From assembly GCA_963920765.1 (NCBI GenBank), contig OY987248.1:15038539-15102538 (forward strand): a stretch of 64,000 nucleotides of DNA. The letters are read 5' to 3'. Position numbers and translations under genes: made by a program. Below are positions 1-64,000 of the stretch, piece after piece. The notes under the pieces are model-generated. The model was not told the origin of the DNA, searched no databases, and saw only the letters and a program-made list of their open reading frames with translations. This DNA is from Ulota crispa. Lineage: Eukaryota > Streptophyta > Bryopsida > Orthotrichales > Orthotrichaceae. Every line of letters begins with the position of its first letter. Position 1 is the first letter of the stretch.

Positions 1-2027
1 GTGACTCCACATTAGCATTTTCCACTTCAAGCCTATATTGAAATTTTGCGGAAATTCTACATTTACTTTCCCATTTTCTTAGCAATGTTTTTACCATGAA
101 ATAGTCACATAGCTGAAGCTTCAAAATTCAGAGAATTGAAATAGCCAAAGAGTGAAAAACACTAAAGCCTCCTAGGGAATGCTGGTCCCTTGTGGTGCAA
201 TTTATTGTCATTGCTTCTAAAATTTAGCTAAAAAAACTTTTAAACTGTGAATAAAAATTTATTTTTTATTAACATCTAGTTGTTATTTTAAAATAAAAAT
301 TTGATTGCTTCAATAATAAGTTTTTTTTTTCTACACAATATTTGATTGGCATATTGATTATTAAAGCAATTTGTACTTCTAAAAAGACACTACTTGTATT
401 TCAAACTACATTTTGTTGTTCTGATTTTTCAATGGCTTTTTGAAAATAAACTATTTAAAAAAAGGGAATGACTAGGGAGACACCCTCTAGTTGCTACATG
501 GACACCCCCTATAGCCCAACCTATTAAACTTGAGATTATTATTACGTTGGAATATGAAATGAAATTTAAACAATATTTTAGCGCACATTTGCATCTACAA
601 GCGTTGCAAACATACAACAAATATGTCTCATTTGTGACATGGTCAAGAGTTAAACTCATGTATGCATAAATCTAAAGAACCAGTTCCAAAAAATAAAGAA
701 AACTAAATGTTATTTTAAAGAATTTTTTTGTCTGCCCAACAACGGCGACAAGCAAAGGAAACTACACATCATGCAATAACTTGTGAACCATGAAGCCAAA
801 AATTATGAAAATTGTTGAGCCTTAAAGCTACTCGTTGAACTTATCATATGTGAAAATTTCAAAGCAAAGAAATGAAAAAACCATTAGTAGTGTGAGCTAC
901 ACAAACTTGCTATGTTGCCAAAAAAGGGTGTTCAAGACTTTAGGAGTTAAACTGATATGGATAAAACAATCCCAAGCATAATAGTTTAGAGAGGTTCTAC
1001 TACAGTTTGTTTATAAGCAAAATAACTTACCAATTAATCCATTGCATTAAAAATGATTGACGTACAAAGCAAAATAAACAAGTCTAGTTCTCGTATAAAT
1101 AGAGGCTCAATAAACATTGTTTCTTACTTTCATCAACACCAATTGTAGCCTATTGTTGTTTTAGTTTTTCATAATAAAAAACAATCCTTGTTTATGCCAT
1201 TTTGATTCTAGTCCATATTTTTATTTGAGACATTCACACTTCAATTCTAATTTTGATTTTTTTTTAGAATGAAAAGAATCTCTTCAATTTTATATCATGT
1301 TTATCTTTAAAGTTGTGTTTGCAACAATTTGATAAATGCAGCGAGCAAATTGTTACATTCTACAATTTTATTTTTAAACTTTTTTGTCACACACTCTAAT
1401 AATTACATTAGAGCTTTCCAAAAAAATTCAAATATGGCTATTGAATCTAAATCAATTTCCTATACCATCTGATCCAATAAAGAAATAAAACAAAAGTCTC
1501 AATACAAAAAAGTACAATTTGTTGTTGGACATAGTTATATTCATATGTATCATTACAAAATACAAAACATTTATAATATTGGTACTTTGCGTGGTTGTCA
1601 CATAACACCGCTCGACGCCCGTCTGTCCATTTGTTTGCTTGCTTGTACGCCCAAAGTGGTTAATTGAGCTCATGCTCATGGTCCATTCAATTTAGTCAAC
1701 TCATAGTTGATTTCAAAAAATGATAAAAAATGACAAAAAAAACTTACTTTGTACATGTTGTCATGTTGGTGACACTCATTGGATTCAACATGAAGTCAAA
1801 ACGTGGTTTTAAAGCCATATCAAACACTAAAAACAAAAAGTAATAATTTGGTTCTTCTTATTTGAGGTCAAAAAACCTAAAACTGCTCCAAAAACAAAGA
1901 GAGGACAATCCATACGTGTTGTCCGTTTCAAGCGTCCACCTATGCTGTCGGATAACCAAATCTTGCAAAAAGTAACAACCTTGGTACTTTGTACTTTTAC
2001 AAAGAACAACGTGGTTATTCTTATCAT
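1..2027. other. AT-rich stretch without a recognisable gene
   Basis: No reading frame here resembles a known protein, and the available frames are short with AT-driven composition. There are poly-A/T runs but no clear inverted-repeat element. The right end, near 2000-2027, is where similarity to the DNA just left of the foldback complex at 10.34-10.37 kb begins. Confidence 0.5.
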
Positions 2028-3236
2028 AGGTTACAAGTATTATGTATTGGGAGTTCATGTATCTACCAAGCACATACCGGGAGTTCTTGTATCCACCAAA
2101 AATGTATTGGGAGTTCATGTACCGGGGTTCATGTATCTACCAAACATGTACCAGGAGTTCCTATATCTACCAAACATGTATCGGGAGTTCACATATCCAC
2201 CAAACATGTACTAGGAGTTCATGTATCTAATACTCCATATCTACCAAGCAAGGTTTTCTTTTGGGCAATTTAAGGCCAAATTGCCTCAAAAAAAAAAGGT
2301 GAGCGTTAAGCCTATTAAAAAAAAGGCAAGGGAATTTGCTTCAAAAAATGCTAGATTGCAATAATGAAAATTGTATGGTAGCCAAGACTTTCATAAAATT
2401 CTGATCAAATTAAAAATTGATGCCATCATTTAAAAATTATTTGAGGTGTTGCCTAATCCAATTCCATGCAATAATTAAAATAATACCAATATTTTTTTGG
2501 ATATTTTCAAAAAAATACCAATGAATATATTTTGCCTACAAAAAAATCCCATGATGCTGCAAAAATCCATGCATAGGAGCCATCTTCAACTCCAACCAAA
2601 ATAGAGATAGAGCCCGCAAGCTACAAATCATTTTCACAAAATGCCACAGAAGCATTGGTCAGAAAACAAACAAGAAAAACCCTGGGAGACACTGAGAACT
2701 ACAGCGCGTTGACATCGATGCCGACGACCAAGTCTGACTCCACACTCCGCAGCATATTTGACTGCGTTGACCCCCTCTCCCACCACACACACAACCCTAA
2801 AATACAAACTATAGACAAATGAAAAAGACACAGAAACAAGTAGCGGCGCATCGCAACCGTGCATTGTCGGAACTAAGCATCTGCTTTCAAGTTTCAACGC
2901 ACTTCATCTCCTTTCTTCAAAAGTTGCACAGCTGCTCACAGCTCCGGTCACATTCGATCGAAGCTACTCATCTTGCACTTCACTAGCTTGGCTTTTCAAG
3001 TCACCAAGCGCCACAACTGCGCCCATTCCAGTCTACTTCTGTGGATTCATGGCGTGCTCAACAACTCCGTATAAACAATAGCCATTCTCCTCACAATTCC
3101 CAAGACACACCGTCGTATTAGTCCCAGATCAATCAGCTCTACCAGTGATAAAGCATGTGACAGTGCCAGTGACCAGTGTTCGGGAGAAATTTTAGCTTCA
3201 CAGGCTGAAATCCGGCATTTCCCAGTTTCAACAACC
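2028..3236 (+). repeat. Duplicated globin upstream region, copy A (orphan promoter)
   Basis: This segment matches 11496-12131, the region upstream of the phytoglobin gene. It shares the 30-bp repeats, the stretch GACACTGAGAACT, the two TTGAC-containing blocks, AACCCTAAAATACAAAC, and the block ending in a TATAAA box (3070-3075, matching 11979-11984). Copy A carries about 420 bp of extra sequence between 2240 and 2660. Similarity stops near 3236, before any globin exon, so copy A has promoter and leader sequence but no globin gene. Next to it is an unrelated reading frame on the other strand. Confidence 0.85.
2049..2240. repeat. Tandem repeat, unit about 30 bp, about 6 copies
   Basis: Units read GGGAGTTCATGTATCTACC plus AAacatgtacc with scattered changes. 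One unit is cut short near 2129. Two units of the same repeat occur at 11515-11560, upstream of the globin gene, so the array belongs to the duplicated segment. Frames stay open through it only because the unit is a multiple of three. Confidence 0.85.
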
Positions 3237-3323
3237 AGATGAGATGAAAGTATTGTGACAAAATGAAATGACAGTACAATTTTATTTGAGAAGTTGTAAC
3301 TTCTGTACAATCAAGTTCACAAG

Positions 3324-3758
3324 TTAGTACAGAACAACCAAGATTAAAAAAGAATAGTAAGTGGCTATGCATAACATTCTCATCTGCATGGTACGTCGCT
3401 GCGCATTGTAAGTGGTGACATATCTATCATACTCCAACATCGCCGAGAGGACTCCGAATGCCGTGAGAACGGGGACCACCATTGCCGAAGCGAAATTTGC
3501 AGGATCGACGACAGGACCGGTGCAGCTGTCACAACGAAGTCGAACTAAAGAGGTGAAGTAGCTGTTGCCCGTGATGGAAGTAGTCTTGTTTAAGCACTTC
3601 GGATGAATGAATAAGTCCGACGTCGTAGGCTCCGGATCGGACGCGCACGAGGTGGCCATCATCATGAAAAGAAGCACCGGCGTCGTTGTAGCGACCACCA
3701 TGAAAAAAAGGAGCGCCGGCAGTACTGAAACAACAACCGCCATGCGCACTCCCGCCAT
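3324..3758 (-). CDS. Hypothetical small secreted or membrane protein (144 aa)
   Basis: I do not recognise this protein. It starts MAGVRMAVVV and is strongly hydrophobic to about residue 38, like a signal peptide or signal anchor. A middle part carries four cysteines (about residues 39, 55, 77 and 80) and an N-glycosylation-type NKT. A second hydrophobic segment spans about residues 89-107, followed by a basic tail. The DNA is more GC-rich than its surroundings. A telo-box (AAACCCTA on the minus strand, 3780-3787) lies just upstream of the ATG, as in many plant 5' leaders. The last 20 or so residues look less convincing and could be intron read-through. Its 3' end converges on the orphan globin promoter copy. 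It could be a real gene, a first exon only, or chance. Confidence 0.38.
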   Translation of the reverse strand: MAGVRMAVVVSVLPALLFFMVVATTTPVLLFMMMATSCASDPEPTTSDLFIHPKCLNKTTSITGNSYFTSLVRLRCDSCTGPVVDPANFASAMVVPVLTAFGVLSAMLEYDRYVTTYNAQRRTMQMRMLCIATYYSFLILVVLY

Positions 3759-3779
3759 GTCCCTGTCGATTCAAAAAAC

Positions 3780-3787
3780 TAGGGTTT
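3780..3787 (-). promoter_or_regulatory. Telo-box upstream of the hypothetical minus-strand gene
   Basis: On the minus strand the sequence reads CTCTAAACCCTAG some 20 bases before the ATG at 3758. AAACCCTA is the telo-box common in 5' regions of plant genes. Its position and orientation support, but do not prove, a transcribed gene at 3324-3758. Confidence 0.4.
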
Positions 3788-3944
3788 AGAGTTTCCAGAC
3801 TTCCGATCAGTGTGCTGTACGTCTCCATGCATGAGCTCCTGTACAAATTACCTCACAACAAAAGCACAGACTGACGTAGCTACTATGCCGTACGCGTACT
3901 TAATAAAGAGAGCTCTTTTGCTAATTAATTTTTCTTGCATTAAT

Positions 3945-5345
3945 TTTACCAGCTACAAGGTTCCAGAAGCTTGCTTCAGTTTCAAAAAACATATAGTCAC
4001 ATACATCTACAAGAGTTAAGAAATGCATCAAATTACCTCACAACAAATAGAACAAAGCTACAAATCCGTCCTTAACTATGAGCTACATCCTGTTTGTTTT
4101 CTTAAAACAAATCACCAGCTACAAGATCCAGAAGCTTGCATCAGTTTCAAGAAACTGTCACATAAATCTACAAGAGCTAAGAAATGCAGCAAATTACCTC
4201 ATAACAAATAGAACAAAGCTACAATGCCGTAATTAACTAAGAGTGACATCTGTTTGTTTTCTTACAACAAATCACCAGCTACAAGATCCAGAAGCTTGCA
4301 TCAGTTTCAAAAAATAGTCACATAAATCTGCAAGAGCTAAGAAATGCAACTGACAATGCAACATGGACGGAGATATCTAATTGGAGAGTAAAACGACAGG
4401 CGATTTCAACAAGCTGTATCATAAACTTTTGAAAGCGGTGTATGCAGCAAGTTACCTTATTAGAAGCGGAATAAATAAACCACCACGCGCAACCGAGTTT
4501 TTGCTGCCGCCTGCGCGCACAAAGAAATTCAATAAGAAGAGATTGAGAAGTACTATTACTGCTGCTTGAATTGTTTATACCGCTTGATTGATTGCTTGAT
4601 TGATTGCATGGACGCAGAGAGCGGAGATATATAATTATTTGTTTTTCTTGCATTAGTTTACCAGCTACGAGATCCAGAAGCTCGCTTCAGTTTCAAGAAT
4701 GGTAAAAATTAGCACACATGAATCTGCGAGAGCTAAGAAATGCAACAAAGAAACGTGGACAGAGAAATGTAGTTTAAAAGTAAAACTACAGGCAATTTCA
4801 ACAATGAAGTAGTCATGGACGCAGAGAGCAGAGACATATACTTGTTTTTCAATAGTTTACCAGCTACGAGATCCAGAAGCTTGCTTCAGTTTCAAGAATG
4901 GTAAAATTAGCACACACAAATCTGCGAGAACTAAGAAATGCAGCAAATTACCTCACAAATCAAACAAAGCTACAAATCCGTACTTAACTAAGAGTGACAT
5001 TCTGTTTGTTTTCTTACAATAAGTCACCAGCTACAAGATCCAGAAGCTTGCATCAGTTTCACAAAATAGTCACATAAATCTGCAAGAGCCAAGAAATGCA
5101 ACAAAGAAACGTGGACAGAGATATGTAGTTGGAAAGTAAATATTTACTAAGAAATGCAACGATGCAACATGGATGGACGGAGATATCTAATTGGAGAGTA
5201 AAATTACATGCAGGCGATTTCAACAAGTAGTAATATAAACTTTTAAAAGTGGTGCATGCAGCAGGTTATGTGATGAGAAGCGGATTAAGAAACTAAGTTA
5301 CCTCGACCGAGTTTTTGCTGCCCCCTGCGCGCACTCACTGTAAGA
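3945..5345. repeat. Tandem repeat, basic unit about 163 bp, diverged
   Basis: The block ACCAGCTACAAGATCCAGAA followed by GCTTGCATCAGTTTCA and AGAGCTAAGAAATGCA recurs at about 3948, 4111, 4275, 4660, 4858 and 5027. Two longer units also share a GC-richer segment (4381-4569 and 5185-5340, with GAGTTTTTGCTGCC). The array lies upstream of the hypothetical minus-strand gene. Short frames inside, such as 4381-4569, are repeat-derived and not supported as genes. Confidence 0.8.
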
Positions 5346-5756
5346 ATGGCGGAATTCTTCACGTCAAGCGTGTGTGAGATCTCCAGCGTAGAGAGAGATA
5401 CTGACAGAGCAGAGACGCTGTAATATACTACAGTGAGCCTGACCTAATGTGAACCGGATGAAACGGGATGAATGAATAACTAATCCCTAATGCACGCACT
5501 TGGAAACCCTGTAGGAAAAGATGGAGAAGAACTAAGTAAGCTTAACTTATTACTGCTGCTTGTTTATACGGCTTGATTGACCGCTTGGAAGCCGAGAGCG
5601 GAGGAAAATCCGAAAATTTTGCTTGTTAAGCTTTCCTAAAGGTTTTTCAATGTTGCAGAATTTGAAATGAGAGTTACAGCGGCTGGTTTCTAAAGAGTAT
5701 TCAAGGTTTTTACTCGTTAGAAAGCACTTTTTTGAAAGTTAACCCTTAAGCCTTAA

Positions 5757-6599
5757 CCCCTAAACGTTTGAGCGTGCTGCTGCAACCAGTACAATACGGG
5801 GTATTTTTCTTGTATTTGGAATGGATCCACACCTTTACTACATTTGAGACCAACAAAGAAGTTGGAGAATAGATCAATGCGGTTCTAGTGAGTTACTTGA
5901 GATTCCAAACTATTTTTTTTTATTGGTAGTAAATGACAATTATACGTCGGCATATATACTATGCCCTATGGACTTTTAACCTTTAAATGACCAACCAACC
6001 ATAGTACATAGTGTATACGGTGCTGTATAATTGGCATTTGCTACCAAAAAAAAGTTTTCATTTGGGATCTTGACTAGCTCTCTAGAACTGCATTGATCTA
6101 TTTTCTAACTTCTTTGTTGATCTCAAATGTAGTTAAGGTGTGGATGCATTCCAAACAAAAAACAAATATATCAAATTATACTGTGTACTATGGTTGGTTG
6201 GTCATTTAAGGGTTAAGGGTTAAATGTCTGAGCAGCCCAAAGTAAGCAATATAGTACAATGTATTTTTCTTGTATTTGGAATGCATCCACATTTTTACTA
6301 CATTTGAGAATTGAGATCAACAAAGAAGTTAGAATATAGATCAATGATAACGACATATTCATTAAATTGGGGACACCAGATTCCCAAGTTGTACTCACTT
6401 TACACCTAGAGCTTAATTTAAGGTGGTCACCTTAAACTCTCAAAATCAAAGTTCTCTTCCCAAATTTACAAATATGGCGTTTGATGTTCTAGTGAGGTAG
6501 TCAACATCCCAAGTTAAAACTTCTTGTTGGTAGCAAATGCCAGTTATACAGCAGCATGCCGTACATACTATGTCCTATGGTTGTTTGGTCATTTAAGGG
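5757..6599. mobile_element. Two tandem TTAA-flanked element copies, palindromic inside
   Basis: A block starting CCCCTAAACG after TTAA (5753-5756) ends in TCATTTAAGGG before TTAA (6213-6216). A second, directly repeated block runs from about 6224 to 6599 and also ends TCATTTAAGGG before TTAA (6600-6603). Both contain the segment starting TATTTTTCTTGTATTTGGAA. The first is internally palindromic around 5990. The second copy carries a further insertion (6349-6481). Confidence 0.6.
6349..6481. mobile_element. 133-bp MITE of the 4-bp-target family, TSD TGAT
   Basis: The ends AACGACATATTC and its inverted partner AATATGGCGTT are flanked by TGAT on both sides (6345-6348 and 6482-6485). The neighbouring direct repeat at about 5872-5890 shows the same locus without the insertion (ATCAATGCGGTTCTAGTGAG against ATCAATGAT, element, TGATGTTCTAGTGAG). 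Confidence 0.8.
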
Positions 6600-7670
6600 T
6601 TAAGCTTAAGGCAAAAATAAAGAATTGCGGCGAGAGCTCCGCCAAGGTTGCTCCATCTTGTACCGCAACTCCAAAAGCATGCATGTAAAAAATGAAAAGG
6701 TGATGGGTTACTGCACTTCCCGAGCCAAACTCCAAGGCTAAAAAATTAATACTTTTGCTTTAACCCTTATGCGCCAGCACAGGTAAAAAACAACGTCCTA
6801 TATAAGCGCATGTTTTATGACTAGGCGTTCTAAATGATTGTAAATCAATTATGATGTGACTAATAAATGACTGACATTGAAATAGTTGTTCTTTAGTCAT
6901 TCTTTTGAATGGTTCATCTGAAACTCTCCACAGAATCGAATTCTTCTAAATTCATAAGTACATTCTCATCCATAAGCGGATGAGGTTGTTGTTGTGTCTG
7001 ACATCTTTTAGCTGGGGAAGTGATTTAGTCGTATGCCCAAAACATGTGTTTATAGTATTACTAAGGTGTTATTAATGAACTACTAAAGTGTTACAACTTT
7101 CATTCCACATCATTTTCATGCAGAAAAACATCTTTCACGGTTTTCTCTCAAAATTTTGGGATTGCTCACTAGCATTATTTTTAGATCTTTCTTGTTCTTT
7201 TGAGATTATGTGAACGCACACTATTGCAGCAGTCATTTTTTAGTTGTTTAGCATGTTTTGTGGTACTACTAGTTTACTACTAGGATATGACTTCTATAAT
7301 TAAATTGGTTTTGAGTAAGTAGGTTAATGAAGTTGTAAGGGGAATAAGCAACATAGGGTTGGATGTCACTAGGTACTAGTTCTATACTTACTAATGTGCA
7401 ACTAATCCATAACTAATAAATGACTTTCATGTGATTTTTATGTGCAACTAATTGAAGACTAATAAATGACTTCTATATGGTTTTGCCTCTCCTACTGAGT
7501 TAATATTGTTCTTTCTATTGCATTAATTTAATGATTAGGATTTGATCTTATTTCTTGGGTCATGGGTGAGGAACAAAGAATATTTTAGGATTTGGGATTT
7601 AGGGGTTTAGGGTTTAATGGGAGTTAAAGAAAAGCAGTCATAGATAATATGTCACCACATCAGTTAAATT

Positions 7671-7836
7671 ACTACAAAATGACTACAAAATGACTACAAA
7701 ATGACTACATAATGATTACATAATGCCTACATAATGACTACATAATGCCTATATAATGACTATATAATGACTATATAATGACTACACAATGACTACACAA
7801 TGACTACACAATGACTACATAATGACTATAAAACGA
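7671..7836 (+). repeat. Tandem repeat, 10-11 bp unit (AATGACTACAT)
   Basis: Roughly fifteen consecutive copies of AATGACTACAA/AATGACTACAT with point variants. Related single copies are spread over the surrounding 3 kb. Confidence 0.9.
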
Positions 7837-8316
7837 CTATGGAAGAACCCAATTATAATCATGCATTTGTTGTCACTTAGAAGTTCATGGGTTATTTTTT
7901 TTCTACTATTATTATTAGAATATAACTTGAGCAAATTATTTTGGGATTTACGGTGCAATTTCTTTTTGGGCCTACATATTGTGGTTTTCAAAACAAGAAA
8001 AGTCTTGCTCTACCTATTCCAATTCCAACCAACTATTTGAAATGAGTATAGTTTGGTTAGCTCATTAAATTGTATGTTTAAGAGTTTAGTTGTATTTTAG
8101 TTTTACAAGAGTTGTAGTTAGGTCACTATAATCTTCTTCAAGCATGTGCTAGTTGTACATTAGTTGTATTTGAGTCATACATTCATTACATTATTATTAT
8201 GAATGTTATTGTTATTATTATTACTGTTATTATTGTTATTATGATTATTATCATAATAATCAACAATTTAAAAGCTATAATTAAAGCACTTTGAAAGATT
8301 AAAAAATAATGTTTTA

Positions 8317-8334
8317 TATTTATTTATTTATTTA

Positions 8335-8379
<45 letters not shown>
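8317..8379. repeat. Microsatellite (TTTA)n followed by (TA)n
   Basis: About seven TTTA units run into an uninterrupted TA run that stops at the assembly gap. The gap was probably caused by this simple repeat. Confidence 0.95.
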
Positions 8380-8579
8380 NNNNNNNNNNNNNNNNNNNNN
8401 NNNNNNNNNNNNNNNNNNNNNNNNNNNNNNNNNNNNNNNNNNNNNNNNNNNNNNNNNNNNNNNNNNNNNNNNNNNNNNNNNNNNNNNNNNNNNNNNNNNN
8501 NNNNNNNNNNNNNNNNNNNNNNNNNNNNNNNNNNNNNNNNNNNNNNNNNNNNNNNNNNNNNNNNNNNNNNNNNNNNNNN
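8380..8579. other. Assembly gap (200 N)
   Basis: Exactly 200 N between a TA microsatellite and a 27-bp minisatellite. The round number suggests a placeholder size rather than a measured one. Confidence 0.97.
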
Positions 8580-8925
8580 TGACTCTGTGCACTTGTCAAG
8601 ATTTGTTGGCTTTGCGCTCTTTTTTGGTTTGCTTGCTCCTCACTTTTCTTAGGTTTATTTGCTTTGCACTCTTCAATCTCAGGTTTTGTTTACTCCTCAT
8701 TTTTCTTAGATTTTCTTGCTCTGCACTTTTCTCAAGTTTGTTTGCTTTGCGCACTTCTCAAAGTTTGTTGGCTCCGTGCACTTGTCAAGGTTTGTTGGCT
8801 CCGTGCACTTGTCAAGGTTTGTTGGCTCTGTGCACTTCTCTAGTTTTGTTGAGTCTATGTTCTTTGTACGTTTGTTTGTTTTGCACACTTGTCAATGTTT
8901 GTTGACTTTACGCACTACAACATTG
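8580..8925 (+). repeat. Minisatellite, 27-bp unit, about 12 degenerate copies
   Basis: The unit is roughly GCACTTGTCAAGGTTTGTTG plus GCTCTGT. The two best-matched units are at 8777-8830. Because 27 is a multiple of three, frames stay open and translate to a 9-residue periodic Leu/Cys/Phe-rich sequence, which I do not treat as a gene. The array may extend into the gap. Confidence 0.85.
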
Positions 8926-10370
8926 TAACTCATTTTTAGGTTGTGCTTTCATTGTTCATATGAAATTGCTGAAATTGCAAGCGTGTGCAAATGATGTTGA
9001 CTAGGTTTAGAAAGCAGTGTGTGGAATAGTTTGTGAGTGCTAAATGAACAGCGGATCTATTTTGAGGTTTTGAAAACTTTAAATTGTATATATAAATTTT
9101 ATATAGAATCTACACTGAATTGTGACTAAATAGCAACCGTGAATTGACCGGATCATGATTGCATAGCGACTACTTCTTAACTGCCTTGCAACTGAATTAT
9201 GATTGTATTATGAATGTAATCGGACTTCATATGGAATGTATAATGACTGTATTGTGACTGTAATGTAACTTGACTACATTGTAATGTTGTTATATCTAAA
9301 TGATGTCTACATTTGTGACTAATTTATGACTAGTTTGTGATTCTAGTTTGTGACTAGTTTATGACTCTAGTTTGTGACTAAATTTTGTATGCTTCTGTGA
9401 ATGGTTGGTGATTGTATTTTGTTTGAGGAGTTATTGCATTGTGAACCTCAAATCTCATGTAACTGTATGACGACTATGTCATCACTGCAACTAAAAACAA
9501 CAACTATATGGTGACTAATATAGAACTACCCGCTACCATTACTAGTAAACCGCACTATTTCTACACAACAAGCAGTTACTCCAAATCCTAAACGCCTAAA
9601 ACCAAACCGTAATCAACTTAAGAACAACTAAAATATGACTAAGTGACAACAAAAATATGACTAAGTAACAACCAATATATGACTAAGTGACGACTAAAAT
9701 ATGACTAAGTGGAATGTACAAACAACTAGAAAATGATTAACCAAGTACTACAAAATGAATGTTAGTGCTCATTGGAGCACTGTGGCACTTTGATTCAAAA
9801 CTAACAAACAACTAATATATGACTAATGAAAATTATGGGCTCATTTATCCGTTACTGATACATGACTAAATGAGAATTATGTGACCACTTATCTGTTATT
9901 GATATATGACTAAATGATAACTGTGTTGTCACTTATCGATTATTGAATGTGGATTGGCATTTTAATAACAAATGTGGATTTTACAAAGCAGTTATTGAGA
10001 TCAAGACACTTTACCACATGATAGTTTGATTATGTCAGTGAAAATGTAATGGCACCATTGGGAATTGGAAAATCTAAATGCCTTCAAGAAAAAAGAAGTA
10101 GCTAGATTCAAGAAAGAGAGAACAATCTTTTCTTCCCAATAAAGACAAAGCCAGCATGCCAGAAAGGATGAGATACTATAATGTCCTAAATGACTGAATG
10201 ACAAAGACTACTAAACAACTAAAAGATGATTAAATCGTGACCAAATGAGACCAGTCATGATACAATCATTTAGCAAGAAATGACTCATTTTTTAGTCATT
10301 TGTAGCAATCATACAAGATACTATTTTTTACCTGTGAACAATGTGATTTCTTCTTATCATACAAACACCA

Positions 10371-11495
10371 TATTAGATAAATTGGGAAAAACAAAAGGAC
10401 CAATTTGTACTCCACCTTAATCTTACATACATTAAATGTAGGCAAAACTATACCTCAAAATTATAATCATTTGAAATTCTTGGGGGGGATCCCTGAAATT
10501 GCACTATTGTATAGTACCCTTGCATATCTTTACGCCCAGCCCATTCTACCATTCCAAAAACTTAGTATTTTACACAATACAATTGGCAATTTTGTATTTT
10601 GAATCATTGGCCTATAATTCTTATACAATCCTAATCAAGCATATCAAATTTTGAGTTCAAAAAATCAAAATCCTATTGTTGGTGAATTATTTTAGATAAA
10701 ATTCATGGTTTTACTTGACAATTGATTAAAAAACATTGGTGATGAACTTTTGAGATTTGATTGCATGGATATGTAGGAATCATCCGTATGCACATCTTTT
10801 CTTTGAACTAAAATCTTCAAAAAGTTTCAAAATTCCTTCTATAGAGATTTTAGTGTTAGGCCCATCATGACCAAATTTAGTAAAATAGATGTCTCCATTC
10901 TTTAATTAGATTTTAAAAATTGACTCATACAGTGTGGTTAAGTTTGCACCTTTGAGCAAAGAAGTATGTTTATTTTGCCAAAAACTAATTAAAGAATGGA
11001 GATATCTATTTTACTAAATTTGGTCATGATGGGCCTAACACTAAAATCTCTATAGAAGGAATTTTGAAACTTTTTGAAGATTTTAGTTCAAAGAAAAGAT
11101 GTGCATACGGATGATTCCTACATACCCATGCAATCAAATCTCAAAAGTTCATCACCAATGTTTTTTAATCAATTGTCAAGTAAAACCATGAATTTTATCT
11201 AAAATAATTCACCAACAATAGGATTTTGATTTTTCGAACTCAAAACTTGATATGCTTGATTAGGATTGTATAAGAATTATAGGCCAATGATTCAAAATAC
11301 AAAATTGCCAATTGTATTGTGTAAAATACTAAGTTTTTGGAATGGTAGAATGGGTTGGGCGTAAAGATATGCAAGAATATTATACTAGAAAATGCACGCT
11401 TATTTTTTTGTAATATGCTAAATTGTACATAACGATAGAAATAGTGAAAATCCCAAAATATAGTGTTTTTCCTAAATTACCTAATATGATCTTTA
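10371..11495. mobile_element. Element with AAACACCATATTAG-type ends carrying a nested foldback
   Basis: The left end reads AACACCATATTAG then AATTGGGAAAAAC. The right end (about 11470-11490) reads GTTTTTCCTAAATTACC then TAATATGATC, a diverged inverted match. The ends resemble the 4-bp-target MITE family seen elsewhere. It sits inside copy B of the globin-upstream duplication: flanking TTCTTATCAT (10352-10366) and ATACAAGTATTATG (11498) are contiguous in copy A near 2025-2045. Confidence 0.55.
10520..11375. mobile_element. Foldback element, arms about 390 bp, 75-bp loop
   Basis: The left arm (10520-10909) and right arm (10985-11375) are inverted copies with few differences. The outermost shared stretch reads TTGCATATCTTTACGCCC, and the loop is 10910-10984. 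The same arm sequence (AAAATTCATGGTTTTAC, GAGATTTGATTGCATGGAT) recurs at 30.6-32.1 kb and in a half element at 41.15-43.6 kb. Confidence 0.9.
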
Positions 11496-12237
11496 GGATA
11501 CAAGTATTATGTACTGGGAGTTCATGTATCTAACCAAATATGTAACGGGAGTTCATGTACCCACGAAGGCACAAAGCATGAGTGGGGGTTTTGATGACTG
11601 GACAGGAGACACTGAGAACTGCAGTAGCAGCGCGTTGACATCGATGCTGACGACCAAGTCTGACTCCGCACTCCGCAGCATATTTGACTGCGTTGACCCC
11701 CGCTGGCCCACTCACTCAACCCTAAAATACAAACCACAGACAAATGAAAAAGACATCGAAACAAGTAGCGGCGCATCGCAAGTGTGGATTGTCGGAACAG
11801 GGCGTGTGCTTTCAACGCACTTTATCTGCTTCTTCCGAAGTTGCACTGCTCACAGCTCCGGTCACCTTCGATGGCAGCTCCTCATCTGCAGTTCGCTTGG
11901 CTTTTCAACTCCCCAAGCGCCACAACCGCGCCCATTCCAGTCAATTTCTGTGGATTCATGGCGTGCTCAACAACTCCGTATAAACAGTTCCCGTTTCTCG
12001 TCACAATTCACAACTTCGCATTAGTCCCAAATCAATCACCTCTACCAGTGTTAGTGCCAGTGCCAGTGACGAGTGTTCGGAGAGAAACTTTAGCTTCACA
12101 GGCTGATATCCAACATTTCCCAGTTTCAACTGGATTTTCTTTCACTAGCATATATACAAATCTGTTATTATTATCTGTCAAGCTGCATTCGATATTTCTA
12201 CTGTAATACAATATACTTTAGATTATATTGGAGAAAG
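11496..12237 (+). promoter_or_regulatory. Phytoglobin promoter and 5' leader (duplication copy B)
   Basis: The region directly upstream of the globin ATG has a TATAAA box at 11979-11984, in a block conserved with copy A (3070-3075). Two TTGAC cores, W-box-like (near 11634 and 11687, the second TTGACC), and an AACCCTAA telo-box-like motif (11718-11725) are also present in copy A. Transcription probably starts a few tens of bases after the TATA box, giving a leader of about 200-230 bases. Similarity to copy A ends near 12131. The activity of any of these sites is inference. Confidence 0.6.
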
Positions 12238-14091
<1,854 letters not shown>

Positions 14092-14093
14092 TT

Positions 14094-14099
14094 AATAAA
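14094..14099 (+). terminator. Polyadenylation signal AATAAA of the phytoglobin gene
   Basis: AATAAA begins three bases after the stop codon. Another AATAAA lies at 14420-14425. The first is unusually close to the stop, so the second may be the one used. Confidence 0.45.
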
Positions 14100-15074
14100 G
14101 GCACCCGGCCGATCGTTTTCAAGCGCCGTTAATCTGATCACTTTCAAATCCAGTCCATAATTCATCCTAGGGTAACAGTTTCTAGAGTTACTAACAGCTA
14201 TAGGCTCTAGAAACTAGTTAGCATATATCTAGTATCTCAACACTGACGAGTTAGTCGTCTAGCTAAGCTAGTTTATGATTCAATTTATGTGGGAGCGATC
14301 AGACAGAATAGTCCCAATTGGGATATGACTTGCCGTGATTTACAATAAGAGCTACAATCGCCCGAACTTTGCTGATGGTGCAAGTATACGCCTGGCTGGC
14401 TTCATTGAAGCAATGAATGAAATAAAACAAAAAACTTTGTTCAATTACGGACGCCGACTACTGGTTTGACACACGTTGTGACGTTGCATGTAATAAAATA
14501 AGGAAATGTTGACGTGTACTATACTAGATTTCGTAGCGCTTGCTCGACAGCTTAGTTTCCTGCACATACGTCGATGTGGGGCCAGGGTGGGTGGAAAAGC
14601 TCTGCATGTCTTACAAATGAGGGTAAAAGTGATTATTTGCCCTCTGTTCTGGCGTTGTTCAATGTTATCCTCCTCCACGGTTCAAGACTAGAACAGGGTC
14701 TCTAAATCCAAACGTGAATTCAAAATTCCCTAATTCAATCTCCTGATGGTAAATATCTACACTCTTGCATGTCCTAAAATATAAAATACAAAAAAAAAGG
14801 GTTGGCAGGGGTTTTCCTGCACTAGATATCGCAGCATGTGCTCGACGATTCCAGTGGGACGGTGCACAGAGTCGCCCAGTGGCGAAAGTTTGGAGGTGTG
14901 ACAATTTATTTGAGGTGGAAACTGTTGTGCGAATCACGGCTCCGAGAGTTGTGACTTGTGACATTTGCAACGGGTCGTCCTCCCTCGGGGGCCATAGCTC
15001 GATCCTCATCAAAGACGTGGCAAACACAAGCCCGACCATTTGATTCCTCCACTGGAACTCCGAAAATCAGTGTA
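14100..15074. other. 3' flank of phytoglobin, no recognised gene
   Basis: Lower-copy, more GC-balanced sequence. Two stretches look weakly related to each other (ACTAGATTTCGTAGC near 14523 and ACTAGATATCGCAGC near 14821, both followed by GCTCGAC), suggesting an old duplication. Frames at 14445-14691 and 14665-15043 have no recognisable protein similarity. Confidence 0.4.
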
Positions 15075-15077
15075 TTA

Positions 15078-16337
15078 GGGCTGGTCTGAAAGCCTCTCTA
15101 AGCAGATGAATCAGGTTAAAAAATTAGTACTAACAAAAAAAAAGCAACATGAGCTTTATTCAACTATTTCTTCAATATAATTCTAGTTTGAATCCATTAC
15201 GCGAAAGCGCTATACAATGTTCAGTTAAAAAATTAATTACAAAATATTATATTGGTGAATACAGGGCTAAACTCCAATAATTTGTTTCCAACATGAGCTG
15301 CTACTTCACACTATGGCCAGATGCTAAGAGGTCGTTAATTTCCACCAATAAAGTTGCAAGAAATTAAGATTTTGGCTTCTCAATCCTTCACATTATAAGC
15401 CAAAGTCCATAGTCCAACATCTTTCAAACTACCTACATGGCAACACTTTTTCATTCTGTGCAATAACCTCTCAACAAAAAAATTGGATCAGTTGAAAAAG
15501 GAAACCCAAAATATGGTTGTGAGGTCGTCAATTTTTTTCATAAAAAAATTCAAAAACTAACAAGATCATGGCTACTCCCTCTGTCCCATTATAAAGCTCC
15601 AAAAAACTTCTCCAAGAGGGATTAACTGTATTTTTAGTCATTATGCTAGTGACAAATGCATTCTAGAATCAATACACCACCTACCAAATATCTGCAAAAT
15701 CTCAAATTTTTATGTTGCCATTCAAATACCCAAATTCCATGCAAAAAGTACCATAATTGTGCATAGTTTGTGAAGGCTACCAGCTCGTCATTGTTTGTCT
15801 TTTTACTATTAACACATGTGTTCTAGAATCAATATACCATCTACCAAATGTGTGCAAAATCTCTAGCTTCGATGTTGCTGTTTGGGCACCCAAATTCCAT
15901 GCAAAAAGTACCATATTTGTACATGTTGCTAGCACCTCATTACTAATGATTTAAAGATTAGTAGCAACAATGGTACCTCATATGGGCAAGGCCAAGCTTG
16001 TTAGGAGAGGAATGCTTTTTAATTGCTTAACTTGCCCCCATAAGATCATTGGACATGACAAAAACTTTTTCAGCAATTGAAATTAGCAAAAGGGAGCTTA
16101 TTAGTGGGACAAGAACTTTCCCTAATTTGGAGTTTTATATTGAGACAGAGGGAGTATTAAATAAGAAAATTTGAATTTTGGGCTTTACTTTTGGAGGCTT
16201 TCACACTATTATCAACCAAAGGTTTCAAAAAAAATTGTTACCTATTTTCAACCCATTTCTTTGGCCTCTCAACAAAATTTATCCACTCAATCCCACTACC
16301 TCTCAACTTAGTCGGCCATTATAGTGTGAAGTGGCCC
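15078..16337. mobile_element. GGGC-ended MITE interrupted by a Stowaway element
   Basis: The left end TTA|GGGCTGGTCTGAAAGCC and the right end, whose complement reads GGGCCACTTCACAC, are imperfect inverted repeats. The right end resembles the element at 37644-37985 (GGGGCAGTTCACACTA). Flanks are TTA on the left and TAA on the right. About 680 bp remain after removing the nested Stowaway at 15575-16154. Confidence 0.5.
15575..16154. mobile_element. Stowaway-type MITE (Tc1/mariner), TSD TA
   Basis: The ends CTCCCTCTGTCCCATTATA and TATTGAGACAGAGGGAG match the Stowaway terminal consensus known from plants. They are flanked by TA at 15573-15574 and 16155-16156. At about 580 bp it is longer than usual. 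Inside, a roughly 180-bp block is duplicated (AGTACCATA.TTGT near 15746 and 15906; TCTAGAATCAATA.ACCA near 15662 and 15821). Confidence 0.85.
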
Positions 16338-16339
16338 TA

Positions 16340-17096
16340 AGTTCACTAACATGTTTTTGACTTTCAGATTCAACCCAGACTCCTCACTCGAACGATCTCC
16401 TCTCTCATTGCAAGACACCCACCCGGTAGCTGATTTCCTGGTCTGGCAACACTGCCTTGGCAATTCTGAACTGAAGCTTTGTGAATTCCATTCTCTTGGG
16501 ATCTCTCGCAGTCTCGCCTTCTAATGCCAATTGTGGCTATCAGTTTAGTGGCGGTTTTTGAACAAGAGCGGAGGTTTTCTAGTAATGGTTGCAACCATGT
16601 ATTATGATGTTAGGGGTAGTCACACCCAATGCGCAAGAAAAATTGGCTGCTAGTTCAAATTTAGCTGGTGGAACTGGGAAAAAAATTAGTTGCATTTTAT
16701 CAATAAAAAAATCAATTAAGATTTTACAAAATAATGTGAATGTAGTAGATTAAAATGTAAAATTAGAAACATATACAATGCTGTCTAGTAAAAAAAATTG
16801 GTTGAATATGGAAAATGTCAAATTTTAGCTAGTGAAGTTCAACAAATTTCTCAAACACTGATCACATTCACTCCGGTCCTTATTCATCCCATTCTCAACT
16901 TTTAGAGAATGGGATGTGGCACTATCTCCTTGATTGATTTGCCGAGGGTCCACTTTGTGAAGATTGAGGAGTTTTTTCTTCAAGTCCAAAGGCGAAGAAC
17001 AAATGTGAAGAAGTTTAGTATGTGAAGTTTTCAACAATGTGTATCTTTCTTTCATCTGCTCTTTTTGTTTTCACCCTCCTTGCAGTCAAAGGCTTT
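16340..17096. other. Intervening sequence without recognised gene
   Basis: GC-richer at 16365-16600, AT-rich after that. The minus-strand frame at 16370-16594 has no recognisable similarity. A short palindrome (TTCATCCCATTCTC, AGAATGGGATG) lies near 16880-16915. Confidence 0.35.
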
Positions 17097-17238
17097 AATG
17101 CCGTATTCATTAAATTGGAAAAACCAGATTCCCAAGTTGTACTTCACCTTAAACCTAGAGCTCGGTTTAAGGTGATCACCTTAAACCTAGTTAATGCCCA
17201 AAATGTTCACAAATTCCCAATTGAATGAATGTGGCATT
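17097..17238. mobile_element. 142-bp MITE of the 4-bp-target family, TSD CTTT
   Basis: The ends AATGCCGTATTCATT and AATGAATGTGGCATT are flanked by CTTT on both sides (17093-17096 and 17239-17242). The interior is palindromic around GGTTTAAGGTGATCACCTTA. Confidence 0.85.
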
Positions 17239-17242
17239 CTTT

Positions 17243-18248
17243 GGTTGAATATGTGAATGCAACTTGTTTCTTATTACATCACCCCAATTATTAGGTCATC
17301 TTGTTTGTTGTTCTCCACCGCCCACAAAAGGGGAGTCACAACTTCTTCATGAAGTTCTCTTACTGGCACCTATTTCCACTCTACAACTTTTTGTTTTTCA
17401 TAGAAGTTTCATTTTTGGAGGTGTGACTACCCCTATTGGCATAGGAACTCAAGATTTTGAGCCCTCCAAGAGCCATCTCCACAGTCTCTAAAAGGGCCTT
17501 AAAATATGTACCTACTACAACAAACAAATCACTAATCCCATATTTTTGCTCACCCTTTGAATTAAATGCAATCATGAAAATTATATTATTCTGTTATAAG
17601 TCCTTCTTACTTGTCGTACCGACAAATTGATGCATGAAACATTTTCACGACTGAACATAGTTTAAGAAAATGGACCCATGCTAAAAGAATATTCAACTTT
17701 GAAAGTAAATAACATTCTCAAGGGATCAATTGTCATAATCATTGGAGAAATTAATCTTCACTTGTAATTACAAAAGTGCTTCCTCATACACAACATTGTG
17801 CATGAGTCAAGCATTTACCCAATGATCAAGTATTGCATTGAGGAGCACCAAAACGTTTTCAATGGCCGTTGCACATCAAAAGGCAACATACAATTGGCCA
17901 CATTAAAATTTAAAGCATAGGTTATAGAAACTTATTTGATAAACTCCACAATCAGACTTTTCGTATTGTACTAAGTACGATTAAGAGGAAGTGATGAAAA
18001 ACAAATTAAAAGTCTAATTTCTACTCGAGAATTTATTCTTCTCACATGTTGGTTTGATGATTTGTTTTATCTTTTTTGCTTTGCTGAATAAATCGAATCC
18101 CTTATTCATTCTTCACAAAAACATGCTCACACCTGAATAAACTTTTTTTTTGCTTTGCTGAATAAATCGATTCTTGAGCTTGTTCTAACAAAGCTGCCAC
18201 AGCATTAGTGTTGCGAAAGCTGCACCTTGCGCCCTTTCATTACTATGC
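17243..18248. other. AT-rich stretch without recognised gene
   Basis: No protein-like frame or complete inverted-repeat element seen. The segment CTTTGCTGAATAAATCGA occurs twice (about 18080 and 18153). Confidence 0.35.
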
Positions 18249-19554
18249 TTTCTAAGGGGGAAACTACAAAATGAGTAACAAAAAGGAAAGAAATTACAAT
18301 TTAGGTAATGGTTTGAAAGTAATTACAATTTGAGTAACAAAATTCAAATACTTTAAAAGATACGGCAAGGGAATTGATATATGTATCATCTCTTTTCAAC
18401 TATTTTACCACTTTTACTATGTATGACCAATATTTGCAATATTAATCCCTAAATGCCCAAGGCACTCAATTTGGGTGTTTGCAAAACTTTGAAGACAAAT
18501 AAAATCTTATCAAATCACTATTTTTGGTATTTTCTTTTGAACACAAGTTTGTTTTGAAGTTTATTTTTAGTATCAAAAATCTGATTTTGCAAATGAGTGT
18601 CAATGATTTTCCTATTCAAGATTTTGTACAAGGGTGTCCACTGCAATCTTGAGTTTTCTAGTGTTGGAAGATTTTGAAAATGGGCCTCAAATACACTAGA
18701 GCTTGGAGAAAAATCCCCATTAGAAGTCCATTTTAAAAAAATACAGGAGTAGATTTTGAAAACCATAAATTGGTTGAGGTTAAACATGTAATGACCTTAA
18801 ACCTCATATTTTTTTGATGACTAAATTTTTAAATTTGACATGCAAAATGAGGATTAGAAGACTTCAAGTTACTTTTCCAGTTTTAACACCCTCATGTTCA
18901 AATATTATAATCTTTCAAACTATAAGTGATATTGCTAAGTTTTCTTTTTCCATGTAATCTCTAACATGTCAAGTTTAAATTTGTATGGTTACAATTTTTA
19001 AAAAATTGAAGAGATTTATGAAAAGGTTGGTTGATTGTTCACTTTCTTGAAAATGCCAAGAAGTTCAGAAAGGCCTTGGGCATTTAGGGGTTAAAGTAGG
19101 TGTGGAATAAGGAAAAAACATCACTAATTGGAAAATATAGCTTGACATAGACATTGCAGCTTTAATTTTGTATATACGCTCTTGATCTTGCTCACTGTAT
19201 CAATTAAAAGATCTAAATTAAACCAAGCATAATTTAGATTTTTTAATTGATACTATGAGTATGATCCAAAGTTGAAAAATAAATAAAGTAGCAATGTCTA
19301 TGTCAAGCTATATTTTCAAATTAGTGATGTTTTTTCCTTATTCCACACCTACTTTAATATTGCAAATATTGGCCATATATAGTAGGTATGCTAGAATAAT
19401 TGAACTGAAAGGGATGGTACATATATCAATTCCCTTGCCAAACCTCTTGAAGTATTTGGATTTTGTTACCCAAATTATAATTACTTTCAAATTGTTACCC
19501 AAATTGTAATTTCATTCCTTTATGTTACTCATTTTGTAATTTCCCCTTTCTAAA
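18249..19554. mobile_element. Long foldback element interrupted by a TTAA element
   Basis: The left arm (18249-18445, resuming at 19095-19212) pairs with the right arm (19213-19554). The outer ends are CTAAGGGGGAAACTAC and its counterpart at 19530-19554. The apex lies near 19215 in a palindromic TTAAAAGATCTAAATTA region. Without the insertion the hairpin would be about 657 bp. The left arm is split exactly at a TTAA that is present once in the right arm (19353-19356). Confidence 0.85.
18446..19090. mobile_element. TTAA-target element, 645 bp (piggyBac-like), nested
   Basis: Terminal inverted repeats CCCTAAATGCCCAAGGC are flanked by TTAA at 18442-18445 and 19091-19094. The intact opposite arm of the host foldback shows the unoccupied site with a single TTAA. 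It is the same length as, and has similar interior sequence to, 41728-42372 (both contain TATTCAAGATTTTGT then CAAGGGTGTCCA). It has no coding capacity. Confidence 0.88.
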
Positions 19555-19703
19555 GACACCAAAAAAGAATGAAGGAGAATAGTGAAATATTATAATAAAG
19601 GACAAAGATACTAAAACAAAGTTTTTTTCCCACTTTTTTGTATCCTTTTCTTTTTCAAACAAAAAATATTTCTTATTATTACAAATTAAACGATTCTAAA
19701 TAT

Positions 19704-19961
19704 AACGCAATATTTATTAAAAGGGGAAAAACATGTGTACCATTTTGTATTTCACCTTAATCCCAAAAAGCCACCTTAAACTAGATTTGAAGGTATCAGA
19801 TTTAGTCTGAGCCACTAAAAAAATTTCCCTCACAAATTCTTCCTCTTAGGTGAGGCCACGTGTACCAAAATAAAATGTTTGAGCTCGAATTAGGGTGACC
19901 ACCCTAATCCTGCAAAAGTCCCACTTTGTAAGCTTTTTTCCTTTTTAATGAATATCGCATT
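19704..19961. mobile_element. 258-bp MITE of the 4-bp-target family, TSD ATAT
   Basis: The ends AACGCAATATTTATT and AATGAATATCGCATT are flanked by ATAT on both sides (19700-19703 and 19962-19965). Confidence 0.75.
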
Positions 19962-20061
19962 ATATATTTTTCTACGTTTGACGATATGAAAAGCTTCTTG
20001 TAATCCTGCTTCAGGTAATCTTTTTGATGTCCACTTCAAAAAGGCATATATTATAGCATGT

Positions 20062-20373
20062 AACACCATATTTGTTAAAAGGGGAAAGCCATAGGTCCTA
20101 TTTGTTTTTCACTTGAATCCAAAAAGTCCCTCTTAATTTAATTAAGGAGGTCACCTCAAACCTGCTTAATGGAACATCTATCCAAAATTCTAGACTTTTT
20201 GTCCAAAATTCGAGACTTTCTATCCAAAAAGAGTGTATTTCTGAAGAATATATATCTCATTTTATTGGAAAAAAGTCAATGGATTCCCAATTCAATGATT
20301 ATGGCGCTCTCAGAAAAAAAAAGCCATAAATTCCAATTTGTAAGAATGGTACCCTTTTCACAAATATGGTGTT
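20062..20373. mobile_element. 312-bp MITE of the 4-bp-target family, TSD ATGT
   Basis: The ends AACACCATATTTGTTAAAAG and CTTTTCACAAATATGGTGTT are flanked by ATGT at 20058-20061 and 20374-20377. Confidence 0.85.
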
Positions 20374-20510
20374 ATGTGTAATTTTATCCAACATTTAGTA
20401 CGCATTAGAGGTCAATCAATCTCCTCGAGTCAGTACGGCACAAAACATGCTTGCAAGTGCAAAGTACCGAACAGATCTGCGAATTCAAACTGTCCGGATT
20501 CCAAAAAATT

Positions 20511-20758
20511 CACAGCAAAGTCTTTTAGATTTCCCTGTGTGATTTCTGGAATTCTTCACGTTTTCCCTGTGAGATGTTCAACATTTCAGTGTATTTCTTC
20601 TATGATTTTTCCATGTCTCACATTTCCCTGTGAGACCACAGGGAAATGTGAGACATGGAAAAATCATAGAAGAAATACACTGAAATGTTGAACATCTCAC
20701 AGGGAAAACGTGAAGAATTCCAGAAATCACACAGGGAAATCTAAAAGACTTTGCTGTG
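20511..20758. repeat. Perfect palindrome, 122-bp arms, 4-bp spacer
   Basis: The left arm 20511-20632 and right arm 20637-20758 are exact reverse complements as read base by base, separated by AGAC. Each arm contains three TTCCCTGTG motifs. A transcript would fold into a fully paired 122-bp hairpin. No target duplication is evident, and the sequence does not match the other MITE families here. Frames on both strands give the same peptide because of the symmetry, so they are not genes. Confidence 0.97.
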
Positions 20759-20759
20759 T

Positions 20760-21520
20760 ATTGCTTTCTTGTTGTCCAGCTCATCTTCTTATTTGCATAT
20801 GAACTTAAACACAATGAGAACGAAAACAAAAGATTAACTGATGATAAAAATACATCTTCACAAAATCACTACCGTAAGTTACTGTATACTCTAAACCTAC
20901 AGCATAAACTACAGGCAAAGATGCAACAAAAGTTTCTATTATCGTGTTCAAACTATCGTACTCATGAAATCTACTGTATACAGCCACAGCTATGATTATC
21001 ACTTTATCAGAGTCACTCCTAGCTCGATGTTTCCAACGAGCGAACAACTTTTTGGCGAATTAAACCATGACTTTCATGGATAAAACAAGAGAATTCATGA
21101 TAAAATCGGACTCATCACACTTCAGTGACTCGCACATCAAATGAAGAGAAAGTGTACTTCCCTTCATCTTCAGAACCGGTATCGATTTAAGAATTCGAAT
21201 AAAAATTTGATTAGTATCTCTCACTCTAACCAACAGTCAATTTCTAATAAAACATTGAAATGTGTATCACAGCTTGAGTTACGTACGAACTAAAGCCTCG
21301 CTTCGTCATGAAAATTCAAGAATTCGAACAGCTAGGATTCTTGATTCAAGATAAACAAAATGTCCATCTCTTGAACTTTACCTTCAAATCCAACTCCGTT
21401 ACAATTATCCAACTAAGATAGAGTTCGAGCTAAATAAAAAGTAATGAGAAATACCGTGGCGACTTGGCGGAGTACCTGTGAATTGATGAGCAATCGCTGG
21501 TTGCGACTCGGTTCTTGGTC
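20760..21520. other. Intervening sequence without recognised gene
   Basis: Moderately AT-rich, low-copy-looking DNA. Frames at 20756-21047 on both strands have no recognisable similarity. Confidence 0.35.
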
Positions 21521-21523
21521 ATA

Positions 21524-21978
21524 AGGTAGCAGCACTCATAATCGTCAAACTAAGGGTTTTGAACTAAACATCTAGTAAATTATAGGATTCTAGTAGCCAG
21601 AGAAAAATAACGAGTTTGCACTTAACGCGTTATTCATTAAATTGGGAAAAAGTGACACTTTGGGACTTTTGGTTTCTATGTTTTTTGAAGAGTATTCAAT
21701 GAATGTTTTTTAAAAAACATAAAACTCAAATGTCTCATAATGTCACTTTTTCCCAATTTAATGAATAATGGGTTACTTTCAAATGTGTTATTTGGATATT
21801 GTCAGAATAAATTGTGAATTTTTAAAGGGCTGATTGCAATTGCGTCTAATACCAACATTAAGGTTTCATGTTCACATGTTGTACATCCTTGTAATTACAT
21901 CTATTTGCTTTCACAGATTTTTCAAAATTTTAGAGGTGATGGTTATGGGTACGGCGATGGCTACTGGTGTTACTACCT
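21524..21978. mobile_element. AGGTAG-ended MITE (TA target) with nested MITE
   Basis: The ends AGGTAGCAGCACTCATAA and its inverted partner ending ACTACCT are flanked by TA. Interior sequence such as TATTTGGATATTGT.AGAATAA is shared with 27189-27501 and 32560-32868. Those copies lack the insertion found here at 21624-21774. Confidence 0.75.
21624..21774. mobile_element. 151-bp MITE of the 4-bp-target family, TSD ACTT, nested
   Basis: The inverted ends AACGCGTTATTCATTAAATT and AATTTAATGAATAATGGGTT are flanked by ACTT at 21620-21623 and 21775-21778. The two related AGGTAG-ended elements show the uninterrupted site (GCACTTTCAAATG at about 32665). Confidence 0.85.
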
Positions 21979-22259
21979 TAACCAAGAAGACCGTGCATTC
22001 GAAGCTCCATGGGCGTAGAATTTGAAGAGAAGGACATAGTTTCTAGAACAGAAATCTCAGTGATGAATTATTATACGAAAGCTAGAGCAGCAAAAAGACG
22101 TAACGTTGAAAATCAGCTGCTTCGCTGTAAGGCTACGCCATGCAAATGGCACGCAGAAGTTTAGGGGTCGTGAAATGGAACTGACGAGGATGCCACGTCA
22201 GTGTCAAGTCCGTCCTGTAATTTCATGCCATAGAATTTGCTTACAATAGGGGTAAGGTA

Positions 22260-22488
22260 AGGTAGGAGGCTCTAATTCCAACCATGCTTTAATTGCGTTT
22301 CCTATTTAGGAATGAGTGACATGCTCCTTCAGATATCTAGTATTATTATTAATGATTTAGGTAAGTTTAATTAAGTGTTATGTTTTCCTAATCCATTAAT
22401 AATAATATGAGATACTTGAAGGAACATGCCACTCATTCCTACATAGGGAACACAATTAGAGCATGGTTGGAATCAAAACCTTCTACCT
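22260..22488. mobile_element. 229-bp AGGTAG-ended MITE
   Basis: The left end AGGTAGGAGGCTCTAATTCC and right end GGAATCAAAACCTTCTACCT are preceded and followed by TA. Both arms carry an inverted AGGAATGAGTGACATGCTCC block, so it folds over most of its length. Confidence 0.75.
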
Positions 22489-22665
22489 TAGTCACACCTT
22501 TTTCAAGAATCAAATATTTGTGAAGAATGAAAAGCGACCTTCTTTTTTCGTATTGTAGCTCAATTGGATCTCCTATGGGCCCTCTCAAGGTAGGACAAAT
22601 TTTGAGGGACAAATGTGCATTGGTTGATAGAGAATCTAGATACATTGTATTATTTTGGCATTTAA

Positions 22666-24522
22666 CCTCTAAAGCTTTGGTGTCCCCTTGGGGGACAAAT
22701 GGGATTTTAGGCAAGTACCTATGGCCTCAATTTTTGTTTTGGTTTTTTGAAACTTTTTTTGGAGATAGAAAAACACATTAGCTTTTGGGGAATATCATTT
22801 TTATTCCAATCTATGCCCTAGAGCAAAAGTTATGCCCATATAAGCACAATTTTAGGGTGATTGGGCAACAATTTTTTTTACAAAATTTTGAAATTTTTTC
22901 TCATAGGTTATAGTCTTAAAGTTTTGTCTACATCTAAAGCTTTGATTCATTCTATTTGGGCTAGTTATGAGAAAGTTATGGACAATCTTGTTTTTCAAGC
23001 AATTCAAGCATCTTCTTGAAAAATAGCATATAAAGTTCATTTTTGAATGCAAGTTTAACATTTTTTTTATTCACTATTGGAAACGGTGAAGTTTGCTTTC
23101 TAGAACAATCTCACCATTGGGGTTGTTGTATTTCAATTCCATTGCAAGGTTATAACAATTTAAGTTTTTATTTGATCTCATACCTTTTTCTACCTAAAGT
23201 TTTCTTTAACCCTTTAGTGCCTGGTTGATCACTTTTGGGTTGATTTTGGTACTCCGTGGTTCTTGTCATCTTTGTTCTATTTAATTTGCAAAAACACATA
23301 ACAGAATGGAGTTGAGGGTTTAGCTTGTGCTCCTACTGGAATAAATTTCAAAGCAAAGCATAAAGAACCACGAGAGCTATGCGAGTTTTACATATGAAGT
23401 TGGGAATCTCATACAAATATAGCAAATGAAATACTAATTGAAATACTAATTCAGTGCAACCTTGATGTGGCCCCAAAGTTCACATATTGCACCCAAAGTA
23501 TCCGGTGCTAACTCTCTAGTAGTTGTGCAAAAGATGCATGGTTTATTTAGAAGTTCTACTTGTGGCGTATTTTAGCTACAACATTGCGTATTCCATGAAA
23601 TCTTAGGCTCCAAAGGTTTGCAATGCTAAATGTGGGACCTTGTACCTCAAATGACACCCAATGTAGATGATATTGACCAATTGGATTTTGTGGAAACATG
23701 TTCCATACATGATGTATTCAATCGTATATGTGTGGCCATGTTTGTATATTTCCAAAGCTCAATGTTACAAATCATGCCATGAAATGCACAAATTGACTTG
23801 AATTTTGTATTTTTTTTAGAAGTGCAGTAACCTAGAATGGGGCAATATCCTCTTCAAATTTCACCACTATCAAAAGTTTCAATTGCACAATTGACACCAA
23901 GTTAGTTAGAGTGTCTTACGTTTTTGCACTATTAGTTTTTTTGGATCACCAAGCTTCTCACAATCCTCACGTGGAATTGTTCTAATAGATCAAACTTTTA
24001 AAAAAAAAAAACATGTTGCCAAAGTTTATAACTTTGATATGTCTGGTCTGATCTAATTTTAGAAACACAAATTTTGCCCTTGAATGTGTTTTGCAAACCG
24101 TATAGTGAAAATTTGAGGTGCCCCCAAAATAATGGTTGACGATCACTAAAGGGTTAAGAATCAGAAGATTGAGTATTTTTTGTTTTGGTAATTTTCCAAA
24201 GATTCTCAACTCAATTTCCCTACCACAAAAAAATAAACCTCAAAACTTTGTGGTGCAAAAATTTTAAGTTAAAAAAGTTCAAAGTCAAAATCTAATTGTG
24301 CAAGGTGCAAAATAGTTTGTTTTTTATACTTAAAACGCAAAAATCTTGAAATTGTGCAGTCAAAGTTTTTGGATTTTTTTTACACATTCTTATGCTAATC
24401 TGGTACAGGATCCTATGGTTAGATATGCAAAACGACCAATTTTCAAAAAAATTTAACTCTTTGCAATAGAAATGGCAATTTGAGTGTCTTCTGACAAAAT
24501 AAAGGTCCCAGATCTTTAGGAG
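22666..24522. mobile_element. TTAA-target element (about 0.9 kb) split by a second one
   Basis: The left end CCTCTAAAG follows TTAA (22662-22665); the right end CTTTAGGAG precedes TTAA (24523-24526). The halves, 22666-23205 and 24158-24522, match the uninterrupted relative at 42493-43414 (reverse orientation). A short palindrome GTCCCCTTGGGGGAC lies just inside the left end. The frame at 22439-22714 is derived from this element and its neighbour. Confidence 0.8.
23210..24153. mobile_element. TTAA-target element, 944 bp, nested in another
   Basis: The ends CCCTTTAGTG and CACTAAAGGG are flanked by TTAA at 23206-23209 and 24154-24157. The related element at 42493-43414 shows the unoccupied site (CATTCTTTAAAAAAAAC at about 42856-42872) with one TTAA. 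Confidence 0.85.
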
Positions 24523-24526
24523 TTAA

Positions 24527-25860
24527 GTTCCTAAAATGGTGCATGCACAAGTACAATTTTTGAACATAGAAAAATGTGACCCATTTAAGAACATTTGTGC
24601 ATTGTTTTTGTGACCCTTACATGGTCCATTCAAAATGCCCGCTCCTAATTAGAGCCTCCTCCTACCTTAGCTGCCAAGTCTTCCCAAACGTTGGTTGGAA
24701 GTTGGAAATGTGGACCAGCAACGGAAAACCCAAGACAACCCCCTACATGGTTAGCAAAACTTGCAGCAACTCTAAATTGTCTCAAATCAATCTAGAGGCC
24801 TAATTTAGACTAGTGACTGGCTAAAAAATTCTTGAACACAATTGGTTGAAATTTAGGTTTCAAACTGCAAGTTTGTTTGGTACTTTTACATCCATCTTCA
24901 ATTCTTCACCAACCAATAAAGCCAAGTCAACAACCAAGATAACAAAAATTTTGGGCTTGCTCCAAGGGTGGTACCATACTTGCTCGTCAAAGGCACACTC
25001 TTGAATGACACAGGGTTACACAAAAACTTTTCCAGCAGCCCAACCATAGGCTGGGGTGCCAATTTTGCCACTTCGTCTGGCTAGTAGGCTGAACCGGGCC
25101 CAAATCTCACTTCATGGAGCTTGAGAAGCGCCGATCAATGAGTGAGAGTCGAAGAGTCCAAGAGCGAGCGACAGCCATGGATCGCCGTTTCGGAACCACC
25201 GACCTCCTGAATCTACGCCGGACATGACTGACGGACGGTCAACCCCACGACCGATCGACCGACCGACCTCGTCCATGAAAGCCTTCCTTCAAAGGAACTG
25301 CCAAATGCCAATGCGATGCTGTTACCACAATGCGGCCAACTCTGAAGTCCGCCGAATGGGCAGAGTTGACATGAAAGACGACGACGAATTAGACGGCGAC
25401 AAGGCTCGGTGTACTGCACAGAGTGGAAAATTTTCAGTTATTTGGCCCATAGCAAATTAAAGTAATAATTTGTCACCTACTATGGAGTTGAGCAGTTTTA
25501 TCCTCTTCCGTATCTTGAGACAAAATCAGGAGTTCAAGACCTTTGATACCGAGGCCTCACAGGCCAAAACAGTTTGTTTGAAACTGATGAGAAGTAAATT
25601 TGTTATTTCGGAAAATTGGGGCTGGATAGTCACTTTTTTCATATATTACTTTTAGTTTTACTAAAGATAACCTCTCCACCGTGAGGTTGGAGACAATATT
25701 TTGTGCGCACTTAAGGTAGAAGGCTCTAATTCAAAGCAATCATTTTGAGTGGACCATGTAGGGGTTACAAAAACAATGAATAGAGGTTCTTAAATGGGTC
25801 ACATATTTTATGTTCAAAAATTGTACTTATGCATGCATCATTTTAGGAATTTAAGAGAGT
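24527..25860. other. Inverted element halves flanking a GC-rich unique core
   Basis: 24527-24668 ends in CTCCTCCTACCTTAG. 25707-25860 starts TTAAGGTAGAAGGCTCTAAT and is its diverged reverse complement (shared GGACCATGTA..GG.GTTAC). These are AGGTAG-family halves with their tips facing inward. The core between them (about 24670-25700) is GC-rich at 25080-25430, contains a short frame starting at 25177 (MDRRFGTTDLLNLRRT), and looks like host rather than MITE sequence. I recognise no gene in it. Confidence 0.45.
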
Positions 25861-26946
25861 GATATGAGCCACTATTGAGTGTGCTTATTGGTCAAATTAT
25901 GTTCAGATTTTTTTTAGTAAAATATATATATATGTCATATTTAAATAAATGAAAACATGTTCTCTATCATGATTTGAGTATTAGAATATATATGAAATGG
26001 GTGCTTGCACGCTTTAAGAGCCTTATTGGAGCATTCTTGGCTTTGTAGTGGTTGCTTTTAGGACTCATGTGTTCCACTTACAAGCCGCCTTTGCATCATG
26101 AATGCTACAACCTATGATCAAGAATAGCTACCCTATGCACTTTTGCTATGATAAATTGTAGTTAATTCATACTAACTCATAAATTTTCAAACAAAATGGC
26201 CACATTGTCTCTTCTTTGACTTTCTACCAAAAATATGTCCATCTTACCAAGTTGCCCTCATTTTTCCACAAAAGTGCACAAACCCTTAGCTGCTCAATTT
26301 ACGAGCCCCCTACCTTAAAATCGTCAATTTGGAATAGACCAAAAAGCAAAGCATATATATTCAAACAATCTACTTTTACACAAAGATGTAAATGCCACCA
26401 TTAGGAAAAATATGGGGGTCCATAAGGCCTTTATAAACAAATTTGGCCCTCCATATGTTTTGTTCCCGATGTGGGGAACCAGCCCCTATAAAAGGCTAGA
26501 AAAAATTAATTAAAAAAATCCGAAAAAATCAAAGAAAAAAAAATCTTAGAAAAAATAAGAAACTTTTTTGATTTTTTTAATAAAAAAGTTCAAAAAAGCT
26601 GAGGTGGCATCAATGATGCCAACTCAACCTGAGCATGATTTTATTGGGAACCGAGTTCCCATGGCTAGGAACCCCCCAAACTCAGGGCCTTATTGAGGCC
26701 CCATATTTTTCCTAATGCACTTTTTTTTTTCCAAAACAAGGTTTTGAAACATTGGTTAGTTATATTTTGGTGTTCCATGGCCTTGAGAAACGACATGTAA
26801 ATTCAAAACACCAAGGCCTAGATTCAATCTCCTGATGATAAATAACTAAATAGCTTACATTTCCTTGCAAGTGAAAAGTATGAGCATTTCCATCTGGGCC
26901 CACTAACATATCTATGTACTAAACCAAGCCCTAAGACAACTGTTAC
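25861..26946. other. AT-rich stretch without recognised gene
   Basis: No protein-like frame. A short inverted pair (AAAATATGGGGGTCCATAAGG at 26406, CCTTATTGAGGCCCCATATT at 26690) brackets about 300 bp and may be a degraded MITE with ends reading roughly TTAGGAAAAATATGGGG (26401-26706). Confidence 0.35.
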
Positions 26947-26947
26947 A

Positions 26948-27519
26948 AACACCATATTCATTATAATGAGAGTTTTCCAGTGAATTGAGAGTAATTTAAA
27001 GGAAATACAACCTGAAATTAAAAAGTTTTAGGGGAATTAGACTAAAGGATTTTGGTCAATTAAGCTAAATTGACACAAAACCTTTCAAATTTGACCTGAA
27101 ATTGAAAGGTTTTATGTCAGTTCAGCTCAATTTGAGCTTAAAATTCTCATTTTAATGTTTATTTTTAGAGGTCCCCATTCTCTCATTAAGGTAGGAGCAC
27201 CCATAAGAGTCAAACTAAGAGTTTTCAACGTGATGAGTATCGCTAAATAGCTAGCAAATTATAAGATCTTATTAGGAACAGAAAAATATTGAGTTTGCAC
27301 TTTTGAATGTATTATTTGGATATTGTGAGAATAAATTGTGGATTTTTAAAGAGCAAACTACCATTGCACCCATAACCACTTTCAAGATTTCATGTTCACA
27401 TGTTGTACATCCTTGTAATTACATCTATTCATTTCCACAAATTTTCAAGATTTCAGAAGTGACGGTTATGGGGACAGTGGTGCTTATGGGTGTACCTACC
27501 TTATAATGAATATGGTGTT
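26948..27519. mobile_element. AACACCATATTC-ended MITE with nested AGGTAG-ended MITE
   Basis: The left end AACACCATATTCATTATAAT and right end ATTATAATGAATATGGTGTT (the latter split by the nested element at 27189-27501) are exact inverted repeats. The left arm preserves the unbroken site TCATTATAATG. I see no convincing target duplication for the outer element. Confidence 0.75.
27189..27501. mobile_element. AGGTAG-ended MITE, 313 bp, TSD TA, nested
   Basis: The ends AGGTAGGAGCACCCATAA and its partner ending ACCTACCT sit in the right arm of the 26948-27519 element. Comparison with that element's left arm gives a duplication of TA (possibly TTA). Confidence 0.8.
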
Positions 27520-27960
27520 CAATGGGGTTAAGGTAAACAGACCCATACCCAACCATTTAAGGGTTTGGGGTACCTCAAGGTCTTAAAAATTTAGGACAAA
27601 ATCCATACGGTTAGTCTTTCAACAAGCTATCATGGAACATCACTTTTGTGAAAAATGTATTGTTAAATATTTTATATTAATGGGCAAAGTTGCAACGCAT
27701 AGGCTCTCTAAAAGCAACTGTCAACTAACCTTGAAACTGCTTGGATGTGTTCTTATAATGGCACTTCACGGTCCCAATCCCAAGCCTTCCAAAGCACCTT
27801 AGCAATTGACATTTGGCAAAAATCCCTTGTGCAAGCAGCGTGCATTGCTCCACTTTGGGTTCATTAATGGATGGTAAAACCTTCAAATCTAGGGTGCGGA
27901 ATTGAGTGCTACTTGGAAATGATTGTGTCAATTGTTTTTATTTTTATTTTTATCAATTAA

Positions 27961-28320
27961 CCTTTCAACACCGGGTTTGTCACCATGACTAGCCCTGCTA
28001 CAATCCTCTCTACACTGACAAGAAGTGCCCACCTTGTCGGATTGTTTCTTAAAGTTGCAAAAGTCAACAGTGCATGGTGCCCTCATGAAAATGGCAAGAA
28101 GGGCAGCATGGGACCTAACACTCTGTCTTTGAAACTTCTCACAATTTAGATCACATAAAAATATGAGTGTATTTTGTGAGGTTTTTTTTTACCATCCATG
28201 GTGGCCCATGTGTGTATGGTCACTTTTGAAAAAAATCAAACAAAAACAACTTTTTCTTTGGGCTGCATAGTGTTCGTTTGAGGCTGGTGGACAAAAGACG
28301 TCAGCCTTGGCATTTAAGGG
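27961..28320. mobile_element. Short TTAA-target element, 360 bp
   Basis: The ends CCTTTCAACACC and GGCATTTAAGGG are only loosely inverted but are flanked by TTAA at 27957-27960 and 28321-28324. It directly abuts the next element. Confidence 0.5.
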
Positions 28321-28324
28321 TTAA

Positions 28325-29541
28325 GGGCATCCTTAGTCCAGAGCCGGCATTGGGCTTGATTAATGACAATTAGCAACCTTCATCGCATGACCTCGTCTAA
28401 AGCGGCAACACACCAGCTCCACCGATCCAACGTGCACACATGTAGCAAGACTATAAACGTCATTTCTGTCAGACTTTTGTGAGGTGTTTTTGACACAATC
28501 TCTATTTCCGGCATGCAAATCTATTTTTGACTTGTAAAGTAGTCATGATTGCTCTAACAATAGTATAGAGATGAATTTGAAGGCCTCTCCAAGAACGCTG
28601 AATGTGACAAATGTGGCTAGGTTTTGTTGTCCCCTCCAAAATAGCGTACCACTTGCCAGATGTATTGGACCAAGTTTGGAGTTCTTCATGGTTAGAGTCA
28701 ATGTTTAAATTAGAATTTTGTGTTTGGTGCTAATTTGACAATTGCCTTTTTTTTTTGGGTGCAAACCTGGCTTCTTTCATTTAATTTTTGTGAAGTTCAC
28801 ATGCTATCATCATTTTTTAGTGTAAAAAGACATCTAAAGCAAATGATTGTGGCATGACATGTGGCAAAGAGAGGGCAAAAGTAGTCCCTTTCATTGGTGA
28901 ATTTTGGCAAATTACACTCACTATTTTCACTAGCTCTAGTGCTAATTTCAGGCTCCTAAAAAAATTGTTTTCTAGAGATTTGTAGCCTCAAACAAAAACA
29001 CTAACCTACATGCAACATTTAGTGTAGCTTAGTTGGGTACAATTGACCAATGAAATTGACTGATTATACCAGGCCATCTTTTGTTTACGTAATTTAACCA
29101 GTACATACGTGACACGTAGTATTTATCCATCAGAGTAGTATTTTTTCATGCCTCAGTAAAATCATGGTACTTTGGAATCAAAATCAAGGTACCATATAAA
29201 CTTAAATTTGTGTGTGGATTGTGGACCCACTTGAGAAGCTTTTATGATTTGGTACTGTAATTGATGGTCATGCTGGTACAATTACCACATACAAAGAAAA
29301 TGATACATTTGTTATGCTTTGTCACTAATGAATGGTGATAGTGCTACTTGGCAACATGTTCATATCTTTTAATGATACATAGAAAATTTTGGCAAAACAT
29401 TTTCATTGAAAACCCTACCTCTAGCGTAAATATAAGGTGTCTCTAAAATAATTTTGCTTCCTGGCTACATTTTGCCCCAAACAAAAACACTAGTTAGAGT
29501 ACCAAAGGACGGGTGTTAACCCAGCCGGATTGAGGATGCTC
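28325..29541. mobile_element. GRGCATC-ended element (PIF/Harbinger-like), 1.2 kb, TSD TAA
   Basis: The left end GGGCATCCTTAGTCCAGAG and the right end, whose complement is GAGCATCCTCAATCCGG, are flanked by TAA at 28322-28324 and 29542-29544. The interior has no frame resembling a transposase. Confidence 0.65.
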
Positions 29542-29544
29542 TAA

Positions 29545-30066
29545 GGGCTTCATCAATAGAGCACGGGCATTTGAGCAGGCCCTGGGACGGCAAAAACATT
29601 GCTATTTTTTGACTAGTGTATAATTAGAAAATGAGATTACTATCATTGGAAGCGTATACAAAAATTCGTCAAGTAAATAAAATGACATATGGTATTGGAA
29701 ATTGGACTGACAAACTAGAGCCCATTGAAAAAATAACTAAAGGACAAACAACACGGCAAACCATGCCTCATAAAGAAAAATTAGATAATGGCACTCCAAA
29801 TTTTCAAAATTTGGAGTGCCACTATCTAATTATTTTTTATGAGGCATAATTTACCATATTGTCTGTCCTTTAGCTATTTTTTCAATGGGCTCTAGTTTGT
29901 CAGTCCAATTTCCAATACCATATGTCATTTTATTTACTTGACGAATTTTTGTATATGCTTCCAATGATAGTAATCTCATTTTTTAATTATACATTAGTCA
30001 AAAAATAGCAATGTTTTTGCCGTCCCAGGGCCCGCTCAAATGCCCGTGCTCTATTGATGATGCTCT
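29545..30066. mobile_element. Palindromic MITE, 522 bp, TSD TAA
   Basis: The arms are near-perfect inverted repeats centred at about 29802 (CCAAATTTTCAAAATTTGG). The ends are GGGCTTCATCAATAGAGC and GCTCTATTGATGATGCTC. The left TAA is shared with the preceding element; the right TAA is 30067-30069. It is the same family as 47158-47677 (520 bp). The frames inside are not genes. Confidence 0.88.
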
Positions 30067-30069
30067 AAG

Positions 30070-30628
30070 GACCCCACGAGCAAGACACTGGAAGCCAATG
30101 CTGAAACTGCCGAAACGTGGAACCTCGACTAGACTGCACCGTAATTTTTTAAAGCCTATTCGGTGGCCGCGCGACACGCACCTCAGAATGCAAGCAGGAA
30201 CGGAAAAAATGCATAGAACCATCCATGTGTGCACGTGCTTCCATAACATCTACTAATATTAAAAAATAATATCATTCAAAATTTGGCGGAAATGGTGTTT
30301 GTTATAGAGCGGTGTAACGATTTCCTTCATTATTTAACTTACATTTTATTAAGTGTTAAATGAGGAGCCAGTGCCAAACTGAGAGGTAAGATTTTGGCGA
30401 GAAGTCGCCAATAATAAAAAAAATCGGTGCAGTTATGGACTGGTGATGGTTCTATGAAAAGGAGACTCCAGAATAGACGTGGAATTGGTGATATTGGCGT
30501 AGACTGGATTATCTGGTGCCGCGTGATTGTGCGCGTGGTTGCCTCATTCGCAGCGAGCTTCGGTGGATGCATGGGCACGGAGAATCAACCGCCATTGCAA
30601 GGTACCGCAGCCTTACAACTGTTTTTGT
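30070..30628. other. Intervening GC-richer sequence, no recognised gene
   Basis: Mixed-composition DNA. Frames on both strands (29998-30256 and 30427-30687) have no recognisable similarity and run into neighbouring repeats. Confidence 0.35.
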
Positions 30629-30810
30629 TCACCCTGTTTCCCCATTCAAAAACCTTCACATTCTATAGAGTAAAATTAGTATTGTAGTATCTTGTATCAC
30701 TAGTTTTTAATTCTTACTCAATTCCAATCAAGCATACATGATTTTGAGTTTCAAAAAACTAAAATCCTATTTTTAGGGGATTATTTTACATAAAATTCAT
30801 GGTTTTACAT

Positions 30811-31444
30811 GGCTGGGGTTAGATGGCATGTTGTTTTGGCTTGGGCCCGCACCTGACACTTTGTCTAGTTCACTACCCAAACCATCCTCTTGAATCGTGC
30901 ATACAATTTGAGAACTACGCGCCTAAACTTTGGCCCTGCATTCAATTTTTGAAACTTGTATTTGAGCCCCTGCACTTGGTGTTGTGCTCCCTGGAACTTG
31001 ATTTGTAGCTGGTTCCTTCAGTAATGTGCTCATGAACTAGTTACTAACCAAGTTCCAAAGAGCACAATAGCAAGTGAGGGGCTTAAACATAAGTTTTGAT
31101 AACCAAACGCAGGGCCAAGGTTCAAGCATGCGGTTCTCATATTGCATGCACGATTTGAGAGGATGGTTCAAGCAAGGGACTGGGCAGGGTGTCAGGTGTG
31201 GGCCCCAGCCAAAACAGCATGCCATCCACTAGAAGGAAAACAATGATAAACAACTACCACAAATCATAACGACTAGGTCACTAGAATTGCCTTACAACTG
31301 CACAAACAATTGCACGACTAGATTGTAGTTGTGCAAATGTTGTGCAATTGTTTGTGCAATTGCAAGGCAGTTCTGGTGACCTAGTCGTTGTGATTTGTGG
31401 CAGTTGTTTATCCTTGTTTTCCTTCTAGTGATTTAACCCCAACC
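30811..31444. mobile_element. Mutator-like MITE with 9-bp target duplication, nested
   Basis: The ends GGCTGGGGTTAGATGGCATG and, in complement, GGTTGGGGTTA then GATGGCATG are inverted. The flanks GTTTTACAT (30802-30810) and GTTATACAT (31445-31453) match in 8 of 9 bases. The empty site is present in the other arm of the host foldback. A 9-bp duplication suggests the Mutator superfamily. It is itself interrupted by 31227-31430. Confidence 0.75.
31227..31430. mobile_element. CACTA-ended 204-bp palindromic MITE, innermost insertion
   Basis: The ends CACTAGAAGGAAAAC and GTTTTCCTTCTAGTG enclose inverted arms centred near 31320. The flanks ATC (31224-31226) and ATT (31431-31433) fit a 3-bp duplication with one change, as expected for CACTA elements. 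The left end of the host element (AGATGGCATG) shows the unbroken site. Confidence 0.78.
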
Positions 31445-32159
31445 GTTATACATGATAATTGATTAAAGAAAATTGGTGATGAGTTTTTGAGATTTGATTG
31501 CATGGATGTGTAGGAAATGCCCATACGCACGTCTTTCCTTCAAACAAGCATCTCCAAAAACAATTTCAATTCCTTCTATGTAGATTTTAATGTTGGGATG
31601 TTTACAACCAAATCTTATAAATGAGCTATCCTTTATGGTAATAAAATTTGTCTATTTGACGTATTCAACATGATTAGGTTTGAATCTTTGAACTTCATAA
31701 TATGGTTAATTTGCCAAGAGCTAGTTAAAATTTTACAAATTTTTATCTTGCAATATCTAGTCATAAACACCTCAACATGAAAGTCTACATAGAAGGAATT
31801 GTAATTTTTTTTGGAGATGATTGTTAGAAATAAAGACATGCGTACGGGTATTTCCTACACATCCATGCAATCAAATCTCAAAAACTCATCACCAATTTTC
31901 TTAAATCAATCATCATGTAAAACCATGAATTTTATGTAAAATAATTCACTAAAAATAGGATTTTGGTTTTTTGAAACTCAAATCATGTATGCTTGATTGG
32001 AATTGAGTAAGAATTAAAAAGTAGTGATACAAGATACTAAAATTCTAATTTTACTCTATAGAATGTGAAGATTTTTGAATGGTGAAACATGGTGAATGAA
32101 AACAGTTGGAAGGCTACGATACAATATTCCACCTAGGATCAATGTGGGTAAAGAGTTAA

Positions 32160-32557
32160 GGGCATCTCCACCGATGGCTCAAGCACATTCAAAGTGGATG
32201 AAAAGTGTTGAGGTCCCTCTCAAAACCCTCTCAAGACACTTTGTCTTACCATGTCTAGCAAGGGCAGTTCAAGACATTATACATTGTAAGTTTAGTGAGC
32301 TTTATTCTCTACTTCAGAAATGGTCAACTGATTCTTTGTAGGGCGTGTTGGAAGGCAAGGCCGCCTTTTTGAAGAGCATGGATGGAGATCAAGGGGCTTG
32401 AGGGCTGGCCAAAACATATGAAAAACTTTGAAAGAGCCCAGACCAATGGAGATGCATCTAAGATATGGTCAAACAAAGTGTCTTGAGAGGGTTTTGAGAG
32501 GAAGCTCAACACTTTTCATGCACTTTGAGCGTGTTTGAGTCACTAGTGCAGATGCCC
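32160..32557. mobile_element. GRGCATC-ended MITE, 398 bp, TSD TAA
   Basis: Long inverted arms of about 100 bp carry GGGCATCTCCACCGATGG outside and CTCTCAAAACCCTCTCAAG inside. They are flanked by TAA at 32157-32159 and 32558-32560. The frames inside are shadows of the palindrome. Confidence 0.85.
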
Positions 32558-32559
32558 TA

Positions 32560-32868
32560 AGGTAGGAGCACCCATAAACATCAAACTAAGGGTTTTGAAC
32601 ATGATGACTATTAACAAACAACTAGCAAATTATATGATCCTATTAGGAACAAAAAAAAAAGCTTGCACTTTCAAATGTATTATTTGGATACTGTGAGAAT
32701 AAGTTATGAATTTTTAAGAGCAAACTACCATTGCACCCATAACCACTTTTAAGAATCATGTTCACATGTTATATATTATTGCCATTACATCTATTCACTT
32801 CCACATATCTTTCAAAATTTTAGAAGTGACGGTTATGGGGACACTGACGCTTATGTGTGCTCCTACCT
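32560..32868. mobile_element. AGGTAG-ended MITE, 309 bp, abutting the previous element
   Basis: The ends AGGTAGGAGCACCCATAA and its partner ending CTCCTACCT are flanked by TA. The left target overlaps the TAA of the preceding MITE. The interior matches 27189-27501 closely. Confidence 0.8.
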
Positions 32869-32869
32869 T

Positions 32870-33870
32870 AATAGGGTGGTCAATGCAGCTCTGTAAAATG
32901 TCTGTACTAGCAAAACGGGCAAAAAATCTTTAGAAAATAATCTCTTCTATTGTATAGGGCAATGCTCTCGAAAGAGCGTAAACTAATGTTGGGAAATGAA
33001 TGAACTTGTGCATGACGCATCCATAACCCTCAATCACAGAAGTTTTCTTGCGTGAATCTCTTTAAACTTTGAATGTCCGCGGTGTAAATGAACAAGAGAT
33101 TTCCTTGCAATGATTCACCTGGAGCTCACACGAGTATCTCTAGTGGCACATCAAATTGCTCCCATAGCTTCCAGAATGCTAATGGGAAGAAAGAAGAGTG
33201 CTTGCATATAGTGCGCACACATGTTCATGGGACCAAGGTGGAAAAACTTAGCTCGTTTTTACAAACAAAAGACAAAAGTAAGAATTTACCCTATTTTGTA
33301 ATACAGTAGGTTGTGAGCAGATTCAGCATAAAATAATTCCCCAAAATTTTGCCTAATTATTCTATAAATTTTTCTTCAAAAATGTCCAATGTCAAATAAA
33401 TCAAGTATTTAAAATGCCAAATATTATAAACGTCATTAAGCTTAACTAACAATGCAAGGTCAAGGTCAATTCCAAGAGGGCTCAATCTACTGCAAATTTT
33501 ATATCAAGGACTAATTTTAGAAAGTAGAAGATGCTCAAAAAAAGGCTTAATTCTACTAAAAAAATTGGTTGAATGTTAAATAATAACAACTTTTTCAAAA
33601 AGTGCCCAATCTTGTTTAATTATAAATTTTGATGCCAAATTGGTTTTTTCTTTAAAAATATTAATTTAGCATAGACCTACCAAATCTGCTCTCAACCTAT
33701 AGTAGTTTAGTTTTATCTCTTTCCACCATGCTAAGTTGAATCAATGACTCTATTTTTAAATGTAGATTATACATTCCCAAATTCAATCTGCTCATGGTAA
33801 ATTTCTAAACTTGGCACATTTTCAAAACCTTAGCTCTTCCATCTTGGTTCCACAAGATGTATATGTGGTA
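32870..33870. other. Intervening sequence without recognised gene
   Basis: AT-rich. The frame at 33088-33309 has no recognisable similarity. An inverted pair (AAAAATTGGTTGAATG type) is too diverged to define an element. Confidence 0.35.
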
Positions 33871-33873
33871 TAA

Positions 33874-34241
33874 GAGCAGCTCCACCCCTTTCTTGCAACA
33901 ATAAATGTGACCAAAGATTTGGAGAGCAACAAAGCAGGTCAATTACTGTAGCAGCTCTAAAATTTCCGAACCATTCTCATTGCACTTATGCTAACCTTGC
34001 TCTTGCCAAAACCTTCAAACTTCTTCTCTTTAGCACCTTTCAATTATAATTAGAGATTCAAGTCCTTTAGTGAGCTCTTACATGAATGCTAAAGACTTGC
34101 ACAATGGCGTGATCAAAAGTTTGTAGCGTCTATCCGTGTTCTTTAGAAATGGGTAGCAGCTATGCAGTGGAGGCCTAAACTCAAGGTCCTCCTGCCAAGG
34201 CTCAGATTAAGCGTGGCTTTCCATATGCGGTGGCGATGCTC
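33874..34241. mobile_element. GRGCATC-type element, 368 bp, TSD TAA
   Basis: The left end GAGCAGCTCCACCCC and the right end (complement GAGCATCGCCACCGC) are flanked by TAA (33871-33873 and 34242-34244). The inverted repeats are short and imperfect. Confidence 0.5.
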
Positions 34242-34244
34242 TAA

Positions 34245-34725
34245 GGGCATCTACAATGCACTAAGCAAATAGTCTCAGTAATGAAGTCCAATCTTTTAAT
34301 AGACGGTAAATTCTATCATAATTGATTTTTATAATTTTGAAGGGCATTCAAAACAATGTTGCAAAAACGTAAAATAATTTGGGTTTGAACATTGACTAAT
34401 TTAGATACATCCCATCAAATGTTTGCTTAGCTTCCAAAAAATTTAGAGATCTCTCCAAATTAAACCTAAAAAAGGAAAATTCAACCAAGGAAACTTTCTT
34501 CTTTTTTGGATTTGATTTGAAGAGACCTCTAAAATTTTGAAAGCTAGTTAACATTAAATGAAATGTATCTAAATTAATCAATGTCCAAACCCAAATTATA
34601 TTAAGTTTTTGCAATAAAGTTTTTAATGCCCTTCAAATCATAAAAAATTGTGATAAAAATTACTGTCTATCAAAAAAAACCAGATTTCATTACCAAGACT
34701 ATTGCCGGGTTCATTGCAGATGCTC
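34245..34725. mobile_element. GRGCATC-ended MITE, 481 bp, TSD TAA, abutting
   Basis: The ends GGGCATCTACAATGC and GCAGATGCTC are flanked by TAA at 34242-34244 (shared with the previous element) and 34726-34728. Long inverted arms include TAATTTAGATACAT and ATGTATCTAAATTA. A 138-residue frame starting at 34650 begins inside it and is not supported as a gene. Confidence 0.75.
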
Positions 34726-35781
34726 TAACGGGCCTACATGCTATCTCTTTAGATGAAGACCAACTGGATTGTTTTTTAAACACGAAAAGAAAGAGAAATA
34801 AAACCCAAAAAAGAACAAATCAACAACCACGTGTACGTCAGAATCAGCTATTAATGCTGAAGTCTACCTTGAGGGGAGTGAACCTTGTGGAGTTCCATGC
34901 ATGTGATGGGGGCCATGCCGCCATGGGGCTTGCAAAAATAGCGAGCAACAAAGCATCAAAGCTCGGAGCTGAGTGCCGAAATGTGAAAAAAGTAAATCTC
35001 TCTCTTCAAAGTATTAGTTTGACTCTACATACAGGCGCTCTTTGCTTGGCCGCGGAAATCCAGTAACCGCTTGCGTTAATTGGAAAGATCCACTCACACA
35101 ACATGGGTTTTCAGTTTTCCCTTGACTTTATGAATATTTTTGGGTGGGATGTTGGATTTCGTGCCTGGAGGAAGTAAAAGCATGGCCACAGTAGTGGGTG
35201 TCAAACCTCATGTTTTCTTCCCTGCAGCTATACATAAGTTTATCTCAAAACTCAACCACTTTTTGAAGTTATAATTTTATGATTCACTTTTGGTGGTGTT
35301 TGATAATTGAAAGGAGTTATGACTATTCTAAAATAGAGTTACGTGACTTCTGTGACGTCATTATCCTCGTCATCAAGACTCACACTGACCAGCGTAAAGG
35401 AGTTGCGGAGAGGAAGCAACTAGGGTTATGAAGTGGTTTGTGAAGCTTCGTTTGCAAGGGTGGTAACTTTGCAGATTATGCTTCAGCCACCACCTAGTAA
35501 CTTTCAAAAAAATTTTGAATAGAGTTATCCCAAAACCTTAAATAACCAAAGGTTTGACACCCATTAGAGGCTCATGGCCCATTCTCAAGGCTGGGCCACA
35601 TAGGGCTTTGAAACTGGCAAGTTGTGGTCAGTTTGACTTTGATGCCCAGATTCTCTACTTTTGGGGACACTTTCCTCTTATAAACCTCCAGTTTAAAACG
35701 TTAGTTTCTAAAGCCCTCAAACTGGCGATTTCCACCATAGTTCTTTTTTAAGTAAAATCCTTGACTTTAATTTCATATTAA

Positions 35782-36712
35782 CCCCTAAAGGACTGAGCCA
35801 TTTTTTAAGTGAAAATCACTCAAAACTGCCACTTTTGGGGGGGTCAATAAGAAGGTAACTTTTTTTGAAAATTTGGGAAATCCAACTGTAGGATCTTGCC
35901 CTAGACTAGATTAGGTACTTATGGAAAAAAATCACGTCATTTTGGATGGACATGAGTGAGATATTTACATCTAAAGTGAAAATAAAAGTTTTTTTTCATG
36001 CTACTGCAAAATTTCCAAAGCCTTTGACCATTCTTACATGAAAATAATTGCTCTACGCAACTTTGCACTTTATTTTTCCCATGTAGGAGATCAAGTTAGC
36101 TATGTGTGGGAGAATTTTCAAATCAATTGGAACTATACAACACATAGGAAAAATCAATAAGTAAAAAGAAGTAGATAATGAGTCAAATCACTAAATTGTT
36201 AAGAATTTAATTATTAAAATGAAAAATGCAAATCCCAACAGTCATAATGTTGTGATAAACAATCTACATCCTTTGGTTTTGTTTTTTTTTTCAAAATAAT
36301 GAAAATTGAGTAAAATAAAGGACTTCAAAGTTTATTTTAGAGTAGAGAATCCATAACTGCCCGCAAACAAAAACTCCTCATAACTTTCATGTCATTGATT
36401 GAAATTGAATGATTCAAAGCTGCTCACCTATAAAGAAATCTAAAGAACCAATTTCAGTTTTTAATTTTTAAAAAAATTAATTTTTTAAGAAGTTTCTGGG
36501 CTGCCCGGGCGGGCAATCCTTCCTTGCTTTTCAGATTTTCATGCATAACTTCTTCAATAATTGTCGGAATGAGGAAAAAATTAGATGCCCACGTAGATTT
36601 TTGAATTCCCCACCTTCAATAAAAGTTTCAGAAAATCACACAAAGTAGCTTATCCAAAGGTACATGCCCAAACTCCCACATGTCCCCCGAAGGGACAACA
36701 GTCCTTTAGGGG
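35782..36712. mobile_element. TTAA-target element, 931 bp
   Basis: The ends CCCCTAAAGGACT and AGTCCTTTAGGGG are perfect 13-bp inverted repeats flanked by TTAA (35778-35781 and 36713-36716). A palindrome TGTCCCCCGAAGGGACA lies just inside the right end only. It is the same family as 58619-59539 and 62761-63670, in opposite orientation. Confidence 0.87.
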
Positions 36713-36716
36713 TTAA

Positions 36717-37330
36717 ACTAAAACTTGATGCCTACAACTCATGATACGGAAATGACCTAGAAAGCTGGAAATCAGCTAGAAGTAAGTTGAAAAGTAGTGT
36801 GGCCCAAATTCCAAAAACCGGCTACTTAAATCGGTGGTTTTGAAAACAGCATGCTCAAACATCCAGTTTCTTTGGCAATGTGGCCTCAACATCAGTAGCA
36901 CGTTCACTGATGCGAGGGCCACACATGTCAAAACATCCAGTTTGAAACAGATGGAGTAACTTTTACCTTAGGAATATTGGGAAATAATCACTTTTTTTGA
37001 GATTTTGCCTAATGTATTACTAGAAATAACCTCTCCACCATTCTAAAATAGGAGGTTTAAAAAAACCACATATAAAAATAATTAGCAAGAAAATACCAAT
37101 AATATATCAAATATAGTAAATATTTTTTGTTTTTGGGTGATCATGAGGTGAACGTATTTGGGATTGTAAAATCTCAAAAACGTCAGCTTGAACATACCAA
37201 AAAAGTGGGGGTGGCACTTTTTTTTCACAAAACACTAGTTTGAAACACCTCTTTATTTTGGTGTGGCCTAGCCTCGGTCCATCCCCCATGTACATTATTT
37301 CATTCGCATCACCAGAAAAATTCATTCCTA
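36717..37330. repeat. Dispersed repeat also found at 40.6-41.1 kb and 61.0 kb
   Basis: The segments AACCTCTCCACCATTCTAAA, TCTCAAAAACGTCA and GGTGTGGCC recur in inverted orientation at about 40640-41060 and directly at 60960-61160. This indicates an older dispersed element whose ends I cannot place. The minus frames at 37107-37325 and 40573-40926 come from it. Confidence 0.5.
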
Positions 37331-37640
37331 GAGCATCCGCAACCTTACAAGCAATCAGTAACTTGTGAAGTGTTTATATCTACTTTTGAAAAGCCATCAA
37401 TTTTCTTATCCCCCACCCGTCTTGCTCTTCCATTAGCCAATTAACCAATCATCAAGACAAGTATAAGATAAAGCTCACTTTAAGATAAAGCTCACTTTAC
37501 TAAGAATGAATAGTGATTTCAAGGGTCATTGCTTGACACGTTTAGTTTGAGTGTGAAGAGAACATTTGGAGGGGCCCTAAGCACTCATCATCCAAATATT
37601 ACATGTATTAGACCTTGAGCTTGTAATGGTGCAGATGCTC
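37331..37640. mobile_element. GRGCATC-ended MITE, 310 bp
   Basis: The ends GAGCATCCGCAACC and GGTGCAGATGCTC are flanked by CTA on the left and TTA on the right. The interior (ATCTACTTTTGAAAAGC, ATCCCCCACC) matches the element at 62505-63721. Confidence 0.65.
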
Positions 37641-37643
37641 TTA

Positions 37644-37985
37644 GGGGCAGTTCACACTACGTCCCACATTCTATCTCTGCAAGTCCCGCCTCAACTCAAG
37701 ATTCTAGCTACGCTAGATTATTACAAGCAAAAAAAGAGAGTTAAGAAAGTCATGAATATTTTATGTGAAAAAATTTGTGGGATTTGGACAAAATTTGGAC
37801 CCAATTTTTGACTAAAGTCCCACCTTCTTTGGCCCCAAAACTTCCAAAAAGTGTTGTCATGTAAACAACCAAAATGTGGAACTTGAAAGGTAGTGTGAAG
37901 TGTCAAGTACCAACTTTTAACTCTACACAATCAAATTCTCAAATTTCAATGAGATATGAGAGTGGGATACAGTGTGAATTGCCCC
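37644..37985. mobile_element. GGGGCAGTTCACAC-ended MITE, 342 bp, TSD TA
   Basis: The left end GGGGCAGTTCACACTACG and the right end (complement GGGGCAATTCACACTGTA) are flanked by TA. The left target overlaps that of the preceding MITE. The frames inside (37626-37930) are palindrome shadows. Confidence 0.75.
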
Positions 37986-38553
37986 TATTGACGAGTAGCA
38001 CCAAAGGAGTGAACATGATTATAAATAAACAAATAAAAATAAATTAAAAGCACATGAAAAGTTTTAGAACTCCACCACCTCAAAGGCTCCACATGATTAT
38101 TGCCATTGTTTGGAGTTCATATGAAATCACCCCATTGGTTGCTTGGAATTGGGGAATGCATCGGTGTCAGAGAATGCACTTGCTAGAGTTGCTTTTCCAC
38201 ACATTTGAGAGACAAGAAATAGAGTTGAAGATCTAGGTTTATATATATAAATAAATAAATATAAAGATAAAGATAAAGAAAAAAGAAAAAGATAAAGAAA
38301 GATGAGCTCCAAGTTTCTCAAAAGTCTATACAATGTGTAAAATTCTAGGACGTATTCAAGTTGGCAATTGCTTAAAATTATGTAATTATAATAGGAAACT
38401 TCATTGAGCAACCGATGATATGCCGTGAACATGGCAATGCAAACTTAATTCTTTATTTTCAATTTTAGGGTATCTAGAGAAAAGAAGAGTCAATCTCAAA
38501 CTTAACTTGGTAAGTTTTGTTTTGTTGTCAAACTCAATTGAAATCATTTTTAA

Positions 38554-39508
38554 CCCCTAAAGACCCAATGGGTGTTTTCACCATAAACTGCCAAAATTTG
38601 TGTTTTTGCAATATGTTGAACTGAATTTTAAATTGCAAATTAATTTTGAAACTTCAACCATACAAAATTGTAGTAAAGTATTTTAGTATTGATTGAGAAA
38701 AAATTCAGCCCATTTGACCACACAGATTAAAATATTATAGCATTTAAAATTTATATAAAAGTTTTTTTGTCCCTACCCAAATGGGTCAGCAGATTTTGAG
38801 CCTCTTTGGAGTCAAATGTTTGGTCAGCATGAATTAAAGTTTTTTTTTCACTAATATCTAAATCTTGTTAGGTACACTCATGAAAATTTTCAAAAGCAAA
38901 TTATGAGTCCAGCTTATTCTAAATTGCCCTGCAATATAAGGAGGTCAAGTGAATTGGCAATACATTAGTCATTCTTTCATGATTTTTTGTGCACTAAGGA
39001 CATCTTTTATTTGAAATCTGAATGGCAAAAAGTTAGAGACAAACATTTGGGATGTTTCAAAAAAAAATTCAAGAGCTTTGGCTTTATAGATTGAAAGACA
39101 ATAGGCCCTAAAGTTAGAGGAAAATATTTTTCTTGAAACTGCCCGCACATAGTCAACAAAGTTTGACTCCCTTCAGAATGTGATGTGAGACCTCAATTTA
39201 TCTTCTTTTAAAAAAAAAATTGTACAACATGTCTTTCTAGTGACACACTCGCCAAATTTCAAAAGTTGATGAGAGTTTTAGCATAAGATTCTCAAAAAAT
39301 GCCCAAACTGCCTAAACTACCCAAATTCTTTTGGGTATAATAACTTTTGAATTGAGCATCCAATTGGGGAAAAAATTATACTCCCACTTAGGGGATAATT
39401 ATTTACACCATGTGTATCAATTATGAAAACATCCCATAAAATTTGACTCCATATGACCCTACCCAAGTTCTTAAGTGGCTGTTGAACGGAAATTTGGGCC
39501 TTCAAGGG
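38554..39508. mobile_element. TTAA-target element, 955 bp
   Basis: The ends CCCCTAAAGACCC and GGGCCTTCAAGGG are imperfect inverted repeats flanked by TTAA at 38550-38553 and 39509-39512. Confidence 0.75.
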
Positions 39509-39512
39509 TTAA

Positions 39513-40418
39513 CCCTTTAGAAACCCCCAAACCATATTTTGGTTCGGGAGAGTAGTTTTTGGCCTATATAGTAAAATTGCTCAACAATTTGGAAAATGAT
39601 CTTGAAGAACGCTTGTGATCACAAGAATTTTGCATCCAACCCAAAAAACAACAATAGAATCAGATATGGGAGTTGATAAATAATGGTGTTTATACATCAT
39701 GGCCTCAAAATACATATCCATATTTGGTCAAGACAGATCAAAGCAACAACACAATACATCAAACATCCAACAAGAATGCAACATTTCAGTAGTGCAATCT
39801 TAAAAAACTTCAAATTGCTCAAGGAATACACTTGTATTGTTTCTCTATACGGTAGTAGTACAATTGTAGTATTTGAGAATCCATTGAAATGATGCTATCA
39901 ATTTATTTAATTAAAAGTTCATCCTACATTAAAGGCCAATTCTTGATTTGTTTCACTGATAAGATTGTTTGTAACAATTATCAAATTTCTTGTAGAACTG
40001 TTTTAGGGTAGCAAAGAAAATGGGATTTTTAACCCTTTTTGTCTACTTAGCTACACCTTGCGATTGCTATTTTTGCCTATTTTGAGTGAAACTAATCTTG
40101 TTGAAAAGGTGGGAAACCTTGCTTTCTAGAAATGTAAGGCTCTTCTCACTCAAAGCTTGCATGAAGAGCTAACATTCAAAACCACACAAGCATAATAAAC
40201 TAGAGAGTTTTGATATACTATTCACTTAATCATTATAATATTTAACCTTCAACGATAGATCTAACTGAAATTTTGATGCATTGCAACAAACAAGGTGTCC
40301 TTCACATTTGTACAGTTGGATTATTTAAGTTGGGTCCATTTATGTTTCAAATGCACATCTAATCTTATTGCCCCGGTTTCAAGTAGATTTTGGAAAAATG
40401 TGTGTGGTCTTTAAAGGG
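39513..40418. mobile_element. TTAA-target element, 906 bp, abutting the previous one
   Basis: The ends CCCTTTAGAAACC and GGTCTTTAAAGGG are flanked by TTAA at 39509-39512, shared with the preceding element, and 40419-40422. Confidence 0.72.
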
Positions 40419-41727
40419 TTAATACCAAAATGGAACTCAAACACTGAAACGTCTTTGAACGGCAAAACAAGCTACATAATATAAGACATTTGATACTTAA
40501 AATAATCAAAATGGCTAGCAAACCTTATTACATGTGCACATACCCGTTTTTCATCTATTGTAAAAAAATGTACTAGCTTAGTACTTTCTGTTTTGGCCCA
40601 AAATCAAGTGGCCTTGACGTTGCAAAATAAGTCAAAATGAGGATGGAAGACCCACTAAATACCATGTTTGCTGACATCAGTGACACCAACCCTGCTGACC
40701 ATGATTTTGAAGATTTGGGGAGTCCATCCGGGCCGGGGGGACCTGGCCCCCAGAAGGCCAGGTACACCAAATTAAACCGGCATTTCACCAAAACGGTGTT
40801 TTGTAAAAAAACATGTGGTGGCAATTGTTTTTTTTCGTGTAAATTTAGATTTATTGAACATTTACACCCAATTTTTTGGTTTATTTCACATCGACGGTTT
40901 TGAGAGTTCACAAATTGGCCTTTCAAACCTCTTGCCTTTGAATGGTGGGGAGGTTATCTTTAGGAGAACAATAGATGAAATTTTGAGAAAGGGATTCTTC
41001 TATAGTTTTCCAAATTATTTTATTTAATTTTTCCCCAATTTCAAATTGGCTATTTTGGCATGCGAGGCCTCAACATCATTGCCCTCTAATTGTATGAATG
41101 GGCCTTAGGGCTCACGCAAAGTTGAATTCTCTGTTGATTTTATTTTTGTTGCTTAGTGGGACTTTTTTGATTTAGAAGATGGGCATATGGATGTTTCCTA
41201 CATATCCCTACAATCAAATCTCAAAAATTCATAAACAATCTTTTTCAATCAATTATCATATGAAACCATGAATTTAGTACAAAATAATTAACCAAGAATG
41301 GAGTTTTAGTTTTTGAGAACTAAAATTTGCTAAATTTTGGAAAAATGGGCTCAAGAGAAGGCCTCCCAATCTTAACACACTACCATATTTATTGAGGTAG
41401 GAGAAGCATAGGTAAGGTACCTACACAAGGGTCTCTACCCTGTGTGAAGTACTCAAATGTACCATGCTACATGACAAAATAATTTGATGATGCAAAGCAA
41501 TTTTATACAATCACTAATGATAGGACTAGTGTTGTTTTTTTGGGCCTCATGAGGCCACCCTATCAAAAATTCACCCAACACGGTTGGCTCCCTAGCAAAA
41601 CTGACCATTCCAGGGAGGGCGCGCAAGGCATGTCAGACTAGAAAAAACAAAAATTGCTAAGGACTTCTAGTGGGACGCAGTAATAAATTACAATTAGAAT
41701 TCCCAATCAAACAAGGACACTCATTAA

Positions 41728-42372
41728 CCCCTCACCGCCCAAGGGGCCCAAATCGGGCCCTGCTGAATTTTATGCAAAGATACTTGACCTTTTTTTAATA
41801 TTTTTTTAGTGCTTATTATTATTTTTAAATTCTTATTGAAGTCTAGATTCAATATTAGGAGTCTGATCTTGAAAATGAACTAAAGTGATTTGTCTATTCA
41901 AGATTTTGTGCAAGGGTGTCCATTGCAAATCTTCACTTTCTAGTGTTGAAGGCTCTTGGAAATGAGTCTCAAATACACTAGAAATTGGAGAAAATACCAC
42001 ATTAAAAATTCAATTAAAAAAATTGTAGAATAGATTTTGAGAAGCCGTAAATTGATTGGGGTTATGCATGTTATACTTTACATACTTATATTTGTTTGGT
42101 ACCTTCAATTTTAGGTTTGAGATGCAAAAAGAGGATTGAAAGACTTCAAATCACTTTTGCAATTTTAGCACCCTCATGATCAAACATTATAATCTTTCAA
42201 TCCATGTATGATATTGTTGTGATTTCTTTTCCTATGTGACCTTTAACATGTCTATTTTGAATTTGTATAGTTGCGCTTCAGAGAAAATTGATAAGATTGA
42301 TTAAAATGCTAGCATTTTGTTCACTTTCAATTAAATTCTAAAATACTCAAAAGTACCATGGGCAGTGAGGGG
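41728..42372. mobile_element. TTAA-target element, 645 bp
   Basis: The ends CCCCTCACCGCCCAAGG and the complement of the right end, CCCCTCACTGCCCATGG, are flanked by TTAA (41724-41727 and 42373-42376). It shares its interior and exact length with 18446-19090. Confidence 0.87.
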
Positions 42373-42492
42373 TTAAACAAAGAGAGTAGAATATTGTAAA
42401 AAGAAATTATCCTCGTGAAGTATTGCATCATGAGTTGCAAGCGCGTATAGGGCATTTGTCTCTTTTGATTTGAAAAAGGACACTACATTTAA

Positions 42493-43414
42493 CCCCTAAA
42501 GGACCATGACATTTATTTTGTCAAAAGACACTCAAAACTGCCACCTCTATGGCAAAGAGTAAAAAAGTTTGAAAATTGATCTTTTTGCATATCTAACCAT
42601 AGGATCTTGTACTAGACTACTATAAGAATGTGTCATACAAAATTCAAGAACTTTGACCGTATAGGTTGGAAGATTTATGCATTTAATAAGTAAAAAATAA
42701 CTTTTTTTGCGCCTTGCCTGACTAGATTATTTAACTTTGAACTATTTTAACTTAAAATTTTTGCACCACAAAGTTTGGAATTATATTTTTGCATGGTGGG
42801 AGGTTGAGTTGGTAATCTTGGGAAAACATAATAACAAAAAATAATTAATTTTCATTCTTTAAAAAAAACATTAGGAAGAAGAAGGTATGAGATTGAACAA
42901 AAGCTTAAATTGCTAATAACCCTACAATGGAATTGAAATGCAATGATCCCAATGGTGAGATTGTTCTAGAAAGCAAACTTCACCCTCTTCAACAATTTTT
43001 TTTGAATAAATGTTAAAATTGCATTCAAAAATGAAGTTTATAAGTTATTTTTCCAAGAAGATGCTTGAACTGCCCAAAAAACAAGGTTGTCCATAACTTT
43101 CTCATAACTAGTCCAAATGGAATGAATCAAAGCTTCAAATGTAGACAAAGATATAATCTATGAGAAAATTAAATTAAATTATTTTTTCAAGTTTGTATAA
43201 GATTTTTTTTGCTGCCCAGAGTCCCCAAGTTTGTGCTTATTTGGGCATAACTTTTGCTCCCTGGCATCAATTGGAATAAAATTTAGATGCCCATGCAGAT
43301 CTTTGAATTTCCTATCTTTAGTAAAAGTTTCAAAAATCATGCAAAGTAGTTTGGCCATAGATACATGCCCAAAATCCCATTTGTTCGTTGAACAGATAGT
43401 TGGTCCTTTAGGGG
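42493..43414. mobile_element. TTAA-target element, 922 bp
   Basis: The ends CCCCTAAAGGACC and GGTCCTTTAGGGG are perfect inverted repeats flanked by TTAA (42489-42492 and 43415-43418). It is an uninterrupted relative of 22666-24522 and supplies the empty site for 23210-24153. Confidence 0.87.
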
Positions 43415-43615
43415 TTAAATGGCTTTTGACCCCTCTAGCCACCTCCCTTGAGGGCCTTCTCTTTAGCTCATTTTTCCCCTAATGATATGCTTGATAGAGA
43501 TTGTATAAGAATTCAGAATCAATGATGCAAAACAACAAAATATCAATTTTATTCTATGTTATGCGCAAAGTTCTTTGAATGTCATAACATAGTGTTGGTA
43601 TACTTGACGTACCCC

Positions 43616-44620
43616 ATTGTACACTAAATAGTGCATTTGACAATTAGGTTGCCTTACCCTAGAAAGTTACCTTGTGACTCATCATTTGACCACTTGGAGG
43701 GACATGCAACTCTCTAGATACTTGAATTTCACATATTTTAGAATGTGTAAGCCATTATTTATTTTTTCCACAACTTTATTGTTGTTGCCAAACCTTTAAA
43801 AAAATTATTGCAGTAATTATTGATAAAATTAATTATGGTACCAGTAAGTATTTGTCCAATATGTAGTGTCCAATGTCAAGAAATTAATGTGGGGCAGCCT
43901 AAATGCACTATTTGTTACAGGTAAATTGGGTGAGAAACAGATAAAGACGTCAAACCTCGGCATATTGTGGATGAAAACTCTCGAATGACAGCTGGTCGGC
44001 GGTGTCATGGATGAACAAGCATAATTGAAAGATACTATCTAAATTCTCGTCCCTGACCTGCATGCTTTCAAGGGTACGTGTCGCTTAATGATTGACTGGA
44101 TGTCCTATTTCCCCCAAATGCAAAAAGTCCACAGGTCTAAAAAGGACTGTAATTGCGGCAGCACGGTCATCAGGTCATGGCACGGGGTCCCAGGCCATGT
44201 TGACCATGCAAAAATTCCAACTGGCAAATGAAGGCGGAGAATGTTCTCCAAATAGCTGATGCCCCAATTGCCCTACCCCTTACGTTACCTCCGGGGGTAA
44301 AAATACCCACACTAAATAGAGCTATTAGGTTGCTTAATAATTATATTGTTTGACTTTGGAAAGCTACCTCATAACTCATTACTCACCTAGCCCACTTGGA
44401 GTGCATGCAATTATGTAGATACTAGGATTTCACATGGTTTATGCTTAGTTTGCTTTTCTTGTAATTTTGTTGTTGTTGTTAAACCTTTTAAAATTTGATT
44501 ATTGCAATAATTATTGATGAAAATTACTGTAGTGCTGAGAAGTATTTATGTAATGTAAAATGCTAAGAAATTAGTATGAGGCGATCTAAATGCAATATTT
44601 TCATGTATATTTCACATTTT
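43616..44620. repeat. Pair of diverged ~310-bp direct repeats around a unique core
   Basis: About 43616-43920 and 44308-44610 share CACTAAATAG, GGTTGC, CACTTGGAG, TTTTGTTGTTGTT and ATTGCA.TAATTATTGAT in the same order and orientation. The core (43921-44305) is GC-richer and not repeated here. This resembles a miniature terminal-repeat retroelement in plan, but I see no tRNA primer-binding match next to the left repeat. Confidence 0.5.
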
Positions 44621-44624
44621 CAAC

Positions 44625-46365
44625 CGATTTTTTTAGTGCATACATCAAATGTTACCTAACAAAAAAAATAGCCAACTTTCATTTGAATTTCAGTTGGTTT
44701 TTTTGACATTTCAGTTGGCAGACGTTCTATTGTTTTTCAAATCTCTCCACACATTTGCCTCCGATCACAGAACCTCATTCTTTTTCTATGAAAGAAGAAA
44801 ACTTATTTATGAGTAGGCTCGATTTATTGCAATTACATGTTTGTGGGGACATGGTAGAATTACACCCCTTCAAAAAATGTAAGAGTTTAGAAATTTTAAT
44901 AGGAAAATTTTGAATTTGGAGATTTTGAATTCACATTTGAATACATAGACCTTGATTTAGTCTAGAGCCACAGAAGAGGATAGAAATTACCAACTATAAA
45001 ACAAGGGGCATACTTTACCTTACCCTTGTTTGTAAAAAAGTTGGAATCTTGACTCTGTACCCTTTTCCAAAACCTTCTAAGATGTTTTGGTAGAAGTCAA
45101 TACAAAATGCCTCAAATATATAACACCAAATTTCCTCCAACCATGTGCTGAAAAACCAACAAAATGTCAAGTGTCCCTTAGCAAAACATTAAACAGTAAG
45201 CATTCTGATGAAGGCAATTATTATTTTTGGTTTCAAAAAAAATTAAAATAATAATGCATCAAGGTTAAATTCTAAACAAGTTGTGAGATATTGTTCTCTA
45301 TAAAATACATTAAGATTAGATTCTAAACCAATTGATTTGTGAGACATTAATTTTTTGTAAAGTTGAATGTTGCATTACCCATACATATCCAATTGCGCAA
45401 AGCGTGTGCCTAGATTGTATATATTTATACATACATATAAAATTTTGTGTGATATCATTTCACCTGATTCAAGAAGTTTCTTTAGAACGGATTATTAGAA
45501 AAAAAGATACCATCCAAAGTCATTGACATTTTGATTTGTTACATAGGTCACTTATGCAAAGTTGCATTGAAGGACACAAAATAACATTCACACTTAGAGC
45601 ATCCTTAGTGAGATGAACATGTACTCTCATAAGAACATGTAGCAGATCGGACTTTCATTTCCAAGGGACCCAATTACCCTTACTATATCTACTCAACAAA
45701 CATGCAATGTACCAATCAAAACTCATTTTGCATTTGAGTGTACCAAGAGATTCCATCAAATTCAAGTAAACTGTCATGTAAGGCGGTTTGAAGGGATAGT
45801 TGAGTTGAATAAAATTGACAGCTTGACTTGACTTGAAGGAGTCACTTTTTGTCCAAATTTTAGATTTTTGTTTAGATTCAAAGGCCTTACTTTAGTCTTG
45901 AGAAATGGAAGGAGACAATATCAACCAACTATTACAACGGAAGGGCAGTAGGGCAGATGTTCAGCTGTTTCCATGGTTTGAACAAAGTAAAAAAATTAAA
46001 AAGTTGCACACCTCAAGTCCACGTCCTAGGTTTGAACAGTTTTTTGAGCTGTTCAGAAGTCCACTTGTCCTGGAGTATTTTTTAAAGGGCCCACGTTTTA
46101 AACACGACAAGCAGCACTAAAAGCTGGAATGTGTGATACAATCCATGTAAAGAGTAGGTACACCCCGATCACAGCAAGACCTCGTTCAACAGTAACAAAA
46201 AAAATCTAGGTTGTTGACAATTCCTCACTTTTCCTGGCTCTGCAACTGTAAAGTTTTGATTGTTCAGCTTGCACTAACAACCATTCCAATTTTCTCCCGT
46301 TTTGGGTCAAACTGCTGGTTATGAAAGGATAGTTCAAAAAAATATTAGCTGGCTTTACAATAGGG
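44625..46365. other. AT-rich stretch without recognised gene
   Basis: A possible GRGCATC left end occurs at 45597 after TTA, with no partner found. The frames at 45332-45526 and 45905-46120 have no recognisable similarity. Confidence 0.35.
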
Positions 46366-46368
46366 GTA

Positions 46369-46733
46369 AGGTAGAAATACCATAAACGGTGAAAGCCACT
46401 TTAGCTTGTAAGATATGGAGAATTTTTTGGGAAATTAAGCTCAATCTGTGGAGAAATAAGGATAAGGAAGAGGGGAAAAATAAACAATTTTTTTTACTCA
46501 AGAATGAATATTTTATGCAATATAAATGTGGATTTAGGGTTTGGACCGGTTTTGGTTTCATAAGTGTACCTTAAACAGCTACCTCTAGAACCTTGATCCA
46601 ATACAAGTTTGAACCAATCAAATGCAAGGAAATAGCATCTTTTCAAAATCTTTTTCAAATCCAGCTCTTGTTGGTTTAAGAACATTCTACGCTCCCATTA
46701 TCGAGAGAGTAATTGTTTATGGTATTTCTACCT
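46369..46733. mobile_element. AGGTAG-ended palindromic MITE, 365 bp, TSD TA
   Basis: The ends AGGTAGAAATACCATAAAC and GTTTATGGTATTTCTACCT are near-perfect inverted repeats flanked by TA (46367-46368 and 46734-46735). Frames on both strands inside are shadows. Confidence 0.85.
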
Positions 46734-47157
46734 TAGTCATGGCTTCTTGGAGAATAAAAAGAGAATGGAGATTGAGAAGTTGTGGAGAGAAAAGAGGAGT
46801 CAATAGGGGCTCATTCTTTGTGAAGATGGTGTGACACCCTATTTGTTTGTTTTGGAGAATGAGAATGGGGAATGATTACTTGCTTTCAAAAGATGTAGTA
46901 ACTATTGCGCTCTCCACCAACAGGAGTAGTCAATTGACAATAAAAACAAGCACGACAAGGTGAAACATGGGTTGCAAGAGGTGAAACTTCTCATGCTAAA
47001 CTTCTCACCACCCCATTCTCCACCTCTAGAGAAGAAAGGGATAGTGAGAAGTTTCACACGCTGACAAAAAAGGAAGCTTTGGCAGCCAACAGCAAAGCAA
47101 CGTATTTGCATTTTCATCCTCCACATATAGCCAAGAAAGTGCTATGGCTACCCCTAA

Positions 47158-47677
47158 GGGCATCGTCAATCCAACACTGGGACTTTGGCAGGGAATGGGG
47201 CAGGAAAATATTTGCTATTTTTTGACTGGTGTATAATTAGAAAATAAGATTACTATCATTGGAAGCATATACAAAAACTCATCAAACAAATAAAATGACA
47301 TATGGTATTGGAAATTGCACAATCAAACTAACGCCCATTGAAAAAATAACTAAAAGACAAACAACATGGCAAACCATGCCTCAAAGAATAATTAGATAAT
47401 GGCATTCCAAATTCTGAAAATTTGGAGTGCTACTATCTAATTATTCTTTATGAGGCATGGTTTGCCATGTTGTTTGTCCTTTAGTTATTTTTTCAATGGG
47501 CGTTAGTTTGATTGTGCAATTTCCAATACCATATGTCATTTTATTTGTTTGATGAGTTTTTGTATATGCTTCCAATGATAGTAATCTCATTTTCTAATTA
47601 TACACCACTCAAAAAAATAGCAAAGATTTTACCGCCCCATTCCCCGCCAAAGTCCCAGTGCTGGATTGATGATGCCC
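47158..47677. mobile_element. Palindromic MITE, 520 bp, TSD TAA
   Basis: The ends GGGCATCGTCAATCCA and TGGATTGATGATGCCC are flanked by TAA (47155-47157 and 47678-47680). It is a second copy of the family at 29545-30066, with the same centre and interior. Confidence 0.88.
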
Positions 47678-47680
47678 TAA

Positions 47681-48664
47681 TGACAAACGGTACCTGGAAC
47701 ATAAACGTGGAGTAGATAGCGACTTGAAAAGGATTCAAGACTACAGTATGCCAAAAAGCTGCTTTTTTAAAATTTGGGGCACGGAGACTAACAAGTAGAG
47801 GCCAGCGAACCTGAGAAATTTCCTTTTACTTTATACTTTTACAGCAAAAACCCCATGAAGTCGCTCTACAATTCCATCTGCAAATTGAGCTGTCAGTGCA
47901 TCGTTACTTTATGAGAAGTCCCATTTATTACAGCAACCGACTTATAAAGCAGAAGTTTACGCGCCACAAACCACTATGCTTTATGGAGAACTAAAAAGTA
48001 ACTAGCAATTCGATTCACAACCATAAGTTGAAAAGAATAAGAGAATTGCAAAATTACCTAGACTACACGGTTCTGTTGTTCAAAATGTCAATAGGGTATC
48101 TGCACAACAAGATCCAGAATAGACAATGCAAATGTCACATAGCCAACAGTAACCATAGAGTCGGTACTGTGATCGAAAATAACAGAACAGAGAAGGATAG
48201 ACAGAAGGTTTAGAAAAAGATATAAAAAAGAGCCATGGAAAAAGTATATATCATATGCGCTGACGAACGAGAGTCTGATACAAGGAACTACGATACTAGT
48301 ACTAGTTTTTTTTAACCTAAAGCCTGCATGCTAGAAGTGCCATGAAAATATGGCCATCACTTTGCGGCAAGTTTACCTCGTCTCCTCATATACTTGCTGC
48401 CGGATAGTTAAGCATGGTGGAAACCAATGAAGCTCAAGGAAATGCACGTCACACGGTGTGCACCCTGGCTTTGAAGTATTATACAAGCGTCTGCACACAA
48501 GTCTACTTTAGCATCGTAGAGACCTTCTTTTACCATGCCCTACCTAACCACATTTTTAACCACCTGTTCCTGCTTCCTCTCCGTCTTGAAAACTCTTCAT
48601 CCAGCTGCAGGTTCACGAAGATGCAACCAAGAAAGAAAAGCAGGCTGAACAAAGGAATTCCACT
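47681..48664. other. 3' flank of the kinase gene, no other gene recognised
   Basis: Mixed-composition DNA downstream of the kinase on its strand, probably including its 3' untranslated region. A possible AATAAA on the minus strand lies near 47925-47930, some 735 bases after the stop. The plus-strand frames here have no recognisable similarity. Confidence 0.4.
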
Positions 48665-50005
48665 TTAGCATAACCCCCAGAAGGAACACGAACTGAAGAA
48701 GTGAAAAATGCTCTTGGGTTTCTCCACTTCAGGCTCCGAAAAGGACGAGTCCTTCTTCGGGTCATCGTCGTCCTTGGAAGCCTTCACAGGTACTGGCGGC
48801 GTATTTTCAAGAGCCTTCTTCTCAGACTCTGGCGACTCGTTTCCAGCCTTGGGGGACACTCGGCCTGCCTTGGAAGAGCCTTTCGACACCTTCGGAGAAT
48901 CTTTTGGGGAATCCTTTCCTTTCGGAGAGCCCTTCTCCGCCTTTGGGGAATCCTTCCCCGTCTTCGGAGAGCCCTTGTCGCCCTTGGAGGATTTTCTGTC
49001 AGCAATAAAACCTTTCTTCTGCTGCACAGGCTTTGCATCGGGATCAGGAAGTGTGCTTAGAAAAGCAGTCAGCATTCGAACTACCTGCGGGAAGGTAGGT
49101 CTCACTTCAGGATCCTCGGCCCAACATGATTGCAAGATGAAGACAAGATCCTCGGGTAGAGTCTTGGAGATAGCCGGTCTTGTGCTCTTAAACGCGGCTG
49201 CGTACGCTGCCTGCAAATTGGACATCCCCTCAAAAGGCATCCGATTTGTCAGGAGCTCCCACAGCACAATTGCAAAACTGTACACGTCCACTTTGTGATT
49301 GTAGTGCTTCTTCTCGCCGTGCCGGAGAGTGACGGTGCTGTAAAGCTCGGGTGCCATCCACCTGTAAGTGCCTGTCTCGGCAGTCATCATTTCCGCAAGG
49401 GTTTCTTCTCTCGCGAGACCGAAGTCTACCAACTTCAGCGTTTTCTGATCTGCCGTCAATAGTAAGTTATCAGGCTTCAAATCGCGGTGAATGATACCAT
49501 TCCCGTGGAGGCAATCCATAGCCTGCGCAATGTCGAGGGCGAACTTCACGGAGCAGCGTAAGTTCAAGACATTTGGCCGCTGTGTGAGCATGTATTTCTT
49601 CAGGGATCGTCCCTCCATAAGCTCTGTGACAATGACCATCACAGGCTCCATACAAGCGCCGACAAACTTCACCAAATTCCGGTGTTGCACACGCGCTAGC
49701 ATCGAAACCTCGCGTGCAAACCCGGCTTCCAGCTTCGCGTGGTCATCTGGATTTTCGGTCGGCTGCAGAATTTTCACTGCTACCTTTTGGTCCAGATACT
49801 TCCCCTCGTATACCTTTCCGTGTGCACCTTCGCCGATTTTTGGTCCGACAAAAAGTAGCTTAGGATTGATCAAAAAGCGTTTTTCTAAGTAAAATCCATT
49901 CCCCTTACCGATATTCACAGTGTTGTTACCTCCCTGCCTACCTGTTCCCTCTCCTCCCCACCCCCATTCCGAGCCAGGATCCACCCTCGCCCCCGGAAAC
50001 ACCAT
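48665..50005 (-). CDS. Raf-like (HT1-related) protein kinase with SPK-rich tail
   Basis: A cytosolic-type Ser/Thr (dual-specificity-like) kinase of the plant Raf-like MAPKKK group C, 446 residues, coded without an intron. The catalytic domain spans about residues 50-318: glycine loop GEGAHGKVYEG (58-68), VAVK Lys78, helix-C Glu99, HRDLKPDN (173-180), DFG (194-196), and TGTYRWMAPE (211-220) as usual in plant Raf-like kinases. All catalytic residues are present, so it should be active. The stretch KIGEGAHGKVYEGKY and the region around MSNLQAAYAAAFK are characteristic of a C-group subfamily. The tail (about 325-446) is unusual: six SPK motifs at 346-386 in Lys/Ser-rich sequence, an acidic DDDD patch, and a hydrophobic end with two cysteines (440 and 446). 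Stops TAG, TGA and TGA precede the ATG in frame, so no longer start is possible in this exon. The pathway and substrates are not shown by the sequence. Confidence 0.95.
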   Translation of the reverse strand: MVFPGARVDPGSEWGWGGEGTGRQGGNNTVNIGKGNGFYLEKRFLINPKLLFVGPKIGEGAHGKVYEGKYLDQKVAVKILQPTENPDDHAKLEAGFAREVSMLARVQHRNLVKFVGACMEPVMVIVTELMEGRSLKKYMLTQRPNVLNLRCSVKFALDIAQAMDCLHGNGIIHRDLKPDNLLLTADQKTLKLVDFGLAREETLAEMMTAETGTYRWMAPELYSTVTLRHGEKKHYNHKVDVYSFAIVLWELLTNRMPFEGMSNLQAAYAAAFKSTRPAISKTLPEDLVFILQSCWAEDPEVRPTFPQVVRMLTAFLSTLPDPDAKPVQQKKGFIADRKSSKGDKGSPKTGKDSPKAEKGSPKGKDSPKDSPKVSKGSSKAGRVSPKAGNESPESEKKALENTPPVPVKASKDDDDPKKDSSFSEPEVEKPKSIFHFFSSCSFWGLC

Positions 50006-51700
50006 CCTTCATCACTACCGAGCACTGGAATCAACTAGGAGTTTCGCAATCACCTTTGACAGAAGAAAAAAAGGGGGAAAAACAGCTCTTCCAGCGTTCT
50101 TCGCAAAAAGACTTCAATCTACTATATTTTGAACCACATCTCCAACAAGAAACGCTTGATAAATAAATACACAGGTAAGCCAACGGATCCAAAGATGCTC
50201 TGTTGCGTACAATTGCCTGCAACACGCAATGCAAGCAAAGAGGCGGTCAATGCACATCAGAAGACTTTGTCCCCTCAGTTACTAAAATCGACTTACGTGA
50301 CATTCACGCAACTACGAAAACGTCCTACGCTAATTCAGCGACATGATTGCTAAAACCACAAGTGCATTTAAAAATACAAAAAAAAACCTCTTCTAATCTA
50401 ACCACCTATTATCCAGACTTTTCTGTGCAGCAGAGTTTGAATATACGACAGGTGTGCTACAACAAATAATAGTGCACGAATGCGCAAGATCTTCGTCTTA
50501 GAGAAGGTACTAAACAAGACACTAAGTGCGCAAAACCGACTAACACCATTACAACGCGAGAGTGAGTAGAAAATATCTCGAGAAAGCACGTCCGCTATTT
50601 CACTCACAAAATGCTCAAAACAGCTCAAAACTAAATAGCATCCAAAGAAACACTCACTTCTAAATGAAAATGTATCCAGAATTAAGGCTCTCTAAGTATA
50701 CCCGAGGCAACGCAAACACGCATGATCTACACAACACAAACAAGTAAACAAAAAATAAAAAACGAAAACCGCAAGAACAAACGCGCTTCTACACAATCTC
50801 CCTCGCAAGGAGCTAACAACACTAATCACACCTTCGCAACACGAGGCAAGGCGAACACGCATGATCTACAAAACACAAACAAGTATTCAAAAATAAAATA
50901 AACGAAAATCGCAATAATAAACGTGCTTCTACACACAATTTCCCTCGTAAGGAGCTAACAACACTACTCACACCTTCGCAAAAGAGATTCTGCAATCCTA
51001 ATAACTACATTGCACTAACAGCTTATCACAAATCTCCGAAAGTAGAAAAAGGCCTACTAACCGGCAAGGACAGCATGCACGACGAGAAAAATCGAACTCC
51101 GGGGACTACTTACCTACACCATGGCGCTCAAAGCGCCCTACAAACGACTCCGTCAGATTTTTGCGACGCGATAACAACCGTGCTTATTAGATACAATCTC
51201 CCTCGCAAGGAGCTAACAACACTAATCACACCTTCGCGATAGAGATTCTGCAAAAACTACATCGTACTAACAGCTGTATCGCAAATCTCCGAAAGTAGAA
51301 AAAGGCCTGGTAACCGGCAAGGGTCCGGGACCACTTACTTACACCATAGCGCTCAAAGCGCCCTACAAACGACTCCGTCAGATTTTTGCGACGCGATAAC
51401 AAACGTGCTTATACACAATCTTCCTCGCAAGGAGCTAACAACACTAATCATACCTTCGCAAAAGAGATTCTGCAAAAACTATATCGTACTAACAGCTTAT
51501 CACAAATCTCCGAAAGTAGGAGGAGGCCCTAAGGACAGCATGCACGACGAGAAAATCGAACTCCGGAGACTACTTACCTACACCGTGGCGCTCAAAGCGC
51601 CCTACAAACGACGCCGTCAGATTTTTGCGACGCAATGCCGTTGCAGACGAACCCTGGCTGACTCGCCATAGCCAGGACTTGAGACGTGTTTCTGCTCAAT
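50006..51700 (-). promoter_or_regulatory. Probable kinase 5' leader with intron and repeated donors
   Basis: On the minus strand a good acceptor (TGTTGCAG|G, exon beginning at 50216) lies about 210 bases before the ATG. Further upstream, three tandem copies of a segment (51572-51640, 51333-51400 and 51108-51175) each end in a donor-like sequence, GTGTAG|GTAAGT or GTGTAA|GTAAGT. This fits a leader intron of about 0.9-1.35 kb with alternative first-exon ends. It is an inference from splice-site-like sequence only. Confidence 0.4.
50780..51640. repeat. Tandem duplications of about 225-240 bp in the kinase leader
   Basis: AATCTCCCTCGCAAGGAGCT then AACAACACTAATCACACC recurs at about 50797, 50938 (variant), 51189 and 51419. 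GCGCTCAAAGCGCCCTACAA then ACGACTCCGTCAGA recurs at about 51127, 51350 and 51589. The copies are close in sequence, so the duplications are fairly recent. Confidence 0.88.
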
Positions 51701-52079
51701 GGCGAGACATAGGGCAAGGGGAAAGTGAGTGATCTGGAGTGATGGTGGTTCTGAGGGGAGTGTTGGTGGTGGTGCATGCGAGGGACACGGCTAAGTTAAG
51801 CGGGAGGGACGAGGGAGGGGAGGGTCTGCGAAACAGGGGAGTGTGGGAGTGTCCGCGTTCCGGCGGTCCCGCCCGGAAATGGCAAAATGCAAAAGCTGTG
51901 CGAGAGTCGTCACTGCTGCTCCACCTCGCCCTCCTGCAGCAGAGGCAACCGTGTTTTCGACACGGTGCTCTGTGACAGGGACGGGTGGACGAACGGCAGC
52001 ATGGAGGGATGGACGAATGGATGAACAGAGGCGATTTTAGATGAATAAATGTTCGATGGATGAAAATGAGCTCGAATGA

Positions 52080-53525
52080 ATGGATGGAAGGATGCGTGAA
52101 GTCGATGCATGAGAGGATGTATGGGCGGATGAATGGAGGATGTGTAGGAGATGAATGGAGGATGTGTAGGAGATGAATGGAGGATGAATAGTGAGATGCA
52201 TGGGAGGATGAATGGGGGGATACATGGGCTGATGAATGGAGGATGAATAGTGAGATGCATGGGAGGATGAATGGGGGGATACATGGGCTGATGAATGGAG
52301 GGATGCATGGGCTGATGCATGGGGGTGCATGGGGGGGTGCGCATGGGGGGGTGCCCATGGGGGGGTGCGCATGGGAGGTGCGCATGGGGGGTGCGCATGG
52401 GGGGGTGCGCATGGGGGGTGCGCATGGGGGGTGCGCATGGGGGGTGCGCATGGGGGGTGCGCATGGGGGGTGCGCCCATGGGGGTGTGCCCATGGGGGGG
52501 TGTGCCCATGGGGGGGTGCGCATGGGGGGGTGTGCCCATGGGGGGGTGCCCATGGGGGGTGCCCATGGGGGGGTGCCCATGGGGGGTGCCCATGGGGGTG
52601 CGCATGGGGGTGCGCATGGGGGGTGCGCATGGGGGGTGCGCATGGGGGTGCGCATGGGGGGTGCGCATGGGGGGGTGTGCCCATGGGGGGGTGCCCATGG
52701 GGGGGTGCCCATGGGGGGTGCCCATGGGGGGTGCGCATGGGGGGTGCGCATGGGGGGGTGTGCCCATGGGGGGGTGCCCATGGGGGGTGCCCATGGGGGG
52801 GTGCCCATGGGGGGTGCCCATGGGGGGTGCGCATGGGGGTGCGCATGGGGGGTGCGCATGGGGGTGCGCATGGGGGGTGCGCATGGGGGTGCGCATGGGG
52901 GGTGCGCATGGGGGGGTGTGCCCATGGGGGGGTGCCCATGGGGGGTGCCCATGGGGGGTGCCCATGGGGGGTGCCCATGGGGGGGTGCGCATGGGGGGGT
53001 GTGCCCATGGGGGGGTGCCCATGGGGGGGTGCCCATGGGGGGGTGCCCATGGGGGGTGCCCATGGGGGGTGCTCATGGGGGTGCGCATGGGGGGTGCGCA
53101 TGGGGGTGCGCATGGGGGGGTGCGCATGGGGGTGCGCATGGGGGGTGCGCATGGGGGGGTGTGCCCATGGGGGGGTGCCCATGGGGGGGTGCCCATGGGG
53201 GGTGCCCATGGGGGGTGCCCATGGGGGGTGCGCATGGGGGGTGCGCATGGGGGGTGCGCATGGGGGGGTGCGCATGGGGGGGTGCGCATGGGGGGGTGCG
53301 CATGGGGGGGTGCGCATGGGGGGGTGCGCATGGGGGGGTGCGCATGGGGGGTGCGCATGGGGGGGTGCATGGGGGGGTGCATGGGTGGATGCATGGGTGG
53401 ATGCATGGGTGGATGCATGGGTGGATGCATGGGTGGATGCATGGGTGGATGGATGGGAGATACATGGGTGGATGGATGGGAGATACATGGGTGGATGGAT
53501 GGGAGATACATGGGTGGATGAATGA
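52080..53525. repeat. G-rich compound minisatellite, core unit 12-15 bp
   Basis: The core (about 52318-53385) has some eighty copies of ATGGGGG(G)(G)GTGCGC or ATGGGGG(G)(G)GTGCCC. The two unit types are arranged in blocks. The left border has GGATGAATGGGGGG-type units, including a 56-bp direct repeat. The right border has six GGTGGATGCATG units and three ~24-bp GGATGGGAGATACATG units. Runs of 5-7 G every 12-15 bases on the plus strand could form G-quadruplexes. Very long frames on both strands exist only because the unit rarely contains a stop. Confidence 0.97.
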
Positions 53526-54339
53526 AGGGATGAATGACGTCCTTTTCTATGTGATTGCTGATGAATAAGCTTATATGGGTAGCATCCAAGAATTTTGAAA
53601 TGGTATCTTTGATGGACGAGAGAGAATAACGCGCTTTGGGCACATAAGGGAGGCCTCTTTAATTTACGTATTCTGAAAATATATGCATACATTAACTCTT
53701 AACAATGTGCACAAATTAAGCCCATTGGTTCCCTATAAGAAAGTTTGCACTTGGCATATGCCATATGGTACCCACTATGCAACTTCTATGCCAGCATGGT
53801 CATCATGTTTTTTAATATGGCTACATTTGAATTCAACTTCTCTATTCTTAACCTTCCAAAAAATGAGCATTATAAATTGCTAACTAACCTCTTACTTGAG
53901 GAGAAGTTGCACTACAAACAATTTAATGCTTTGTCACAATTAATATGATATCAAATATGTGCACATAATAAATAGATTTGTTAATTTATGCCAAAACACA
54001 ATTTAACTTTCATGATATGCACAAATTAGGCTAATTTGTTAATTTATGAAAAAAACGTAAATTAATGCGGTATGAAAAATGTATACTACCCTAAGTTGAA
54101 AATACCAACAATATTCTTAATTATGTAGTTGTGGAATATTTATCAAAAAAACATACTATACGTAAAGCTAAATTTTCTAATGCAAGGTCAACTTGTTATT
54201 ATATTGTTGAGTTTTGATCTAAAAACTTGTGAGGACATTTTTTTGGCATAGACTTTATTGTTTTTTTTATAGAGGACAAGTCTTGTAAACCCATTTACCA
54301 AGGTAAATGAATAGTGGTGAGATTTTAAGTGGGGACTTA
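53526..54339. other. AT-rich stretch without recognised gene
   Basis: No protein-like frame. Short repeats of TTTGTTAATTTATG and CACAAATTA occur near 53709 and 53970-54060. Confidence 0.35.
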
Positions 54340-56090
54340 ACGCATATATCTTTTCATGTCAATCTATACCTCTTCTAGTTTTAAATTTCAGATTTAAATA
54401 TAAAAAATATTCAAATGAATTCATTTCAATTGTCTTTTTGTCTCCCTCCCCACCCCTTTGTATTCAATTTAAAATACAAAGTAAGAGTTAACTAATAAGG
54501 TTTGTTGAAAATGTCCTTTCACCTTCCAAATATCAGGTAAAACACTGGTCACAATATACCAAATGTTTTTTATTTTTTGTTTATGTTGCAGGTTGACCAA
54601 TTGTAATTACCCAATGGACAAGTAAGACGGGGCATTTTTATATAAATGTTAGAGAAGTCCTAATCCCATTTCGCGGTAGCAAAATAGTCTCATGACTTGT
54701 CTATTGTGGTGGTGTGGGATATCCCCATTTAGCATAGTAGAGGTAAATGCAGTGTTTCCATTTAGCATAGTAGAGGTAAATGTGGTGTTTCCATTTAGCA
54801 TAGGTGGATGAGTTGTCCCATTTAGCATTTTTTAGTAAAATTTTAAATTTTCCAAAATAAAAGTATTAAAGTAAATTCAAATAGTTGAATTTAAAATTTT
54901 GAAATCAAATTAAAGAACATCCAATGAGGCACTTTAAATTTTAAATAAATTCAAACATGCCCCTTCATTTATCTCCTTGTTTTTCAATTTTGAATTTGAA
55001 GTTCAAACTAAGAATTATCCAGTGGGGCTTTTCATGTCAATCTTTACCTCTTCTAATTTCAAATTTCAGATTTAAGTTTTAAAAACATTCAAAGCGGTGA
55101 AATTAAATTGTATTTTCATCTCCCTCCTTACCCCTTTGTATCCAATTTTAAATACAAACTAAGAGCTACCCAATAAGGTTAATTGGGAATGTCTTTTCAT
55201 CTCCCAAATTCAACTTAATGCCCCTTGGCCCTCAGCCAATCACGTATTATCAAACCGACACACAAACACACACAAACACACAATACACTACATGGAGTGG
55301 GCATTTTTTTATAAGGATAGACTAGTCCTGATCCCATTTTGCTCTTGCAAAATGGTCTCAAGACTCGTCTATCATGGTGTTGTGGGATTTGAGTTGGGGG
55401 ATTTTGAAAAAAATAAGAAAAAAATTTATTAAAGAAGGAGGTAGTCCCATTTAGCATAGCAGAGGTAAATGTGATGTTGCCATTTAGCATAAGTACATGA
55501 GTTTGCAACCCCATTTAGCATTTTTTTGGAGAAATTCAACTTGAAACTTTTAGTAGAAATTTCATTTAAAAGAAAAGATTGGTATTAAATCAATCTAAAT
55601 AACTAAAATTAAATAATTCTAATATAGATTTTCTAATCATCTAAGCAAACTACAATGTTTGTTTGAAGTTAATTTAGTAAAAAGAAATATATGCCATTCA
55701 TAAAAAGAGTACAAAGAAATTTGATATTTTCTAAAATTAAATTAAAAAATATCCAATGAGGCACAATTAAATTTAAACAATTACAAAGATGCCCTTTCAT
55801 TTACCTCCTTATTGTTTGAATTTGGATTTCAAATCAATTTGTCTCTTCATCTCTCCCTCCCCACCTCTTTGTAGTTGAATTTCAATTCCAAGTTGGAAAA
55901 AAGTCCAATGGGTTTGCCTTTTCACACCCAACACCCATGCCATTATCCTTTCAATTTGCCCCATGGCCCTTGGCCAATCTCTAATTATCAAACTGACAGA
56001 CACACACGAACACAAACACACACACACACACAAAATACACTATGGAGAGTGGGCATTTTTTTATAAGGATAGATGGGAAAATTTCAAATA
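54340..56090. repeat. Large tandem repeat, unit about 680 bp, two and a half copies
   Basis: TTTCATGTCAATCT.TACCTC recurs at about 54352 and 55030. CTCCCTCC.CACC.CTTTGTA recurs at about 54442, 55120 and 55853. CCCATTTAGCATAG.AGAGGTAAATG recurs at 54729 and 55446. (CA)-rich stretches followed by ATACACTA then GAGTGGGCATTTTTTTATAA occur at 55256-55315 and 55995-56066. A smaller ~33-bp repeat around CCATTTAGCATAGTAGAGG lies at 54727-54830. The minus frames at 55215-55514 and 55809-56033 are repeat-derived. Confidence 0.75.
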
Positions 56091-58618
56091 GGGGCATGTA
56101 GATGAAAAATATAATAGACAAGGACACACTTTCAAAATAATTTGTAATTTTTTGTATTTTTTTTGATTTGGACATTGGTTGATTTAGAGACATCACATTA
56201 AATATTAATTAACTTTCAAATTTTTTGAAGATCTCTCCAAAAATTATCATCTTCTTTACAAAAATTTATTTATTTAAGTTTGATTTGGAGAGGCCTTTAA
56301 GTTTTATTAATTAATTTCATAACTTGGCACTTTCACAAAACTTTCAAGTTAATGAATAGTCTCAGGTTCTAGAAATAGGAAATATGTCACTTGTGGCAGC
56401 TTTTTATTTTATGTATTATATTCTTTTGGGATACAAGAACAAAACCATAAACAAAACAATGGCCGTATATTAAATATTAGTTCACGAGTACCATTATCAT
56501 GGATGAAAGGAGGGTTAGAAAAACAACAGTTCTAAACAATTGGAATTGGCACTTTTCGAAAGAGTGCTTATGTAATTTTTTACAAATATCAAGAGTTTTA
56601 GAAGGTGGCTTTTATATTCAAGTTAATTTAAATATAATTCGATGTTGTTTATAATGTTGATAGCACTGAAGTAATTATTATGATACATATTTGAAATTTA
56701 TTATTTTGGCAACACAAGAAATAGAAATTTTAAAATTGCACATTTCAGAAATTTAATAATTTTAAATTGCCTATATTGCAAAGTGTCAAGTCAGTCCAAT
56801 GTAACACATTTTTTTTCTAGCAAACAAGAGCCAAACTTGCGAAAAATTGATAGAATCACACCAATCTATGTTGATCCCTCTATTTATTATCAAATGCCCT
56901 CTTGACAATTGGAATCTGGCAAACAAAAGAAATGCCTTGGATGCACAAGTTGCAAGGGATAAAAAATATTGTTTGAATAAACAATTATGAAATTAGAACA
57001 TTTTGTAACAATCTCATCACAACTAAATCAACTTTATATTTTTGAAACAAACACAAGATATGCATAAAGTAAGGTTGATTTTAAGGAGATACAAATTGTG
57101 TTATAGTACTAAAAGATGCCAAAGGATGTATTGTAAAAATTAATGAACATTTTCTTGATTCCAACAAATGCACTAAATTCTAAAAAAATCTTCACAACTT
57201 CACAAGCATCTTGTAATGCAAATGATTATCCATGTCCTTGATATCACCTCACCTAGCAACAAGTCTCATAACAAGTTGCCAATAATGATGCTTGTAGTTC
57301 TTTTCATCAATGTCAATCTTATGTTTCTCCAAATAGAACAATGAAATTTTTGTACATTTCTATGTGCATTACAAAAGGTTGTTGCACAATTTACTTATCT
57401 TTATTAATTTTATAGTTGTTCTAATACATAAAGCACTTCATCTTCCTTTGTCCTTGCCATGATTTGAGCACCTGATTCATTCCATATCCTTCATAGTTAT
57501 CAATTTGAACTTAAAGTACAAGTGGCAATATTGTTTTGTTGAACAAATGATTAAATCCCAACACAATTATACTCAATAGTCTTCAAGAGTAAATGTGCAT
57601 ACATAGATATTAGTAACATCTATCATTGCTTATAGCAATTGTGTCATTGTCAAATGTAAAATGATCCCAATTGACAAAAACCCACTGAGTTGGATACATT
57701 TAAAAATGCACCAAAAATTTCATAATTTGTAACTAGGTTAAAAGAAATTTGTGTTCTCAAAATGCATAAGTAGAGGCCTTCTAATGACTTCAAACTTTCT
57801 ACAATCAAAATTTTGGGGCGTTTTGAAATTACAATAATTATATAGTGAAGTTCTTTATTGTTTAATTGTTACCTTTAGAAATGCCTGATAGATCCATTTT
57901 TTTAATGTTTGTTGTAGCAAAAATTGAATGATGTCTATTGAGTTCAAATATAGATAGTTTTTATATTCAAACTTGACAAGTAACAAAAAAGGTGTTTGGT
58001 CATCTTATTGATGGTTAATAACCCATTGCAAATCTTGAAATATCTAAAGTACTCAAAACCTCTATGATGTATATATAGTCACCATTTTTGAAACACCTTC
58101 AAGTAAATGGTGCCATCCTATAATGAATCAACAACAACAGGGTTTTTTTTTTGGTAAATTTTTGCCAAAATCTTACCTATAATTGTCATTGGCTCTCAAT
58201 ACACTAAAAAATTTCAAAAAAAAAGTGGATGAATTCACCAAGTCCCTCCTTCCTCAAACACCAAATTTGCTATTTTTTGGATGAAAGTAGCTTATATTAG
58301 CAAATGTATTGGATGAACAAGCACACCTAGTTCATTCTTTCCAATTATAGGTAATTTTTCCTTACCTTTATGAGGTCCAGGGTGCAGGTTGCTCTACCTT
58401 GACAAATACAAAAAAAAAAAAAAACCCTGAACAACAATTATGAGTTTTCCTTTCTGGCAATTGAAACTTCTTACAGTAAAATAGACAAATTTTTCTTCTT
58501 TGGGCTCATTTGTAATTGAATTGCTCATTATACAAATTCCAAGCGTCAGTTGTCGTATAAAAGAGTGTAGAAATTTGAAACTGCTTGAAATTGAAGCTTA
58601 CATAATTGTTGCCTTTAG
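56091..58618. other. AT-rich stretch without recognised gene
   Basis: No intact frame. 57130-57500 read on the minus strand looks vaguely like decayed coding sequence, but it is broken by several stops and I recognise no family. Confidence 0.35.
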
Positions 58619-59539
58619 CCCCTAAAGGCCCAGCTGTCCCTCGGGGGACAGTTGAGATTCCGGGCATGTATCTATAGCTAATATAGTTTTTGTAATTCTT
58701 TTAAACTTTTATTGAAGGTGGGGAATTCCAAGACCTACCCGGCAATCTTTTTTTTTGTCATTCCAATATTTGACAAAGAAGTTATGCAAGAATTTATGCT
58801 GCCCAAAGGAGGGAGGGCAATCCGGGCAGCCCAAAAACTTCTTAAAAACTGGTACTTTCTAAAAATAGAAATCTGATGGTTCTTTAGATTTTTTATATGT
58901 GGGAAGTTTTGAATTATTAAACTTCAATCAATGAGATGAAAGTTATGAGATGTTTTAGTTTGTAAGCAGTTATGGATTCTCTACTCTAAAATAAACTTTG
59001 AAGTCCTTTATTTTCCACAATTTTTAATATTTTGGAAAAAAAACTAAACCTAAGGAAGTAGATTGTTTATCACAACATTATAACCGTTGGGATTTTTTTT
59101 CTTTTTAATAATTAAATTCTTAACACTTTAGTGATTTGACTCATTCTTTACTTTTTACTTACTATTTTCCCCCATGTGTTGTATAGTTCCAATTGATTTG
59201 AAAATTCTCCCACACATACCTAACTTGGTTTGCTACATGGAAAAAATAAACCTCAACTTTGTGTAGAGTAATTTTTTTCATGTAAGTGTGGATAAAGGCT
59301 TCTAAATTTTTTTGGACAGCACAAAAAGAAATTGTTTGTTTCACTTTAGATATAAATGTCTCCCTCCTCTCCATCTAGAATGACCTGATTTTTTCTCACA
59401 AATACCTCTTCTAGTATAAGGCAAGATCTTATGGTTGGATTTGCAAAAACAAACTTTATTTCCTACTTTTCTATTCATTTTTCCCAAGTGACAGTTAACA
59501 ATGATTTTCACTAGAGAAAACTGCTTGGGCCTTTAGGGG
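58619..59539. mobile_element. TTAA-family element, 921 bp, with TTAG on both flanks
   Basis: The ends CCCCTAAAGGCCC and GGGCCTTTAGGGG are perfect inverted repeats flanked by TTAG at 58615-58618 and 59540-59543. A palindrome CTGTCCCTCGGGGGACAG lies just inside the left end. The interior matches 35782-36712 in reverse. Confidence 0.85.
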
Positions 59540-59543
59540 TTAG

Positions 59544-61171
59544 ATTACAAAATGTATTTTTCAGTTAAGTGCCCATTCCTGTTTATATTTGTTTGTCAAT
59601 TGAGATTCTTCTATAGTCATCACTCATCACTATCTTTTGTCTTCCTTTCTTCACTATCTCCTGAAAAAGGCCAACCACCCGACTGGGAAAAATTATAAAA
59701 AAAATTCACTGAGAATGAACCACGTGACTATCCAAAAAAAATTCCCACCCCTCTCCAATGCCGTTGATCTACAATTAAAAACGTAAACCGTAGTCGTTGA
59801 TTGTCATCATGAGAAACAATCTCGGCCATTGGTGCTCTTGGATACAAAATACAAATAAAAATACAGAGACAATAAATAGATTTCAAATATCTCATAGTAA
59901 GTCAAACTAATGTCAAACAAACACAAATAAGGGGTGGGTGGGTGGCAACCATAAACACCCATCTGATTATTTTTTTGAACCAATGACAAAGTGACACATG
60001 TATCCCTTTTAATTTTAGGTTGAATGACATGTGTACCCCAATTAATTTTCATGTGTACATAATTTTAATTGATTTTTCCTTCTTTACTGATTTTAATTTA
60101 TTTTAATTGGTTTTTCCTTCTTTACTGATTTTAATTTATTTTAATTGATTTTTCCTTCTACATCAAATTTAATTGGTTTTTAGTTATGTATATGATTCTA
60201 ATTGCAAAATTTAGGTTTCACGTTATTCAATAAAAAACTAAACATTTGTAGGGTACAAACTTGCTCTACAAATTCAATGTATTTTTTTGGGGTCTAAAAC
60301 TCAAGGATGTAATTTGATTTTTTTATGATTGTTTGCTGTTTTGATGCTTATTAGTTTAGTTATTTGGATGCATCGGTGACCAAGGGATTATTAATGAGGT
60401 GCCATAAAAACCAAAACAAGCAAGCAAGGTTTTTGTAACAACCTCATGGTCAACCTTAGTTTGCTACATCTTGCACTTAAAAAGAAAAAGAAAAAGAAAA
60501 GAAACATATTTTATATAAAACCATAAAGCCATATAATCTTTTACATTAACAATTGCACAAAAAGTAGCTTGATTTTAACATAAAATACAACCCAAAAACA
60601 TATGAAAACTACTACATGTAACAGTAAAGCACCAAATCTCCATTTGCACAATACATCTAGTGTTCATTGCATTTCATAAAGAAACAATGCGAATCCTTCA
60701 ATTAGCTCAATTTCTGTAAACAAAAGACAAACACTTCGATCATTGTAATTTGTGTAAAAAACCATGAGCCCTTCTACCTTACTAAGTTTCAAATGTAACC
60801 TTATCCCTTCACATGTATTAAAGACACCCGCGTCTATCTAATAAAATATAGTTGAAATGTTGATGAAAGTGAGCAGATCAAAAGCAGAAAAGAAAGGTTT
60901 TTGGATGATTAAAATTTGAGATAGAAAAGACAAGGTTTTGGCTTGTCCAAAGGTTTGAGTAAGTTTGATGCCGGGGCCACACAATCCAAAACAATCAGTT
61001 TAAAATGGATGAAGAAATAACTTGTATATTTGGAAAACTAGAAGTCAATTGTTTTTCCAAGATTTCATGTATTGTTATAATAAAGATAATCTCTCCACCA
61101 TTTTAGGGTAAAAGGTTTGAGACGCCAATTTGTGAATTCTCAAAAACGTCAATTTTGAACATACCAAAAAA
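59544..61171. other. AT-rich stretch with a 38-bp tandem repeat, no gene seen
   Basis: A repeat of about 2.3 copies (unit TTTTTCCTTCTTTACTGATT plus TTAATTTATTTTAATTGG) lies at about 60070-60155. 60950-61160 belongs to the dispersed repeat also present at 36.9-37.3 kb. The minus frame at 59807-60052 has no recognisable similarity. Confidence 0.5.
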
Positions 61172-61427
61172 AACGCGTTATTTGTTAAATTGGGAAAAAG
61201 CTTACATTTTGGGACTTTTGAAGGTTTCAAGAGGCCTTCAGAAATCAAGCTCAACGTTTTTTTGGGTACACGTGTCCTCACTTGAGAGGAGGAATTTGCG
61301 AGGGAAAAAATCTTAGTGGCTCAAACTGAATCTGATACCTTTGAATTTGGTTTAAGGTGACTTTTTAGATTTAAGGTGGAGTACAAAATGATACCTCTAT
61401 TTTTTCCAATTTAACAAATAATGTGTT
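61172..61427. mobile_element. 256-bp MITE of the 4-bp-target family, flanks AAAA
   Basis: The ends AACGCGTTATTTGTTAAATT and AATTTAACAAATAATGTGTT are inverted. The flanks are AAAA on both sides, uninformative because they lie in an A-run on the left. The interior resembles 19704-19961. Confidence 0.75.
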
Positions 61428-62117
61428 AAAAGTGAACCTAGAAAATCAAAAAATCTACTTTTACACACAGAAGTAAACGCAGTCCACTTGTTTTTTTACA
61501 AAACGCATGTTTAGTTTGGTGTGGCCAGGCATTGAGTCATGGTCGGTTGGAGTTTTGAAGTAAGGACTTCAAGCTTGCTTCGGCCCATACTCTGTACTTG
61601 AATCATTCTTGTGCATGTTGACTTCTTGCCAAGCTTATACAGTAACCATGCCTTCATAGTTTTTTGATTTTTTGATTTTTGTATCCCAAAATCATGCATG
61701 GAGATTTGTGATGAGAGCTTTGTGTATGGTGGAACTGAATGGCTGGCTGGCAGGCATGCATTTTTTTTTTTGCAGAGTCAAACTCTCTGCATGATACTGA
61801 ATGGTATGGAGAGTTATGTGTACTTGGGAAGTTGGGATCCTTGGGGAGGGGGACTGGGTAACTCAGTGTTGTTTGTACTTTCGAAACTGGAGCAACACAT
61901 GGAAACCATGACTTATGAGGCACTCCCCCAATTTCAACGAATTTTCATCATTGGACAGCAACTGGTGTGGAGAGTACTGGTGGGAGTGGTAGGCACGAGG
62001 CCTATTTGTATGAGGATCCCATATCTTGTGTACTCGGTCCCCATATTTTTCCAACCACTCCGGTTACCCTCCCCCACCATCATGCAATGGTTTTCACTCA
62101 TTTGCTTTTTGAGCTTA

Positions 62118-62501
62118 GAGCATCTCCAGTCCACCTTCATGGCAAAGATGGGGAACTGGTGGTAACATGTCATTGGCAAACATGTAGACTGGAGACCGGA
62201 GTTGTGAATGACATTTGCATCCATCTTGTCCTCCACCATCTTGTCCTCCACCATCTTGTCCTCCATCCCTCTCTGCAACACACCCTAAAACATCAAAAGA
62301 CACAAATTAAAATAACAATGACAAGTTGAAAACAATTACAAAAGATGCAAGCAAAACACCAAGAAAACAAAGCAAAATACTGTCTTTGTGAAAATGTAGG
62401 ATTAAAAACAAGAGAAGCAGGGTTCAAAAAGCGGCCCAAAATATAAACAATTGGCAGAATCATGTCGCAAGCCTTTGTTGAAAGGTCAAATAGAGATGCT
62501 C
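62118..62501. mobile_element. GRGCATC-ended MITE, 384 bp, TSD TTA
   Basis: The ends GAGCATCTCCAGTCC and AATAGAGATGCTC are flanked by TTA (62115-62117 and 62502-62504). It contains three copies of a 15-bp repeat (CATCTTGTCCTCCAC) at about 62221-62265. The 155-residue frame at 61698-62165 ends inside it and shows no recognisable similarity. Confidence 0.65.
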
Positions 62502-62504
62502 TTA

Positions 62505-63721
62505 GAGCAGCCACACCCTTATTTTGTCAAATTTAATGCGTTAAGGAATTACATCTACTTTTGAAAAGCTCTCAATTTTTTTGTCCCCCACCCTTATTCA
62601 TCAAATATGCCTCATAATAGTTAGTTGATCAATCATCAAGTGGAATATAGAATAAAGCTCATTAAAGTTAGGATGAATAGTAATTTAATGGTTCACTTGC
62701 TTGAAATTGGTATTGAGTGTCATGAGAACACTTTGAGGGGCTTGGAGCATTTCTCATTAACCCCTAAAGGACTATTGTCCCTTTGAGGGACAGGTGGGAG
62801 TTTGGGCATATGCCTTTGGATAAGCTACTTTGTGTGATTTTCTGAAACTTTTATTGAAGGTGAGGAATTCAAAAATCTACGCGTGCATCTAATTTTTTCC
62901 TCATCCCAACAAATATTGAAGAAGTTACGCAAGAATTTCTGAAAAGTAGGGGAGGACTGCCCGCCTGGGCAACCCAAAAACTTCTTTAAATTTTTTTTTT
63001 TTTTTTTTAATTTAAATTTGAAATTGGAAGCTTTGAATCATTCAATTCCAATCAATGAGATCAAAGTTATGAGGAGTTTTTGTTTGCGAGCAGTTATGGA
63101 TTCTCTACTCTAAAATAAACTTTGAAGTCCTTTATTTTACTCAATTTTCATTATATTGGAAAAGAAATTAAACAAAAGGAAGTAAATTGTTTATCACAAT
63201 ATTTTGACCATTAGGATTTGTATTTTTTGTTTTAATAATTAAATTCTTAACAATTTAGTGATTTGACTCATTCTCTACTTCTTTTTTACTTATTGATTTT
63301 TCCCATGTGTTGTGTAGTTCCAATTGATTTGAAAATTCTCCGACACATAGCTAACTTGATCTCCTACATGGGAAAAATAAAGAGCAAAGTTGCGTAGAGC
63401 AATTATTTTCATGTAAGAATGGTCAAAGGCTTTTAAAACTTTGGAGCAACATGAAAAAAACTTTTCTTTTCACTTGAGATGTAAATATCTCATTCATGTC
63501 CAGCTTGAATGACCTAAATTTTTTTCCACAAGTACCTAATCTAGTCTAGGGCAAGATCCTGTGGTTGGATTTCCCAAATTTTTTAAAAAAAATTACCTTC
63601 TTATTGACCCCCCAAAAGTGACAATTTTGAGTGATTTTCACTAAAAAAAAATAGCTCAATCCTTTAGGGGTTAAAGTATAGTGATTGTTAAACCTCCTTT
63701 GCATGTAAAGGTGTGATGTTC
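62505..63721. mobile_element. GRGCATC-type element split by a TTAA element
   Basis: The left end GAGCAGCCACACCC follows the TTA shared with the previous element. The right end GGTGTGATGTTC precedes TTA (63722-63724). The left half matches 37331-37640. Removing 62761-63670 and one TTAA gives an element of about 300 bp, the length of that relative. Confidence 0.65.
62761..63670. mobile_element. TTAA-target element, 910 bp, nested
   Basis: The ends CCCCTAAAGGAC and TCCTTTAGGGG are flanked by TTAA (62757-62760 and 63671-63674). A palindrome TGTCCCTTTGAGGGACA lies just inside the left end. The interior is collinear with 58619-59539 and inverted relative to 35782-36712. Confidence 0.87.
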
Positions 63722-64000
63722 TTAAACATTACATTAGCAAGCCTTAATATTTGAATTTCAGGTTGGAGGATAGTACACATGGAGTGTTGAAGAAGAAAAC
63801 TACAAGAGTATTATGAGACCCTTGTTTCAAGTTGGTTGTCTATTTGAGTTTTTGGTTTTTGCCAATGGCTACTTGAAGGCAAAAGCACAAAAAATAAATT
63901 CCAATCTTATGAAAATCACCCATAAATTCAACGCTTTCTTTAAAACATTTTGATAGCCAAACATGGCAACTTTAAGTGACGCTATTGGTTGTTCATAAAT

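Follow-up and report, generated by a model that had tools for sequence, protein, structure and literature searches.

The locus raises the question of which transposon superfamily placed a 645 bp element into one arm of a foldback, at positions 18446-19090 (+ strand) of the window, i.e., the whole 64,000-nucleotide stretch of DNA analysed, which lies on contig C7 of a 274.8 Mb assembly. The first indication lies in the element's own borders: its TIRs are TCCCTAAATGCCCAAGGC and CCCCTAAATGCCCAAGGC, summarized as (T/C)CCCTAAATGCCC, the left end of this copy reads TCCC, and TTAA stands on both sides (18442-18445 and 19091-19094). These two TTAAs are the left and right target-site duplicates. The foldback pairs 18248-18395 with 19408-19555, 18395-18445 with 19354-19404, and 19091-19167 with 19281-19357, so that the element splits one arm and the opposite arm (19281-19404, - strand, with the empty site at 19341-19370) is undisturbed. 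When reverse-complemented, that arm reads AATATTTGCAATATTAAAGTAGGTGTGGAA, in which both flanks are joined at one TTAA. A sequence-only reading of the window had proposed both the copy inside one arm and a TTAA duplication readable in place, and the TIRs, flanks, and arm pairing confirm this; what the foldback documents is an empty site and not an excision event. The element is not alone: a first look at the genome gave 4,575 candidates, and among the 40 best other matches 39 span nearly the whole element with 91-93% identity and one is partial (78%). As developed below, this element and the other short elements of the window are very probably non-autonomous members of the piggyBac superfamily, served by the transposase of longer relatives in the same genome.

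Several further short elements, all given on the + strand, lie in the window. A sister of the focal element (645 bp, 41728-42372; TIR CCCCTCAC(C/T)GCCC) is 75% identical to it over 540 bp and has TTAA on both sides. Six others measure 906-955 bp: a 931 bp element of the CCCCTAAAGGACY family (35782-36712), a 955 bp element (38554-39508), a 906 bp element with TIR CCCTTTARARACC (39513-40418), a 922 bp element with exact CCCCTAAAGGACC at both ends and TTAA on both sides (42493-43414), a 921 bp element with CCCCTAAAGGCCC ends (58619-59539), and a 910 bp element of the same family as the last (62761-63670). A complex of CCYTTAAATGACC-ended pieces with TTAA flanks spans 5980-6599 (a piece at 5980-6212 plus an end at 6599). 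A pairing scan, which took only flanks at most one mismatch from TTAA, recovered nine distinct elements when 5980-6212 and 5980-6599 are counted as one; eight of these are flanked by TTAA/TTAA and one by TTAG/TTAG. Lone ends were found by the same scan at 7605, 24153, and 28320, and TTAACCCCTAAA at 5753 is without a partner. The sequence-only reading had counted at least ten elements, which is about right. The window contains 12 copies of the end motif TTAACCCNTAAA, whereas 100 shuffles gave a mean of 0.13 and a maximum of 2; a looser form of the 13-mer, allowing up to three mismatches, occurs 19 times against 10.3 expected and is uninformative. The TTAG-flanked element (58615-59543 with its flanks) was apparently inserted into a variant target. 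Back-to-back elements on one common TTAA occur at 39509-39512 in the window and at two other loci (L014:2414-2417 and L061:7247-7250, the latter with TCAA), and it seems that a TTAA next to an older copy can serve as the target of a new one.

The same ends are very abundant across the genome. The exact 13-mer CCCCTAAAGGACC occurs 4,753 + 4,844 = 9,597 times, while the reversed pattern occurs 3 times. Ends bearing TAA (TAACCCCTAAAGGACC) number 4,226 + 4,253 = 8,479, and ends bearing the full TTAA (TTAACCCCTAAAGGACC) number 4,072 + 4,082 = 8,154, i.e., the full TTAA precedes 8,154 of the 9,597 exact copies. The outer T is thus present in 96% of TAA-bearing ends, which speaks for TTAA and against TA as the target. 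A scan that placed no condition on the flanks, covering the window plus L001-L028 less four near-duplicates (24 loci), gave TTAA/TTAA for 27 of 32 pairs, TTAG/TTAG for one, and damaged or mis-paired flanks for four; the 27 of 32 leans upward because the C1 loci were picked from listed ends that carried TTAA or TAA, and because an insertion in L017 enters the count two times. In that locus, one element recurs in opposite orientation with unchanged flanks (516-1435 and 7400-8319), about 6.9 kb apart, as an inverted duplication. Flanks, genome counts, and empty site thus agree on a TTAA target-site duplication as in piggyBac, and the genome-wide departure from TTAA that would have spoken against the sequence-only reading was not seen. 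Short TIRs with a CCC start, mostly CCCY, are a further point of agreement.

A transposase of the corresponding type is present in quantity. A profile search with PF13843 (DDE_Tnp_1_7) over contigs C1 to C11 returned at least 120 matches (116 were scored of 528 candidates; best E 1.3e-73), and the same profile found no match in 14 control genomes. Stops lie inside 110 of the 120 listed matches; some of these stops may reflect introns. For pieces of L059-L062 and L064, PF13843 was the sole Pfam family at an E threshold of 0.001, and the nearest solved relatives were piggyBat (PDB 9c0f; E 2.6e-24 with L062) and cabbage-looper piggyBac (PDB 6x67). L062 and L064, when aligned to 6x67, keep aspartates matching D268, D346, D447, and D450, which we take to be the catalytic sites of cabbage-looper piggyBac and which agree with the chain numbering shown. 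Two catalytic aspartates have been lost in L030. In L060, the profile match extends across three open frames (profile positions 1-25, weakly, at E 0.12; 30-166; and 166-349), which suggests that this transposase gene is split by introns. A proline-rich frame upstream of the transposase is common to L059 (2425-2772) and L061 (2419-3051), at 47% identity over 64 residues (E 7e-13); a Pfam search of it gave no credible family, and it is possibly a second gene or a first exon of these piggyBacs. Directly after the piggyBac transposase of L031 lies a long simple repeat (2870-3706), read as (IHTY)n or (CMYV)n.

To connect the short elements to these transposases, 32 of them (with some overlap and duplication) were set against 36 transposase loci: 30 PF13843 loci with 1.5 kb flanks, and six 10 kb stretches of which two contain loci already among the 30. 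The window TIR was not found within 1.5 kb of the 30 transposase matches when up to three mismatches in 17 were allowed, nor did a TTAA-bounded TIR search of the same 30 loci and flanks find any. Four of the 30 loci (L045, L046, L054, and L058) nevertheless had sequence in common with short elements, each with 11 or 12 of the 32, and this sequence lay at comparable positions downstream of the transposase. When the further 3' sequence was followed, all four were found to end, as predicted, in the family tip adjoining TTAA (CCCCTAAAAGACC, CCCCTAAAGGATT, CCCCTAAAGGACC, and CCCCTAAAGGACC, respectively), with flanks that are all different. These tips lie at 1.63-1.76 kb, just beyond the 1.5 kb reach of the search; the tips of L029, L034, L038, and L063 are nearer to the transposase but have different sequences. 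Between 13 and 18 short elements align to the linked loci, the best of them starting at their first base and extending for about 450-535 bp (73-80% identity). Among those shown are the window elements starting at 35782 (whose homology to the 3' tips of L046 and L054 covers the first ~360 bp), 58619 (last ~360 bp homologous to those of L045 and L054), and 62761 (last ~350 bp homologous to that of L058). In the frame of the PF13843 match, the first three catalytic aspartates are kept in all four loci and the fourth in three (it is replaced in L046); stops lie inside the match in all four.

This link concerns one end of the ~920 bp family. Comparing the ends of the transposase-bearing copy with those of the family, the 3' end matches in four of four loci, and the 5' end was sought at two of them, where about 4.5 kb upstream of L046 and L058 held no short-element sequence and no TTAA[CT][CT]C start for the CCCCTAAAGGACC-type parent. 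No clear link to the short elements emerged for 26 of the 30 loci with their 1.5 kb flanks (L031 gave one weak match of 129 bp). L061 and L064 also match short elements, mainly as separate copies lying alongside, and the right end of L064 (7533, CCCCTAAAGGCCC) has 593 bp in common with one short element. A left "end" in L064 (1521) was probably a chance occurrence. The sequence-only reading had called for a search for the transposase partner of the 13-bp-ended elements and for its classification; that partner, for the ~920 bp family and through its 3' end, is of the PF13843 family rather than a PIF, hAT, Mutator, or mariner transposase, and the piggyBac-like reading is accordingly supported.

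Three other explanations have to be weighed against this evidence. The one that survives best, improbable as we judge it, is that the short elements are piggyBac-like in their ends only, having come to lie beside transposases by insertion at an older TTAA and being mobilized otherwise. Such placement does happen, to judge from the back-to-back elements at a common TTAA (window 39509-39512, L014, and, with TCAA, L061) and from one short element that sits in a TTAA inside the end of L059. Such an insertion fits poorly, however, with L045, L046, L054, and L058, at which the match to the short element is limited to roughly its initial 450-535 bp and which agree in the distance (1.63-1.76 kb) and orientation of the tip after the transposase; homology between these loci, moreover, reaches the tip in five of six pairs, with L045-L046 stopping about 155 bp short. 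Kolobok and Sola3 transposons also use TTAA, and so would explain target size and sequence equally well. This second alternative is more improbable still, since the linked loci carry a transposase matching PF13843, related copies of which align with solved piggyBac chains, and the consulted portions of two reports give CCCT-type end motifs for piggyBac (PMC10813416, PMC12732532). Finally, a Tc1/mariner-type element that targets TA and whose ends start with ACCCC, for which TTAA would be a mere T-TA-A preference, fits the window's empty site just as well (TTAA being palindromic, TA-A...T-TA reads alike), but it is the least probable of the three, given that 8,154 of 8,479 ends retain the outer T, contrary to a TA duplication, that the window element with TTAG on both sides shows a 4-bp direct repeat, and that the linked transposase is PF13843.

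Further support for piggyBac comes from longer copies whose ends could be defined. L029 (5,019 bp) and L038 (5,018 bp), two copies from a lineage other than that of the linked loci, are 90.5% identical throughout, from CCCCTCATYGCC to GGCAATGAAGGG, and unrelated outside; their homology begins and ends at TTAA sites with differing flanks, the left flank of L038 being TTCA, one base off TTAA. L060 has the ends CCCTTGCACGTCC and CCCTTGCATGACC adjoining TTAA, 7.5 kb apart, with the transposase between them. L059, L061, and L063 have a common right end, CAACCAYGGTCSYTAAAGG(G/A), adjoining TTAA (TCAA in L061). With up to two mismatches, this right-end pattern occurs 148 + 131 times in the genome (279), and the reversed pattern 0 times. 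Of the 279 places, 100 were listed; at four of these, one of which had served to build the pattern, a listed PF13843 match stands 1.5-2.4 kb upstream on the same strand. In 2,000 random placements, the number of such places averaged 0.06 and never exceeded 3. Nowhere else among these 100 places does the pattern lie within 7 kb of a listed match. A profile of the same right end, when run on the 30 loci, reached 8 mismatches at best, against 6 for the reversed-sequence control, and it pointed to AAGGGTTAA ends in L029, L034, and L038. Candidate CCC-type ends adjoining TTAA were also seen in the 3' flanks behind L030, L033, and L036. In L059, an element of about 900 bp (721-1640) lies in a TTAA within the piggyBac 5' terminal repeat and splits that end. 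The window element at 39513-40418 is 87% identical to the element inserted in the end of L059 and 80% identical to one beside L063.

The focal 645 bp family itself has no sequence in common with the transposase loci beyond the TIR. Nevertheless, it can be tied to piggyBac by its TTAA target, its TIR, and its sister at 41728-42372, whose TIR CCCCTCACYGCCC resembles the CCCCTCATYGCC of the complete 5.0 kb piggyBac in L029 and L038. We therefore infer that the transposase for the focal family comes from a piggyBac lineage whose ends are of the CCCCTCATYGCC type. The mechanism would then be as follows: a piggyBac transposase encoded by the longer relatives would recognize the ~13-bp inverted ends of the short elements, which would be mobilized in trans, and insertion into TTAA would leave TTAA on each side. 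Cut-and-paste transposition is the established piggyBac chemistry, and we assume the same for the elements described here.

The elements resemble the known piggyBac superfamily (cabbage-looper piggyBac, PDB 6x67/6x68; piggyBat, PDB 9c0f) in the PF13843 transposase, the aligned aspartates, the TTAA target, and a short CCCY TIR. They differ from the textbook piggyBac in the L060 transposase match over three open frames, as if spliced, and in a plant-like host. The elements with both ends defined are also longer here (about 5.0-7.5 kb) than the intact beetle elements, given as 2.07-3.47 kb in the consulted part of PMC12732532. Short non-coding copies associated with piggyBac-type transposons, as coral MITEs (PMC2872659) and Daphnia Pokey MITEs (PMC4912750), offer a parallel, although, going by the portions of those two reports consulted, the present case differs in its several abundant families and unrelated host.

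The telomeric repeat of the assembly bears on the host. A TTTAGGG array occupies the last 2.7 kb of C1 (all 100 listed of 1,290 matches); this is the plant-type telomere repeat, and we infer that the host is a land plant. PiggyBac is in use as a seamless gene-delivery tool and has been described mainly from animals, fungi, and protists. The sequence-only reading had held that piggyBac is not established in land plants, and this was partly right. The superfamily is already recorded for plants, thinly, in that repeat tables carry land-plant entries: as far as the relevant parts of these sources go, PiggyBac is listed in all groups surveyed, land plants included (PMC4438587), with 1,230 masked fragments in the fern Ceratopteris (PMC6890710) and 1 fragment in Stipa (PMC8319324). 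The consulted text of PMC12732532 calls piggyBac occasional in plant genomes, with red algae as an example, and that of three other papers mentions plants in passing (PMC10140906, PMC10813416, PMC3902484). The land-plant tables, in the parts consulted, give masking counts or a table entry (PMC6890710, PMC8319324, PMC4438587), whereas the present analysis connects ends and target with a transposase. A literature search found no title or abstract on native piggyBac miniature elements in plants, most subscription journals being beyond its reach. What is new is therefore a very abundant piggyBac in an unexpected host, and not the presence of the superfamily in plants as such.

Transposase-bearing piggyBacs together with thousands of matching short copies in a plant-like genome would offer native plant ends and transposases for study, and piggyBac in plants would move from a line in a repeat table to a demonstrated major component. 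The manner of its entry into plants, by old inheritance or by transfer, would become testable. We would tentatively go one step further, to a picture that we regard as plausible but somewhat short of likely: a land plant with long-resident, diversified piggyBac lineages, comprising hundreds of elements of 5-7.5 kb with an intron-split transposase, several of the lineages having their own TIR variant and miniature family of thousands, some possibly still mobile, and with the upstream frame of L059 and L061 as a second, plant-specific piggyBac gene or exon.

Two features of the window lie outside the short elements. A GC-rich tandem array with 13-14-bp steps (51696-53692) contains long open frames on both strands and is probably a satellite rather than genes. 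On the minus strand, 48665-50005 encodes a protein kinase of 446 residues in one open frame.
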